Shown: positions 1-64,000 of the stretch, piece by piece | How the letters are laid out: each line of letters opens with the position of its first letter | How positions within the stretch are numbered: position 1 is the stretch's first letter | Origin: Moritella sp. PE36 | GTDB lineage: Bacteria > Pseudomonadota > Gammaproteobacteria > Enterobacterales > Moritellaceae | Reading direction: 5' to 3' | DNA: 64,000 nucleotides | Assembly (NCBI RefSeq): GCF_000170855.1 | Contig: NZ_ABCQ01000001.1 | Coordinates: 124,001 to 188,000, forward strand | Made by a program: the position numbers and the translations under genes | Notes under the pieces: model-generated | What the model was told of the DNA's origin: nothing | Seen by the model: only the letters and a program-made list of their open reading frames with translations | The model's database searches: none

Positions 1-2935
1 TAGTCGAATAACGCTTAACTTCTTTAATATACTGATTAATTGGATGACCTGTAAGGTAAAGACCTAAGGTTTCTCGCTCCCCTTCCAGCCATACTTTATC
101 AGGCCATTCAGGTACATCAGCAAATTTGCTTTCAATTTCTTCCGGTTCGGTGGTTAAGATACCAAACAAGTCACTTTGACCATATGCTTCGGCCATCGCG
201 TGTTGTGCCGCAGCTTTCATTGCTTCAGGTAATGTAGCATGTAAGGCGGCGCGATGAGGACCTAATTTATCTAATGCGCCGGCGTAAATCAGTTTTTCCA
301 TGATACGTTTACTGATCTTTTTCAAATTAACACGGTTACAGAAATCAAACAGATCGGTGAATTCGCCCCCACTTTCACGGGCGGCAATAATGGCATCAAT
401 AGGGCCTTCACCCACGCCTTTAATCGCACCGATACCATAAATAATCGTATGGTCTTCCTGCACGTTAAACTTGAATAGACCTTTGTTCACATCAGGCGGT
501 AACAATGTTAGCCCCATGCGTTCCACTTCATCAACCAAGGTTACCACTTTCTCGGTATTATCCATATCAGCAGACATAACGGCCGCCATGAAGTAAGAAG
601 GATAATGGGTCTTCATCCACAGCGTTTGATACGATACCAGTGCATAAGCCGCGGAGTGGGATTTATTGAAACCGTAACCCGCGAACTTTTCTACCAAATC
701 GAAGATCTTCATCGACAGGTCACCGTCGACACCGTTATTTATCGCACCTTCTTTGAAAGTACCACGCTGTTTTTCCATCTCTTCGGGCTTTTTCTTACCC
801 ATAGCACGACGTAACATGTCAGCGCCACCGAGGGTATAACCAGATAAGACTTGGGCAATCTGCATGACTTGTTCTTGATACAAGATAATGCCGTAAGTCG
901 GATCGAGGATTTCTTTCAACGATTCATGTTGATATTGGGCATCAGGGTAAGAAACTTCTTCTCGACCATGCTTACGGTCAATAAAGTTATCTACCATGCC
1001 TGATTGCAATGGACCGGGACGGAACAAGGCCACCAGCGCGATCATATCTTCAAAGCTATCGGGTTTAAGACGACGGATCAGATCCTTCATACCACGCGAT
1101 TCTAACTGGAATACCGCGGTAGTTTCTGAGCGCTGTAGTAAGTCAAAACACCTTCGGTCGGTAATATCAATCGACTCAATACGGATTTCTTTTTTACCTT
1201 GCTTCACTAGATGCGGATTCGCCATATCCAGTGCCCACTGAATAATGGTTAAGGTGCGTAGACCCAAGAAATCGAATTTAACCAGTCCGGCTTCTTCCAC
1301 GTCGTTCTTGTCAAACTGGGTAACCGGGTTATTACCAGAATCATCACAATACAGTGGTGCAAAATCGGTGATCACGGTAGGTGAAATAACCACACCACCG
1401 GCATGTTTACCCGCGTTACGTATTACACCTTCCAGAATACGCGCCATATCAACCAACGCGCGTACTTCTTCATCACCTTGATACATTTCATCCAAACGTG
1501 GTTCAACATCCCACGCTTTGGCTAAGGTCATGCCCGGATCGCCCGGGATCAGCTTAGAAATACGATCAACAAACCCAAACGGATGACCCAGTACCCGACC
1601 AACATCACGGATAACCGCTTTTGCCGCCATGGTACCAAAGGTAATGATCTGACTTACTGCATCGCGGCCATACAATTCGGCCACGTGATCAATCACCTCG
1701 TCACGACGATCCATACAGAAATCGACATCGAAATCGGGCATGGAGACACGTTCTGGATTCAAGAAACGTTCGAACAGTAATTCGTATTCCAGTGGATCAA
1801 GATCGGTAATCTTCAGTGCATAAGCCACTAATGAACCGGCACCGGACCCTCGACCTGGGCCAACTGGAATATTGTTGTCCTTACTCCATTGGATGAACTC
1901 CATTACGATCAGGAAATAACCCGGGAAACCCATGTCGTTAATTACTTTTAATTCAATCTCGAGTCGATCTTCATACGCCGGACGTTGGCGTTCACGCTCT
2001 GCGGGATCGGGGAATAAGAAATCTAAACGTTCGACTAAGCCATCTTCGGATACTTTGACTAAGAAATCTGCAGTCGACAGTTCACCGGTTGGAAAGTTAG
2101 GCAGGAAATATTCACCTAAGCGTACCGTGGCATTACAACGCTTGGCAATTTCAACTGAGTTAGCCAGCGCTTCTGGAATATCAGCAAATAACTCACACAT
2201 TTCATCTTCACTGCGTAAGTATTGTTCTTTGCTGTATAACCTAGGGCGACGCTTGTCTTCTAACGTATAACCATCATGGATCGACACCCTAATTTCATGA
2301 GCATCAAATTCATCTGCATGTAAGAACACCACATCATTGGTAGCAACAACAGGTAACTGATGCTGGCTGGCAAAATCAACAGCCATGTGCAGATAGGCTT
2401 CTTCATCTTGACGACCAGTACGGATCAACTCAAGATAATAACTATCGGGGAAGTGTGCTTGGTAAAATGTTAAACACTGTCGCGCTAATGCATCATTACC
2501 TTTTAATAGGGCTTTACCTATATCACCATTACGCGCACCAGATAATAAGATAACGCCTTCGGCATGCTCAGCTAACCAGGCTTTATCAATAATGGCACGA
2601 CCATCAACATGGCCACGGCTGTATGCTTTGGAGATCAACACCGTAATGTTGTTATAGCCTTTGTTATCTTTGGCTAATACGGTTAGCTTAAACTGCTCTT
2701 CTGGATACTCTTCACTCTGCACCCAAAAGTCCGCACCAATAATGGGTTTAACCCCTGCCCTTTGCATCGCACCATAGAATTTAACCAAGGCACACATATT
2801 GGTTTGATCAGTTAATGCGATCGCCGGCATATTGAGTTCTTGTAAACGGGGCGCTAGACGTTTCATACGTACTAAGCTGTCCACCATCGAGAATTCAGAG
2901 TGTAAATGCAGGTGAATAAAACGAGGTTCTGCCAT
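1..2935 (-). CDS. dnaE: DNA polymerase III alpha subunit (5' part, C-terminus off the left edge)
   Basis: This is the catalytic subunit of the replicative polymerase. The frame opens with ATG at 2935 and reads [16 protein letters not shown], the start of the N-terminal PHP domain. About 978 codons are visible of the roughly 1160 usual for the family, so about 180 C-terminal residues (OB fold and tail) lie outside. The active-site motif PDFDVDFC falls near residues 399-405 (about position 1725), matching the E. coli catalytic aspartates 401 and 403. A clamp-binding motif QSDLF is seen near residue 923 (about position 165), where E. coli has QADMF. It lies downstream of rnhB, the same order as in E. 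coli. The reading frame is open over the whole visible length. Certain in function; only the end is missing. Confidence 0.97.
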
Positions 2936-3016
2936 AATTAAGACTTTCTGCTAATTGGAGTAGATAAAAATAAAATGAAAAACAATATCGGTAAAGTGGC
3001 GCTAGGCCACCAGACC

Positions 3017-3616
3017 TTATTTTAATAGACCTAGCGCACGTTGCACAGGTTTAAAACTTTTACGGTATTCTTCTGTTGGTCCAAGTTCCGCTAACTTTTC
3101 CATGTGTGCTTTGGTTGGGTAACCTTTATGCTGGGCAAAACCATATTCAGGGTAACGTTCATGCAGTTCATCCATTTCAGCATCTCGTACTACTTTTGCT
3201 AAGATCGACGCAGCACTTATTTCTGCCACGCGCAAATCACCTTTGACAATGGCTTCTGCAGGCATCGGTAATGCAGGGCAACGGTTACCGTCAATAAACA
3301 CATGCTCTGGTTGCAGAGTAAGTCCAGCAACCGCACGCTGCATTGCGACCATGGTTGCTTGTAAGATATTGAGTTCATCAATCTCACTTGGGCTGCAACG
3401 ACCAATACTCCACGCTAATGCTTTTTCTTTAATCTCAGGAAAGAGCAATTGACGCTTCTTATCACTTAATTTTTTTGAGTCCGTAAGCCCCACAATTGGG
3501 TTGTTCGGATCTAATATCACCGCAGCGGTAACAACATCACCGACTAATGGGCCTCGACCCACTTCGTCAACACCAGCAACAAGTTTACCCTCAGGGTAAA
3601 TTACTTCATCATACAT
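3017..3616 (-). CDS. rnhB: Ribonuclease HII
   Basis: It cleaves the RNA strand of RNA-DNA hybrids and single ribonucleotides left in DNA. The protein is 199 residues, normal for the family (E. coli 198). The signature [12 protein letters not shown] gives the acidic pair D17-E18; the other metal ligands are D109 in VFIDGN and D127 in KGDLRV, so the DEDD set is complete. The start at 3616 lies one base after the lpxB stop, which suggests translational coupling at the end of the lpx operon. dnaE follows after an 81-base gap, as in E. coli. Confidence 0.97.
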
Positions 3617-3617
3617 A

Positions 3618-4793
3618 TTATTTACCTGTCTTTAGCGTTGCACTTTTTTTATCATTAATCAATTCAAGCACGGCATCCGCGGCTTGCTTATCCGCATCAC
3701 AACGGATCAATTTATGTAGCTCGGTAAAGTGTGCAATCAGTTTAGCATTGTCTGTTTCTAATAGTTTGGCCATTTCGTCTGCCAATATCTCGGGTTGGCA
3801 ATCATCTTGTAAACGCTCGGCGACAATTTCTTTTTTTGCCAACAAGTTTGGTAATGACACAAACGGTGCTTTCATCAAGCGCAGCATGATCTTATACGTA
3901 ATCGGCTTAACACGATAACCCACCACCATCGCACGCTTCATCAGCATAGTTTCGAGCGCGGCAGTACCTGATGCTAAGAGTACCGCATCTGCAACCGCCA
4001 TTGCTTCACGCGCATGGCCATCTAAAACGATCACATCGAGATCAGGGGCTACTTCTTGCTTAATCGCGAGAAACTGTGCTTTACGTTGTTCATTCACCAT
4101 CGGCACAACGAAATGCAAGTCACTAAAACGTTGTTTTAATAAAATCGCTGTTTCTAAAAAACTTGCCGACAATAACCCGACTTCACCAGCACGGCTACCC
4201 GGTAAGATAGCCACATAACGTTGCTTAGGATCGAGTTTTAATTGCGTAATGGCCGCTTGCTTGTCCGCACCTTCCAATGGAATGGAGTCGGCCATAGTAT
4301 GGCCAATGAAACGGCAAGGTACATCGTATTCATCATAGAACGCTTTTTCAAATGGCAGAAAGGCGAGCACCATATCAACGGCTTTTTTAATCTTGAATAC
4401 ACGTTTTTGACGCCATGCCCACACAGAAGGGCTGACATAATGTACGGTTTTTATACCGTTTGATTTTAAGTTTAATTCAATGGGAATATTAAAATCGGGT
4501 GCATCAACACCAATGAAGATATCGGGCGGATTTTGTTTAAAATGGGCAAGAACTTCCCGTTTTACTTTAAACAATCGTGGTAATCGACCCAGTACTTCCA
4601 CTAGACCAAATACAGATAGCTCTTCCATTTCAAACAGTGTATTAAAACCAAGCGCTTGCATGCGAGGTCCAGCAATACCTTCGAAAATGGCATCAGGGTG
4701 GCGGGATTTAATTTCTTTGATCAGGGCGGCAGCTAGAATATCGCCGGAGACTTCTCCGGCGATAATACCAATACGTAATGGTTTCGTTGTCAT
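3618..4793 (-). CDS. lpxB: Lipid-A-disaccharide synthase
   Basis: This family 19 glycosyltransferase joins UDP-2,3-diacylglucosamine to lipid X to make the lipid A disaccharide at the inner face of the inner membrane. The protein has 391 residues (E. coli 382). The N-terminal motif [16 protein letters not shown] and the central sugar-nucleotide loop LPGSRAGEV are intact. It follows lpxA by 25 bases and precedes rnhB by one base in the lpxD-fabZ-lpxA-lpxB-rnhB run, so it is very likely cotranscribed with the rest of the lipid A genes. Confidence 0.97.
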
Positions 4794-4818
4794 TGTAAGC
4801 TATCTATAAAGAATACGA

Positions 4819-5589
4819 TTAACGAATAATACCACGTTCACTGGTTTTTAAAAATTCTGTAAACAAAGCAACACTGGGTTGTTCATTGGCACTTTCTTCT
4901 AATGCAACTAATGCTTCGGTTACGGTATTACCTTGACGGAATAATACCCGGTAAGCACGCTTAACCGCTTTAATTGCCTCAGCATCAAATCCACGGCGCT
5001 TAAGACCTTCAGAGTTGATACCAAAAGGCTTAGCATGGTGACCCGATGCCATCACATAAGGAGGGATATCTTTAATAATAACTGAACCGCCAGCAATGAA
5101 AGCATGAGAACCTACTTTACCAAACTGGTGGATCGCAGCGTGACCACCAAAAATAACGAAATCACCAATATGTACATGACCCGCTAATGTCGCGTTGTTA
5201 GCAAAAATACAGTTATCACCGATGATCACATCGTGTGCCACGTGCGCATTCACCATAAACAAGCTATTGCTACCAATTTTGGTTAAACCTTGATCTTGTA
5301 CTGTACCACGGTGAATAGTAACGCCTTCACGGAACACGTTATTATCACCGATCTCAAGACGGGTATTTTCACCCGCATATTTAAGATCTTGGCACTCTTC
5401 ACCAATTGAACCAAATTGGAAAAAGCGATTACCTTTACCAACTTTACAAGGACCATTGATAACCACATGAGAGGCGATCACACAGTCATCACCAATCTCA
5501 ACGTTTTCGCCAATGGTAGTCCAAGGACCAATTTTTACATTTTTGCCAATTTTTGCGCTTTCATGCACAATAGCTGTTTCATGGATCAC
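4819..5589 (-). CDS. lpxA: UDP-N-acetylglucosamine acyltransferase
   Basis: It performs the first step of lipid A synthesis, moving a 3-hydroxyacyl chain from ACP to UDP-GlcNAc. The 256-residue protein is a run of hexapeptide repeats (left-handed beta helix) with a short helical C-terminus. The NAHVAHD motif contains the catalytic histidine, H119, equivalent to E. coli H125. The start codon is GTG: on the coding strand the fabZ stop TAG and this GTG share one base (TAGTG), an arrangement that couples translation of the two genes. FabZ competes for the same 3-hydroxyacyl-ACP pool, so coupling makes sense; that regulatory reading is inference. Confidence 0.97.
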
Positions 5590-6053
5590 TAGTTAGCCTC
5601 TCGTCTTGCGCACATGATTTCAGCATCACAAACTACTTTACCGTCAACTTTTGCAATCGCAGTAAAAAAGCCAATACCACGGCGTTCTTTAATTAATTCA
5701 ATATGTAGATGCATTACATCACCAGGCACCACAGGTTTACGAAAACGCGCCTTATCGATACCGGCAAAATAATACAGTTCATTATCACCAGGGCCGCCAT
5801 CTGTCTTATACCCTAACAAACCCGATGCTTGCGCTAACGCTTCTAAAATCAGTACACCTGGAAAAATAGGATTCGTTGGGAAGTGGCCGGTAAATTGTGG
5901 CTCATTTACCGATACATTTTTAATCGCATGTATCGACTTGCCCGGTACATAATCCAATACCCGGTCAACAAGTAAAAATGGATACCGGTGTGGTAAAAGA
6001 CTCATGATTTCTTGTATTTCAATTGTATTTTTTTGTTCGCTCAAAATTTTCAT
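5589..6053 (-). CDS. fabZ: 3-hydroxyacyl-ACP dehydratase FabZ
   Basis: It dehydrates 3-hydroxyacyl-ACP in fatty acid elongation and draws on the same substrate as LpxA and LpxD. The protein is 154 residues with a single hot-dog fold. The motif [20 protein letters not shown] carries the expected active-site pair H57 and E71. It sits between lpxD and lpxA, the standard order in gammaproteobacteria, and its stop overlaps the lpxA start by one base. All features are typical. Confidence 0.97.
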
Positions 6054-6074
6054 TCCTGTAGCAACGAAGCTTTG

Positions 6075-7085
6075 TTATTTAGCTTTTTCTAATTTAGATA
6101 GTCGTTTATGCATATCATCAATTTTCATTACGCGGGCAGTTTGACGACGCCATTCACGATTGGCTTGTGCCGGAATACCCGATGAATAAAGACCCGCTTT
6201 ATCAATCGGACGCATTACCATCGACATACCTGTGATATTTACGTTATCAGTTATTTCCATATGACCATTGATAACACAACCACCACCAATCATGCATTGT
6301 TTACCTAGTTTTAAGCTTCCTGCTAACAGAGTACCACCTGAGATCGCGGTGTTTTCACCTATTTCTACATTATGCCCGACTTGACATTGATTATCTAAAA
6401 TCACGCCATCAGCAATAATGGTATTATCTAATGCGCCACGATCGATCGTAGTGCACGCACCAATCTCAACGCGATCACCAATGATAACGCGACCGAGTTG
6501 TGGGATCTTGATCCAGCGGCCACCATCATTGGCATAACCAAAACCATCTGCACCGATTACTGTGCCGCTTTGGAACAAGCAATCGCTGCCGATTTCGATA
6601 TCATGATAAATAGTAACATTTGCCCACAATTTAGTGCTCTGACCAATGCGGCTATTTTTACCAATAAAACAGCCCGCACCAATTATCACGTTATCCGCAA
6701 GAGTGACGCCAGTTTCAATAACCGCATTAGCACCAATAGCCACATTATCACCCAGAACCACATCATCAGCAATCACCGCACTCGGGGCGATATCTGTTGC
6801 TGGTGCTGGTGTGGTATCAAGTAACTGTGCAACTAAAGCAAAACCAACATAGGGGTTTTTCATGACTAATGCATTGGTATTACATGCGGCAAGATCATCA
6901 GGTTTAACAATAACTGCAGACGCTGCAACGGTCGCTAATTGGGCACTGTATTTACTATCACTTAAAAAAGTAATACTACCTGGCTGTGCATTTTGCATCG
7001 AATTAATGCCACTAATCTCGATACTGCCATCGCCGTGTAACTCAGCTTGAATTGCCGTTGCTATTTGTTGTAACGTCATTGCCAT
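6075..7085 (-). CDS. lpxD: UDP-3-O-(3-hydroxyacyl)glucosamine N-acyltransferase
   Basis: It adds the second acyl chain in lipid A synthesis. The 336-residue protein has an N-terminal uridine-binding domain (about 1-100), a hexapeptide-repeat beta helix (about 100-290) and a C-terminal helical extension. The catalytic histidine is H238 in QVGHNVEIG (E. coli H239). The ATG at 7085 has an AAAGG ribosome site seven bases upstream. It follows skp after a 108-base gap filled with short direct repeats, and begins the tight lpxD-fabZ-lpxA-lpxB-rnhB series. Confidence 0.97.
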
Positions 7086-7125
7086 GTGAAACCTTTCTAT
7101 TCTATAAAAAATTTTATGCTATTTT

Positions 7126-7199
7126 ACTACATTTTTTTTGCCGTAAAATACATTTTGCCGTAAAATATTGTTACTTAATGTTGTAAAATATTGTTACTT
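7126..7199. repeat. Short direct repeats between lpxD and skp
   Basis: Two overlapping repeat pairs fill this AT-rich gap. The 15-mer TTTTGCCGTAAAATA occurs at 7136-7150 and 7153-7167. The 17-mer GTAAAATATTGTTACTT occurs at 7160-7176 and 7183-7199, a 23-base period, and its second copy covers the skp stop codon. This looks like a small local tandem duplication of the 3' end of skp; no terminator hairpin is visible here. Confidence 0.7.
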
Positions 7200-7691
7200 G
7201 CTTAATTCTTGTATTATTTTGTCAGAGATATCTAATTTTGGATCGACAAATAACACTGCTTGTTTAGTGAACACAAGATCATAACCTTCACGCTTAGAAA
7301 CTGTTTCGATCGCGCTTTGTAATAATACTAACAGCTTATTATTTTCTTCTTGACCACGACGCTGCTGATCTTCTTTAAATGCTCTACCTTTTAATTTTAG
7401 CTGTGCATCTAACTCTTCTAATTTACGAACCAGTTTAGTTTGTTCTTGTGGGGTCATTAATGCCGCATCACGCTGACGTTTTTCGTTTAATGATACTAAC
7501 TCTTTTTGTAATTTATTCAGTTCGATAGCACGCGTTTGGAACTCTTCGTTTAAACGTTTACCTATCGCTTCACGTTGTGGTAGTTGTTGTAAGATCTTAC
7601 CGGCATCAACAACCGCATATCCCGCTGCACTTGCAGTAAATGATGCACCTAGAGTCAGTGCCAATGCCGTTGCTTTAATAAATTTTTTCAT
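7194..7691 (-). CDS. skp: Periplasmic chaperone Skp (OmpH family)
   Basis: This chaperone carries unfolded outer-membrane proteins across the periplasm to the BAM complex. The 165-residue protein starts with a clear signal peptide (MKKFIKATALALTLGASF, cleavage probably after TASA) and continues with long charged coiled-coil helices (about 35-125) that form the tentacles. Length fits the family (E. coli 161). It lies between bamA and lpxD, its usual place, and its product works directly with BamA. Confidence 0.95.
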   Translation of the reverse strand: MKKFIKATALALTLGASFTASAAGYAVVDAGKILQQLPQREAIGKRLNEEFQTRAIELNKLQKELVSLNEKRQRDAALMTPQEQTKLVRKLEELDAQLKLKGRAFKEDQQRRGQEENNKLLVLLQSAIETVSKREGYDLVFTKQAVLFVDPKLDISDKIIQELSK

Positions 7692-7767
7692 TTTAGTCCC
7701 TAGTGAGTTTTCAACTTAAAGCGTACTTCCAGTGCTGAAAGTACGCATTTAATCAATATGATTTAGC

Positions 7768-10221
7768 TTAGAAAGTGGTACCGATATTAAAAGTAAAGAC
7801 TTCAGTTCGATCACCTTCGTATTCTTTCAATGGCGTGGCCAGTGAGAATACTAACGGCCCCATTGGCGATAACCACTGCAAGCTCACGCCCGCAGAAGCA
7901 CGTAATCGCGCAGGGTCAGAGTAGTCGCCAAAGTATTTACAGCCGCTAAGACAACTTCCTGCTGGATAATCGCTTGAATTGAATTCAGTATCCCATACCG
8001 AACCGGCATCAACAAATACCGTAGTACGTACTAGATTGGCATACTCTTCACTTAAGAAGGGCGTTGGGAAAATAAGTTCCAAACTGGCTGTCGCTAAGGC
8101 ATTACCACCAACGGAAGAATCAGTCGCTACATAACCTTTATTACCTGGGCTACTAGGATCTATACTTTTCTGGATTCCTTTTGGACTAATGGTATTGCTG
8201 TTAAAACCACGCACCGAGTAGAAACCACCAGCATAATAGTTTTCATAAAACGGTAAGATATGATCGCTGCCACCGTCTGTTGTACCATAACCATTACCGT
8301 AAGCTACGCGGCCACGCATCAATATTGACCAACGGTGATTGCTTGATAACGGTACATAATATTTGTTATCAAAACTCATCTTAAAATACTGTACATCCGA
8401 ACCCGGTACCGTCATGGTAAAGTTAGCTTTTTGTTCTGAACCCGATGTCGCAAATACTCCGCGGTTTAAGGTACGGCGGCGCCAAGACGCTGACACATCA
8501 AACCCCTGGAATACCACAAAGTTACCATCCGTATCGCGCTGCTTATCATAAATGTTCCAAAAGAGCTCTGTTTGGGCATACGTCGTGGTTTGCGAGATCT
8601 TATTCCACTCATAACCTAAGCTAAAACTTAAGGTATTATTTTCGTTGACCGGGAAACCTAAGGTCCCCGATATACCATAAGTACGGTTGTTATAATCGAC
8701 AATATCCGCTTCTGATGCTTCAAAGTCAGTGAAGTAAACCTTACCGCCGAAGCTCACGCCATCGACCGTAAAGTACGGGTCGGTATAATTTAAGCTGGCG
8801 TTTGTCGAGTAGTCATTGGTACTGACACTAATACCCGCTTTGTTACCTGTACCAAAGAAGTTATCCTGTTGAATACCGGCATTTAAACTTAAACCCGACT
8901 CTGAACCATAACCAATACCCGCATTAAATGAACCGGCAGGCTGTTCTTTCACTTGCACATTAACGTCAACCACGTCCATATTACCGGGTACTCGTACCGT
9001 ATTGGTGTTTACAGTTTCAAAGAAACCAAGCTGGTTAAGACGGACTTTAGAACGGTCAATTAAGCGGTTAGATAACCAAGTACCTTCCATTTGACGCATT
9101 TCGCGACGTAATACTTCATCTTTAGTGACGTCATTACCGGCAAAGTTAATACGACGTACATAAATTCGTGGACCCGGCTCTACAGCAATAGTGAGGTTAA
9201 CGGTATGGTCTTCGTCATTGATTTCTGGATAAGTAGATACTTTTGGATAAGCGTAACCAAAACGACTTAAATAACGACTCAGACTTTCTTCCGTTGCCGT
9301 GACACTTGCACCACTGTATAACTCACCAGAGTTAAGTGCTAATAAACCGCGTAACTCTTGTTCTTTGTCTAATAGGTCACCCGTTAAGGTAATATTACCC
9401 AGCTTATATTGCGCACCTTCATTCACTTTAAGGGTGATATAAATACCTTGTTTATCTGGCGTCATTGATACTTGTGTCGACTCCGTTTTAAAGCGGATAT
9501 AACCCTTATCAACATAATGACTACGTAGTTTCTCTAAATCACCGGCGAGCAGCTGTTTTTGATACTGCTGATCAGCCATAAAATTCCACCACGGCACAAC
9601 ATCACTCAATTCAAATAATCGCTTCAATTCTGTCGTAGAATAAACTGTGTTACCTAAGATATTAAGTTGTTTAATTTCAGCTGACTTACCTTCAACAAAA
9701 CTAAATTTAATGTCAATACGGTTACGTGGTAATGGGGTAATAATGGTATTAATTTGCGCACTGTAACGACCCGCGCCATAATAGAATTCTTGCAAACCCT
9801 GCTCGACAGAACGAATAATAGTACGATCGATAGGCTCACCAACACGAATACCTGATGAATTAAGGCTTTCTTGTAATTGTTCTTCTGGGATCGCTTCATT
9901 ACCCACAAACTCAATGCTACTAATAGTCGGTAATTCAGTGACTTTAAAGACGAGCGTCGCACCGTCACGGTACAATTCAATATCATCAAAATTACCTGAT
10001 GCGTATAGTTTCTTTACGGCTAACGCGGTATCACGGCTACTGACGCTATCGCCTTCTCGCAGTGGAATATTCAATAATGCCGCACCTAGCGTTACACGTT
10101 GCAAGCCCTCGACTTGAATATCTTCAACAATGAAGCTATTTGCAGCTGCAGTTGCTGCCGTACTGGTAAATAAGCAAGCACTTGAAAGTAGTACGCCAGC
10201 TAAATATTTATTTATTATCAT
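7768..10221 (-). CDS. bamA: Outer membrane protein assembly factor BamA
   Basis: This is the central channel protein of the beta-barrel assembly machine. The 817-residue protein has an N-terminal signal peptide (cleavage probably after ATAA near residue 26), five POTRA domains (about 27-425) and a C-terminal Omp85 beta barrel (about 430-817). The conserved loop motif VRGF is present near residue 668, and the chain ends in phenylalanine (NIGTTF), the outer-membrane sorting signal. Length and order (rseP-bamA-skp) are standard. Confidence 0.97.
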
Positions 10222-10257
10222 TCTGAGTAAATAATCCCTAAAACAAAATTCAATGAC

Positions 10258-11613
10258 TTATAAACGAGCAAAGTCATTAAATAAGGCAATTCCCGTTAAT
10301 AGCATAATCATGACTGAACCAATTTTAAATCCGACTTCTTGGATCTTTTCAGATACAGGTCGACCGGTGATCAATTCAAATGTGTAATACACTAGATGGC
10401 CACCATCCAGTACAGGCAGTGGCATTAAATTCATTAAGCCTAAATTAATACTAATCAAGGCAAGGAAACCTAAGAAATAAACCAAGCCATAATCAGCACT
10501 GGCGCCAGCACTTTTGGCAATAGAAATCGGTCCACTTAAGTTATTCAGCGAAATGTCGCCAGTCACTAAACGGCCAATCATCTTAAATGTCAGCGCTGTA
10601 AGCTGCCAAGTTCGCGCAACAGACTGTTGTACCGAATCTAGAATACCATATTGAATATCAACAAGATAATCTTCAGGGTAACTGGCAACAACAGGCGCAA
10701 CACCTAAATAACCTTTTAATTCGCCATCTGGGCCAGCTTTGCCTGTCGGTATCACATTTAATGCTAACTGTTGACCGTTGCGAAGAACGGTGACCGCCAA
10801 GACTTGATCTGGGCTTTGCTGGATTATGGCAACTAATACAGACCAATCATCAATAGGCTGCTGCTCAACAACAATAATTTTATCACCAGCCAATAGACCA
10901 GCTTTCTCGCCTGCACTGCCCTTAATGACTTCAGCCAGTTCTAGACTCACGGCTGGTCGATAAGGCGTTAGCCCCATACTACTAATCGGTGATTCACGTT
11001 CAGGATCAAATTGCCATTCACGTAAATCAACTTGTCGAGACACGGTATAGTTAGTGTCCTCAAGATATAACTGCATCGCCATCGAAGGCTCGCCCATGTG
11101 TTCGATTAATTTAAGGCTAACATCATTCCAATCTTGAACTGCTTGTCCATCAATCGCGGTGATAATCGCTTTGTTGGTCACACCCGCCTCTGCCATAACA
11201 GAATGCGGAGCAACCTCACCAATAACCGGTTTTACACTCGGCACGCCGATCATGAACATAAACCAAAACGCCACAATCGCTAACGCGAAGTTTGCTAAAG
11301 GCCCTGCGGCAACAATAGCGATCCTCGCGAGCACAGGTTTACCATTAAATGATTGTGATTTTAATTCTTCAGGTACGTCATCAACGCGCGAATCGAGCAT
11401 CTTAACAAAGCCACCAAGCGGGATCATTGCTATCACATATTCGGTGCCATCTTTACCCGTGCGCATCCATATCGTTTTACCAAAACCAATCGAGAAGCGT
11501 AATACTTTAACGCCACAGCGACGCGCTACCCAAAAGTGACCAAATTCGTGTATAGCAACTAAAATGCCCAGTGCAACAATAAATGCACCTAAATTCCATA
11601 AAGACGATATCAT
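10258..11613 (-). CDS. rseP: Site-2 intramembrane zinc protease RseP
   Basis: It cleaves anti-sigma-E factor RseA in the membrane after DegS, releasing sigma E during envelope stress. The 451-residue protein has the zinc motif HEFGH (H22, E23, H26) in its first membrane segment, two central PDZ domains (about 120-310) and the C-terminal [10 protein letters not shown] motif that supplies the third zinc ligand. Its ATG overlaps the dxr stop by four bases (ATGA). The gene lies just upstream of bamA, as is usual. Confidence 0.96.
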
Positions 11614-12806
11614 TTTGCTACTCTGTTTATTGTTTGTTGTACGTTGATTCGCGCCATTGCATCGATATCAACCAATGCATCAATATTATCAGGTTCAGAA
11701 ACAGTCATCCCATCTAAGACGGTACCGTTTACACGGGCAATATCGGTGAAACCAATCTGCCCAGTTAAAAAAGCGTCTACCGCCATTTCATTTGCTGCAT
11801 TTAATGTTGTCGTGGCCGCTTGACCTTGATGACAAGCATCAATTGCTAATTTCAAACAAGGGTAACGCGCATAATCAGGTTTCAAGAAGGTCAACTCACC
11901 CATTTCGAAAAAATCGAGAGGTTTAACGCCGGAAGGAATACGCTGCGGATAAGCCATAGCATGGGCAATTGGGGTGCACATATTTGGTTCACCCATTTGT
12001 GCGACTACCGAACCATCAGTATATTGCACCATAGAGTGGATAACAGACTGAGGATGAATAACAACTTGGATCTGCGCTTCGTCAGCATTAAATAACCACT
12101 TAGCTTCAATATATTCTAAACCTTTATTCATCATGGTGGCGGAGTCAACGGAGATCTTCTGACCCATAGACCAGTTAGGATGTGCACAAGCTTGTGCAGG
12201 TGTAACCGCAGCTAAATCAGCAATTTTGCTATAACGGAATGGTCCACCAGAACCGGTTAATAAGATCTTACTGACGCCCTCAGCAACCAAATCACAAAAA
12301 CCAAGGTTAGTTTGTACCGCCAGCGGCATAGCTTGGAAAATAGCATTGTGTTCGCTATCGATCGGTAATAGTTCAGCACCACTGGCTTTTACTTCTTCCA
12401 TAAATAACGCGCCAGACATCACTAACGCTTCTTTATTGGCAAGCAGAATACGCTTCCCAGCACGAACAGCGGCTAAGGTTGGCATAAGCCCAGCGGCACC
12501 AACAATAGCAGCCATCACCATGTCCGTATCATCAAGAGCCGCAACCTGACATAACGCGTCCATGCCAGACAGCACTTCAGTAGAACAGTTAAGTGATTTT
12601 AGTTGTTGCGCTAACGCAGCTGCCGCAACGTCATTGAGCATCACTGCATAGCAAGGCTTAAATTCTAAACATTGGGCCAGCATCTCAGTAACATTGCTAT
12701 TAGCGGTTAAAGCCTGGATCCGAAAGCGCTCAGGATTTTGACGAATAACTGCAAGGGTACTTTTACCAATTGAGCCGGTTGCACCCAGTATCGTTAATCC
12801 AATCAC
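11610..12806 (-). CDS. dxr: 1-deoxy-D-xylulose 5-phosphate reductoisomerase
   Basis: It converts DXP to MEP, the committed step of the non-mevalonate isoprenoid pathway, using NADPH. The 398-residue protein matches the E. coli length. The NADPH-binding start ([11 protein letters not shown]), the metal and substrate motif IDSEHNAI and the flexible-loop segment HPNWSMG are present. It sits 12 bases after cdsA and overlaps rseP by four bases. Together with uppS in the same run and ispE further right, it supplies precursors for undecaprenyl phosphate. Confidence 0.97.
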
Positions 12807-12818
12807 AATAACGCTCCT

Positions 12819-13715
12819 TTAAAAAAATACTAAGTAAATAACAGCAAATACCGGTAATGCAGCCGTTAAGCTATCAATGCGGTCAAGAATACCACCGTGA
12901 CCAGGTAATAGGGTACCACTGTCTTTTACACCCGCTTCACGTTTGAACATACTCTCGTTAAGATCACCTAATGTTGATGAAATTGACGTGACAAAACACG
13001 TGAACAGGATTATGACAAGCTTACTGCTATCAAGTTCCCCTGAAGGTAAAACGGCCATCACAACTGCAGCAATTAGCGCAATAATCATTGATACCACAAT
13101 ACCACCAAAAAAGCCTTCGCGAGTTTTACCTGGGCTCACCTTTGGCGCCAGTTTGTTCTTGCCGAATTTTTTACCGATAAAGTAAGCACCCGAATCAGCG
13201 CCCCATACTAAGAACATCACTAGCATTACTAACCATGCACCCGACAGCTGGTCGTGGGCATAATCATAAGAACGTAGTGCTAGCATTGCCCAAAAAAACG
13301 GCACCAAGGTCACCAGACCAAGAACAACTTTCACCAAGGTATTTTTAGTCCATACTTTGGCACTGTTTGGATATGTTGCCACTAACGCAGCACAAATTAA
13401 CCACCACACCGCACCAACGACTAAAATACCACTGACTAACGGTACCAATACTATTTCGCCGTTACTGACGTGCCAGATATTACGCACATCGGGTGGGATA
13501 ACTAATAATGTTGCACCCAAAATAAGTGAGTAGCCAACGATGAGCGCATTCGGTAATTTACTGTTATTCTTATCGACCAATACCGCCCACTCTTTGGTGG
13601 CTAAGATAAACACACCCGCGATTGCAAGCGCGAACCACTGTAAAGGTAACAGAAAGATAGCGGCAAGCGCTAATGGCGCTAAAATTAATGCGGTGGTAAT
13701 TCGTTGCTTAAGCAA
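12819..13715 (-). CDS. cdsA: Phosphatidate cytidylyltransferase
   Basis: It makes CDP-diacylglycerol from phosphatidate and CTP at the inner membrane, the entry point to all major phospholipids. The 298-residue protein has about eight hydrophobic segments. The family signature near the C-terminus is complete: NESMFKREAGVKDSG followed by LPGHGGILDRIDS. It lies between uppS and dxr as in E. coli. The start is typical (MLKQRITTALIL). Confidence 0.96.
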   Translation of the reverse strand: MLKQRITTALILAPLALAAIFLLPLQWFALAIAGVFILATKEWAVLVDKNNSKLPNALIVGYSLILGATLLVIPPDVRNIWHVSNGEIVLVPLVSGILVVGAVWWLICAALVATYPNSAKVWTKNTLVKVVLGLVTLVPFFWAMLALRSYDYAHDQLSGAWLVMLVMFLVWGADSGAYFIGKKFGKNKLAPKVSPGKTREGFFGGIVVSMIIALIAAVVMAVLPSGELDSSKLVIILFTCFVTSISSTLGDLNESMFKREAGVKDSGTLLPGHGGILDRIDSLTAALPVFAVIYLVFF

Positions 13716-13773
13716 AAGTTGTGCTCCTATTAAAAAACGCCCAGAATTTATCTAAGCGTTTATTTATATGTAT

Positions 13774-14553
13774 TTATTGCTGCTTTATTAAAATAGCTCT
13801 GACCTGTTCGCCAGTGCCGCCAAAACGACGTTCTCGATTTACAAAATTAAAAATAGCATCTTCAAAGGCAATATTGTCGAAATCTGGCCATAGGGTGTCA
13901 GTGAAATATAATTCCGCATAAGCTAACTGCCACAGCAAAAAGTTACTAATTCGGTGATCGCCACCAGTACGGATCATCAAATCGACGGCTGGCTGTTCTG
14001 CCATAGCAATATGTTGCCCCAACATTTTATCATCAATTTGATCTAAGCTTATTTCACCGGTTTTAACCGCGATAGCAATCTGTTTAGCGGCATTTGCTAT
14101 ATCAGATTGACCGCCATAGTTGGCCGCGATATTGAGCGTTAGTTTGGTGTTATTACACGTTAATGCTTCAGCTTCAGCAATCTTGGTTTGAATGGCAGGA
14201 CTAAATGCAGAAATATCACCAATAATTTTTAGGCGAATTTGATTCTTATGAAGTTTTTTAACTTCTCGCGTTAACACTGTCATGAATAATTTCATTAACA
14301 TACTAACTTCCGCTTCCGGGCGACGCCAGTTTTCGCTACTAAACGCAAATAACGTTAACGACTCAATCCCGATAGCTAATGCACTACTCACAACTTGACG
14401 AACAGACTTAACACCTTCATGGTGGCCCTTAACACGCATTTTGCCACGCTGCTGCGCCCAACGACCATTGCCATCCATGATGATAGCAACGTGCTTAGGT
14501 TTAGAGTCATTCACTAAGGTTTCGAGTTCAGTTGAGTTTACCATTACGATCAT
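13774..14553 (-). CDS. uppS: Undecaprenyl diphosphate synthase (cis-prenyltransferase)
   Basis: It extends farnesyl diphosphate with eight isopentenyl units to make the C55 lipid carrier used for peptidoglycan and O-antigen. The 259-residue protein shows the motif [10 protein letters not shown] with catalytic D27, and the C-terminal motif [16 protein letters not shown] and the basic end NRERRFGG. The ATG at 14553 is taken as start; a second in-frame ATG lies three codons on and has no better ribosome site. A terminator separates it from frr, so it probably has its own promoter. Confidence 0.96.
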
Positions 14554-14562
14554 TATCCATTA

Positions 14563-14593
14563 AAAATTAAAACGCCGTATCGAAACACGGCGT
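14563..14593 (-). terminator. Rho-independent terminator after frr
   Basis: Read on the minus strand, ACGCCGT and ACGGCGT form a seven-pair stem (14587-14593 with 14572-14578) around an eight-base loop, followed by TTTTAATTTTT. It lies 21 bases past the frr stop and just before uppS. Confidence 0.85.
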
Positions 14594-14613
14594 CTTAAAA
14601 AGCGTAAGGTAAA

Positions 14614-15171
14614 TTACACTTCCATTAGGTCTTTTTCTTTGTCTGATAATATAGTATCAATTTGCTTGATACAGGTATCAGTCATTTTTTGGATCTCATC
14701 TTGTGCACGGCGATCATCATCTTCACCGATTTCTTTTTCTTTTAGTAGTGCTTTGATATCACCGTTGGCATCACGACGGATGTTACGGATCGCAACACGG
14801 CCTTGTTCAGCATCAGCACGCACAACTTTAATTAAGCTCTTACGACGTTCTTCAGTAAGTGCAGGTAATGGAATACGAATATTAGTACCAGCAGACTGTG
14901 GGTTAAGACCCAAATCAGACATCATGATTGCTTTTTCTACGGCTTTAACCATTGTTGCATCAAATACAGTAATGCTTAATGTACGTGAATCTTCAGTACC
15001 AACGTTACCAACTTGGTTAAGTGGTGTATTAGTACCGTAGTAAGAAACGGTAATACCGTTTAGGATACTTGGGTGTGCACGGCCAGTTCGAACTTTAGAT
15101 AGTTGACTTTTCAATGCGTCGATACTTTTGCCCATACGGGCCTGAGCGTCATCTTTAATTTCGTTGATCAC
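14614..15171 (-). CDS. frr: Ribosome recycling factor
   Basis: Together with EF-G it splits the post-termination ribosome. The best start is the GTG at 15171 ([16 protein letters not shown]), because AAGGA lies seven bases upstream on the coding strand and the resulting 185 residues equal the E. coli length. A TTG 27 bases further upstream would only add nine unmatched residues. The [19 protein letters not shown] and RRDAN segments are standard. It follows pyrH by 153 bases and is followed by a strong terminator. Confidence 0.96.
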
Positions 15172-15324
15172 AACGTCTTCCTTAAATTTGTCGAGCAATG
15201 GTCAGCATTGCTTTATCGATGAGAATTTACTTATTTAGTGTAAATCAATTCAATTTAGAGGTCTTGTTATAATCCCCCTAAACTTTAAACTAGTGTATTT
15301 ATTTACTGAATTTGAGATCCAGTT

Positions 15325-16062
15325 TTATTTCTTTGCTTGATTTGAAATCAATGTGCCTTCAGCTTCACCCATAATAACACGACGTAAAGCACCTGGTTTA
15401 GTCATGTTAAATACACGCATCGGTAAATTATGGTCTCGCGCCATAGTAAATGCAGATAAATCCATGATTTTAAGTTCTTTTTCTACAACTTCACGATAAT
15501 CAAGAGTAGGATAAAATTCAGCATCAGGGTTTTTCACTGGATCTTCAGAGTATACACCGTCAACTTTTGTTGCTTTCAATACAATGTCAGCTTCAATTTC
15601 GATACCACGTAAACACGCAGCAGAATCCGTTGTACAGAATGGGTTACCCGTACCCGCAGCGAAAATTACTACTCGGCCCGTTTTTAACAAGCTAATTGCT
15701 TCAGCCCAGTTATAGCTGTCACATACGCCACGTAATTCAATTGCAGACATTAAACGAGCATTCACATAAGCACGGTGAAGTGCATCACGCATTGCTAAGC
15801 CATTCATCACAGTTGCTAACATGCCCATGTGATCGCCCACTACACGGTTCATCCCCGCTTCAGCCAGACCTGCACCACGGAATAGGTTTCCGCCACCAAT
15901 AACCAAACCAACTTGAACACCTAACTCAACAATTTCTTTGATTTCTTGTGCCATGCGATCCAGCACTTTAGGATCAATACCAAAATTCTCGTCTCCCATC
16001 AGCGCTTCACCGCTAAGCTTTAATAAAATACGACGATATGCAGGTTTCGGGTTGGTAGTCAT
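15325..16062 (-). CDS. pyrH: Uridylate kinase
   Basis: It phosphorylates UMP to UDP, feeding pyrimidine nucleotide and UDP-sugar supply. The 245-residue protein belongs to the amino acid kinase fold: [13 protein letters not shown] at the N-terminus binds phosphate, and [10 protein letters not shown] and [13 protein letters not shown] are the nucleotide and UMP loops. The position between tsf and frr is the conserved order. Confidence 0.97.
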
Positions 16063-16087
16063 AATGATCTCTTTATCCTAATTGTGG

Positions 16088-16111
16088 AAAAACCGCAGCC
16101 TGAGCCGCGGT
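16088..16111 (-). terminator. Rho-independent terminator after tsf
   Basis: On the minus strand ACCGCGGC and GCTGCGGT pair around the tetraloop TCAG, followed by five Ts. It lies about 30 bases past the tsf stop and 26 bases before pyrH, so pyrH may depend on read-through or its own promoter. Confidence 0.88.
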
Positions 16112-16139
16112 CTGTATTAAATCTTCAGCAATAATTAAA

Positions 16140-17018
16140 TTATGCTTTTTTCGCTGCTGCTACTGTAGCTGCAACTTCAGCGGCGAAATCATCTTCCGCT
16201 TTCTCGATACCTTCACCCACTTCGATGCGGATAAATGTTACAACTTCTGCGCCTTCTTCTTTAAGAAGTTGACCAACAGTTTTTGACGGCTCCATGATGA
16301 AAGCTTGACCAGTAAGGCTAACTTCACCAGTGAATTTCTTCATACGGCCAACAACCATTTTTTCAGCGATTTCTTGAGGTTTACCACTGTTGATCGCGAT
16401 TTCAACTTGAATAGCGCGTTCTTTTTCAACTACAGATGCAGGTACATCTTCAGGTGTAACGAATTCAGGCTTAGCTGCTGCTACGTGCATAGCAATTTTC
16501 TTAGCTAATGCTTCATCGCCACCTTTAAGTACAGTAACAACACCGATAGTGCCGCCATGTATGTAAGAAGCCATGTTATCACCTTTAACTATAACTGAAC
16601 GACGAACATTGATGTTCTCGCCAATTTTAGAAATTAGGTTAGCACGCGCTTCTTCAACTGTTAATTCAGCGTCATATTTAGCAGCTAGTAGTGCTTCAGC
16701 AGTGTTAAATTCACCCGCGTGAGCAACGTCAACAACTTGGTTAGCAAATGCTAGGAAGCTTGCATCTTTTGCTACGAAATCTGTTTCTGAGTTGATTTCA
16801 ACTAGAACAGCAACGCCGTTAGCAATTTTAGTTTTTACAACGCCTTCAGCAGCAATACGGCCTGCTTTTTTAGCCGCTTTTACAGCGCCTGATTTACGCA
16901 TGTTTTCGATTGCAAGTTCCATATCGCCTTCAGCTTCAACTAAAGCTTTCTTACAATCCATCATACCTGCAGCTGTACGTTCGCGCAGTTCTTTAACCAT
17001 TGCAGCAGTAATTGCCAT
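16140..17018 (-). CDS. tsf: Elongation factor Ts
   Basis: It is the guanine nucleotide exchange factor for EF-Tu. The start is the ATG at 17018 ([15 protein letters not shown]), with GAGGAAA six bases upstream; a longer in-frame opening adds only nine unmatched residues. The 292-residue protein has the N-terminal UBA-like domain (about 1-50), the TDFVAKD motif that contacts EF-Tu, and the two-part core with coiled coil. E. coli Ts has 283 residues. It is read after rpsB through an intervening terminator-like hairpin. Confidence 0.97.
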
Positions 17019-17043
17019 GGGTAATTTCCTCAATTTCTTATAC

Positions 17044-17074
17044 AAAAAAAAACAGGAGCCATACGGCTCCTGTT
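17044..17074 (-). terminator. Terminator or attenuator between rpsB and tsf
   Basis: A perfect ten-pair stem AACAGGAGCC / GGCTCCTGTT (17065-17074 with 17051-17060, minus strand) with a four-base loop is followed by a run of nine Ts (17044-17052). It has the full form of an intrinsic terminator, yet tsf lies just downstream. It probably lets only part of the rpsB transcripts continue, as known for the E. coli rpsB-tsf operon. Confidence 0.88.
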
Positions 17075-17125
17075 AACTAAATAGTGCACTTAGTTAATAA
17101 GAGCATCGATTAAATCGAAAAGCTA

Positions 17126-17854
17126 TTATTTAGCTTCTTCGATGAAGTCGCTTTCAGCTTGTGCAGCGATGTCTTGATTACGGCCTTCATTTACGCATGC
17201 AGCTACTGCACCAGCGTAAAGTTTGATAGCACGGATCGCATCATCGTTACCAGGTACAACGAAATCAATGTTGTCTGGGTTTGAGTTAGTATCAACGATA
17301 GCTACTACTGGGATACCTAGGTTGTTAGCTTCTTTAATAGCGATGTGCTCATGGTCAGCATCGATTACGAAAAGAACATCAGGTAAACCGCCCATAGTTT
17401 TAATACCACCAAGGCTTTTCTCTAGTTTGATCATTTCACGAGTGTTCATTAGAGCTTCTTTCTTAGTAAGTTGCTCGAATGTACCGTCTTGTGCTTGTGC
17501 TTCTAGAGTAGTAAGACGTTTGATTGATTGACGAACTGTTTTCCAGTTAGTCAACATTCCGCCTAACCAGCGGTGATCAACGTAGAACTGGTCACATGAA
17601 AGTGCAGCTTCTTTGATTGTTTCACCAGCAGCTTTTTTAGTACCAACGAAAAGAACTTTACCTTTTTTGTCAGCAACGTTCTTGATAAAAGCAAGAGCGT
17701 CGTTGAATAGAGGAACAGTTTGCTCTAGGTTGATGATATGTACTTTACTACGAGCGCCGAAGATGTATTGCTTCATCTTAGGGTTCCAGTAACGAGTTTG
17801 GTGACCGAAATGAACACCGGCTTGTAGCATATCGCGCATTGATACTGTAGACAT
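17126..17854 (-). CDS. rpsB: 30S ribosomal protein S2
   Basis: It is a late-assembling small-subunit protein that bridges the head and body of the 30S subunit and contacts S1. The start is the ATG at 17854 ([19 protein letters not shown]), with AAGGA nine bases upstream; the 38 residues of open frame before it belong to the leader. The 242-residue length fits (E. coli 241). It heads the rpsB-tsf series and has a long structured leader and a GC-rich discriminator promoter (separate entries). Confidence 0.98.
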
Positions 17855-18061
17855 TTTAAATTCCTTAAATTTGTATGGGGTTAGGCCTCCACACATCCCA
17901 TTTTTTCGACCTTTATTTCTAACTAAAAGCGAGCAAAAGCAAGCGATTAACAAACAAAATAAAAGCACCCCGACAAATGTGACGATGTGTGTGTGATTTA
18001 TATAAATTTATGTGTATGAGATTTAGTAAATAACCAGTTACTGACATTTACTAAATTCATT
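17855..18061 (-). promoter_or_regulatory. rpsB leader, probable S2 autoregulatory RNA
   Basis: About 207 bases lie between the predicted rpsB start of transcription and the ATG. The part next to the gene reads (minus strand) GGGATGTGTGGAGGCCTAAC followed by CCCATACAAAT, a block I recognise from the rpsB leader of E. coli and relatives, where S2 protein represses its own operon. An upstream block GTCGGGGTGCTTTTATTTTG also looks conserved. Family assignment is by recall of sequence and position; folding was not computed. Confidence 0.65.
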
Positions 18062-18113
18062 GCGCGCTTTATACCATATTTAGATAAATAGCACAAATTT
18101 TGCGGTGCTATTT
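18061..18113 (-). promoter_or_regulatory. rpsB promoter with overlapping palindrome
   Basis: On the minus strand TTGTGC (18091-18096) and TATAAA (18068-18073) are separated by exactly 17 bases and followed by GCGCGC, the GC-rich discriminator typical of stringently controlled ribosomal promoters. The -35 hexamer lies inside a perfect nine-pair inverted repeat, AAATAGCAC (18086-18094) and GTGCTATTT (18105-18113). The palindrome might bind a regulator; this is inference. Confidence 0.7.
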
Positions 18114-18335
18114 TTACCGCAAAAATCGAGATGTAACGTAACACGCATTCTTCATTCTAGCGGGTTATAGCAATATTTCTCGTCATAAAATTAATTATGT
18201 CTCTGTCTTAAATACCTATAAATAGTAATAACGTGAATAAGCACCCGAGTATCACAGAAAAAATTTATGCTTATCACTCGCATTAGCGTTACAATCATAG
18301 CTATAAAACAAAACACCTATATTGAAGAGTGAAAA
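18114..18335. other. Rest of the rpsB-map intergenic region
   Basis: AT-rich spacer holding the promoter of map. No open frame or RNA gene was recognised. A possible -10 (TATAAA, near 18302) lies about 30 bases before the map ATG. Confidence 0.5.
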
Positions 18336-19175
18336 ATGAGCGTAATCATTAAAACTGAAGATCAAATCGAAAAAATGCGCGTTGCAGGCCGTTTAGCTGC
18401 ACAAGTACTAGAAATGATAGAACCGTTTGTAGTTGCTGGGGTGACCACTCAGGAGTTAAATGATCGTTGCCATGAATTCACTTTAGCAAACGACGCATTA
18501 TCAGCACCGTTATTTTACCCAAGCTACGATGAAAATGATGATACTGCATTTCCAAAGTCGATCTGCACATCAATTAACAGCGTTGTTTGCCATGGTGTAC
18601 CAAGTGATCGTCCATTAGTCGATGGCGACATTATTAACTTGGATATTACCGTGATCAAAGATGGCCTACATGGCGATACCTCAAAGATGTTTTTAATTGG
18701 AGAAGTGTCACCACGTGATAAGCAATTATGCCGCATTTCACAAGAAGCGTTATACGAAGGTTTACGTCAAGTAAAACCGGGTACACGTTTAAGCCGCATT
18801 GGCGAGATCATTGAGAAAAAAATCAAGTCTCACAATAAAGCCAACCCAACACGCAAGTATTCCATCGTAGAAGAGTATTGTGGTCACGGCATTGGTGAAA
18901 AATTCCATGAAGAACCACAAGTATTACATTACAAATCACGCTTCAACGAAAGCAACCAGAACCTAGTGCTTAAAGAAGGTATGTGCTTCACGATTGAACC
19001 TATGATCAATGCGGGTAAAAAACACAACCACGTTGCCGATGATCACTGGACTGTATTAACCAAAGACAATAAAAATTCAGCACAATGGGAACATACCATC
19101 GTTGTCACTAAAGACGGTTGTGAAATTATGACATTACGTGATGAAGAAACAATCCCACGTATCTTGAAAAACTAG
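18336..19175 (+). CDS. map: Methionine aminopeptidase, type I
   Basis: It removes the initiator methionine from nascent proteins. The 279-residue protein carries all five metal ligands of the pita-bread fold: D103, D114, H184, E221 and E252. It is about 15 residues longer than the E. coli enzyme, partly through an insertion near residues 61-70 (DENDDTAF) and a longer C-terminus. It is divergent from rpsB and followed by a terminator and glnD, the E. coli order. Confidence 0.96.
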   Translation: MSVIIKTEDQIEKMRVAGRLAAQVLEMIEPFVVAGVTTQELNDRCHEFTLANDALSAPLFYPSYDENDDTAFPKSICTSINSVVCHGVPSDRPLVDGDIINLDITVIKDGLHGDTSKMFLIGEVSPRDKQLCRISQEALYEGLRQVKPGTRLSRIGEIIEKKIKSHNKANPTRKYSIVEEYCGHGIGEKFHEEPQVLHYKSRFNESNQNLVLKEGMCFTIEPMINAGKKHNHVADDHWTVLTKDNKNSAQWEHTIVVTKDGCEIMTLRDEETIPRILKN

Positions 19176-19231
19176 CACACGAACCTTAAAAACTAGTCGT
19201 AAATAAACGCTATTTTTTATCATAAGTTAAT

Positions 19232-19262
19232 ATGGGAACAGCACCCTGCGGTTCCCATTTTT
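19232..19262 (+). terminator. Rho-independent terminator after map
   Basis: A perfect eight-pair stem ATGGGAAC / GTTCCCAT (19232-19239 with 19251-19258), an 11-base loop and a run of five Ts. It separates map from glnD. Confidence 0.88.
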
Positions 19263-19287
19263 CTATCGAACTCCAGGAAGGCGTCGC

Positions 19288-21903
19288 ATGGATCCAACTC
19301 AATATGTTCCCGCATTACTCTCAGATGAAGAGTTAACACTTTGTCATTGTAAATCACACATGCAAGAATTTCAGTCCTGGCTTGAACAACGCTTCTTTGA
19401 TGGTGATGATATTATTGCGTTAGTATCTTGCCGTGCAGAATACATGGATCAATTACTCAATCGACTTTGGCAAAAATTCAGCCTCTCGACTCATCCGGCA
19501 TTAGCACTCGTCGCGGTTGGTGGTTATGGTCGTGGCGAATTGCATCCTAAGTCAGACATAGACTTGCTCATCACCACTACATCCGTCTTAACACCAGAGC
19601 AAGAGCAAGCAATATCACTCTTTATCACCATGTTATGGGATCTGCGTTTAGAGGTGGGACATAGCGTACGCACCATTGATGAATGCTTAGAGCAAGGGCT
19701 AGCGGATATCACGATTGCGACCAACCTCTTAGAGTCGCGCTTGATCACGGGTTCTGAAGACACTTACGCACAATTACAAGATATTATTGATCCTGAGACA
19801 TTTTGGCCAAGCCAAGATTTTTTCCAAGCCAAACATGAAGAGCAGCTCGCGCGTCATCACCAGTTCAAAGGCTCATCATATAATTTAGAACCCGACCTTA
19901 AAAGCAGCCCTGGTGGATTACGCGATTTACAAACTATTTTGTGGATCACCCGTCGCCATTTTGGCTCAAGCAGTTTCTTAGAGTTAACCAATCATGGTTT
20001 TTTAACCAAAGGTGAATACCACGAGCTGGAAGATTGCCAGAATTTCTTATGGCGAGTGCGCTTTGCGCTGCACCTTGGTTTAAAACGCTGTGATAACCGC
20101 CTGCTTTTCGACAGACAAACAACAGTCGCAAAAGCACTCGGTTATAGCGGTGAAGGCAATCAAGCTGTTGAAACCATGATGAAGCAGTTCTACCAAACAA
20201 TTCGTCGAGTCACCGAACTCAATGAAATGCTGTTACAGCTATTTAACCAAGCGATCCTCGGACACGTGGGGATGGATGTGCGAAATATCACCGCGGACTT
20301 TCAGCTTCGCGGCAGCTTAATTGATACCACCAGCACCGATCTATTTACTAGGCGTCCCAGTGCCATTATTGAGTTGTTTTATCATATTGCCGATAACGAA
20401 CATATCACGGGTATTTATGCCGGTACTATACGTGAATTACGCGATGCAAGACGCAAGCTAACGATGTGGTTAGAAGATATTCCCGAATGTCGTGAACAAT
20501 TTATGCAGCTACTTAAACACCCCCATGCGAGTGGTTTAGCACTTACCTTAATGCATAAGTATGGTGTCATCGCCGCCTATATACCGCAGTGGAGTCGCAT
20601 TCTCGGGCAGATGCAGTTTGATTTATTCCACAACTATACTGTTGATGAACACACCCATCGTTTAGTCAAAATCATTGATTCCTTTAAACGCGACGAAACC
20701 AAAGTAACTCACCCATTATGCTGTGAGATATACCCGCGTTTAGAAAAACCAGAATTATTACTCATCGCGGCTATTTTCCATGATATCGGTAAAGGCCAAA
20801 AAGGTAATCACTCCGAAATCGGGGCCATAGACGCACGTGCATTCTGTAAGAAGCACGGGATCAACAAGGCTGACCGAAAAATGGTCTCCCGATTGGTCAA
20901 ATACCATTTATTAATGTCGGTCACCGCGCAACGCCGTGATATTCATGATCCCGAGATCATTACCGAATTTGCCCGTACAATTGGTGATCAAGAACATTTA
21001 AACTACCTCTACTGCCTCACTGTTGCGGATATTTGTGCCACTAATGATAGCTTATGGAATAATTGGAAAGGTTCACTGATACGTGAATTGTACTTCTTAA
21101 CTCAGCAAGCTTTACGCCGCGGTTTAGAAAACCCGCTGGATGCTAAATTCAGGATCCGCAATAATAAAGATACTGCGCTGGCCTTTTTAGAAAACAGCCG
21201 CTTTAGTCTCGAGCAGATCCAAGCATTGTGGAGCACATTCCGTTCTGAATACTTTTTGCGTAATGATCCGAGTCAGATCTGTTGGCATACCACAGGTATC
21301 CTCAATCATGAGGACCCGACACTGCCTTTGGTGCTAATCAGTCAAAATAGTACCCGCGGTGGTAATGAAGTGTTTATCTATGCCAAAGACAATAAGCATT
21401 TGTTCGCTTCGGCCGTCTCTACCTTAGGTAATAAAAACTTAAACATTCATGATGCGAAAATCACCTCAAGCCGTAATGGTTATGTACTCGATAGTTTCGT
21501 GATCTTGGATCAAACCGGTGATTTCCTCGCCCCGGATCGTGTTTATGCATTGCAAGCAGCATTAGAGGCGGTGTTAAAGACGGGTGAAGCGCCGATATTA
21601 AGAAAACAGCGTATCCCACGACAAATTAAACCGTTCTCGGTAAAAACCCAAGTGACGTTTTTAGCCACCAAGAAAAAACGTACCTTTGTCGAGATCATCA
21701 CCTTAGATACCCCAGGATTACTGGCCCGGATCAGTGCTATTTTGAGCTCAGAAAATATTGTGCTGCATAATGCCAAAATTTCAACGATTGGTGAACGTGC
21801 AGAAGATTTCTTTATTATTTCGGGTAATAACAATCAACCGTTATCACCAGAACAGCAAGCAGAATTACGCCATAATCTGATCACCGAATTGGCAGATAAT
21901 TAG
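19288..21903 (+). CDS. glnD: PII uridylyltransferase / uridylyl-removing enzyme
   Basis: It senses glutamine and adds or removes UMP on the PII signal proteins, controlling nitrogen assimilation. The 871-residue protein has an N-terminal nucleotidyltransferase domain (GGYGRGELHPKSDIDL, about residues 76-92), a central HD hydrolase domain (FHDIGKG near 497), and two C-terminal ACT domains (about 690-770 and 795-870) that bind glutamine. The ribosome site AGGAAGG lies close to the ATG. All activities look intact. Confidence 0.97.
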   Translation: MDPTQYVPALLSDEELTLCHCKSHMQEFQSWLEQRFFDGDDIIALVSCRAEYMDQLLNRLWQKFSLSTHPALALVAVGGYGRGELHPKSDIDLLITTTSVLTPEQEQAISLFITMLWDLRLEVGHSVRTIDECLEQGLADITIATNLLESRLITGSEDTYAQLQDIIDPETFWPSQDFFQAKHEEQLARHHQFKGSSYNLEPDLKSSPGGLRDLQTILWITRRHFGSSSFLELTNHGFLTKGEYHELEDCQNFLWRVRFALHLGLKRCDNRLLFDRQTTVAKALGYSGEGNQAVETMMKQFYQTIRRVTELNEMLLQLFNQAILGHVGMDVRNITADFQLRGSLIDTTSTDLFTRRPSAIIELFYHIADNEHITGIYAGTIRELRDARRKLTMWLEDIPECREQFMQLLKHPHASGLALTLMHKYGVIAAYIPQWSRILGQMQFDLFHNYTVDEHTHRLVKIIDSFKRDETKVTHPLCCEIYPRLEKPELLLIAAIFHDIGKGQKGNHSEIGAIDARAFCKKHGINKADRKMVSRLVKYHLLMSVTAQRRDIHDPEIITEFARTIGDQEHLNYLYCLTVADICATNDSLWNNWKGSLIRELYFLTQQALRRGLENPLDAKFRIRNNKDTALAFLENSRFSLEQIQALWSTFRSEYFLRNDPSQICWHTTGILNHEDPTLPLVLISQNSTRGGNEVFIYAKDNKHLFASAVSTLGNKNLNIHDAKITSSRNGYVLDSFVILDQTGDFLAPDRVYALQAALEAVLKTGEAPILRKQRIPRQIKPFSVKTQVTFLATKKKRTFVEIITLDTPGLLARISAILSSENIVLHNAKISTIGERAEDFFIISGNNNQPLSPEQQAELRHNLITELADN

Positions 21904-22037
21904 TTGCGCTGAAAATAACAATGACAATTTTCTTTGAAACAACAAAGACAAATGTGATAGAACTAACAGTAATATATAAAAATCTGGCGTGATGTATGAA
22001 TATCACGCCCTTAATTCTAAATGGAGATTTTTCAGCT

Positions 22038-23069
22038 ATGGCCACTTTCTCACTCGCTTTCGGTAGTGCTACTAAAAACACTGCAGGTAAAATTATCGAA
22101 GCTTTTTTCCCGAATCCGCTGCTAAACCCAAGTGATAAACTGGTTGCCGATATTAGCGAAGTCGTTAATTATCAAGGCCAGAATAAAGTTATTGAAGTAA
22201 CGCCTGCACAAGCAGCGCAACTTGCAACAGCATTCACCGCAAATGATGATGCAGCTAATGCTAAATTTGCAACGGCAGCAGCAAACAGTAAGCAACCGCT
22301 AGTGCTTGTTGTGCTTGCAACTGACGAAAAACCAGCATCTGTTGCAGAAGGTTATCTAAAGCTACAACTGATTTCACACCGCCTAGTTAAGCCGCACTGC
22401 ACTGTACTTGACGGTATCTTTGGTCTATTACATAACATCGCATGGACTAACCAAGGTCCGATTGATTTACCCGAGCTTGCTGAGCGTCAAATTGCAGCAC
22501 GTCTTGCCGGTGAAGTATTAACAGTAAGCAGTGTTGATAAGTTCCCTAAAATGACGGATTACGTGGTACCAACAGGTGTACGTATCGCACACACTGCACG
22601 TGTACGTTTAGGCGCTCACGTTGGTGAAGGCACAACGATCATGCATGAAGGCTTTGTTAACTTTAATGCTGGTACAGAAGGTGTGAGCATGGTTGAAGGC
22701 CGTATCTCTGCCGGTGTTATGGTTGGTAACGGTTCTGACATCGGTGGCGGCGCTTCTATCATGGGTACATTAAGTGGCGGTGGCCAATTAGTTATTTCTA
22801 TGGGTGAAAACTGCTTACTTGGCGCCAACGCTGGTTTAGGTATTCCACTGGGTAACCGTTGTACTATCGAGTCTGGTCTATACATTACTGCAGGGTCTAA
22901 AGTACAAATATTAGATGCGAGTAATCAAGCGGTTGAAATTGTTAAAGCACGTGATTTAGCGGGTAAAGATGACTTGTTATTCCGTCGTAATTCAATCTCA
23001 GGCACGATTGAATGTTTAACCAATAAATCAGCGGTTGAACTAAACGCAGAACTACACTCAAACAACTAG
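22038..23069 (+). CDS. dapD: Tetrahydrodipicolinate N-succinyltransferase
   Basis: It succinylates tetrahydrodipicolinate in the lysine and meso-diaminopimelate pathway. The start is the ATG at 22038 (MATFSLAFGSATKNT), preceded by GGAG; an in-frame ATG 42 bases earlier adds unmatched residues. With 343 residues this is the long form known from Vibrio and Pseudomonas, not the 274-residue E. coli form. The C-terminal half is a hexapeptide-repeat helix with glycine-rich turns (SDIGGGASIMGTLSGGG). A terminator follows. Confidence 0.95.
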   Translation: MATFSLAFGSATKNTAGKIIEAFFPNPLLNPSDKLVADISEVVNYQGQNKVIEVTPAQAAQLATAFTANDDAANAKFATAAANSKQPLVLVVLATDEKPASVAEGYLKLQLISHRLVKPHCTVLDGIFGLLHNIAWTNQGPIDLPELAERQIAARLAGEVLTVSSVDKFPKMTDYVVPTGVRIAHTARVRLGAHVGEGTTIMHEGFVNFNAGTEGVSMVEGRISAGVMVGNGSDIGGGASIMGTLSGGGQLVISMGENCLLGANAGLGIPLGNRCTIESGLYITAGSKVQILDASNQAVEIVKARDLAGKDDLLFRRNSISGTIECLTNKSAVELNAELHSNN

Positions 23070-23131
23070 TTTACTTTTATATAATAGCGATTAGTTTTGT
23101 GTAAATAACTATCCGCTTTATATAAATAGCT

Positions 23132-23155
23132 AGCCCAGTAATGCTGGGCTTTTTT
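23132..23155 (+). terminator. Rho-independent terminator after dapD
   Basis: Seven-pair stem AGCCCAG / CTGGGCT (23132-23138 with 23144-23150), loop TAATG, and a run of Ts. It insulates dapD from the Fic gene. Confidence 0.9.
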
Positions 23156-23200
23156 GTCCCTGAAAATCACGCTGATGTATTTTATGAGTCCAACAATTTC

Positions 23201-23262
23201 CTATTAGGCTCATAAAATGAGTTGAATAATCCCCTATTCGGCTCATAATGTGAGTCGAATAG
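23201..23262. repeat. Two tandem palindromes upstream of the Fic gene
   Basis: Two related palindromes lie 31-92 bases before the Fic start. The first, 23201-23229, has arms CTATTAGGCTCAT and ATGAGTTGAATAA around AAA (nine of 13 positions pair). The second, 23234-23262, has arms CTATTCGGCTCA and TGAGTCGAATAG around TAATG (11 of 12). A further half site (TATGAGTC) is near 23183. They cover the region where the promoter should be, so they may be operators for the C-terminal winged helix of the Fic protein; this is inference. Confidence 0.75.
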
Positions 23263-23292
23263 CTTGATTAATTGACTCAGTGTGAGGTGACT

Positions 23293-24396
23293 ATGTGGAT
23301 ATGGGAACAAGGTGAATGGCCTAACTTTACCTGGAGTGAAGCTGACATATCGCCAATTTTGCGCCAAGCACACTTTAACCAAGGTTTATTACTTGGCAAA
23401 GTTAAAGCTCAGAATAACAATGAACAACAAGTTGCGCTCGATACTCTGCTCGCTAATATCGTCTACTCTAGTGCGATTGAAGATGAAAAGCTTAATGCCT
23501 TTTCAATACGTTCATCGCTAGCGAATAAATTAGGCATCAGCGAAGAAAAACCGTATCCGACATCAGAAAAGACCGATGGTCTTGCCGAGATCATGCTCGA
23601 CGCGATTACTAATTTAGATGACGAACTTACCCTTGAGCGCATCCTAAATTGGCACACATTATTATTTCCAGAAGGTTATACCCTATTCAATCCGGTACAA
23701 GGTGGCGTATTACGCGGTGATACTCCTATGCAAGTGGTATCAGGTCGATTAGACCGTCCTACTGTTCACTTTGAAGCACCACCAAGGCATGTTTTAGATA
23801 ATGAGTTAACCGCCTTTATCACTTGGTTTAATCAATCAAAAACAAACAACATATTAGACCCTTTGATACGCGCAGCCATCACCCACTTATGGTTTGTGAC
23901 ATTGCATCCTCTCGATGACGGTAATGGTCGTATCACACGTCTACTGACAGACCTTGCCTTAGCGCAAGCGGAAAACCAATCAATTCGTTTTTATGCTATG
24001 TCAGTGAGTATCTTGGCCAGACGTAAAGGTTATTACGAGATATTAGAACAAACTCAGAAAGGTGAAACAGATATTACCGCTTGGTTAACCTGGTTTTTTG
24101 ATACGTTAAATCACACGTTATTATCCACATTGCAGGATATTGAACAAACGGTATTGAAAACCAATTACTGGCTTCGCATTGATCAGACTCAACTAACAGC
24201 AGAACAAGTAAAAGTAATCAATCGCTTATTAGATGGTGACTTTGACCAAGGTATTAACTCGAGTCAATATCAAAAAGTCGCCAAGGTAAGTAAAGCTACA
24301 GCCACTCGACATTTAAATACTTTAATCGAACTTGGCTGCTTGAACAAAACTGGCGCAGGTGGACGTAGCACGCGTTATTTAATTAATTATATCTAA
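23293..24396 (+). CDS. Fic family protein (DUF4172-Fic-winged helix type)
   Basis: Fic domains usually transfer AMP from ATP to hydroxyl side chains of target proteins. The start is the ATG at 23293, with GAGGTG three bases upstream. The 367-residue protein begins with a DUF4172-like domain (MWIWEQGEWPNFTW), has the active-site motif HPLDDGNGRITR at about residues 205-216, and ends in a helix-turn-helix segment (VAKVSKATATRHLNTLIELG, about 315-340). An N-terminal SSAIED (S59-D64) resembles the inhibitory motif [ST]xxxE[GN] of class II Fic proteins, with Asp at the last position. No antitoxin gene is adjacent. Target unknown. Related palindromes flank the gene on both sides. Confidence 0.9.
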   Translation: MWIWEQGEWPNFTWSEADISPILRQAHFNQGLLLGKVKAQNNNEQQVALDTLLANIVYSSAIEDEKLNAFSIRSSLANKLGISEEKPYPTSEKTDGLAEIMLDAITNLDDELTLERILNWHTLLFPEGYTLFNPVQGGVLRGDTPMQVVSGRLDRPTVHFEAPPRHVLDNELTAFITWFNQSKTNNILDPLIRAAITHLWFVTLHPLDDGNGRITRLLTDLALAQAENQSIRFYAMSVSILARRKGYYEILEQTQKGETDITAWLTWFFDTLNHTLLSTLQDIEQTVLKTNYWLRIDQTQLTAEQVKVINRLLDGDFDQGINSSQYQKVAKVSKATATRHLNTLIELGCLNKTGAGGRSTRYLINYI

Positions 24397-24401
24397 TTAA
24401 T

Positions 24402-24430
24402 CTATTCGGCTCATAACATGAGTCGAATAG
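24402..24430. repeat. Downstream copy of the Fic-flanking palindrome
   Basis: Arms CTATTCGGCTCAT and ATGAGTCGAATAG flank AAC (12 of 13 positions pair), starting six bases past the Fic stop. The identity with the upstream copy at 23234 continues past the palindrome (GAATAGC, then TTAAT), giving a direct repeat of about 41 bases with about five differences. Confidence 0.8.
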
Positions 24431-24496
24431 CATGGTTAATCGCATCATTAGCCTCCATTTGATCACAACCCGCTCGGTTTACTTTATCCCAGGCAC

Positions 24497-24525
24497 AAAA
24501 AAGCCACTGCAACTGCAGTGGCTTA
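24497..24525 (-). terminator. Rho-independent terminator after ptsG
   Basis: On the minus strand AAGCCACTGCA and TGCAGTGGCTT pair and are followed by six Ts. It lies 19 bases past the ptsG stop. Confidence 0.9.
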
Positions 24526-24543
24526 AATCAATCAGGTGAGTGA

Positions 24544-26004
24544 TTATAGCGTATTGATATACTCTTCCATATCAGTACGTAGGTTATCAGACTTAGTACC
24601 GAAGATAGCTTGGATACCAGAGCCAACCACAACGACAGCTCGTGCACCTAACGCTTTCAGTTTATCTTGGTCAACATCATCGATAGAGTTAACGCTGATA
24701 CGTAAACGAGTAATACATGCGTCTAGGTTAGTGATGTTGTCTTTACCACCGAATGCAGCCACTAATTCAGCCGCCATTGCATCCGTTGATACTGGCGCAG
24801 CAGCAACTTCTTCACTTTCATCTTCACGTCCTGGTGTTTTAAGATCTAACATCTTAATCACTACGCGGAATACAGTGTAGTAAATAACAGCATAAACAAG
24901 ACCAACAACCGGTAACCACCAGCCATTCGTTGACTGACTGAACAATACAGTGAAATCAATAAAACCGTGTGAGAATGTAGTACCGTGTTTAATGCCCAGT
25001 AAGATCATTACAACAAACGCAGAACCCGCTAGTAAAGCATGGATCACATACAGTACAGGTGCAACGAATAGGAATGCGAATTCGATTGGTTCAGTAATAC
25101 CGGTTAAGAATGAAGTCAGCGCAGCAGATGCCATGATGCCCATTACTTTAGCGCGATTTTCAGGCTTAGCTGAGTGCGCAATAGCGATTGCAGCAGCAGG
25201 TAGACCGAACATCTTAAACATATAACCACCAGCCATGTTGCCGGCAGTTGGGTCGCCTGCTACATAACGTGAGATCTCACCCGTAAACCACTCGCCATTG
25301 GCGGCAGTACAAAGTGTTTCAGTCGCAGCTGCGATAGCAGAACCATCAACCGATTTACAATATGCGCCCGCTTCGAAGAAGAAAGGTACATTCCAGATAT
25401 GGTGTAAACCAAATGGAATTAAGGCACGTTCAACAACGCCATAGATACCAAATGCCATTGCTGGATTTTGGTAAGCAGCCCAATCAGAGAATGTAGAGAT
25501 TGCGCCGCCGATTGGAGGCCAAACAACAGAAAGAACCAGACCAAGTGCAATAGCAGCAAAACCGGTAATGATTGGCACCGCACGTTTACCGGCGAAGAAA
25601 CCTAGATATTCAGGTAATTGAATACGGTAGAAGCGATTAAACACCCAACCAGCCAAAGCACCAACTAGAATACCACCCAGAACACCAGTATCGATGTTAT
25701 CAACACCCATCACGCCAGCCATAACACCTAGCGTTGCTGTCATGATGCCATAACCAACAATCGCAGCCAGACCCGCTACACCGTCATTTTTAGTAAAACC
25801 AAGTGCGACACCAATGGCAAATAGCAATGCCATTTGACCGAACACAGAGCCACCAGCTTGTTCCATGATGCTAGATAAGACATCAGGCATCCAACTAAAT
25901 TTAGCGGCACCAACACCTAATAAAATACCTGCAACCGGTAACACCGATACGGGTAACATTAATGACTTACCTACTTTCTGTAGATTTGCAAATGCGTTAC
26001 TCAT
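24544..26004 (-). CDS. ptsG: PTS glucose transporter subunit IIBC
   Basis: It imports and phosphorylates glucose. The 486-residue protein has the membrane IIC domain (about 1-395), a linker with the conserved [11 protein letters not shown], and a C-terminal IIB domain with phospho-acceptor cysteine C430 in NLDACITRL. There is no IIA domain, so it needs a separate EIIA-Glc. Similarity to E. coli PtsG is high throughout, including the N-terminus [20 protein letters not shown], which favours glucose over GlcNAc. The IIC loop near 215-245 is longer than in E. coli and contains two extra cysteines. Confidence 0.94.
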
Positions 26005-26445
26005 CTCTCACTCCTAATAGTGGACAAACTAAATAGTACTGCAACAGCAACCTGATACAGTTGAAATTTGTTAAGGATGCATGGTTAGCTTCCTTTGTTG
26101 GATTAACTATAGCCTGCTCAAAACAATACTCATAACAATTAGCGGATCGGCTGTTTAGATTTGAATAGCCACTCACAATGGTACAAAACGGTACAATTGG
26201 AGCAACTTTTTAATGCCGGAGTCAGTACATAAACAACCAAGGTGATTGCATAGCTGGTTTTTGTTTTAGGAAATGCGCTACAAAGCGGATATTTAGCCCA
26301 GAACACAGTAAAACGATAGGGATTGGCGTATTAGTGCAGGTTTTATGAAATAAAATGCAACCAGTAATCATATCAGCTTTACAGATAAACTTACGTAACA
26401 AAGTGTAACCTAAGTTTATCTGTACGTTATCAGCCTAAAAACGCG
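26005..26445. other. ptsG upstream region
   Basis: The 441-base gap between truC and ptsG holds no credible gene. On the minus strand it carries the presumed ptsG promoter region (TATAGT near 26108-26113), a weak CRP-like half site (TGTGAGTGGCT near 26170-26180), a three-codon reading frame with a good ribosome site (ATG-CAT-CCT-TAA at 26071-26082), and at its far end a 14-pair perfect inverted repeat (separate entry). Confidence 0.5.
26380..26424. repeat. 14-bp perfect inverted repeat after truC
   Basis: Arms TACAGATAAACTTA (26380-26393) and TAAGTTTATCTGTA (26411-26424) pair completely around 17 bases. It starts 22 bases past the truC stop. There is no T run on either side, so it is not a standard terminator; it could stabilise the truC message end or bind a protein. 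Confidence 0.85.
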
Positions 26446-27201
26446 CTATTTTACGGGTGTCTTCGGATGATAGTCACTTTCTTGTGCTGGCCAGCCAAAT
26501 TGCTCGAATAACCCTAATACTTCGTCACCAACAGCGGCTTCGATATGCACTGGTTGCGCTGTTACCGGATGGATAAAAGATAATGATTTTGCAATAAGTA
26601 ACAGACGTGGCAATTCAAAATGCTCACGATAAAACACATTATGACGACCATCACCATGGGTAGTATCGCCCACGATAGGGTGGAATAAATGCTTCATGTG
26701 ACGACGCAATTGATGCTTACGACCTGTTTGTGGCTCAAGCTCCATTAAACAATAACGACTCGTCGGGTGATTTTTACTTATCGGATACGGGATTTCAACC
26801 TGATGTAAGGGTTTATAATGCGTTACCGCTTCTTGCGCTTCTTTATCTTGCGTTGCTTGTTTATCGGCAATCTTATCCAGCTCTACTTTTAGGGCGTAAT
26901 CTAACGTCCCCGCCTCATTGATCCAACCACGCACCACAGCAAGGTAACGTTTGGTTAACGCATGCGCCTGAAATATCTCGCTCATCTGTCTTGCTACTTC
27001 GCTTGATAATGCAAATAACAACACGCCTGATGTGGGTCTATCTAAACGATGCACAGTATAAACATGCTGACCAATCTGATCTCGCACCATCTGCATGGCA
27101 AACTGCGTTTCATGACTGTCTAACCAACTGCGATGCACCAACAAACCAGCCGGTTTATCAATCGCCACCAAGTATTCATCTTGATATAAAATATCTAACA
27201 T
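26446..27201 (-). CDS. truC: tRNA pseudouridine(65) synthase
   Basis: It isomerises uridine 65 in the T-arm region of certain tRNAs. The 251-residue RluA-type protein has the active-site motif HRLDRPTSG with catalytic D54, same position as in E. coli TruC, and the motif LEPQTGRKHQLRRH. It lies next to yqcC as in E. coli (truC-yqcC), which supports TruC rather than an Rlu paralogue. Confidence 0.94.
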   Translation of the reverse strand: MLDILYQDEYLVAIDKPAGLLVHRSWLDSHETQFAMQMVRDQIGQHVYTVHRLDRPTSGVLLFALSSEVARQMSEIFQAHALTKRYLAVVRGWINEAGTLDYALKVELDKIADKQATQDKEAQEAVTHYKPLHQVEIPYPISKNHPTSRYCLMELEPQTGRKHQLRRHMKHLFHPIVGDTTHGDGRHNVFYREHFELPRLLLIAKSLSFIHPVTAQPVHIEAAVGDEVLGLFEQFGWPAQESDYHPKTPVK

Positions 27202-27242
27202 TGTGTTTTATTACCTAATTCGCTTTATTTAACTATTTTTAT

Positions 27243-27572
27243 TTAGTTTTTTTTATTTAACAGCTGATCAAACGATAAGATCAGGGCCAATAACTCACGC
27301 GTATCCGCAGTTACTGCTTTAAAGGCTTCTTCCGCCATTGGCTGTATCGCCATATTCTCAGGTAACGGCATTTGCATAACCACCCGCTGTGTCATCTTCG
27401 CTAAAAAGATAAACTGTAACCAATTTGTAAAAGGCATAGTATCAATACAAAATGGCGTGGTACTCGCAAGCGCTTCTACACTTGGCGGGATCTCATTCCA
27501 CAACGCGGCATTTTTTAATTCCACTTCAATCGCCGCTAATAGCTGTTGAGCCTGCAGATAGATCGTCATCAT
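27243..27572 (-). CDS. yqcC: YqcC family protein
   Basis: A small protein of unknown function found next to truC in many gammaproteobacteria. The start is placed at the ATG at 27572 (MMTIYLQAQQLL), which gives 109 residues, the same as E. coli YqcC; a longer opening to 27635 adds 21 unmatched residues. The segment PFCIDTMPFTNWLQFIFLAKM is the family core. No enzyme motif is visible. Confidence 0.88.
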   Translation of the reverse strand: MMTIYLQAQQLLAAIEVELKNAALWNEIPPSVEALASTTPFCIDTMPFTNWLQFIFLAKMTQRVVMQMPLPENMAIQPMAEEAFKAVTADTRELLALILSFDQLLNKKN

Positions 27573-27680
27573 AGTGTCTCGATTTAGGGTTCGCGACACC
27601 AAATCCGTACCGCGACCAAACAAATTTAGCCGCATTATACGTCAGCAACGGTCAGATACAAAAGCGCATCGTAATCTCAA

Positions 27681-27709
27681 TTCGCATCTTGATAGGGTTT
27701 GGGTATAAT
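27681..27709 (+). promoter_or_regulatory. Candidate promoter of the DUF3549 gene series
   Basis: TTCGCA (27681-27686) and TATAAT (27704-27709) are 17 bases apart, 55 bases before the ATG at 27764. The -10 is perfect and the -35 moderate. Confidence 0.55.
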
Positions 27710-27763
27710 ACGCAGATACTTAGGCTCCATTCGACACCACTTTTAACTTGGACACATTAGATC

Positions 27764-28825
27764 ATGGCAACTATGCATACCCTCAACACGCTATCGGAAT
27801 TTCTGTTACAAGCAAAGACACAATTTCGCGTGTATGACATGGGTCGTAAGATCAGCAAAATTTCAACCGACGACTTTATGCAGTTTGAATCCGCTCAACT
27901 ACCTTACCCGGCACCGTTGCAACGCCATGCTCAATTTGCGATCACCTTCTGGAATAAAAATGAGAATAACCAACACTATCTTTGGTTTCTTAAGTTCCCA
28001 TTAGATGAGCAAGGCCTACTGATCCAAGGGACGCGTCATGTCTTCCTTAACATGGTAGTTGAATCGCTTGGTCTAATGTTAGAAAAGACCCCAAGTGAAG
28101 AACAGCAAGAACAACTCGCAACAAACCCGTATGTATTTAAACCAAGCACAGATAAAGTGGCGATGTTAAATGCCGTTATCAACCGTGATTTCATTCGCCC
28201 AGAAAGTAAATACTATCCAACGGCGCATAACTACTTTGCCAATAAGCTTGGCTTTGAGCAGTGGCAAGAAGTGGGTGTACAAGGTATTTGCGATATCGCT
28301 GCGCGCTTAGATCGTGATAATAATGCGCAGCACGTCGCCGCGGCATTACCAAAATTACCAACAGAGCCATTATATTCACTTTGCCTGGCACTTGAGCACG
28401 AAGCCCTGCCAACCGCCATAAGTGAAGCAATAGCAACATTAATTAGTCAAGAAGCCGCATTAGCGACACCAAATGATGTACGCCTATCTATGCTAATCCG
28501 TGCATTATCAAGCGCACCTGCACAGGGACTACGCACAGACCTTTACCCTGCGTTGTTTAAACATAACGATATTAGCCAAACGATTGTCGCATTAGCTGGT
28601 CGCTGCTGGCATGACTTTGATGACGAAGCACGACTATTGGCATTCTTTGAAGCGGCGGTACAACAACAGCAAGGTCAAGAACTGTTTATTTATCTGTTCT
28701 CCGACTTAGTGGCAATACCAAGTCTACGTCATAAAGTGTTAGCCATGTTGCGTAATCCAAACCGCACCAATACCCTTGGCAGCGCAATTGGCCTGCTGTT
28801 TCGTCAACAACGCATTAAAGCATAA
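27764..28825 (+). CDS. DUF3549 family protein
   Basis: A 353-residue soluble protein of unknown function that I recognise as the DUF3549 family, seen in Vibrio and relatives beside truC-yqcC. The N-terminal half (about 1-150) contains conserved VYDMGRKISKI and YLWFLKFPLDEQG; the C-terminal half (about 170-350) is helical and alanine-rich with HEAT-like character. No signal peptide, membrane segment or catalytic motif is visible. It begins a plus-strand series of five genes of unknown role. Confidence 0.85.
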   Translation: MATMHTLNTLSEFLLQAKTQFRVYDMGRKISKISTDDFMQFESAQLPYPAPLQRHAQFAITFWNKNENNQHYLWFLKFPLDEQGLLIQGTRHVFLNMVVESLGLMLEKTPSEEQQEQLATNPYVFKPSTDKVAMLNAVINRDFIRPESKYYPTAHNYFANKLGFEQWQEVGVQGICDIAARLDRDNNAQHVAAALPKLPTEPLYSLCLALEHEALPTAISEAIATLISQEAALATPNDVRLSMLIRALSSAPAQGLRTDLYPALFKHNDISQTIVALAGRCWHDFDDEARLLAFFEAAVQQQQGQELFIYLFSDLVAIPSLRHKVLAMLRNPNRTNTLGSAIGLLFRQQRIKA

Positions 28826-28856
28826 TAATAAACCGCTATCACGGAGTGATTAAAAT

Positions 28857-29153
28857 ATGGGAAGTTTGTTAGCCATCGTCGTTGGATTTATCGGGGTTGT
28901 GATCTTTTCACACCTGCGTAAACAAGCAGAATTAGCCAATGCGCTAATCAAGCAATATTGCCAACAGCAACAACTACAATGGTTATCAACGGCCCAAGCG
29001 GGTATCGCTTGGCATCCGCACAAAGGCAGTTTATTTCGTTATAAATTTAACTTCGAGTTTAGTAGCAATGGTGAAAATGCCTATCAAGCTTGCCTTGTGA
29101 TGGCCGGACCAACTGTCTTAGAGTTTATCGTCCCGCCTTATGCAATAGATTAA
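28857..29153 (+). CDS. DUF3301 family membrane-anchored protein
   Basis: A 98-residue protein with an N-terminal membrane helix (LLAIVVGFIGVVIFSHL) and a cytosolic or periplasmic tail containing WLSTAQAGIAWHPHKGSLFRYKFNFEFSS, split here only by the family core. The ribosome site CGGAGTGA precedes the ATG. Function unknown; it lies 31 bases after the DUF3549 gene and is probably cotranscribed. Confidence 0.82.
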   Translation: MGSLLAIVVGFIGVVIFSHLRKQAELANALIKQYCQQQQLQWLSTAQAGIAWHPHKGSLFRYKFNFEFSSNGENAYQACLVMAGPTVLEFIVPPYAID

Positions 29154-29214
29154 CCGTGATAAACTAACGTTGTTGCTCATCTCTGGCTATACTGAAAAAA
29201 AACACTGGAGCCAG

Positions 29215-29445
29215 ATGATGCTGTTAGCCACGCAAACCTTAGAACTGTTATTTGCGCAACTTGGGTTAGATAATGATGAATTAAGCATGAAACGCTTTAT
29301 TAGTCAGCATAAACTCGACGCAGGCGTATTACTATTTGAAGCCCCTTTTTGGAACAACTCGCAAGCGATGTTCCTCAAAGAATCGATTTACGAAGATGCC
29401 GACTGGGCAGAAGTCATTGACCACCTTGATGCCATGCTGCGTTAA
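29215..29445 (+). CDS. DUF2789 family protein
   Basis: A 76-residue acidic helical protein. The start is placed at ATG 29215 because GGAG lies five bases upstream and the preceding open frame does not look like the family. The segments LFAQLGLDNDELSM and FLKESIYEDADWAEVIDHLD are characteristic of DUF2789. No function is known. Confidence 0.8.
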   Translation: MMLLATQTLELLFAQLGLDNDELSMKRFISQHKLDAGVLLFEAPFWNNSQAMFLKESIYEDADWAEVIDHLDAMLR

Positions 29446-29509
29446 TAATCCGCCAAGCCATCACGTCAATAACCTAAATACACAACCGAGAGACTAAGGA
29501 AGGAATACC

Positions 29510-29839
29510 ATGAGCCTACAACATATTGTTGATGCCGCAAACCGAGTGGCTCAAGAAGGGAAGCAACCCTCTGTTGCACTGATAAAATCGCGACTCACAC
29601 AGCCAGCCAACTTACGCGATATTATTGAAACACTGAAAACATGGAAATTTGATCCGATGGCCAGCATTCCGACCGCCAATACCCCGGTAGCAACCACCAC
29701 AGAAACGACAGATCCAATGTCCGCGCTGATTGCCAAAGAAATAGCCGCGGTGCGAGAAGAGTTCGCCCCACTACGCCAAGAAGTCATTGAACTAAGAGCT
29801 GAAATAGCGGCGTTAAAAAAAGCATTATTAACACAATAA
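29510..29839 (+). CDS. Small coiled-coil protein with KfrA_N-like start
   Basis: A 109-residue protein. Residues 1-50 (IVDAANRVAQEGKQPSVALI, ending in TLKTWKFDP) resemble the N-terminal DNA-binding domain of the plasmid protein KfrA; residues 51-68 are a Thr/Pro/Ala linker; residues 70-109 form a heptad-like helix (EIAAVREEF and ELRAEIAALKKALL) that should be a coiled coil. The ribosome site AGGAAGG is strong. Function unknown; DNA binding is inferred from resemblance only. Confidence 0.75.
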   Translation: MSLQHIVDAANRVAQEGKQPSVALIKSRLTQPANLRDIIETLKTWKFDPMASIPTANTPVATTTETTDPMSALIAKEIAAVREEFAPLRQEVIELRAEIAALKKALLTQ

Positions 29840-29857
29840 CTGGACAGAGAGAATACC

Positions 29858-30631
29858 TTGTTTACTGCAGAACTGACTTTTGAATGTTACCAAGACAGCA
29901 CCATTGAAGCTGTTGATGGCGCCATAACCCAACTTATTGATGCCTTACGTTACAACGGCCAAATATTGGGTCGTGAATTCCCAACCAGTATCGATGACGG
30001 CGTCTTTATTACCCGTGTTGTTTGTCCTGAAGAAGAAAGTCTACATCCAAGGCATCATTCAAGTCTTGTAGAAAAACGCTTACAGGCCTTGAGTGAGGCC
30101 GGTTTACTCGCGCCTAAAATCCGCCTGACAGGCATGGATTTACATTCAGATAATACCGACCCTTGTCAGCAGCCAGAATGGCAAGTGCTGTACACCCATT
30201 ACCTAAGCACTTGTTCACCTTTGCGTTGCGGTGAACATCTTGCGCCGATCCCACTTTACAAATTACCAACACCGGAAACAGACGATCATCAAGCGCTGTT
30301 ACGCTGGCAAGTGGATTGGAGCTCGACTGATGAATTACAAATGCACGGTACGACGCTACAACAAGCATGTAGCGACGTATTGACGGATATAAACAGTCCG
30401 TTAAATAATACCGGTTGGCAATTGGCGAAAGATATTGAACAACAAACCAATACACCCACGTATTATTATCTTTATCATTTAGCGGATGGCATAGAGAACG
30501 ATAATGAAGTACAAGCGCAGCAACGCCCTTGCCCAAGTTGTAATGGCGAATGGAAACTAACAACACCATTACACGGTATCTTTGATTTTAAATGCGACCC
30601 TTGCCGCCTATTATCCAACTTACCTTGGTAA
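29858..30631 (+). CDS. Zn-ribbon protein, DUF2310 family
   Basis: A 257-residue protein that I recognise as the DUF2310 family, annotated elsewhere as Zn-ribbon and possibly nucleic-acid binding. The C-terminus has two CxxC pairs (CPSC near 230 and CDPC near 249) that form a zinc ribbon. The start codon is TTG at 29858, 18 bases after the previous stop, with GAGAGA upstream; no nearer ATG exists. It ends the five-gene series facing syd. Confidence 0.85.
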   Translation: MFTAELTFECYQDSTIEAVDGAITQLIDALRYNGQILGREFPTSIDDGVFITRVVCPEEESLHPRHHSSLVEKRLQALSEAGLLAPKIRLTGMDLHSDNTDPCQQPEWQVLYTHYLSTCSPLRCGEHLAPIPLYKLPTPETDDHQALLRWQVDWSSTDELQMHGTTLQQACSDVLTDINSPLNNTGWQLAKDIEQQTNTPTYYYLYHLADGIENDNEVQAQQRPCPSCNGEWKLTTPLHGIFDFKCDPCRLLSNLPW

Positions 30632-30685
30632 TATGCCACATGTAATAACAATGATACGTGAGCAATAACAGCAGCAATAGACTGA

Positions 30686-30719
30686 CAAAAAATAGCGCGA
30701 ATTAATACCTGCGCTATTT
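30686..30719 (-). terminator. Terminator after syd (possibly bidirectional)
   Basis: Nine-pair stem AAATAGCGC / GCGCTATTT (30690-30698 with 30711-30719); on the minus strand it ends in six Ts. The outer bases TGACA and TGTCA extend the stem. It also lies after the convergent DUF2310 gene. Confidence 0.85.
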
Positions 30720-30739
30720 CACTGTCAGTAAACCGCTAT

Positions 30740-31309
30740 TTACGGCTCGAGTAACACAGGTGTCAATTGACTAATAAAGCTAGCCAAATCTGGGGCTAAT
30801 ACCGCGGTAATACCTTTACCTAAGGTTTCACGCACCACTTCGCCACTGACATTGTCTAGTGCAATAATCTGCATCTCATCGACGCAGCTAGCAATGAACA
30901 GTGTTGGCGGCTGCTTTAATGTTTTTTTCATCATCAAATGCGCAATCATATTTTCTTGTAAGCGGTCAAAATCATCTGCACTCCACACCTGTACCAATTC
31001 AATGATCTCATCATTAAAACTAGCTGGCATGTGATCACTAAAATAAGCACCAAAGAAATCAGCGATCTGCGGGTCTAGCTCAATATTTAGCGCTGACTCA
31101 ATATTACTAAATGACGTTATCTCATCACGTTTCACTGGCAACCAAGCTTTGTGATCAGCACGTAACTGTGCACTATTCGACGCTTCAATAAAGCACGGTG
31201 AATCCCACTCTGGATCAAACTCTTGTTGTGGTAAGTAGTCTTGTGCTTGCCAGAGTTGTTCACAGCGTGCATAAAAAGCAATAAGCGCATCGGTTACAGC
31301 TACAGTCAT
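30740..31309 (-). CDS. syd: SecY-interacting protein Syd
   Basis: A peripheral inner-membrane protein that binds SecY and may check the integrity of the Sec translocon. The start is the ATG at 31309, with GGGGA six bases upstream; an ATG four codons earlier has no ribosome site. The 189 residues include conserved WSADDFDRLQENMIAHL and PPTLFIASCVDEMQIIALDN, close to E. coli Syd (181 residues). In E. coli syd also lies near truC, yqcC and queF. Confidence 0.94.
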   Translation of the reverse strand: MTVAVTDALIAFYARCEQLWQAQDYLPQQEFDPEWDSPCFIEASNSAQLRADHKAWLPVKRDEITSFSNIESALNIELDPQIADFFGAYFSDHMPASFNDEIIELVQVWSADDFDRLQENMIAHLMMKKTLKQPPTLFIASCVDEMQIIALDNVSGEVVRETLGKGITAVLAPDLASFISQLTPVLLEP

Positions 31310-31420
31310 TATATTCCCCATAAAAATGATTAAATCCGCTATAGCATATCACTCCGCAGTAAAATTTATTACAATCTCGCTATTGATAAGTGAATTATCT
31401 GCAACCGACGAGAATTAACC

Positions 31421-32275
31421 ATGACACCAGCAAACCGTTACCAAGATTCAACGGCACTAGATAAGTTAAATTTAGGGCAAAAAACGGAGTATATCTCTCA
31501 ATATCAACCAAGCTTGTTACAACCAGTACCAAGACAATTGAATCGTGATGATCTGGCACTATCCGATCAACTGCCGTTCACCGGGTGTGATCTATGGAAT
31601 TTATATGAGCTGTCTTGGTTAAATAGCAAAGGTAAGCCTATTGTTGCTGTTGCTGAAGTGAAAGTTTGTGCCACCTCAGTAAACTTGATCGAATCAAAAT
31701 CATTTAAACTGTACTTAAATAGCTTCAACCAAACGCGTTTTAGTTCCACAGATGAAGTCACTGACACCCTACAACGCGACCTAGCAGCATGCGCGCAAGG
31801 TCCCGTTGAAGTGCTGGTGTTTGATGACTTAGATAAGGCGCCAAGCCAAATTACCAAGATCACAGGTAGCTGTATTGATCACCTTGATATCGATGTCGAG
31901 GATTATGAGTTTAATGCCGAGTTATTAAACTCTGCAGCAGACAACAATGATAACGTTGATGAAGTGCTTTACAGCCATTTATTAAAATCGAATTGTCTCG
32001 TGACTAATCAACCCGATTGGGGCAGTGTTTATATTGCCTATCAAGGTAATAAAATCGACCCAGAAGCATTATTACGTTATTTAATCTCATTCCGTCAGCA
32101 TAATGAATTTCACGAACAGTGCGTAGAACGTATTTTCACCGATATCATGCACTTCTGTAAACCAGAGCAATTAACTGTATATGCACGCTACACCCGCAGA
32201 GGTGGCTTGGATATCAATCCATTTAGAACCAATTGTGATGCTAAAATAGATAATATTCGCTTAATCCGTCAGTAA
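31421..32275 (+). CDS. queF: NADPH-dependent 7-cyano-7-deazaguanine reductase
   Basis: It reduces preQ0 to preQ1 in queuosine synthesis, a nitrile to amine reduction. The 284-residue protein is the long two-domain form. The nucleophile is C192 in [14 protein letters not shown] with D199 nearby; the motif [17 protein letters not shown] binds NADPH and [13 protein letters not shown] closes the protein. The start follows a GACGAGAATTAACC ribosome region. Divergent from syd. Confidence 0.96.
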
Positions 32276-32281
32276 CATGAC

Positions 32282-32313
32282 ATGACTGGGTGTTTTTTTA
32301 AATACCCAGTCAT
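32282..32313 (+). terminator. Hairpin after queF, atypical terminator
   Basis: A perfect ten-pair stem ATGACTGGGT / ACCCAGTCAT (32282-32291 with 32304-32313) with a seven-T run in its loop but none after the stem. Position suggests transcript end formation, form does not fit a standard intrinsic terminator. Confidence 0.5.
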
Positions 32314-32388
32314 TAACAAAAGCAGCAAAATAGTTTAGTATTTAACAGTTGCAATCAATTGGGTTTATAAATCCCCTTATTGATCATA

Positions 32389-32652
32389 TATACCCAAGCT
32401 ACTTCAAGATGCACAATCAGCAAACCGAATGAAGAGTATATTCAAGGCGTGAAGTCGAGGATTTAGTTATTCTAAATCAAGACTTCATAACGCCGAAGAT
32501 GCCTTCGGTCGGCTTGCCCTACGGGAGATGAGCAGAAATAACAGCACAGCGTTACAATATTTAAAAATGGAATAACCATTCTCTACATATTGCGCCTTGT
32601 GCTGATATCCCTGCTCGTCTCTGATATAGCATCTTGAAGTAACTTGGGTATA
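32389..32652. mobile_element. MITE-like element with 24-bp inverted ends
   Basis: This 264-base element has terminal inverted repeats at 32389-32412 and 32629-32652 that match at 23 of 24 positions (left end TATACCCAAGCTACTTCAAG). The outermost bases leave TA on each side, as expected for a TA target duplication of the IS630/Tc1 type. The inside is noncoding and strongly self-complementary: for example GAAGTC, GATTTAG at 32451-32471 pair with CTAAATC, GACTTC at 32474-32488. A shorter decayed copy lies at 47808-47889. No transposase is present, so it would depend on one elsewhere. Confidence 0.7.
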
Positions 32653-32766
32653 GCAACTTCGACCTCACTCAGACCGAGGCCTCAATTAGCAAAGGAAAGC
32701 TAATATTTAATAAGGACATGTAATCATAAGAATGTGATGGCTGCCTTTCTAGTCGATATTAAACAC

Positions 32767-34986
32767 ATGATCTTACGTTTTTTTTATGCTCTTGCATTTA
32801 TTCTATTTAGCACCACAGCAGCCGCAAGCTTATTTAACCAGCTGATATTGCCTAATGAGCTAAAACGCAGTCAAGTAGTACAATACAGCCAACCTTATCA
32901 ATGCATTCAAATTATTGATGAGTACCTGCAAATACAAAAAAAAGACGTGATCAGCGCAGTTTCACGTGTGAGTCAAATCAGAGAAAAATCGGTCACCCCT
33001 TCTGACCTCGTACTGATTAAACAACAAAAAGCCTTATGTTATTTCTATGCCAACAATATCGATCAAGCCGTCGTTATCCTTGATAAAATGCTCGTCAACA
33101 AAACACATAATGTACCCTTACATTTAAGACAGCAAAGTTTATTAATAAAAAGCCATATTCTAGCGCAATCAACGACCTTGGCTAATTTTCAGCTTGCCCA
33201 AGAAACCATTGAGCAAGTACTCAGCAGTATTGCTGACAATACTTATAATCCGACAGCAAATGGTTATTTTGCCCTCAAGATTATTGCTGGTGAAATCGCA
33301 CTAAACCTCAACAATTACGAAGAATCAATGGCGCTATTTCGTGAAGCTCAAACGTTCGCAGCCAAAACACCATTAACAAATAATGCGGCTTGGGCTGCTT
33401 ATGCTATTGGTTATAATTACCAGCAACAAAATAAATTAACTTTAGCAATAAATTTTTACAATAAAGCCCTACAAAAATTGCTTGATAATAACGATATACT
33501 CAATGGCCTGCTCACTAAAAAAATGAGTCAGGCGTATATTGCTCAAGATAATTTTAAATTGGCAATCAACTTTGCCAATCAATCCGCGCAATATTATCAA
33601 AACCTAGGTAACAAACTGCAATTGTCTGATTCTTTATTAGCCCTTGCCAGTATGCACCGCAAAATTAAAGAATATAACTTATCGTTAGTTTATTATTTTA
33701 ACGCCTTAGATTTACTGAAAATTTTTGATGACAAGAACAGATTAAACGCCGTTTATTTTGAAGTTGGCAAGACCTACCTGCAAATGGGTAACTTTAGCTT
33801 GGCCGAGCAGTATTTATCAAATGCTGAGCAACTGTTTTACACTAATGGTCAAAGGACGTTATTACTTGAATCGCTCGTACATCTGGCTAATTTAGCGATC
33901 CAGCAGCAACATTACGACACGGCATTAACACGTTTAAATAAAGCGTTAGTGATAGCCCGGAAACTTAACAATAGTAAACAATTCGAAACCGTCTATCTTT
34001 ATCTCGCCACCGCCTATGAAGAAACGGACCAATACGCCAAAGCACTTGATAGCTATAAACAGTTCGTGCGTTACAATAAACTGTCTAACTTTGACGCAAA
34101 AAAGGCATTGCCCGTCTCTAATCAACACAAAGAAAATAATGAAATAAAATCGCAAAAAATAGACCAGCTGCAAAAACAAGTCACCAAACTTAAACAAGCA
34201 AAGCATAATTTGATGATTAACGTGTTTTTACTTGCTGCAATTATGCTGATTATTCTTTATTTTTACTACGTCAATAATCAAAAAATGAAATCACAACGAC
34301 GAGATGTCGAACAGCTCGAGAATAACTACAACATTCATCCAAATACTGGCCTGAATAATATCAACAGTCTGAAACAATATATCCCGACACCACTACAAGA
34401 AGCACGATTTTACTCTGATTGGGAATATACCGATAAGCAAAATAGCGTCCATAGCTGTGCCATTATCAGCCTTGATTTTTTGCAGCCTTTACGTCAGAAA
34501 CATAGCCTTTCACTCGTCAATAAAATTGAAACCGAATTAGGTGCCTATTTATTACAACAACTTCATGATTCAGAACGTTTATTTCAGTTAAATGATACGC
34601 AGTTATTATTGGTTAGAAAAGTAAACAAAAATTACGACCCTGCGATCATTGCTAACTATATTTTAGACTGGTTCGAGCAGTTTGATTGCCAGCTTAATTT
34701 TAACAAAGATATTTCGATAGGGATGGTTTCCCACCCTTTCTTATTCAAATACCCTACCGCAATAGACAGCAAAAAATTGTTAAATATTGCAACCTTAGCC
34801 TTATCAGGTGCAACGCAATTAAGTCGTAAAAATAAACAAAATAGTTGGGTGCAATTAAGCGCACTAACCTATACACAGCCAGCATTTTTCCATGGTGATA
34901 TTTGGAATAGATCAAAGCAGGCAATCGAAAAAGGCTTAGTAAAAGTAATATCATCAACTGACAAAAATGATATTAATTGGCTGTAA
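32767..34986 (+). CDS. Membrane TPR protein with degenerate GGDEF-like domain
   Basis: A 739-residue protein from the ATG at 32767, chosen because it gives a clean signal peptide (MILRFFYALAFILFSTTAAA); a GTG/ATG pair at 32734-32739 is an alternative start with no better ribosome site. After the signal lie several tetratricopeptide repeats (about 90-430), a coiled-coil stretch, one membrane helix (about 484-503) and a C-terminal region (about 520-690) built like a diguanylate cyclase: NTGLNNINSLKQYI, AIISLDFLQPL, SIGMVSHPF and ALSGATQLSRKN sit at the expected spacing. The GGDEF signature itself is replaced by QLNDTQ after RLF, so it should be inactive. An intact diguanylate cyclase gene follows after 89 bases. 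Confidence 0.82.
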   Translation: MILRFFYALAFILFSTTAAASLFNQLILPNELKRSQVVQYSQPYQCIQIIDEYLQIQKKDVISAVSRVSQIREKSVTPSDLVLIKQQKALCYFYANNIDQAVVILDKMLVNKTHNVPLHLRQQSLLIKSHILAQSTTLANFQLAQETIEQVLSSIADNTYNPTANGYFALKIIAGEIALNLNNYEESMALFREAQTFAAKTPLTNNAAWAAYAIGYNYQQQNKLTLAINFYNKALQKLLDNNDILNGLLTKKMSQAYIAQDNFKLAINFANQSAQYYQNLGNKLQLSDSLLALASMHRKIKEYNLSLVYYFNALDLLKIFDDKNRLNAVYFEVGKTYLQMGNFSLAEQYLSNAEQLFYTNGQRTLLLESLVHLANLAIQQQHYDTALTRLNKALVIARKLNNSKQFETVYLYLATAYEETDQYAKALDSYKQFVRYNKLSNFDAKKALPVSNQHKENNEIKSQKIDQLQKQVTKLKQAKHNLMINVFLLAAIMLIILYFYYVNNQKMKSQRRDVEQLENNYNIHPNTGLNNINSLKQYIPTPLQEARFYSDWEYTDKQNSVHSCAIISLDFLQPLRQKHSLSLVNKIETELGAYLLQQLHDSERLFQLNDTQLLLVRKVNKNYDPAIIANYILDWFEQFDCQLNFNKDISIGMVSHPFLFKYPTAIDSKKLLNIATLALSGATQLSRKNKQNSWVQLSALTYTQPAFFHGDIWNRSKQAIEKGLVKVISSTDKNDINWL

Positions 34987-35075
34987 GCTTACATTTTAGG
35001 GCCAAACTATTTTATAGATGTATATATAATGGTAAGCTAATCTTCATCTTGATTTAACCAATGTGAAGAGTTTTC

Positions 35076-36593
35076 ATGCAGATATCACAAGATACGCATT
35101 CAGCAACACGACAAAGTGATGCCAACGGCTACACAAAAATTAACACCGCAATGTTATTAGCATTTATTAATCGTTTGCTTGGTGCAACACGAGGCATCGA
35201 TAACGAGCTAAACATTGAAGTGAGCAAACTGAAAGCAACTCTTGAACGCAGCGCTTCTGACGATGAGCTAATCACCCAAATCAAGCAGGTTGAACGTCAG
35301 GTAATGCTACAACCTAACGTATTATCTGATACCTTAAAAATTGCTGATAGTGCCGTATCTCAAGCAGCTACATCATTAATTAATTTATTACAACACGATC
35401 CTAAGCTCACTGCAGAACTGCAATTAGTGTTAGCTGAGCCAAAAGCAACGGCCGTGGCCGTATTGCAAACTAAGGTTCAATCACTTTTCTGCATTTATCA
35501 TAGTGCGATCAAAAATTTAAAAGAGACCAACAACGATAATAATATTGCAGCAACAGTCCATAAAAAGATATGTGATGATTTACAACGTTTAATCAATGAA
35601 CTTGATTTCGCCGGTGGCTTTGGTTCAAATCTAAAGAAAATTCGTCAGCGTTTATTAGAAGGGATTGACGGTCATGAACTGGTTAATATCTGTTTGCAGA
35701 TCATCAACAACATCATTGAGGGTGCACGTGAAGAGCGCATGGCGTCTAAAACCTTCTTGAATAGTATTGTTGAAGAACTCAATAACATTGCTTATAAGTT
35801 TGATAACTCATTAATTGATAGCAACAATATCAATAAAAAACAGATCAGTTTATTGGCAAACCTGAAAGAACGCATTGATATTTTAGAACTGGATATCAGC
35901 ACCAGTGACAACTTAGCAGAAACTAAATTACATGTGCAACAGGGGTTAGAGATAATTTCCAGCAGTATCCAACAACAACAACAATTGCTACAAGAAAAGC
36001 TCCTGCTAGAACAACAAATTCAAGCTGTTCAAGCCCAGCTTGAACAGCTTAAAAAAGAAACCTTACTGCATACTCAGCGACTCGAAGCACAACAGCATAA
36101 ACTCTACCTAGATTCGTTAACGCAAGTCTATAATCGTACCGCATTAGATGAACGCTTTAAGCTTGAATTCAAACGTTGGCAGCGTTATAAAACCAATACC
36201 ACCATCGCGATGGTCGATATTGATCACTTTAAAAATATCAATGATAGCTTCGGTCATATCGCCGGTGATAAAGCACTTAAGATAGTGGCTCGCGCATTAC
36301 AAAAATCAATTAAAAGCTCAGATTTTATCGCCCGATTTGGTGGCGAAGAATTCGTGTTATTACTGGCCGACGTAGCGCCAAGTGAAATACAGGTTATGTT
36401 AGATAAACTACGTAATACTATCAAAAACATACCGTTTAGATTCAAAGGTAAACAGATCTCAATTACCATCTCAATTGGGGTCACGCAATTCTCACTCGAT
36501 GATAACGAAATTGTTGACCCTTTCGAGCGTGCAGATAAAGCGTTATATGAAGCAAAAAGCTCGGGGCGAGATAAAGTTATCATTAGGATCTAA
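35076..36593 (+). CDS. Diguanylate cyclase (GGDEF), cytosolic with coiled coil
   Basis: It should make cyclic di-GMP from GTP. The 505-residue protein has no membrane segment. Residues 1-290 form a helical sensor or regulatory region I do not recognise by name, 295-345 a glutamine-rich coiled coil, and 345-505 a GGDEF domain with DSLTQVYNRTALDERF, DIDHFKNINDSFGHIAGD and active-site GGEEF at 422-426. The product-inhibition site RxxD is KSSD (413-416), so the arginine is lost and feedback inhibition is probably absent. It lies between the TPR protein gene and ppnN. Confidence 0.92.
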   Translation: MQISQDTHSATRQSDANGYTKINTAMLLAFINRLLGATRGIDNELNIEVSKLKATLERSASDDELITQIKQVERQVMLQPNVLSDTLKIADSAVSQAATSLINLLQHDPKLTAELQLVLAEPKATAVAVLQTKVQSLFCIYHSAIKNLKETNNDNNIAATVHKKICDDLQRLINELDFAGGFGSNLKKIRQRLLEGIDGHELVNICLQIINNIIEGAREERMASKTFLNSIVEELNNIAYKFDNSLIDSNNINKKQISLLANLKERIDILELDISTSDNLAETKLHVQQGLEIISSSIQQQQQLLQEKLLLEQQIQAVQAQLEQLKKETLLHTQRLEAQQHKLYLDSLTQVYNRTALDERFKLEFKRWQRYKTNTTIAMVDIDHFKNINDSFGHIAGDKALKIVARALQKSIKSSDFIARFGGEEFVLLLADVAPSEIQVMLDKLRNTIKNIPFRFKGKQISITISIGVTQFSLDDNEIVDPFERADKALYEAKSSGRDKVIIRI

Positions 36594-36600
36594 ACTTAAT

Positions 36601-36673
36601 GAGACCTGCGGTGATAAGGTTAGCCATAATCATTCTCTCACTATCGATTATACCAGCTTATCACCAACGTCTC
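36601..36673 (+). promoter_or_regulatory. Long hairpin upstream of ppnN
   Basis: GAGAC and GTGATAAG (36601-36605, 36611-36618) pair with CTTATCAC and GTCTC (36657-36664, 36669-36673). The structure ends six bases before the ppnN ribosome site AGGAG (36678-36682), so it may affect translation or mark the upstream transcript end. Confidence 0.55.
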
Positions 36674-36690
36674 TGACAGGAGTTTAGCTT

Positions 36691-38052
36691 ATGATCACAC
36701 ACATCAAACCTGTGGGTAGTATGGACCTACTATCACAGCTTGAAGTCGACCGATTACAACAAAAAGCCACCAGCGATTTATACTTACTCTTCCGTAATTG
36801 TTCGCTGGCGGTATTAAATTCCGGCTCTCGTACTGATTCAAGTAGTGAAATTTTACAAGCATTCCGAAATTTTGATATCAGTGTTGTGCAACAGGAACGT
36901 GGCGTCACACTCGAACTGCACAACGCACCAGAACAGGCCTTTGTCGATGGTGAGATCATCCGGGGTATTCAGGAACATCTATTTTCAGTGTTACGCGACA
37001 TTCTTTATGTACATAGCTACATTGAGAAAGTCCCGGTACCAAAAAAAGAATTATCCTCTTTTTTAACCAACCAAGTATTTTCCATTTTACGTAACGCGCG
37101 CGTGATCAAATCAGATTCAGATCCGAATATGGTGGTTTGCTGGGGTGGTCACTCCATTCGTTCACCTGAATATGAATATGCCAAAGCTGTGGGTCATGAA
37201 CTCGGTTTGCGCGAGATGAATATATGTACGGGTTGTGGACCCGGCGCTATGGAAGGACCAATGAAGGGCGCGACCGTAGGTCATGCAAAACAACGCGTGA
37301 AAGAACGTCGTTACCTTGGTTTAACAGAGCCAAGCATCATTGCAGCAGAACCACCAAACCCTATCGTCAACGAATTAGTGATCTTACCGGATATCGAGAA
37401 ACGCTTAGAAGCCTTTGTTCGCCTTTCACACGGTATCATCATCTTTCCAGGTGGCGCAGGCACCGCTGAAGAATTGTTGTATTTACTTGGCATCATGATG
37501 CACCCCGAAAATAAACGCCAACCTCTGCCTATCGTGCTGACGGGTCCCAAAGAAAGTGAAGATTATTTTACCACGATTGATCAATTTATCGGTGCGACGC
37601 TTGGTTTTGAAGCACAAAAATATTATCAAATCATTATTGATGATGCGCCAAGTGCCGCGCAGATCATGAAAAAAGCCATGCAAAAAACCTACGAGTACCG
37701 CCGTGCGATTGGCGATGCCTACTCTTATAATTGGAGTCTGAAAGTTGAGTTAGATTTTCAGATGCCGTTTATCCCCGACCATCAACACATGGCAGCCTTA
37801 AATTTGAACCTTGAACAAGCACCAGAAGTGCTGGCAATGAACCTGCGTAAAGCCTTTTCAGGTATTGTCGCCGGTAATGTGAAAGACTCAGGGATCAAAG
37901 CAATTGAAAAAAAAGGACCGTTTAAGCTGCATGGTGATCCTAAATTGATGCAATTAATGGACAATTTATTAAAAAACTTCATAAAACAGAACAGAATGAA
38001 GCTTCCTGGTAGTAAATATGAGCCTTGTTATGAAATAATTAAACCTAGCTAA
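36691..38052 (+). CDS. ppnN: Nucleotide 5'-monophosphate nucleosidase PpnN
   Basis: It cleaves the N-glycosidic bond of nucleoside monophosphates (GMP, UMP and others) to base and ribose 5-phosphate; the E. coli enzyme (YgdH) is stimulated by (p)ppGpp. The 453-residue protein has the N-terminal DUF4478-type domain, the central LOG-fold motifs [28 protein letters not shown] and [12 protein letters not shown], and the C-terminal DUF3412-type region. E. coli has 454 residues. It precedes xni as in related genomes. Confidence 0.95.
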
Positions 38053-38070
38053 CTTTGACGAAACACGGAT

Positions 38071-38850
38071 ATGACCCAAAATCACTTATTAATTATCGAT
38101 GCGTTAAACCTGATCCGTCGAGTACATGCAGTACAACTTAATCAAAGTAATGATCCTGTTGCGCAAATTAGCGCAACCCGTGAAACAATTAAGCACGCAG
38201 TGAGAAAACTGCTATCAATCACCGCACCTACTCACGTGGTCGCCGTGTTTGATGCAGAACAAACCGGTTGGCGTCATGACATCTATCCCGAATACAAAGC
38301 CAACCGCAAACCGATGCCAGAAAGCTTACAACAAGCACTCACACTCATCCAAGACGACCTGTGGGAATTAAATGTTGACTCGTTATTAACAGAACAAGAT
38401 GAAGCGGATGACTTAATCGCCACCCTCGCCATTAAAATGTCCGCACAACAACAGCAAGTGACCATTATCTCTACGGATAAAGGTTACTGCCAATTGTTAA
38501 CACCTTATATTCAAATTCGTGATTATTTTAACAAACGTTGGTTAGACCAAGCGTTTATTAATGATAAGTTTGGCGTCCAACCACTGCAACTTGTCGATTA
38601 TTGGGCATTGGTGGGTATCAGTGGTAGTCACTTGGCTGGTGTCGCTGGTATTGGCCCGAAAACGGCAACCCAGTTATTAACACAACATGTAAATTTAGAT
38701 GCTATTTATGCCAGTGAAGAGTTAAAACCCAAACTGCGTGAAAAACTCGACACCCACAAAGAGATGGCTTACATTACTCAGCAATTAGCCCAGTTGAAAA
38801 TTGATATTCCCCTCGGCTTTAATTTAAAAGACTTAAGATATCAACCTTAA
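38071..38850 (+). CDS. xni: Flap endonuclease Xni (exonuclease IX)
   Basis: A 259-residue 5' nuclease related to the N-terminal domain of DNA polymerase I (E. coli Xni 251). It keeps IDALNLIRR, AVFDAEQTGWRHDIYPEYKA, EADDLIATLA and the helix-hairpin-helix segment GVAGIGPKTATQLL. One active-site aspartate group of full-length FENs is reduced in the Xni family. It starts 18 bases after ppnN and is likely cotranscribed. Confidence 0.93.
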   Translation: MTQNHLLIIDALNLIRRVHAVQLNQSNDPVAQISATRETIKHAVRKLLSITAPTHVVAVFDAEQTGWRHDIYPEYKANRKPMPESLQQALTLIQDDLWELNVDSLLTEQDEADDLIATLAIKMSAQQQQVTIISTDKGYCQLLTPYIQIRDYFNKRWLDQAFINDKFGVQPLQLVDYWALVGISGSHLAGVAGIGPKTATQLLTQHVNLDAIYASEELKPKLREKLDTHKEMAYITQQLAQLKIDIPLGFNLKDLRYQP

Positions 38851-39012
38851 TCATAGATAGTAACGCTTACTGTTAGAAATCGAGGGATCACACTAAGCGT
38901 TAATAGTATAAAAAAAGTTAAAATCTGGATCTATCTCTAACAAATGCGTTATCCACCCTGTAAAACTCTTTATTTAGCCAAATTACAGCAGCCACCGGAT
39001 TAACAATCGAGT

Positions 39013-39048
39013 AATACTTTGTTACCATACGGCAACAAAGTATTTTCA
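39013..39048 (+). terminator. Hairpin between xni and the isocitrate dehydrogenase gene
   Basis: Perfect 11-pair stem AATACTTTGTT / AACAAAGTATT (39013-39023 with 39034-39044), ten-base loop, followed by TTTC. It ends 38 bases before the next ATG. It could end xni transcripts or attenuate the downstream gene; the T run is short. Confidence 0.55.
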
Positions 39049-39082
39049 TTTGAAAGTAAGCTCAATTAAATAAGGAATATGT

Positions 39083-40090
39083 ATGACACAAACAAGAATT
39101 ACAGTGATCCCGGGTGATGGTATTGGTCCGGATATTATTGAGTCTGCAATTCAAATTTTAGATAAAGCTGGCTGTAACTTCGCATATGACTTTGCTGATG
39201 CAGGTCTTGCTGCGCTACAAACTTCAGGTGAGCTACTACCAAAAGCAACATTAGATTTAATTGAAAAAAATAAAGTCGCGTTAAAAGGTCCGTTAACGAC
39301 ACCTGTCGGCGCTGGCTTCACTTCAATCAATGTGTCATTACGTAAGCATTTTAATTTATACGCTAACTTACGCCCAGTGATCTCTTTTAAAGGCACGCGT
39401 AGCCGCTACGAAAATATCGATATTATTACCGTGCGTGAAAATACCGAAGGTATGTACTCTGGCGCAGGTCAAATTATTGCCGATGACGGAAGCTCAGCTG
39501 AAGCAAAAAGTATCATCACACGTGCCGGTGCTGAGCGTATTTGTGTTGCCGCATACGAACTTGCTAAAGCAGAAAATAGAAAAAAAGTAACGGCGATCCA
39601 TAAAGCCAATATTCTAAAAACAACATCAGGTCTATTTCTTGAAGTAGCGCGTGAAGTAGCTAAGCGTTACCCAGAGATCGAATCAGAAGAGATGATCGTT
39701 GATGCCGCTTGCATGAACTTGGTTATGTACCCTGAACGTTTCGACGTGATCGTGACCACTAACTTGTTCGGTGATATCTTATCTGACTTATGTGCGGGTC
39801 TTGTGGGTGGTCTAGGTATGGCACCAGGCGCAAATATCGGTGAAGACACCGCTATTTTCGAGGCTGTGCATGGCAGTGCACCTGACATAGCTGGTAAAAA
39901 CCTAGCGAACCCAACATCTGTGATCTTAGCGTCTATTCAAATGTTAGAATACCTAGACATGAAAACTGAAGCGGAAAATATTCGTAACGCGGTACGTGAT
40001 GTCATTGAATCAGGTGATAGAACGACACGTGATCTGGGCGGTACGCACGGTACTACAGACTTCACTCAAGCGATTTTAGAACGCCTATAA
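39083..40090 (+). CDS. Isocitrate dehydrogenase, NAD-type
   Basis: It oxidises isocitrate to 2-oxoglutarate. The 335-residue protein belongs to the isocitrate/isopropylmalate dehydrogenase family; substrate loop SINVSLRKHFNLYANLRP with serine and asparagine before LR fits isocitrate. In the coenzyme site HGSAPDIAGKNLANP, Asp-Ile replaces the Lys-Tyr that fixes NADP in E. coli Icd, which points to NAD. Similar enzymes occur in Shewanella. LeuB or tartrate dehydrogenase are less likely. The ribosome site AAGGA is clear. Confidence 0.88.
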   Translation: MTQTRITVIPGDGIGPDIIESAIQILDKAGCNFAYDFADAGLAALQTSGELLPKATLDLIEKNKVALKGPLTTPVGAGFTSINVSLRKHFNLYANLRPVISFKGTRSRYENIDIITVRENTEGMYSGAGQIIADDGSSAEAKSIITRAGAERICVAAYELAKAENRKKVTAIHKANILKTTSGLFLEVAREVAKRYPEIESEEMIVDAACMNLVMYPERFDVIVTTNLFGDILSDLCAGLVGGLGMAPGANIGEDTAIFEAVHGSAPDIAGKNLANPTSVILASIQMLEYLDMKTEAENIRNAVRDVIESGDRTTRDLGGTHGTTDFTQAILERL

Positions 40091-40317
40091 CGGTTTTAAA
40101 ACGCAAGATGAGTCTGATCTTAACTAATCTACTCATTGAATAACTCAGTTGCTTAACGTTCATATTTCGACATGTTGAGCAGCTGATATTCAGCTTTATC
40201 ATCCCCCAGCCTCTTCAAGCTACACGTTCAACCGAGTCTTCATACAGCCTATTGCCTTCCTAGTAATTTATTCATATCGAGCTATAGTTAAGTTTTCATC
40301 AGCAACTTTGGTGATAT

Positions 40318-40821
40318 ATGACATCTAACTTTCTTTTTTTGATACTGTTAATCGGTTTATTAAGCAGGGTTACATTAGCCACGGAAAGTCAGTTAGGGAC
40401 AGCAATAACAAGACAGCATTTCTCTGCCTATCAGCAGCAAACTCAATTGGCCGCTTTAACACAGCCCAAACCGCAGTTTGAATTCAAACAGTCGTTATTG
40501 GTTATCAAAAAAAGTAACCATAAACGCAAACGAACCGCGCAACTTCAGCTTCTCAATATGTGGATTGATCCCGATATCACCCGGCTTTTTATTCCCCGGC
40601 TTAAAAACATAGGTAGACTGAGTTTAAATTTACACTACAGCTTGAAACGCAGCCCTTATCTACGGCTCGATTATGAGCGGCTGACAATCAAAACGAAAGT
40701 GAGATCCAACGGCATGTTACAACACGAAGCTTATTATAATATGGGAATTAAAGGGGCGATTATTGGGATTAAAGTACGTGGCGAAGACCCACAGCTTTAT
40801 TTTCGCTACCGGTTTAAATAA
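40318..40821 (+). CDS. Exported protein of unknown function
   Basis: I do not recognise this 167-residue protein. It starts with a signal peptide (MTSNFLFLILLIGLLSRVTL, cleavage probably after LA near 22). The mature part is very basic and has alternating hydrophobic segments in the second half (LSLNLHYSLKRSPYLRLDYE, LYFRYRF end), which could be beta strands; an outer-membrane or periplasmic place is possible. It is a lone gene with convergent rlmM downstream. Confidence 0.7.
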   Translation: MTSNFLFLILLIGLLSRVTLATESQLGTAITRQHFSAYQQQTQLAALTQPKPQFEFKQSLLVIKKSNHKRKRTAQLQLLNMWIDPDITRLFIPRLKNIGRLSLNLHYSLKRSPYLRLDYERLTIKTKVRSNGMLQHEAYYNMGIKGAIIGIKVRGEDPQLYFRYRFK

Positions 40822-40823
40822 CA

Positions 40824-40862
40824 AAGCCATTAAACATTCACGGGCGTGATATTTAATGGCTT
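40824..40862. terminator. Hairpin after the exported orphan gene
   Basis: Perfect 11-pair stem AAGCCATTAAA / TTTAATGGCTT, 17-base loop, two bases past the stop. No T run on the plus strand, so termination strength is unclear. Confidence 0.5.
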
Positions 40863-40884
40863 AAAGCATGAATTATTCAGCGCT

Positions 40885-40910
40885 AAGGACCATCGATTAA
40901 AATGGTCCTT
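40885..40910. terminator. Hairpin after rlmM
   Basis: Perfect nine-pair stem AAGGACCAT / ATGGTCCTT (40885-40893 with 40902-40910), eight-base loop. It lies between convergent genes, six bases past the rlmM stop; no T run on either side. Confidence 0.5.
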
Positions 40911-40916
40911 ACTGTC

Positions 40917-42053
40917 TTATTTATCTTCCGGAATGAAGTTTGACCAAGCTACATGTACAGTCACTTCATCACGATCATGATAAAGGTGCTTAGCTTGGAT
41001 AACAAAGCGATCATCAAGTTGCTTATCTAAGATAGCCAAACAGTCTTCCAATGTATGGTAACGACGCTTTAATGGTAGCTTAAGATTAAAGATAGCTTCT
41101 TTACACCATGCGTTTAATAACCATTTACACATCAGACGGGTAACACGCTCTGGTTTTTCAAGCATGTCACATACCAGCATATCAACAGGTGGATTTTCAG
41201 GAACCTTCACCTTATTACCGTTTAATTTACGGTTGGTCCACGCAATCGTGGTTTTAGCCGGCTCATATTTGAAACCATCTTCTTCATAGTGCTTCACTTG
41301 GCCGGTTTCCATCAGGTTATCCGCCATCGCACCGTTATCAACCGCCACAACAAACATACTACGTTGGACTAACTGATACGTCCAACCGCCAGGACAAGCG
41401 CCTAAGTCAACCGCGCGCATTGCACCGCCGATACGTCTATCCCACTGGTCCGCAGGGATGAAAGTATGGAATGCTTCTTCCAGTTTCAGCGTCGAGCGAC
41501 TTGGTGCTTTCGATGGAAACTTAAGACGCATGATACCCATAGGTAACGGCGAGTTGTTAAAGCTGTATGAGTAACCAATATACACACTGGTATTGGTAAT
41601 GAAAAACACGTGCAGTACTGGACGGTTTTTATTTTCTTTAGGTAATAAGTGATTACCTTTACGCAACGACTGACGTAGTGGCACAGTATACTTACGGCAG
41701 AATTTAGATAACTCTTTGCCTTCATTGGTATCTGGCATTTCCACACGGAGTTCACCCATCAATTCGATACCCTCACAGGCAGCAACAACAGGGTTAACAC
41801 GGTCATAAAGTGGCATATCATCAACACGTGCATGTAGTGCGATCATTTGACGGGCAAAGATCAATGATGAAAGTGGTAATTTTTTCGCTATTGAATCTAC
41901 ATCTTCAGCAGAATGACATTCAAACACAACATAACCCGAATTCAGCGTTACTTTAGCAAAACCATACGCCTCCATGGCAGTCGCTCGTACTTGAATTTCA
42001 GCGGCACATTCTTTTTCATAACCAGGGCGGCAATATAATAAAATACCATTCAT
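40917..42053 (-). CDS. rlmM: 23S rRNA 2'-O-ribose C2498 methyltransferase
   Basis: It methylates the 2'-OH of C2498 in 23S rRNA. The 378-residue protein has an N-terminal THUMP domain (about 1-180) and a C-terminal Rossmann methyltransferase with SAM motif AVDLGACPGGWTYQLV (about 221-236); the KDKE-like catalytic residues include D in VDMLVCDML and K in FNLKLPLK. E. coli has 366 residues. It is downstream of gcvA, as in E. coli, but the small DUF423 gene usually between them is absent. Confidence 0.95.
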   Translation of the reverse strand: MNGILLYCRPGYEKECAAEIQVRATAMEAYGFAKVTLNSGYVVFECHSAEDVDSIAKKLPLSSLIFARQMIALHARVDDMPLYDRVNPVVAACEGIELMGELRVEMPDTNEGKELSKFCRKYTVPLRQSLRKGNHLLPKENKNRPVLHVFFITNTSVYIGYSYSFNNSPLPMGIMRLKFPSKAPSRSTLKLEEAFHTFIPADQWDRRIGGAMRAVDLGACPGGWTYQLVQRSMFVVAVDNGAMADNLMETGQVKHYEEDGFKYEPAKTTIAWTNRKLNGNKVKVPENPPVDMLVCDMLEKPERVTRLMCKWLLNAWCKEAIFNLKLPLKRRYHTLEDCLAILDKQLDDRFVIQAKHLYHDRDEVTVHVAWSNFIPEDK

Positions 42054-42283
42054 TTTCTAATAACCTCATTTTCGTCATCAACATGGCTGACGATATATAC
42101 TCAGTATAGATACAATACCGAGACTACTAATACATAACAAATAACCAAGGTACTTGACGCTGCTTGGGTATATACGCAAACCAGTACAGAATACGGCATA
42201 TCTTGCACTGGTTTGCATACAAAAGCCGCACAGTCTAAACCCTTGACGATATAACGCCAAGGATTTAGTGACTTCAGTGCAAA
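42054..42283. other. rlmM-gcvA gap with a large hairpin
   Basis: No credible gene. At 42177-42223 an inverted repeat GCAAACCAGTACA / TGCACTGGTTTGC pairs at 12 of 13 positions. At about 42150-42168 the sequence GCTTGGGTATATA matches the end of the MITE-like element seen at 32389, and TATATACTCAG near 42094 could be its degraded partner. The span may be a decayed element that replaced the usual DUF423 gene; low certainty. Confidence 0.4.
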
Positions 42284-43192
42284 TTAATTCTCCACAAAGT
42301 CTTGTTGTTCTTCCTCGACCAAAGACAGCATCCAATCACGGAATGCCACAATTTTACCAAGTTCATCTTGCTCTTCGCGGCAGACCACGTAATACGCGTT
42401 CTTACTCACTAATACTTCGGTAAAAGGACGCACAAGACGACCCGCATCAATCTCAGGTTGCGCTAATACACTGTGCCCTAACGCGACGCCTTGGCCATGT
42501 ATTGCGGCTTGTAATACCATCGAAGTATGACTAAAAATAGGCCCTTGGTTAACATTAATATCGGTAATATTGCCTTGCTTAAACCAAGCCGTCCAATCGC
42601 GACGAGAGCTATCATGCAATAACGTATGGAGCTTAAGATCACCAGGGGTTTTTAGTGGTTTTACCCCGTTGAGTAAACGCGGTGAACATACCGGCACTAA
42701 ATATTCGGTATGTAATTTCTGCGCGTTTAAATCTTTCCACTTGCCGCGGCCATAATAAATCGCCACATCGACATCATCAGTCAGTGAACCGTCATCCATA
42801 TCAACCGCTTTAATACGTACATCAATATCAGGGTGCAGCTCAGAGAACAAAGATAATCGAGGCACTAACCATTGGATCGCAAAGCTCGGCTGTAAACTAA
42901 CCGTCAACGAACCTTTCGCGCCTCTGGCTAATAAACGCTCAGTCGCATCCACTAATGAAGAAAAGGTATCTTTAATATCCAGGAAATAACTTTGGCCTTC
43001 TTCCGTTAAAAATAACGCCCGGTTTTGACGACGAAACAGTTTAATTCCAAGGTACTCTTCCAACGCTTTAATCTGATGGCTGACAGCGGCTTGCGTCACA
43101 TAGAGCTCTTCAGAGGCGCGGGTGAAGCTAGAATGTCTGGCGGCAGCTTCGAAAACACGTAGCGAATTTAATGGCGGCAGTCTGCGTGACAT
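42284..43192 (-). CDS. gcvA: Glycine cleavage system transcriptional regulator GcvA (LysR family)
   Basis: It controls the glycine cleavage operon and, in E. coli, activates the small RNA gene gcvB. The 302-residue protein has an N-terminal winged helix (LNSLRVFEAAARHSSFTRAS, about 9-28, through 65) and an effector domain with DVDVAIYYGRGKW and QGPIFSHTSMVLQAAIHGQG, both very close to E. coli GcvA (305 residues). Its promoter region (TATAAT at 43231-43236, minus strand) abuts the promoter of the GcvB-like gene, so the two are divergent. Confidence 0.94.
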   Translation of the reverse strand: MSRRLPPLNSLRVFEAAARHSSFTRASEELYVTQAAVSHQIKALEEYLGIKLFRRQNRALFLTEEGQSYFLDIKDTFSSLVDATERLLARGAKGSLTVSLQPSFAIQWLVPRLSLFSELHPDIDVRIKAVDMDDGSLTDDVDVAIYYGRGKWKDLNAQKLHTEYLVPVCSPRLLNGVKPLKTPGDLKLHTLLHDSSRRDWTAWFKQGNITDINVNQGPIFSHTSMVLQAAIHGQGVALGHSVLAQPEIDAGRLVRPFTEVLVSKNAYYVVCREEQDELGKIVAFRDWMLSLVEEEQQDFVEN

Positions 43193-43245
43193 AGTGGCGT
43201 CCAGTTAGATGAGAAAAACTAATGCGAAACATTATAATTTGTCAA

Positions 43246-43274
43246 TTGTCATATGGCTAAAAAATTACTATAGT
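43246..43274 (+). promoter_or_regulatory. Promoter of the GcvB-like RNA
   Basis: TTGTCA (43246-43251) and TATAGT (43269-43274) with exact 17-base spacing. Transcription is predicted to start near 43281. The -35 lies next to the gcvA -10 on the other strand, leaving a shared control region for GcvA. Confidence 0.75.
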
Positions 43275-43280
43275 GCGCGT

Positions 43281-43511
43281 ATGTATATAGGACATAATAC
43301 TTATTTTACTTATTCTCGATGTTTTCGATAATTAGTATTATTTATATAAGTTAGTCTTTGTTATGTAATGTTGTGTTTGTTTGCTTAAACTTTTTGGTTT
43401 AGGCCTTTAAGTAGAAACTACTTATTTTTAAACCTTTGCTCATATTCTTAATACATTTGTATTGTCGGGTCAAAGGTTGTTTAGCGCTGTATCATTACAG
43501 CGCTTTTTTTA
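43281..43511 (+). ncRNA. gcvB: GcvB-like small regulatory RNA
   Basis: GcvB is an Hfq-dependent RNA that represses many amino acid and peptide transporter messages. The call rests on position (divergent from gcvA, as in E. coli) and on shared architecture in order: a 5' stem (ATAATACT with AGTATTAT, 43295-43350), a GU-rich single-stranded block (TTATGTAATGTTGTGTTTGT, 43361-43380) like the R1 seed region of E. coli GcvB, a hairpin with AAA loop followed by Ts (TAAGTAG-AAA-CTACTTA, 43408-43424), and a terminator (AGCGCTGT / ACAGCGCT, 43483-43504, then Ts). Length about 230 versus about 205 in E. coli. Start estimated from the promoter. Confidence 0.85.
43483..43510 (+). terminator. Terminator of the GcvB-like RNA
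   Basis: Eight-pair stem AGCGCTGT / ACAGCGCT around ATCATT, then seven Ts, ten bases before the end of convergent kdsA. Confidence 0.92.
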
Positions 43512-43520
43512 TGCCTGAAA

Positions 43521-44399
<879 letters not shown>

Positions 44400-44414
44400 T
44401 TAAGTCAGTTAATT

Positions 44415-45326
44415 TTAATGAATCGTATCATCAGTCGCAGCAAGCTCATCTATTTGTGCTTTTAAAACCCGGGTGATCGGATCGTCTGGACATTGTTCAA
44501 TAAAATAAGCAAAGTCTTCGCTCGCGAGTTTCTTGCAATCAAGCTGTTGCAGCAAAAAGCCGCGATCGCGAATTTCATACGGTTCATCAGGTTCAAGTTC
44601 TAAAATTAAATCAATACAACGCAGTGCATAGGAAAAATGTTCATCACGAATTAACGCTGCTTTGAGTACTTGTAATAAGCGCAGATAATGCATTTCATTA
44701 TTGGCGGCTAACAAATCATCGTCAGATAACAAGGCATGGTTACCTTCGATACCGCGTAATAGAACCTGCAGTTTATGCCGACTCAGTACTTGTCCATCTG
44801 CAGGATCAACGTACATTCCGTCTTGCTCACTACCAAAACGTAATACAAATTGACCAGGGAATATGATCCCTGTTACATCCACTTCAAAATGCTCTGCAAA
44901 GTACATGAATACCGTACCGAGTGACAAAGGAACGCCGTTACGGCTGCTAATGACTTTATGGAGTAATACACTGTCTAGCTCTAACCACTTACGCCAATCG
45001 CCTGCAAAACCAAGTTGCTGATAAAACAAATACAATAACTGGTCACGCTTTTCAACGTCACAGGTAAAGCCTTGCATATCAACTTCGATAAGTGCAATTA
45101 ACTCATCCAATTCAACTATCGCCTGCTCGAGCAACGGTTTCTCCGTTATCACCTCGATGGCAGATAGTGTGGCGAGCATGACGTTATCAATCATCAGTAC
45201 TTCTTCTGCTAGCTCATCATCGTATTCTTCAAGCTGCTCACTATCACTATCAACAGCCTTATTATCTACTGCTACATCTTCTGCCAGTTCTGTTTCTGTC
45301 AGCGCAGCATTTGCATCTAATTCCAT
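44415..45326 (-). CDS. sirB1: SirB1 family protein (transglutaminase-like with TPR)
   Basis: A 303-residue cytosolic protein of unknown reaction. Residues 1-60 are an acidic, Ala/Glu-rich extension not typical of the family. The core (about 95-200) has NGVPLSLGTVFMYFAEHF and FPGQFVLRF, the transglutaminase-like SirB1 region, and the C-terminus (about 215-300) is TPR-like. In E. coli the homologue (ychA) also lies before kdsA. It starts two bases before the sirB2 stop region, so translation is probably coupled. Confidence 0.88.
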   Translation of the reverse strand: MELDANAALTETELAEDVAVDNKAVDSDSEQLEEYDDELAEEVLMIDNVMLATLSAIEVITEKPLLEQAIVELDELIALIEVDMQGFTCDVEKRDQLLYLFYQQLGFAGDWRKWLELDSVLLHKVISSRNGVPLSLGTVFMYFAEHFEVDVTGIIFPGQFVLRFGSEQDGMYVDPADGQVLSRHKLQVLLRGIEGNHALLSDDDLLAANNEMHYLRLLQVLKAALIRDEHFSYALRCIDLILELEPDEPYEIRDRGFLLQQLDCKKLASEDFAYFIEQCPDDPITRVLKAQIDELAATDDTIH

Positions 45327-45328
45327 CT

Positions 45329-45703
45329 CTACCTCAGCAAATATGCTTCGCCGTAAACGGCTAACGAAAATACATAAAATAACCAGCCGATACTACCAGC
45401 AAACGCAACACAGCGGAAAAATAGATTTTTACCTTGCTGTAATGACATAAACACCATAAAGGTGATGGCCAGTGTCGACACTAATTTTTCTGTCATCACC
45501 GTATCAACAAACGGTACTTGACCTGAAACCATACACACTAACGCAATCATCATCACGGTGATCATATCGATCACCTTACGTGATTTAATAAAACCAGCGT
45601 GTTCAAGATACGGTGATTGCTTCACTGAGAAAGCAAAGTTTACAAAATACATCAACACGCTTAATAATAGCGTCGCAATGTGCAGCGGAATGACAATATT
45701 CAT
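45329..45703 (-). CDS. sirB2: SirB2 family membrane protein
   Basis: A 124-residue protein with four predicted membrane helices (about 3-20, 45-62, 70-87, 97-118). Family name comes from a reported effect on invasion gene expression; the biochemical role is unknown. It lies two bases after prmC and two before sirB1 in the conserved prfA operon order (E. coli ychQ). Confidence 0.88.
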   Translation of the reverse strand: MNIVIPLHIATLLLSVLMYFVNFAFSVKQSPYLEHAGFIKSRKVIDMITVMMIALVCMVSGQVPFVDTVMTEKLVSTLAITFMVFMSLQQGKNLFFRCVAFAGSIGWLFYVFSLAVYGEAYLLR

Positions 45704-45705
45704 GA

Positions 45706-46545
45706 TTAAGCTTCTTTTCGTTGTCCGACAGTAATACGATCGTTATTACCATAATCTTTATGCGTAACAACCTGATGATAATTTGATGCGGTAAAGAGTG
45801 CGCGCACTGCAGCACCTTGCTCAAACCCATGTTCAACTAACAACCAGCCGTCCACGGTTAAAAACTGATAACCTTGGCTAATAATATGCTTTAAGTCAGC
45901 AAGCCCATTATCAGCAGCAACTAACGCAGTTAACGGCTCAAAACGCACGTCGCCCATCGCCAAGTGTGGATCATGCGCGTCGATATAAGGTGGATTACTG
46001 ACGATCACATCAAAGCGTTGACTGGCTTTTAAAGGTTCAAACCAACTACCTTGCAATACCGTCACATCAAAACCACAGCGTTTGACATTACGGCGTGCTA
46101 ATGCGGCCGCGCCTTGCTGATATTCAATTGCTGTCACTGTCGCTTGTGGTGATTCAGAGGCTAAAGCCAGTGCGATAGCGCCCGTACCCGTGCCTAAATC
46201 TAATACTTGGCAAGCGTGAGTCGGCATACAAGCCAGTGCTTGTTCGACTAATATTTCAGTATCCGGTCTTGGAATGAGGGTATCAGCAGATACTTCTAAT
46301 TCTAATGACCAAAATTCACGGTAACCAAGAATATGAGCGACAGGTTCACCCGCCTGACGGCGCATGATAAGAGCAGTAAAACGGCGAATAATGTCATCAT
46401 CCATGACTTTGTCATCCCAAGTAAAAAGATAACTGCGATCTTTTTCTAACAGGAAACAAAGAATGACTTCAGCATCCAGTTTAGGACTTTCGCTGGCAGT
46501 GAGCTGCTTGGCAGCCCCCTGCAGTAATTGTGCAATTGTTTTCAC
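45706..46545 (-). CDS. prmC: Peptide chain release factor glutamine methyltransferase
   Basis: It methylates the glutamine of the GGQ motif in release factors. The 279-residue protein has an N-terminal helical domain, SAM motif VLDLGTGTGAIALAL (about 114-128) and the catalytic NPPY at 184-187. Its substrate RF1 is encoded directly upstream, 14 bases away. Confidence 0.97.
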   Translation of the reverse strand: MKTIAQLLQGAAKQLTASESPKLDAEVILCFLLEKDRSYLFTWDDKVMDDDIIRRFTALIMRRQAGEPVAHILGYREFWSLELEVSADTLIPRPDTEILVEQALACMPTHACQVLDLGTGTGAIALALASESPQATVTAIEYQQGAAALARRNVKRCGFDVTVLQGSWFEPLKASQRFDVIVSNPPYIDAHDPHLAMGDVRFEPLTALVAADNGLADLKHIISQGYQFLTVDGWLLVEHGFEQGAAVRALFTASNYHQVVTHKDYGNNDRITVGQRKEA

Positions 46546-46559
46546 AGTTCGCGATACAC

Positions 46560-47648
46560 CTAGTTAGCTTCAGCAAGCGCCGCTAACAGATCAGCTTGAT
46601 GTTCGTGGATGATAGGTTGGATCAATACATCTAACTCACCTTCCATCACTTCGTTTAGACGGTAAAGTGTTAGATTGATACGGTGATCACTAACGCGACC
46701 TTGTGGATAATTATAAGTCCGAATACGTTCAGAGCGATCGCCACTTGCTACTAGGCTACGACGAGTACTTTCCTCTTCAAGACGTGCTTTTTCATCTTCA
46801 GCTGCTTGAATACGTGCTTGCAGAATTGACATCGCACGTGCACGGTTTTTATGCTGTGAACGTTCGTCTTGACACTCAACGACTGTACCCGTTGGAATGT
46901 GGGTAATACGTACTGCAGAATCGGTTTTATTGACGTGCTGACCACCCGCACCCGATGCGCGGAACGTATCGACTTTAAGATCGGCAGTATTAATGACGAT
47001 CGCGTCTACCTCAGGGACCTCTGGCATAACCACCACAGTACAGGCTGACGTATGGATACGACCTTGCGATTCAGTTTCTGGTACACGTTGTACACGGTGA
47101 CCACCTGATTCAAACTTCATGGTGCCGAATACCGCCTCACCTTCCATCTTAACGATAACTTCTTTGTAACCGCCTTGATCACTGTTGCTTAAGTTCATGA
47201 TTGTTAAACGCCAGCCTTTTTTCTCCGCATACCTGCTGTACATGCGGTACAGGTCGCCAGCAAAGATTGCGGCTTCGTCACCACCAGCACCGGCACGGAT
47301 CTCTAAGAAACAGTTATTGCTGTCATTTGGATCACGAGGTAACAATAAAACTTCTAATTCATCGCTGACACGCGCCACCGTGGCTTTACTTTCTTTATAT
47401 TCTTCAACAGCCATTTCCCGCATGTCAGGATCTTCATCCTTTAACATCTCTTCAGCTGATTCAAAATCTTCTTTTGCGTCTTGGTATTCTTTAAAACAAG
47501 AAACTAACTCTTCTAATTGCGAGTATTCTTTTGTTAGTGCACGGTAACGGTCTTGATCACTGATGATCTCTGGCTCACCTAATAATGCTTGAACTTCTTC
47601 GTGACGTTCAATTAAGGCTTCTAATTTTGTAATGATCGATGCTTTCAT
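46560..47648 (-). CDS. prfA: Peptide chain release factor 1
   Basis: It recognises UAA and UAG and triggers peptide release. The start is the ATG at 47648 ([17 protein letters not shown]), with GAGAG six bases upstream; a longer opening adds 20 unmatched residues. The 362 residues (E. coli 360) include the stop-codon recognition PxT motif, here PET in [11 protein letters not shown], and the catalytic GGQ in [13 protein letters not shown]. It is followed by prmC, which modifies that glutamine. Confidence 0.97.
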
Positions 47649-47807
47649 CTTTACTCTCGTATTACCGTTAAATAGATCGCTGAAGTCTGACATAGGCTGC
47701 TTCAGCAATTGAATATGGATTATTTCGTTGTTGTGATCGGCAAGGATACCTACATGTAAGGAAATAGTCGATTGCTTTCCGATAATTTACCTTGGATTTA
47801 GCGAATA
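47649..47807. other. prfA upstream spacer
   Basis: AT-rich sequence with no recognised gene; with the repeat remnant at 47808 and the stretch to 47969 it makes a 321-base gap between prfA and hemA. The gap suggests prfA is not simply read through from hemA. No clear promoter was identified. Confidence 0.4.
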
Positions 47808-47889
47808 TATACCCAAGCTACTTCCAAGATGCACAATCAGCACGCCGAACGAAGGTGAGCAGGAATAACAGCACAGCGTTACAATATTT
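47808..47889. mobile_element. Decayed copy of the MITE-like element
   Basis: The left 38 or so bases (TATACCCAAGCTACTTCCAA onward through CAATCAGCA) match the left end of the element at 32389, and the next part (GAGCAGGAATAACAGCACAG through CAATATTT) matches its inner segment at about 32528-32563; the region between is deleted and no right inverted end is found. Confidence 0.7.
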
Positions 47890-47969
47890 GAAATAGACTG
47901 AGCAGTTGCTAATGGATGCAGCTGCTAATAGATAAGGATAATTAACAACGGCTTATTTTAAAGACGTGA

Positions 47970-49223
47970 TTACGACTCAAGCCCCACCACACGACGCACT
48001 AATAATAGTTCGTCATCTTGACTGCGTTTACCCGCACTCACTAAGGCTTGTGTCGGCGCATGGATCAACTTGTTGGTTAATTTATTCGCTAACTCGGTAA
48101 GCACGCGCTCACCATCCGAGCCATTTTTCATCGCTGCGATGGCTCTTTCGAGTAATATGTCTTTTTCAATCATCGCCGAATTACGATATTCTTTAATAGA
48201 ATCAACACTTGATAATGACGCTATCCATTCAGAAAACAGCTGCGTTTCTTCAGTAATAATGTGCTCAGCTTGCTCAGCCGCATCTTGGCGCGCTTCTTTA
48301 TTCTGCTCGATAATACCTTGCAGATCATCGACGGTATAAAGATAAGCATTACCTAACTCACCCACTTCTTCTTCAATATCCCGTGGTACGGCGATATCAA
48401 CTAAAAAAATCGGTTTTTGTTTACGCTGCTTCAATGCACTTTCAATCATACCTTTACCAATAATAGGTAAGGGACTGGCCGTCGAACTGATAACAATATC
48501 GGCATTATGTAAATGATGCGGTATCTCTTCGAGCGTCATCGTACGAGCACCAAACTTGTCACCCAGCACTTGCGCACGAGATAAAGTACGGTTCGCCACC
48601 ATCATCTCACTGACATTCTGCTCGGCAAGGTGCGTCGCAACCAGATCAATGGTTTCACCTGCGCCAATCAGTAATACCCGTGTTTTAGATAAATCATCAA
48701 AGATATGCTTACTTAAACTCACCGCCGCGAATGCCACTGATACCGCATTCGCACCAATTTCAGTCTCGGTGCGCACGCGCTTAGCTGCTGTAAAGGTTTT
48801 TTGAAATAGCTTATCCAAGGTTTGAGCAACCGCATTTAACTGTTTTGCTTTCGCAAAAGCTTGTTTTATCTGCCCTAAAATTTGCGGTTCACCTAATACC
48901 AGTGAATCTAATCCGCCAGCCACGCGCATTAAATGACGCACCGCATCGCCGTCGTAGTAACGATAAGTACAATCCGCTAATTCATTAGCAGGTAGCCGAT
49001 GAAAATCAACTAACCACTGAGTCACGCGTTCAGGTAAGCCTTGCTCAATTTTGCAATATATTTCCGTACGATTACAGGTTGAAACAATCACCGCTTCCGA
49101 GGCTACCCCATTCGCCACAATGCTGGCAAAGGCATCCTCAATATTGTCAGGTGAAAAAGCTACCTTTTCACGAAGTGATACAGGTGCCGAATTATGATTT
49201 ATACCAAGTGCTAACAGAGTCAT
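47970..49223 (-). CDS. hemA: Glutamyl-tRNA reductase
   Basis: It reduces glutamyl-tRNA to glutamate semialdehyde, the first step of haem synthesis. The 417-residue protein has the catalytic cysteine C50 in [11 protein letters not shown], the central NADPH domain ([16 protein letters not shown]), and the C-terminal dimerisation helix domain. Divergent from lolB, exactly as in E. coli, where hemA also precedes prfA-prmC. Confidence 0.97.
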
Positions 49224-49374
49224 GTATTACTTACAGTGAATGATTGTAAAAATAGATAGGGATACTATTCTACGCAAAAAGTATGAATTTTTAAAGTGAC
49301 AAAACCAACCATATCTGTTTTTATAAGCTCATGCTTGCTCTTTATCATCATTACTTTATTTTTTTGAGTATCTT

Positions 49375-49986
49375 ATGACATTTCAGCGTTCTATTTACAT
49401 TTTTATTGTTAGTGTATTACTGAGTGCCTGTAGCACGACGACACAGCGACAACCTCCAGCAGGTAACCCGCAACAATTATGGCAGCAACATCAACTTCAA
49501 TTACAAACGATTCGGACTTGGCAACTGCAAGGACAAATTGCGTTCATCAGTCCTGATTCACGTAACTCGGCGACGTTAAACTGGCAGCAATTTGTCAATG
49601 ATTTCAATATTAACCTCACTGGTCCCTTTGGTATTCATGTCCTCACCATTAAACGCAGTGATAACATTTCAACATTAATTCTCGATGATGACCGCCAATA
49701 CCAAGGCCGTAATACGCAAACACTGATTAACCAACTCAGTCCAATCCCCATCCCGGTGAATGAATTACGTGCTTGGATCATTGGCGACCCATTAACAGAC
49801 GATGTGCAACTCGATAATTACGGCCGAGTAACCCAAGCTAACCATCCACTCGGCTGGCACATCAGTTATACTAAATATCAACGAGTCGATAATATTTGGT
49901 TACCAAAAAATATCATCATCAAGCAAGCCGATATGCGCATAAAAATCACCACTCGAAACTGGAAGTTAAATGCAACACAAGATTAG
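49375..49986 (+). CDS. lolB: Outer membrane lipoprotein LolB
   Basis: It receives lipoproteins from LolA and inserts them in the outer membrane. The 203-residue precursor has a lipoprotein signal with lipobox LLSAC, giving lipidated C19; the next residues STT are not an inner-membrane retention signal, consistent with outer-membrane sorting. The mature half-barrel includes WQLQGQIAFISPDSRNSATL. It overlaps ispE by 17 bases. Confidence 0.95.
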   Translation: MTFQRSIYIFIVSVLLSACSTTTQRQPPAGNPQQLWQQHQLQLQTIRTWQLQGQIAFISPDSRNSATLNWQQFVNDFNINLTGPFGIHVLTIKRSDNISTLILDDDRQYQGRNTQTLINQLSPIPIPVNELRAWIIGDPLTDDVQLDNYGRVTQANHPLGWHISYTKYQRVDNIWLPKNIIIKQADMRIKITTRNWKLNATQD

Positions 49987-50830
49987 TCATTGGTCAGCAC
50001 CAGCAAAGTTAAACCTTTTTCTATACATTAATGGTCGCCGCAATGATGGTTACCACGAACTACAAACCTTATTTCAGTTTGTTGATATCGGTGATGAATT
50101 AGCGATGTCTCCAAACCTGAGTGATCGCATCACCATTACACCGGCGATCCCTGGTGTAGCGCTGGCCGACAATATCATCTATCAAGCGGCCATGGTTTTG
50201 AAAACCCATTCATCATTACCGCTAGGTGTCGATATTTCCTTGACTAAGAATCTACCGATGGGCGGTGGTTTAGGTGGCGGTTCTTCAGACGCTGCAACAA
50301 CCTTAGTCGCGTTAAATCATCTTTGGCAATTAAACCTCGATGAAGAACAACTGGCTGCTATTGGTCTTAAGTTAGGTGCCGACGTACCAGTGTTTGTTCG
50401 TGGCCATGCCGCATTTGCCGAAGGTATTGGCGAACAACTTACCTCCATAGAGGTGGATGAGCACTATTATCTTATTGCAATACCTGACACACAGGTCAAT
50501 ACTGCGAAATTATTTTCCGATCCAGAGTTAATCCGCAATACGCCAAAACGCCCGCTGAATCAGTTGTTACGAGAAGAATGGAAAAATGACTTTGAACCAA
50601 CTGTAAAAAAACGTCATCCCGAGGTTGCAAAAGCATTAGAGTGGTTGCTAAAATATGCGCCATCTCGACTGACAGGTTCCGGTTGCTGTGTTTTCTCTGA
50701 ATTTAAAACTAAGTCTGACGCATTAGCAGTATTAGCTAAAGCGCCTAAAGGCATGCAAATTTATCTTGCGAAGGGCTTAAATAAATCGCCACTATTGTAC
50801 GATTTAGCAAGAGAGAATTGCATGACTTAG
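49970..50830 (+). CDS. ispE: 4-diphosphocytidyl-2-C-methyl-D-erythritol kinase
   Basis: A GHMP kinase of the MEP isoprenoid pathway. The 286-residue protein has the N-terminal PAKLNLFLYINGRRNDGYHE and the ATP loop PMGGGLGGGSSDAATTL; the C-terminal GSGCCVFSEF is the third GHMP motif. The ATG lies inside the 3' end of lolB, so translation is coupled. It works downstream of Dxr, encoded at 11610. Confidence 0.96.
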   Translation: MQHKISHWSAPAKLNLFLYINGRRNDGYHELQTLFQFVDIGDELAMSPNLSDRITITPAIPGVALADNIIYQAAMVLKTHSSLPLGVDISLTKNLPMGGGLGGGSSDAATTLVALNHLWQLNLDEEQLAAIGLKLGADVPVFVRGHAAFAEGIGEQLTSIEVDEHYYLIAIPDTQVNTAKLFSDPELIRNTPKRPLNQLLREEWKNDFEPTVKKRHPEVAKALEWLLKYAPSRLTGSGCCVFSEFKTKSDALAVLAKAPKGMQIYLAKGLNKSPLLYDLARENCMT

Positions 50831-50893
50831 TAAGACAGGTTTAAATTTTAGTTCAGCACCGAACATATGTTACATAAGTTGTTACCGAATTCT

Positions 50894-50947
50894 AAGAGAT
50901 TAATGCTGGGGATCTCTACTAAACAGTTCGCTGTTTAGGAGTATAAT
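50894..50947 (+). promoter_or_regulatory. prs upstream hairpins and -10 element
   Basis: A six-pair inverted repeat AGAGAT / ATCTCT (about 50895-50916) is followed at once by CTAAACAG-TTCG-CTGTTTAG (50919-50938), a perfect eight-pair stem with a TTCG tetraloop. A perfect TATAAT (50942-50947) follows four bases later, so the palindrome fills the -35 and spacer area. It may be an operator or an RNA hairpin from an upstream start. Confidence 0.6.
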
Positions 50948-50987
50948 TATATCCCAGCCAAATACATCGATTACCTGAGGTTACACC

Positions 50988-51932
50988 GTGCCCGACATGA
51001 AACTCTTTGCTGGTAACGCTACACCAGAACTAGCACAAAAAGTTGCAGAGCGTCTATTTATCCAACTTGGTAAAGCTAAAGTTGGTCGCTTTAGCGATGG
51101 CGAAATTAGCGTTGAAATTGAAGAAAATGTACGTGGTGGAGATATCTTCATCCTACAATCGACTTGTGCGCCAACGAACGACAACTTAATGGAACTTATC
51201 GTTATGGTTGATGCGATGCGTCGTGCATCTGCTGGCCGTATCACTGCTGTGATCCCTTACTTTGGTTATGCGCGTCAAGATCGTCGTGTACGTTCTTCTC
51301 GTGTGCCAATTACAGCAAAAGTTGTAGCTGATTTCCTTTCAAGTGTTGGTGTTGACCGTGTATTAACGGTTGATCTACATGCTGAGCAAATCCAAGGCTT
51401 CTTCGATGTACCTGTTGATAATGTATTTGGTACGCCGGTATTATTAGCCGACATGCAAAAAATGAACCTTGAAAACCCAGTTATTGTATCTCCAGATATC
51501 GGTGGTGTTGTACGTGCACGTGCTAACGCTAAATTACTTGACGAAGCTGACCTTGCGATTATCGACAAACGTCGTCCAAAAGCAAACGTAGCACAAGTAA
51601 TGCACATTATTGGTGACGTTAAAGACCGTGATTGCATCCTTGTTGATGACATGATCGATACTGGCGGTACATTATGTGCAGCAGCAATCGCACTGAAGAA
51701 AAATGGCGCGAAACGTGTATTTGCTTACGCGACTCACCCTGTTTTCTCTGGTAACGCGGCACAGAACCTACGTGACTCTTGCATTGATGAAATCGTGGTA
51801 ACAGACTCAATTCCACTGTCTCCAGAAGTAGCAGCACTTGCGAACGTACGCGTATTAAGCCTTAGCCCTATGCTAGCCGAGGCAATTCGTCGCGTTAACA
51901 ACGAAGAATCTATCTCAGCAATGTTTAACTAA
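50988..51932 (+). CDS. prs: Ribose-phosphate pyrophosphokinase
   Basis: It makes PRPP for nucleotide, histidine and tryptophan synthesis. The start codon is GTG at 50988 ([15 protein letters not shown]), as in E. coli, after TGAGGTT. The 314 residues include [10 protein letters not shown], the [13 protein letters not shown] loop and the PRPP-binding [11 protein letters not shown]. It sits after lolB-ispE, the conserved order. Confidence 0.98.
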
Positions 51933-51969
51933 TTAACTTAGCCAATAATTTAATTTAAGCAGTGCAATA

Positions 51970-52004
51970 AAAACCGAGTTTGGTGTTACCAGACTCGGTT
52001 TTTT
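51970..52004 (+). terminator. Rho-independent terminator after prs
   Basis: Long stem AAACCGAGT-TGGT / ACCA-ACTCGGTTT with one mismatch near the middle, three-base loop, then Ts. Confidence 0.93.
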
Positions 52005-52069
52005 GTGTCTCTAAGCAGCAAATACCGCAATCATAAACACGCTAGCATCCAACTTGGTGAATACGTCAG

Positions 52070-52098
52070 TTGAGCTTTGCACTGACACAAGGTAAAAT
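52070..52098 (+). promoter_or_regulatory. Candidate promoter of pth
   Basis: TTGAGC (52070-52075) and TAAAAT (52093-52098), spacing 17, followed by AGCGCG; 81 bases before the pth ATG. Confidence 0.6.
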
Positions 52099-52178
52099 AG
52101 CGCGTTTTTTATCCAATGAGTAAGGTTCGACTGGCTCGAACATTCATTAAGCAATCATTACAGTAATATAGGTATACC

Positions 52179-52769
52179 ATGAGCAACGACATTCGTTTAA
52201 TTGTCGGCCTGGCTAATCCAGGACAAGAATACAGCCGCACCCGTCATAACGCGGGTGCTTGGTTTATTAACGAATTAGCAAAATGGCACAACACACAATT
52301 ACGTGAAGAAGCGAAATATTTTGGTTACACTGCCCGTATTGATGTGGCAGGCCAAGATGTGCGCTTGCTGGTCCCAACCACATTCATGAATTTAAGTGGT
52401 AAATCAGTATCCGCCTTAGCCAAATTTTATCGCATTGATGTAACGCAAATATTAGTGGTCCACGATGAGTTAGATTTACCACCAGGTGTGGCTAAATTCA
52501 AGCAAGGTGGCAGCCATGGTGGTCATAATGGTCTGAAAGACATTATTAGTAAAATGGCCAACAGCAAAGAATTCTACCGTTTACGTATTGGCATTGGTCA
52601 CCCTGGCCATAAAGACAAAGTAACCGGTTACGTACTTGGCAAAGCACAAGCTAAAGAACAAGAACAAATGGATGCGGCAATTGATGAAGCAGTGCGCTGT
52701 ATCGATATTTTAGCTAAAGACGGCATGACCAAAGCGATGACTCGTTTACATACGTTTAAAGCGCAATGA
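52179..52769 (+). CDS. pth: Peptidyl-tRNA hydrolase
   Basis: It frees tRNA from dropped-off peptidyl-tRNA. The 196-residue protein has [17 protein letters not shown] with catalytic H23 (E. coli H20; three extra N-terminal residues here), FMNLSGKSV and HDELDLPPG with the second catalytic aspartate. It is followed by ychF after 88 bases, the usual pair. Confidence 0.97.
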
Positions 52770-52857
52770 TTAATAAAAAAAGACATAATTAAACACACAC
52801 AGGTAAATAATTAACTGTGTGAACCAATTTTAGTACATAGCAAAGAAGGTAAAAATC

Positions 52858-53949
52858 ATGGGTTTTAAATGCGGTATCGTAGGCTTACCAAACGTAGGTA
52901 AATCAACACTATTTAATGCATTAACACAAGCTGGTATCGAAGCTGCCAATTTCCCATTCTGCACAATCGAGCCGAATACCGGTGTCGTTCCAGTGCCAGA
53001 TAAGCGTTTAGATGCACTATCTGCGATCGTAAACCCAGAACGCGTATTGCCAACTACAATGGAATTCGTTGATATCGCAGGCTTAGTGGCGGGCGCATCA
53101 AAAGGTGAAGGTCTGGGTAATAAATTCCTAGCAAACATCCGTGAAACAGATGCAATCGGTCATGTTGTACGTTGCTTTGAAAACGAAAACATTATTCACG
53201 TTAACAATAAAATTTCACCATTAGATGATATCGAAATTATCAACACTGAATTAGCACTTGCCGATCTAGATAGTTGTGAAAAGGTCGTCGTACGTTTAGC
53301 TAAAAAAGCCAAAGGCGGCGATAAAGACGCTAAATTTGAACTACCCGTAATCGAAAAGATCCTTGCGCACCTTGCTGAAGGTGAAATGGTCCGTTCTTTA
53401 GAATTAACTAAAGACGAAAAAGCCGCAATTGATTACATGAACTTCCTCACGCTAAAACCAACCATGTACATTGCTAATGTTGACGAAGAGGGTTTTGAAA
53501 ATAACCCACACTTAGATCAAGTACGTGAACTTGCGGCAACAGAGAATGCCGTAGTCGTGGCTATCTGTGCTTCAATGGAATCAGACATTGCTGAACTTGA
53601 AGACGACGAGCGTGCAGAGTTCATGGAAGATATGGGCATTGAAGAACCCGGTCTTAACCGTGTAATTAGAGCAGGTTACGAACTACTAACACTGCAGACT
53701 TATTTCACTGCGGGTGTTAAAGAAGTGCGCGCATGGACTATCCCAGTAAACGCAACAGCACCACAAGCGGCGGGTAAGATCCATACTGATTTCGAAAAAG
53801 GTTTCATCCGTGCAGAAGTTGTCGGTTATGACTCTTTCATCGAATACAATGGTGAAGCAGGCGCTAAAACAGCAGGTCAATGGCGTCTAGAAGGTAAAGA
53901 CTACATCGTTAAAGATGGTGATGTGGTACATTTCCGTTTCAACGTATAG
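52858..53949 (+). CDS. ychF: Redox-regulated ATPase YchF (Obg family)
   Basis: A ribosome-associated P-loop ATPase of the Obg group. The 363-residue protein has the P-loop [16 protein letters not shown]2/G3 motifs [10 protein letters not shown] and DIAGL, and a C-terminal TGS domain (about 278-361). The G4 motif NxxE (NVDE near 203) explains the preference for ATP over GTP in this family. Normal length. Confidence 0.97.
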
Positions 53950-54022
53950 CTTGAGTTAAGCTAGGAGCCTTATGCTAAACGCCTTTAGTTATATCTGAAC
54001 TATATCTGAAGTAGCACAATCA

Positions 54023-54048
54023 AACGCTGGCAATTGCCGGCGTTTTTT
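54023..54048 (+). terminator. Rho-independent terminator after ychF
   Basis: Nine-pair stem AACGCTGGC / GCCGGCGTT (one G-U pair), loop AATT, six Ts; 73 bases past the ychF stop. Confidence 0.9.
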
Positions 54049-54355
54049 GTTTTAGCACTCTTTACGACCCTATTTCAATAACACCACTTAGTATTGATTA
54101 ACAGAAGCAAATATCGAATAAATCATGAAACTCAATTACAATAATAATGATTGGCTATACACGCTTTAAATTATCAACAATTGCAGTTTTGCTACAAATA
54201 GCATAGAGTGAGAACAGGATTCGTACAGAATTTCAACAGGCGTAGATAAAAATGTTTTTAAACTAAAAAATAGTTGACGAACTTGGCTGTAATTAGCATA
54301 ATGCGCCCCGTTCCAACGAAACAGTTAACTGCTAGTTCGGAGCAAGATTTAAGAT
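54049..54355. other. tRNA operon upstream region
   Basis: About 300 AT-rich bases with no gene. The right part holds the tRNA promoter (separate entry); nothing else was recognised. Confidence 0.5.
54274..54302 (+). promoter_or_regulatory. tRNA operon promoter
   Basis: TTGACG (54274-54279), 17 bases, CATAAT (54297-54302), followed by GCGCCCCG, a GC-rich discriminator typical of stringently controlled stable-RNA promoters. The first tRNA starts 54 bases later. Confidence 0.8.
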
Positions 54356-54432
54356 GGCCATGTAGCTCAGCTGGTTAGAGCACAGCATTCATAATGCTGG
54401 GGTCACAGGTTCAAGTCCCGTCATGGCCACCA
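54356..54432 (+). tRNA. tRNA-Met(CAT), elongator
   Basis: 77 bases with encoded CCA. Acceptor GGCCATG pairs with CATGGCC; anticodon loop TTCATAA gives CAT. The sequence resembles E. coli metT (elongator), not the initiator, which lacks the first pair. Confidence 0.96.
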
Positions 54433-54448
54433 TCTTAATTCTAATTGT

Positions 54449-54523
54449 AGGGATATCGCCAAGCGGTAAGGCACCGGGTTTTGATCTCGGGATTCTGAGG
54501 TTCAAATCCTCATATCCCTGCCA
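54449..54523 (+). tRNA. tRNA-Gln(TTG), copy 1
   Basis: 75 bases with encoded CCA. Acceptor AGGGATA pairs with TATCCCT; anticodon loop TTTTGAT gives TTG. Confidence 0.96.
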
Positions 54524-54626
54524 TTATATAAATGATTGGCTATTTATAGCGGATTGTTAAATTTATAAACGCTGTTTGTCATTAATTTGATTAACACTAC
54601 CAAGTTTATAAATATAAAGAATATGT

Positions 54627-54711
54627 GCGGAAGTGGCGGAATTGGTAGACGCGCTAGATTTAGGTTCTAGTATTGCAAAGTGTGAGAGTTCAAGTCTCTC
54701 CTTCCGCACCA
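54627..54711 (+). tRNA. tRNA-Leu(TAG), copy 1
   Basis: 85 bases with encoded CCA and a class II variable arm. Acceptor GCGGAAG pairs with CTTCCGC; anticodon stem CTAGA/TCTAG encloses TTTAGGT, anticodon TAG. Confidence 0.96.
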
Positions 54712-54764
54712 TGTTTTAACATGACATTGCTTAGTTAATAAGTATTGTTCATGGAACAGATTGT

Positions 54765-54839
54765 AGGGATATCGCCAAGCGGTAAGGCACCGGGTTTTGA
54801 TCTCGGGATTCTGAGGTTCAAATCCTCATATCCCTGCCA
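54765..54839 (+). tRNA. tRNA-Gln(TTG), copy 2
   Basis: Identical to copy 1 over its 75 bases, preceded by a spacer similar to that before copy 3. Confidence 0.96.
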
Positions 54840-54935
54840 TATACCAACACAGGCTTAGGTCAGTGTTAACTTTATAAAGTTTATTGAACTCTAACCATTC
54901 AATACTACCAACTTTGTAAAGATAAAAAATGTTGT

Positions 54936-55020
54936 GCGGAAGTGGCGGAATTGGTAGACGCGCTAGATTTAGGTTCTAGTATTGCAAAGTGTGAGAGTTC
55001 AAGTCTCTCCTTCCGCACCA
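54936..55020 (+). tRNA. tRNA-Leu(TAG), copy 2
   Basis: Identical to Leu copy 1; the 25 bases upstream (CTACCAACTTTGTAAAGATA) resemble the spacer before copy 1, evidence of unit duplication. Confidence 0.96.
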
Positions 55021-55068
55021 TGCTTTAACATGACTTACTGAATAAGTAATGTTCATGAAACAGATTGT

Positions 55069-55143
55069 AGGGATATCGCCAAGCGGTAAGGCACCGGGTT
55101 TTGATCTCGGGATTCTGAGGTTCAAATCCTCATATCCCTGCCA
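55069..55143 (+). tRNA. tRNA-Gln(TTG), copy 3
   Basis: Identical to copy 1 over 75 bases with encoded CCA. Confidence 0.96.
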
Positions 55144-55191
55144 CTTTATTTTGCACGTATTTATACGGACAAAATGAAAAAAAGTAAGAAT

Positions 55192-55268
55192 GGCCATGTA
55201 GCTCAGCTGGTTAGAGCACAGCATTCATAATGCTGGGGTCACAGGTTCAAGTCCCGTCATGGCCACCA
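55192..55268 (+). tRNA. tRNA-Met(CAT), elongator, copy 2
   Basis: Identical to the first Met gene over 77 bases with encoded CCA. Confidence 0.96.
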
Positions 55269-55291
55269 TTCTTATTTTAAAATAAAACATT

Positions 55292-55376
55292 GCGGAAGTG
55301 GCGGAATTGGTAGACGCGCTAGATTTAGGTTCTAGTATTGCAAAGTGTGAGAGTTCAAGTCTCTCCTTCCGCACCA
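55292..55376 (+). tRNA. tRNA-Leu(TAG), copy 3
   Basis: Identical to Leu copy 1 over 85 bases; the spacer before it is shorter than before copies 1 and 2. Confidence 0.96.
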
Positions 55377-55417
55377 TGTTTTATTACACAATACAGCAAT
55401 GCTGTAGAAAGATTTGT

Positions 55418-55492
55418 AGGGATATCGCCAAGCGGTAAGGCACCGGGTTTTGATCTCGGGATTCTGAGGTTCAAATCCTCATATCCCTGCCA
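55418..55492 (+). tRNA. tRNA-Gln(TTG), copy 4
   Basis: Identical to copy 1. It is the last tRNA; CCA is followed by CTTTTT but no separate terminator hairpin. Confidence 0.96.
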
Positions 55493-55528
55493 CTTTTTCT
55501 AAATTATTCTTCCCCATTAATACCTCCT

Positions 55529-55613
55529 CTAATTTCTAATTTCTAATTTCTAATTTCTAATTTCTAATTTCTAATTTCTAATTTCTAATTTCTAATTTCT
55601 AATTTCTAATTTC
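55529..55613. repeat. Heptanucleotide tandem repeat, 12 copies of CTAATTT
   Basis: Twelve uninterrupted copies of CTAATTT (84 bases plus one C) start 37 bases after the last tRNA. All units are identical, so the array is young and probably varies in copy number between strains by slippage. It lies 261 bases before the chemoreceptor ATG. It is not a CRISPR array: there are no spacers. Confidence 0.97.
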
Positions 55614-55873
55614 AGCATTTTAAATCTTCATATTATCACTATGCAAATTTTAATGCGTGTAATGTCACCACCACTTAATCATATCCTTACATCCTGCTTA
55701 AATAACATATTGTTCACATTTAGCACTAAAAAAATACCTCTTTCGGCCGATATCCTATTTGTACCAACATTAATTTGTTACGATTAACCCTACTAATAAC
55801 AGTAGAATTAAAAGACCAATAGCGTTCAGTAAGTGCTTGATCTCTTTTGGTTGGTTTCAGATGGGAAGAAACA
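55614..55873. other. Chemoreceptor upstream region
   Basis: AT-rich noncoding sequence between the heptamer array and the chemoreceptor gene; it must hold that gene's promoter, but none stands out. Confidence 0.4.
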
Positions 55874-57484
55874 ATGTTAAAAAATGTCTCTATAGCTAAA
55901 AAAATAAATCTCGCACTGAGCAGTCTGTTTATCCTGATCCTCGCTATTTCTGCGTTATCACAAAGTAAGCAAGAAACAGCCTTGGTATTATCTATTTTAG
56001 AACAGCAAGCACATGAACAAGCCGATACTTATTTCGACAGTTTAAATACCATGATGCTGACAGGCAGCATTGGCCAACGTGAAACCTTACGTCACAAAAT
56101 GCTAGAGAACGATAACATTACCGATATCCGCGTCGTCCGAGGCGATAAGGTTAATCAACTTTATGGTCCCGGATTAGCGAGCGAGCAAATCAAAGATGAT
56201 TTTGACCGACGCGCACTTGCGGGTGAAGAGATCACCCAAGTCATTAGCACGCTACAAGGCGAAACCTTATTAATCACCAAACCACTTATTGCCTCAAAAA
56301 ATTACCGCGGTACAGATTGCACCGCTTGTCACAATGCCAAAGAAGGCGAGGTGTTGGGTGCGGTCAGACTTGAATACTCCCTGACCCACTTCTATCAACA
56401 AGTACAACAAAACATTTTACGCTCAACCGCGATCTTAGCCGTGGTATTATTTGCCGGCTTGCTGCTAACATTATTCATCATTCGTAAACTCATCCTAAAA
56501 CCCATCAGCGAACTAACCGATAGCATGGAACTCGCCAGTGATACTCAAGATGTGACCACCCTCATTGAAGTGAAAAATCAGGATGAAATAGGCCGTATGG
56601 TCACCGCCTTTAATTACATGATGAGTAATTTTCATTACAGCCTTACACATGTACTCAATACCGCCGAACAATTAGAAGATATTTCGACAAAGCTAAGTAC
56701 CGCGTCAACGCAAACCTATAACTCAGCACATCAACAGAAACAAGAAGCGGCCACAATTAACGCCAGTATCGCGACCATGCAGACTCAGGTTGAGGATATT
56801 AAGGCCAAAGCCAGTATGACGACGGCTGCATCAACACAAGCAGCACTACAAACGGATAAAGGCAATGCCTTAGCCAGTGCCACAATTGATGAGATCAGCA
56901 TGCTGACCACACAACTTGATCACGTGGTCGATAAAATGCATCTACTGGGTGAGCAAACCAATAACGTGACGAAAATTTTAGGGGTGATTAATTCCATTTC
57001 AGAGCAGACCAATCTACTCGCGCTAAATGCCGCCATCGAAGCAGCACGCGCAGGTGAAAGCGGTCGCGGTTTTGCCGTCGTAGCAGAAGAAGTACGGGCA
57101 TTAGCGATTAAGACTAATAATTCAACCAAAGAAATACAAACCATTGTCAGCTCATTGATTGAAACATCAAACAGTTCGTTTGCGGCGATGGATACAGCCA
57201 AAGTCACAGCGGCGGAAGGCGCGATCAAAGTATCACAATTGGCCGATATGCTAAATGAGATAGCCCGAGAAATGGAAGAGATTAATAAATTGAATGATTC
57301 TGTCGCCGAGTCATCTGCAACGCAGCAAACGCTAACCACAGATATTCAGCGCAACATCGAAACGATTGCCCTGCACTCGGATGAAACCACGGTAGTCGCA
57401 ACACATGCCAGCACTATCAGCCAAGAACTACTAAGCCACTCAACTGAACTGCTGGCGAAAGTAAAAGAATTTAAGTTAAGCTAG
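55874..57484 (+). CDS. Methyl-accepting chemotaxis protein with periplasmic c-type haem motif
   Basis: A transmembrane chemoreceptor, 536 residues from the ATG at 55874 (GGAAG upstream; an earlier in-frame start adds nine residues). It has TM1 at about 10-30, a periplasmic domain of about 150 residues, TM2 at about 184-204, a HAMP domain, and a cytoplasmic signalling region with the conserved tip [20 protein letters not shown]. Just before TM2 the periplasmic domain carries CTACH (C149, C152, H153), the CxxCH motif for covalent haem. This suggests sensing of redox state, oxygen or nitric oxide. No C-terminal NWETF-like tether. Ligand unknown. Confidence 0.92.
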
Positions 57485-57504
57485 GACGTTTATGTAAGTT
57501 ATAG

Positions 57505-58677
57505 CTAACTTAACCCAATTGCATAACGTAGCGCCTGACGCTTTAACGGTCCGGCGCGCTGTGCGACAGCAAGGCCAAGATTACGTACGATCTTAGCTGG
57601 CAGCGAATTATTACTGAATACCGAATAAAACAGATCCATACTCGTTTGCATTAATAGATTATCAGGTTTTCTCGTGCGCTGGTATTGTGTTAATAGCGCC
57701 TCACTGTCCCATGCTTCACCTTCAATCACCGCACTGCGAATTAACTCACATATTACATTCACATCTTTAAAACCGATATTAACACCCTGCCCCGCTAATG
57801 GGTTGATGGTATGTGCAGCATCACCAAGCAGTACCACACGGCCGTTATAATACTGCTGTGCATGACGTCGGGTCAGTGGAAATGAACCGTGATTAGTGAT
57901 CTCAAATTCACCAATCAGGTCGGGAAAATGTTGTTGTACTTCGACTTTCAGTTCGGCATTAGACAGTTTACTTAAATAATTGATTTGCGCCGTCTGATGA
58001 TACCAAACCAACGAGGCTTTATGCCCAGGTAACGGTAATAACGCCATTGGCCCCGTCGGTGAAAACTCCTGCCAAGTCACGTCTTGTTGGGCTTGGTCAG
58101 TATCAATATTAATTAACATGCAACTTTGACGGTAATCCCAACTGCTGATACCAATATTACTCTGCTGACGAATAATCGAGTTAGCACCATCGGCGGCCAG
58201 CACTAACTTAGCGCGTAATTTAGCGCCAGATGTTAATCTGATTTCAGCGTAGTCACTGTATTGCTCTAGTGTAGCAACTTTCTCAGGACACATTAACTGG
58301 ACATTGTGGTGGCGTTTCATTGCTTCGAGCAAACCTAATTGGATCACCCGGTTTTCAATGATGTAACCTAACTTGTCGTAACCAATATCGTTAGCATGGA
58401 ATTTGATTTCGCAGCCACCTTGATCCCAGGTTTCTAAACGACGATAAGGGCAAAGACGCATTTCTCTGATGTTAGTCCAAGCACCTGTCGCAACAAGTAA
58501 CTGCTGAGAGGCCAAACTGATCGCCGATACACGCAGATCCATTGGTTGCTCAAATGAAAAAGGAGATGGCATTTGCGCTTCAATTACCGCAATTTTAAGT
58601 CCCGAAGGGGCGAGTAAATTAGCGGTACTCGCACCGACCATCCCACCACCAACAATAATTACATCAAATTCCTGCAT
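57505..58677 (-). CDS. ubiF: Ubiquinone biosynthesis hydroxylase UbiF (demethoxyubiquinone hydroxylase)
   Basis: An FAD monooxygenase that adds the C6 (C5) hydroxyl in ubiquinone synthesis. The 390-residue protein has the FAD motif IIVGGGMVGASTA, the middle motif LAADGANSIIRQ and the C-terminal GDAAHTINPLAGQG. Similarity to E. coli UbiF (PYRRLETW, SCMLINI, MDLFYSVFSNN) and its place beside miaB favour UbiF over UbiH or UbiI. Convergent with the chemoreceptor gene. Confidence 0.9.
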   Translation of the reverse strand: MQEFDVIIVGGGMVGASTANLLAPSGLKIAVIEAQMPSPFSFEQPMDLRVSAISLASQQLLVATGAWTNIREMRLCPYRRLETWDQGGCEIKFHANDIGYDKLGYIIENRVIQLGLLEAMKRHHNVQLMCPEKVATLEQYSDYAEIRLTSGAKLRAKLVLAADGANSIIRQQSNIGISSWDYRQSCMLINIDTDQAQQDVTWQEFSPTGPMALLPLPGHKASLVWYHQTAQINYLSKLSNAELKVEVQQHFPDLIGEFEITNHGSFPLTRRHAQQYYNGRVVLLGDAAHTINPLAGQGVNIGFKDVNVICELIRSAVIEGEAWDSEALLTQYQRTRKPDNLLMQTSMDLFYSVFSNNSLPAKIVRNLGLAVAQRAGPLKRQALRYAIGLS

Positions 58678-58901
58678 CGTGCTTCCTGAACCGTTTAAGG
58701 ATAAATTCTTATCTGAATCAGAATTCTACCAAGCTTTACGTCGAAATGATTGCTTTGTGCAATGAAAATTACAGTAAATTTATGCATAGAAGCAGTGATC
58801 ACGTCTAGTCAACGGACTATTAAGGCAGTAGAATACGCGATCTTCTGTGTGTTCTCACACAACCCGAATATAGCAATAAATAATAAAGAGCAACGTGGAT
58901 A

Positions 58902-60329
58902 ATGAGTAAAAAACTGCACATTAAAACCTGGGGCTGCCAGATGAACGAATACGATTCATCAAAAATGGCAGATTTGTTAAATGCCGAAAATGGTTTTGAA
59001 CTGACTGACAACCCAGAGGAAGCGGATGTGCTTCTATTAAACACCTGTTCTATCAGAGAAAAAGCGCAAGAAAAAGTATTCCACCAACTTGGTCGCTGGA
59101 AAAAGCTAAAGAAACGCAATCCGAAATTAATCATTGGTGTGGGTGGCTGCGTAGCATCACAAGAAGGTGCCGCCATTCAGAAACGTGCACCCATTGTAAA
59201 CCTGGTATTTGGTCCACAGACTTTACACCGCTTACCTGAAATGATCGTCGATGCACAAGCCGGTAAAAAAGGCCTTGTGGATGTCAGTTTCCCTGAAATC
59301 GAAAAATTTGATCGCTTACCAGAGCCACGCGCCGACGGTGTATCAGCATTTGTATCGATTATGGAAGGCTGTTCAAAATACTGCTCATTCTGCGTAGTAC
59401 CTTATACGCGTGGTGAAGAAGTAAGTCGTCCACTTGACGATGTCTTATACGAAATTGCCCAACTGGCAGAACAAGGGGTACGTGAAGTAAACCTACTTGG
59501 TCAAAATGCCAATGCTTTCCGTGGCGACATGCATGACGGTGATATATGCTCATTCGCTGACTTATTACGTTATGTGGCTGCGATTGATGGTATCGACCGT
59601 ATCCGTTATACCACCAGTCACCCGATTGAATTCACCAGCGATATTATTGAAGTATATAAAGATACACCGGAGCTGGTATCACACTTACACCTGCCAGTAC
59701 AGTCAGGTTCAGATCGTATCTTAACCTTGATGAAACGAGCACACACAACGTTAGAATATAAATCATTGATCCGTAAACTGCGTAAAGCACGTCCGGGTCT
59801 GGTGATGAGTTCAGATTTCATTATCGGTTTCCCAGGTGAAAGCAAACAAGATTTTGCGGATACCATGAAATTGATTGAAGACATTGAATACGATATTAGC
59901 TTCAGCTTTATCTACAGCGCACGTCCAGGTACACCTGCTGCAGACTTACCGGATGACGTATCGCTAGAAGAAAAGAAAGAACGTTTGAAAATTCTACAAA
60001 CGCGTATTAGCCAAATGTCACAAAAAATTGGCCGCGATATGGTGAATACCACACAACGTATTTTAGTTGAAGGTCCATCGAAGAAAAACATCATGGAACT
60101 GACTGGCCGTACCGAAAACAACCGTGTTGTTAACTTCGAAGGTTCGCCAGATCTAATCGGTACCTTTGTCGATGTCGACATTGTGGATGTATTCCCTAAC
60201 TCTATCCGCGGTGTGTTCATCCGCGGTGAAAATGAGATGGGTCTACGTTGTGACGTTAAACCAAGCGAGATCTTGGCGCGTGCTACCAATCAACCTAATG
60301 AGCTAGGTGTTGCTAAGTTCAACCCATAA
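58902..60329 (+). CDS. miaB: tRNA-2-methylthio-N6-dimethylallyladenosine synthase
   Basis: A radical-SAM enzyme that adds the methylthio group to i6A37 of tRNAs reading codons that start with U. The 475-residue protein has the N-terminal UPF0004 domain ([12 protein letters not shown] with the first cluster cysteine), radical-SAM cysteines in [15 protein letters not shown], and a C-terminal TRAM domain (about 378-445). Start of the conserved miaB-ybeZ-ybeY-corC-lnt series, divergent from ubiF. Confidence 0.97.
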
Positions 60330-60340
60330 GAGATAGACTA

Positions 60341-60368
60341 AGAGCCATTAATGACCCTTAATGGCTCT
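60341..60368. repeat. Perfect hairpin between miaB and ybeZ
   Basis: Arms AGAGCCATTA (60341-60350) and TAATGGCTCT (60359-60368) pair completely around eight bases, without a following T run. The possible ybeZ ATG at 60361 would lie inside the right arm. Confidence 0.8.
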
Positions 60369-60384
60369 GCCTAATGAGATTATT

Positions 60385-61404
60385 TTGAATAAAAATACGA
60401 CAACACTCGATATATTCTTAGAACCCGCAGACGGAGCCCGGCTCGCTCATTTATGTGGCCCATTTGATGACAATCTTAAACAACTTGAACGTCGTTTAGA
60501 AGTCGACATTACTTATCAAAATAATCAGTTCCATATTACTGGTAATCCAGTTAATGCGCACAGTTGTATGGATATTCTTCGGGAACTTTATGTTGAGACC
60601 CAAGCTGTTAAAGGCCAAGTAATCGACATTGACCCAGAGAAAGTTCACCTTGCGATACAAGCATGTCGATTACTCGAACCAGAACCCACACCAACACCAA
60701 CACCCAAAATTGCCAGTTTTAATACTGTGATTAAAACCAAACGCGGTATGATTAAACCGCGCGGTGACAATCAAGCCAATTACATTGCTAATATTTTAAC
60801 CCATGATATTACCTTTGGTATTGGGCCTGCTGGTACCGGTAAAACTTATTTAGCCGTCGCCGCAGCCGTTGATGCCCTAGAGCGTCAAGAGGTGCGTCGT
60901 ATTCTATTAACACGCCCAGCGGTTGAAGCTGGTGAGAAATTAGGTTTTCTACCCGGTGATTTAAGTCAAAAAGTAGATCCTTATTTACGCCCACTTTATG
61001 ATGCGTTATTTGAGATGCTTGGTTTTGAAAAAGTGGAACGTTTAATTGAGCGCAATGTCATAGAAATTGCACCACTTGCATATATGCGTGGTCGTACACT
61101 CAATGATGCGTTTATTATCTTAGATGAAGGGCAAAATACCACCATTGAACAAATGAAAATGTTTTTAACCCGTATTGGTTTTAACTCCAAAGCGGTGATT
61201 ACTGGCGATATTACCCAAGTAGATTTACCTAAGCACATCACATCTGGCTTGCGCCATGCGATGGATGTCCTAGAGCCAATAACAGACATTAGTTTTAACC
61301 TTTTCATATCCAATGATGTGGTTCGCCATCCTGTTGTAGCAAAAATTGTCGATGCCTATGAACACTTTGAAAATGGCATTGCCCGTAAGGATAAAGACCA
61401 ATGA
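60385..61404 (+). CDS. ybeZ: PhoH-like ATPase YbeZ
   Basis: A PhoH-family P-loop protein that works with the endoribonuclease YbeY; E. coli YbeZ binds YbeY. The frame opens at an ATG at 60361, but that codon is inside a perfect hairpin, while a TTG at 60385 ([16 protein letters not shown]) has GAGA five bases upstream and lines up with the E. coli N-terminus, so TTG is preferred. The 339 residues include the P-loop [19 protein letters not shown], the Walker B region [11 protein letters not shown] and [16 protein letters not shown]. Its stop overlaps the ybeY ATG by four bases. Confidence 0.9.
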
Positions 61405-61862
61405 ATACCACGTTAGATTTACAAATTGCGACGGAAAATGAACAGAAATTACCAACCGAAGCACAACTGAACGCTTGGCTAAATGCAGTTGTTAAACGCT
61501 TTCAAGACAGTGCTGAAGTAACGATCCGTATCGTTGATAATACAGAAAGCCAACAATTGAATAACGATTACCGTGGTAAAGACAAACCCACCAACGTACT
61601 GTCGTTTCCGTTCGAAGTACCTGAAGGCATTGAATTAGACTTGCTTGGTGATTTAATTATCTGCAAGCAAGTGGTCGAACGCGAAGCAAAAGAGCAACAA
61701 AAACCACTGACCGCACATTGGGCGCACATGGTTATTCATGGAACTTTACATTTACTCGGCTATGATCATATTATCGATGAAGAAGCCGAAGAGATGGAAG
61801 GTCTGGAAACCGAAATCATGCTAGAGCTAGAATTTGAAGACCCCTATATTACTGAAAAGTAA
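61401..61862 (+). CDS. ybeY: Endoribonuclease YbeY, rRNA maturation factor
   Basis: It takes part in 16S rRNA 3' end maturation and ribosome quality control. The 153-residue protein has the zinc motif [11 protein letters not shown] (H3xH5xH) and the conserved [12 protein letters not shown]. The ATG overlaps the ybeZ stop (ATGA), so the partner proteins are translationally coupled. Confidence 0.97.
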
Positions 61863-61903
61863 TATTGATACCATTAACGTATATAACTTAGGTACAACAA
61901 ACT

Positions 61904-62788
61904 ATGAACGACGACAAACCTCACTCGACAAACGGTTCATCAAAAAAAGGTTTTTTTGAAAAATTTTCTCAATTATTCCAAGGTGAGCCGAAAAACAGAG
62001 AAGAGCTTGTAGAAGTCATTCAGGATGCAGGAAATCGCGAACTGATCGATCAAGACACCAAGGATATGATTGAAGGTGTGCTCGAAGTCTCAGGACTGAA
62101 AGTACGCGACATTATGATCCCACGCTCACAGATGATTACTATCGATAAGAGTCAAAGTGTCGAAGAATTTTTACCTATCATGATTGACTCTGCGCACTCG
62201 CGCTTCCCTGTTGTCAATGAAGATAAAGATCATATCGAAGGGATCTTGTTAGCCAAAGATCTGCTTAAATTTGTGTTTACTGGCGCGCCAGATAGCTTTG
62301 AGCTGTCTTCTGTTTTACGCCCAGCAGTTGTTGTACCAGAAAGTAAACGTGTTGATAAACTCCTTAAAGAGTTTCGTTCTAAACGCTATCACATGGCCGT
62401 TGTGGTTGATGAATTTGGTGGTGTGTCAGGCCTTGTGACCATTGAAGATATCCTTGAAGAGATCGTCGGTAATATTGAAGACGAATTCGATGAAGATGAG
62501 TCGGCACAAGAAGATATCCGCCGTATTAATAAAAGTGTGTTCTCAGTGCAAGCATTAACACCCATTGATGATTTCAATGACTACTTCTCATCAACCTTTA
62601 ACGATGATGAAGTGGATACCATTGGGGGGATGATTGCGCATGCATTTGGTCATTTACCAGAGCAAGGTGAGATAATTACTGTCGATGACTTCCAATTTAA
62701 AGTCATTTCAGCTGACCGCCGTCGTATCATTCAGCTACAAGTGAAGATACCAGAAGCACAACAGGATCGCTTAGCGGAATCAGCTTAA
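61904..62788 (+). CDS. corC: CorC family magnesium/cobalt efflux protein (YbeX)
   Basis: The 294-residue cytosolic protein has two CBS domains (about 70-130 and 135-190) and a C-terminal CorC_HlyC domain (about 205-288). [14 protein letters not shown] and [20 protein letters not shown] are the family hallmarks. In E. coli, CorC (YbeX) is linked to Mg/Co efflux and ribosome maturation. No membrane domain is present, as is normal for the short form. Middle of the miaB-lnt series. Confidence 0.93.
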
Positions 62789-62846
62789 CCGTCTCGGTGA
62801 CAGGTTACTTCGCTTGTCGCTGTAGATCGCCACAAAGGAATAACCT

Positions 62847-64000
62847 ATCAAATCTCTGATCCATAAAATAGGTGCGCCACTGGCTGGCGCGCTTAGCGTG
62901 TTTGCTTTTGCCCCGTTTGATTACACCATTAGCTTATACGTTTCATTATTTGCCCTACTCTTTGTTATTGACAATAAATCAGCAAAACACGCAGCCGGAT
63001 ATGGTTTCTTGTGGGGACTCGGATTCTTTGTCGCAGGTCTTCATTGGATTTCAGTGAGCATCTTAGATTTTGGCGGGTTACCAGTGCCTGTTGCTGCGCT
63101 ATTAGTCGTATTATTGTGTGCTTACCTCGCTATTTATCCAGCGCTTTGTGCTTACCTAGTTAATCGGTTTGCCTCACACTCAAGCTTACTGCGCTACTTT
63201 ATTGCCTTCCCGGCAATCTGGTTAATCACCGACTGGTTACGCGGTTGGGTAATGACAGGTTTTCCTTGGTTACAATTTGGCTATAGTCAAATGGATACCC
63301 CGCTGGTTAACTACGCGCCAATACTCGGGGTTGAGGGCATTACCGCTGCCGTTTGTTTGCTCACCGCCAGTGTGTATTATGTTTATCGCGAACGTAAATT
63401 CGTCATGCCTGCAGTCGTTATTTCAGTTATCCTATTTTCGGCAATGGCATCAAAAGGCCAACAATGGACAATTCCACAACCATCAAAATCAATTGCACTC
63501 GTGCAGGGCAATACCGATCAAGCTGAAAAATGGCTACCAGAAAAACGCACCGATATCCTCAATACATATTTAACATTGAGTTTAGATAATACCGATGCCG
63601 ATATTATTATATGGCCAGAATCAGCGATCCCAGCATTGGAGTTTCAAGTTAAAAGTTATTTAGACTATGTCAGTGACTTAATGCGTCAAAGTAATACCAC
63701 CCTTATCACCGGGATCATTAATTACCAACGTGTTGACGATATTGATGAGTATTACAATGCCGTGATCGTACTCGGTCAACCCGAGCAAGAGAAGAACCAT
63801 TCTCCAGTGAATGACCGTTATTACAAAAATAAGCTGTTACCAATTGGTGAGTTCGTGCCGTTTGAAGATCTGCTAAGACCGATTGCACCGCTATTTAATT
63901 TGCCTATGTCATCATTTCAACGTGGTGGTGAACAACAGTTAAATTTAGCCGCGAGTAACGTCCACATTGCCACCGCGATTTGTTATGAAATTGCCTTTAA
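62847..64000 (+). CDS. lnt: Apolipoprotein N-acyltransferase (3' end off the right edge)
   Basis: It adds the third acyl chain to the N-terminal cysteine of lipoproteins at the inner membrane. About 384 codons are visible. The N-terminal part has several membrane helices, then the nitrilase-like domain: IIWPESAIP holds the catalytic glutamate, YYKNKLLPIGEFVPFE the lysine, and AICYEI, just before the edge, the cysteine, so the triad is complete. The start is unusual: after an in-frame stop TAA (62841) and the ribosome site AAGGA there is ATC at 62847 at the right distance, but no ATG, GTG or TTG until GTG at 62898, which would cut into the first helix. CTG at 62856 is another candidate. Confidence 0.9.
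   Translation, partial: MKSLIHKIGAPLAGALSVFAFAPFDYTISLYVSLFALLFVIDNKSAKHAAGYGFLWGLGFFVAGLHWISVSILDFGGLPVPVAALLVVLLCAYLAIYPALCAYLVNRFASHSSLLRYFIAFPAIWLITDWLRGWVMTGFPWLQFGYSQMDTPLVNYAPILGVEGITAAVCLLTASVYYVYRERKFVMPAVVISVILFSAMASKGQQWTIPQPSKSIALVQGNTDQAEKWLPEKRTDILNTYLTLSLDNTDADIIIWPESAIPALEFQVKSYLDYVSDLMRQSNTTLITGIINYQRVDDIDEYYNAVIVLGQPEQEKNHSPVNDRYYKNKLLPIGEFVPFEDLLRPIAPLFNLPMSSFQRGGEQQLNLAASNVHIATAICYEIAF

What the first reader, a model, noticed from the sequence alone, without database searches (positions are those of the whole stretch)
23182..24430. Fic gene bracketed by repeated palindromes
Two related palindromes precede the Fic gene (23201-23229, 23234-23262) and a third follows its stop (24402-24430). 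The upstream second copy and the downstream copy share about 41 bases with about five differences, so they form a direct repeat around the gene. The encoded protein ends in a winged-helix segment. Two models fit: operators for autoregulation, or the footprint of a cassette that moved in with a duplicated repeat. Having one copy behind the gene is odd for a simple operator.
Basis: partly seen in the sequence, partly recalled or inferred. Interest (0 to 1): 0.65.

Follow-up and report, generated by a model that had tools for sequence, protein, structure and literature searches.

The report
Fic gene with self-operator half-site array
The repeated palindromes around this bacterial Fic (protein-AMPylating) gene look like the gene's own control switch, a ruler-like row of alternating half-sites kept across many Gammaproteobacteria, and in related Moritella species that lost the gene a short piece of the row is left behind as a scar.

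Summary
The two upstream palindromes are part of a row of six alternating half-sites (23185-23279) overlapping a sigma70-like promoter; two more lie behind the stop (24404-24428). In the home genome the motif occurs only here. The same kind of array precedes the Fic gene in most gammaproteobacterial relatives (DUF4172-Fic-winged helix) with strict geometry (-> 19 bp <- 15 bp ->; 28 of 34 representatives under 80% identical), and half-site sequence tracks the recognition helix. Best explanation: negative autoregulation by the Fic protein, as shown experimentally for the Fic repressor CccR, with a different operator geometry. The inserted-cassette model is not supported for this site; instead six of nine fic-less Moritella genomes carry array remnants at the same dapD site, as expected from deletion between direct repeats. 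The downstream copy is specific to the two Moritella genomes that keep fic. True SoFic anti-phage genes also have dense upstream arrays with another period (about 30/40 bp), so array operators may be a general trait of Fic-winged-helix enzymes. No binding was measured.

The parts
23293..24396 (+). fic gene, 367 aa: DUF4172 (2-82), Fic domain (112-223, motif HPLDDGNGRITR at 205-216), winged helix with recognition helix 334-346
   Evidence: start chosen by GAGGTG at 23284-23289 and by orthologs starting MWIW
23185..23194 (+). half-site A (->) TGAGTCCAAC
23218..23227 (+). half-site C (->) TGAGTTGAAT
23251..23260 (+). half-site E (->) TGAGTCGAAT
23270..23279 (-). half-site F (<-), weak: AATTGACTCA (2 mismatches)
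23222..23249 (+). sigma70-like promoter TTGAAT-16-CATAAT inside the array: -35 in half-site C, -10 between D and E
   Evidence: consensus match only; count in the region not above shuffles; CATAAT-like hexamer at the same array position in many orthologs
24404..24413 (-). downstream half-site G (<-) ATTCGGCTCA
23132..23150 (+). terminator-like hairpin after dapD, left border of the variable site
21996..23069 (+). dapD, left neighbour
24544..26004 (-). ptsG-like PTS gene, convergent right neighbour

Best explanation
The palindromes are the binding sites of the Fic protein itself. The C-terminal winged helix of a Fic dimer recognises half-sites of the form TGAGTCGAAT that alternate in direction with fixed spacing (-> 18/19 bp <- 15 bp ->) over about 95 bp; because the array covers both promoter hexamers, binding represses fic (negative autoregulation). 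The extra <-15-> pair behind the gene is a second binding unit of the same protein, specific to Moritella, which also makes a direct repeat around the gene. Recombination or replication slippage between the repeats has deleted fic several times in the genus, leaving a solo array piece. Shown: the array, its uniqueness, conservation and geometry, the half-site/recognition-helix correspondence, the scars. Inferred: that Fic binds, that binding represses, and that the repeats caused the deletions.
For: Motif only around fic in 5.22 Mb. Upstream array above all 40 shuffles in 59 of 69 ortholog loci. Distances pile up at ->/<- 19 (98 pairs), <-/-> 15 (93), ->/-> 34 (71); 55 of 66 loci hold a ->19<-15-> triad, counting 18-20 for the first step. 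Test with free words: geometry 19/15 in 28 of 34 representatives below 80% identity; geometries that are not register shifts of it reach at most 6. In 512 kb of flanking DNA, 164 paired sites lie in the 200 bp before fic and 9 elsewhere, several of those being fic remnants or the Moritella downstream copy. Recognition helix 334-346: S338 goes with T at half-site position 4 (92 of 93), T338 with G (74 of 81); D335 with C3, A/P335 with A3. Precedent: CccR, a Fic+HTH protein, represses itself through inverted repeats (PMC9755527). Closest structure CbFic2 8CIL, Z 40.2, 344 residues, 2.4 A; dimeric and binds DNA. Scars.
Against: No binding or expression data. Helix/half-site correspondence is largely between clades, so phylogeny confounds it; one intermediate (L075, P335/T338) has only weak sites. 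The canonical-word filter restricts half-site positions 3 and 9 (not 4-6). A few relatives show no clear array (L083, L040, L132, L096). The promoter match is no commoner than chance. Solo palindromes in fic-less G003 and G006 have perfectly symmetric arms, which could mean a role of their own, though palindromes can also self-correct.
Confidence: 0.88

Rival explanations
1. Insertion footprint: fic is a cassette that moved into a pre-existing palindrome (or duplicated one on entry), and fic-less relatives show the ancestral empty site.
For: Empty sites in G003, G008, G010 align without gaps to left flank + one palindrome + right flank. Related Fic genes are mobile: eight orthologs sit between DUF4400/traJ-like and traE-like genes of an SXT/R391-type ICE (hotspot 1 in PMC2791158).
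Against: The two fic+ Moritella genomes lie in different clades, each with scar genomes, and fic diverged like its neighbours, so two independent insertions are unlikely. The palindrome is the same kind of half-site that precedes Fic genes at unrelated loci in other families, so a fic-free ancestor would have no reason to hold it. No transposase or integrase gene stands beside the site.
Confidence: 0.1
2. RNA or DNA hairpin element (terminator, mRNA stabiliser, REP/BIME-type repeat) unrelated to the Fic protein.
For: The 13-bp arms could form a hairpin; perfect symmetry is kept in two fic-less genomes.
Against: Single locus in the genome, so not REP. The third palindrome is not among the terminator-like sites; no Rfam family reaches its gathering score. 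Arrays hold odd numbers of half-sites and direct 34-bp periods that hairpins do not explain, and half-sites track the DNA-recognition helix.
Confidence: 0.03
3. Operators of another regulator (for dapD, ptsG or a global factor) that happen to flank fic.
For: Array pieces persist in six fic-less Moritella genomes.
Against: Arrays follow fic to unrelated neighbourhoods (ICEs, Halomonas islands, Pseudomonas) and are absent at dapD in the G004/G005/G009 clade.
Confidence: 0.03

Closest known systems
CccR of Yersinia pseudotuberculosis (PMC9755527)
   Same: Fic domain + C-terminal HTH; dimer through the N-terminal helix; represses its own gene through inverted 10-bp repeats
   Different: Operator there is one pair AGATAATCAT-N26-ATGATAATCT: in the register used here <- and -> starts lie about 38 bp apart (my arithmetic) against 15 bp; no multi-site array is described in the passages read
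CbFic2 of Coxiella burnetii (PDB 8CIL, PMC10628234)
   Same: Same three-domain architecture, 41% identity over 344 residues, Z 40.2; DNA binding reported to switch AMPylation to deAMPylation
   Different: DNA binding was measured with random DNA and no cognate site is known; proposed effector on host histone, whereas this gene is a lone chromosomal gene
SoFic / Sofic anti-phage Fic (PMC12249575; NCBIfam NF046030)
   Same: Fic + C-terminal domain; PADLOC SoFic model matches at 1.9e-39; true SoFic genes also have dense upstream arrays
   Different: NF046030 score 63.7 against a cut-off of 550; array period about 30/40-42 bp in SoFic loci against 33/34 here; no convincing downstream small antitoxin gene like AS1 here

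Membership tests
Autoregulated Fic-winged-helix repressors (CccR-like) | Fic domain plus C-terminal winged helix | tested here: met
Autoregulated Fic-winged-helix repressors (CccR-like) | Inverted-repeat operator overlapping its own promoter | tested here: met
   (sequence level only)
Autoregulated Fic-winged-helix repressors (CccR-like) | CccR operator spacing (N26); a feature of CccR itself, not known to define the family | tested here: not met
   18/19 and 15 bp start-to-start here
Autoregulated Fic-winged-helix repressors (CccR-like) | Protein binds and represses its promoter | not testable with these tools
   needs EMSA, footprint, reporter
DUF4172-Fic (CbFic2-type) class II Fic enzymes | DUF4172 + Fic domain above Pfam gathering scores | tested here: met
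DUF4172-Fic (CbFic2-type) class II Fic enzymes | Intact Fic motif and N-terminal inhibitory glutamate | tested here: met
   HPLDDGNGRITR; SSAIED with E63 kept but D instead of the usual G/N
SoFic equivalog (NF046030) | Score above curated cut-off | tested here: not met
   63.7 against 550 bits
Type II toxin-antitoxin (Fic/Doc type) | Adjacent antitoxin gene | tested here: not met
   Neighbours are dapD and convergent ptsG; the only co-directional frame behind fic is 35 codons at 24432-24539 across the ptsG terminator hairpin
REP/BIME repeats | Many dispersed copies in the genome | tested here: not met

The most novel reading that the evidence does not exclude
The array is not just an operator but the enzyme's allosteric partner, a 'DNA antitoxin': Fic held on its own half-site array is kept in the dimeric, deAMPylating state, and anything that frees it (phage attack on DNA, loss of the array, replication imbalance) both derepresses the gene and turns on AMPylation; extra copies (downstream in Moritella, solo arrays in Halomonas) are additional holding sites. 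Array operators of subfamily-specific period (33/34 bp in the DUF4172 type, about 30/40-42 bp in SoFic) would then be a general, unreported feature of antitoxin-less Fic-winged-helix defence proteins.
Probability: 0.15. Interest if true: 0.85.

Novelty: new variant of a known kind. Interest (0 to 1): 0.55.

Why it matters
Class II Fic enzymes are the commonest Fic proteins, yet how their activity is held in check is largely unknown (stated in PMC9755527). A conserved cognate DNA array gives a concrete site for binding, repression and allostery tests in a family whose DNA partner had only been probed with random DNA, and a motif that marks former fic genes after they are gone.

Tried and rejected
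REP/BIME repeat: rejected, single locus. A second genomic site TCGACTCATTCTGTGAGTTGA shared by most Moritella genomes turned out to be a hairpin between rpoB and rpoC without the ATTC/GAAT arms. Type I restriction-modification context of the orthologs, guessed from an upstream peptide, was wrong: the neighbours are ICE transfer genes. Extra arrays in Halomonadaceae looked like a regulon but lie only within about 50 kb of fic, and several are followed by broken fic starts. Rfam: only sub-threshold matches.

Full report
What is there. The window lies in a Moritella genome (the nearest genome, G001, is Moritella dasanensis: G001:C25 and NZ_AKXQ01000025.1 have the same length and hold the same gene). 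Between dapD (21996-23069, +) and a convergent ptsG-like gene (24544-26004, -) sits one gene, 23293-24396, encoding a 367-aa protein with an N-terminal DUF4172 domain, a Fic domain with intact motif HPLDDGNGRITR and a C-terminal winged helix. The predicted structure (mean pLDDT 89) matches CbFic2 (8CIL) over 344 residues at 2.4 A, Z 40.2, including the winged helix; the next chains (4RGL, SoFic) follow at Z 26.

The palindromes. The three palindromes are at the stated places, and the copy-2/copy-3 repeat differs at 5 of 41 bases. Read as half-sites of canonical form TGAGTCGAAT, the upstream region is a row of six: A-> 23185, B<- 23203, C-> 23218, D<- 23236, E-> 23251, F<- 23270 (F weak); downstream there are G<- 24404 and H-> 24419. 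Spacing is 18 or 19 bp from -> to <- and 15 bp from <- to ->, hence the 33-nt direct repeat reported by the repeat finder. A promoter-like match, TTGAAT-16-CATAAT, lies in C and in the D/E gap. The match is not above chance by itself, but a CATAAT-like hexamer recurs in the same gap of many orthologs.

Uniqueness. In 5.22 Mb the full palindrome pattern has one place; the arm with up to one mismatch has five places, four of them here; with two mismatches it is rarer than its reversed control. The looser palindrome core (2 mismatches) gives only the copies here and an unrelated rpoB-rpoC hairpin. This is not a dispersed repeat.

Conservation. I collected Fic orthologs from 59 relatives, from the 84,980-genome collection and from 369 gammaproteobacterial genomes. 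A de novo search for repeated or inverted 10-mers in the 160 bp before each gene, without any consensus, scores above all 40 dinucleotide shuffles in 59 of 69 loci. In canonical register the pair distances are sharply peaked: ->/<- 19 bp (98 pairs), <-/-> 15 bp (93), ->/-> 34 bp (71); 55 of 66 loci hold at least one triad (-> 18-20 <- 15 ->) and 30 a four-site run. With free words and all geometries from 12 to 26 bp, 19/15 is found in 28 of 34 representatives less than 80% identical; the only comparable geometries are register shifts of the same 34-bp period, others reach at most 6. Arrays come as six sites (Moritella and the ICE group), four sites (Halomonadaceae, Pseudomonas), two triads (deep branches with TGCGGAGATT-type half-sites) or one triad. 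In 512 kb of flanking DNA 164 pairs fall in the 200 bp before fic and 9 elsewhere.

Correspondence with the recognition helix. The predicted recognition helix is 334-346. Helix SKPTASRHL goes with TGATTTGAAT, SKATATR(H/D)L with TGAG(C/T)CGAAT, SRATAYREL with TGAAGCGATT, S(Q/P)DTA(Y/L)RDI with TGCGG(A/C)GA(A/T)T. S338 accompanies T at position 4 in 92 of 93 half-sites, T338 accompanies G in 74 of 81; D335 accompanies C at position 3, A or P335 accompanies A. Phylogeny confounds this, but the S/T338 contrast occurs between proteins about 70% identical overall. I take it as good support that the winged helix reads these half-sites.

Scars in fic-less Moritella. Nine of eleven genomes of the genus lack any detectable relative of this gene. 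At the same place after dapD, G003, G008, G010 and G006 carry half-site A plus one palindrome (partly decayed in G010; A decayed in G003 and G006), G002 and G007 a single ATGAGTCGAATAG, and G004, G005, G009 nothing. G003, G008 and G010 align almost without gaps in this stretch to a join of the window's left flank up to the first palindrome and the right flank after the third. On a glnD-dapD tree the two fic+ genomes fall in separate clades, each with scar genomes; the three traceless genomes form one clade. fic DNA identity between the two fic+ genomes (83.2%) is like that of the glnD part (84.3%) and below dapD (89.4%). The simplest history is an ancestral fic at this site and about five losses (my reading of the tree), leaving array pieces. 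The direct repeat formed by the downstream copy offers the substrate; the recombination itself is inferred. Halomonadaceae show a similar picture: extra arrays only near the fic gene, some followed by broken fic starts, one by a vapBC-like pair and the 3' half of a fic gene.

The downstream copy. Of the orthologs with arrays, only the two Moritella genes have a clear <-15-> pair close behind the stop. Between the two genomes the 29-bp unit differs at two positions, both in the 5-nt spacer, while fic DNA differs at 17%; at that rate no change in the 24 other bases has a chance of about 1% (0.83^24, my arithmetic). This suggests, weakly, that the pair is kept as a binding unit. Whether it acts by looping, as a sink or as a road-block is open.

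Mobility. Eight orthologs about 70% identical lie between DUF4400/traJ-like and traE-like genes of an SXT/R391-type ICE, in Yersinia, Vibrio, Marinomonas, Pseudoalteromonas, Amphritea and others; a ninth (L066) is on a short contig with only the left gene. A Fic family protein is listed as a variable gene of ICEVchMex1, and hotspot 1 lies between traJ and traL (PMC2791158). So the family includes mobile, defence-type cargo, but the Moritella copy is a resident.

Mechanism. Most likely the Fic dimer represses its own promoter by covering the array. CccR, a Fic+HTH protein, does so by experiment (PMC9755527), with another spacing. For CbFic2, DNA binding is reported to shift the enzyme to deAMPylation (PMC10628234); the present array is the kind of cognate site that work lacked. 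SoFic, the anti-phage Fic, is a different subfamily (this protein fails the NF046030 cut-off), but a true SoFic (669 bits) and most of its relatives also carry dense upstream arrays, with periods about 30 and 40-42 bp. I found no report of such arrays in the papers searched; subscription papers are not covered.

Limits.

Noticed in passing
L045, L178-L201 (SoFic orthologs), about 10-200 bp upstream of the genes: True SoFic anti-phage Fic genes also have dense upstream arrays of alternating half-sites, e.g. TATGTCGATA in L178, or near-perfect 42-bp tandem units in L190; periods about 30 and 40-42 bp.
   Followed up: partly
L173-L175 (G425:C3:176000-234000), L176-L177 (G428:C18:21000-52000): Halomonadaceae island with up to six arrays within about 50 kb of fic, same strand; some followed by broken fic starts: apparent graveyard of fic copies.
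   Followed up: partly
L087:9100-10835: Array followed by a vapBC-like pair and the 3' half of a second fic gene: apparent insertion of a toxin-antitoxin module into a fic copy.
   Followed up: no
L051:1501-1710 and L041:1501-1782: Fragments of fic holding only the winged-helix end, one of them 1.6 kb upstream of an intact fic gene (G029): decayed copies or solo DNA-binding domains.
   Followed up: no
L124 site 1501-1521 (G000:C91:35772-35792): Hairpin TCGACTCATTCTGTGAGTTGA conserved between rpoB and rpoC across most Moritella genomes.
   Followed up: no
Right of the fic site in Moritella (window 24431-24543; L062:7217-9241): A gene that looks like a methyl-accepting chemotaxis gene lies between the fic site and ptsG in some Moritella genomes and is absent in others, including this window.
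   Followed up: no
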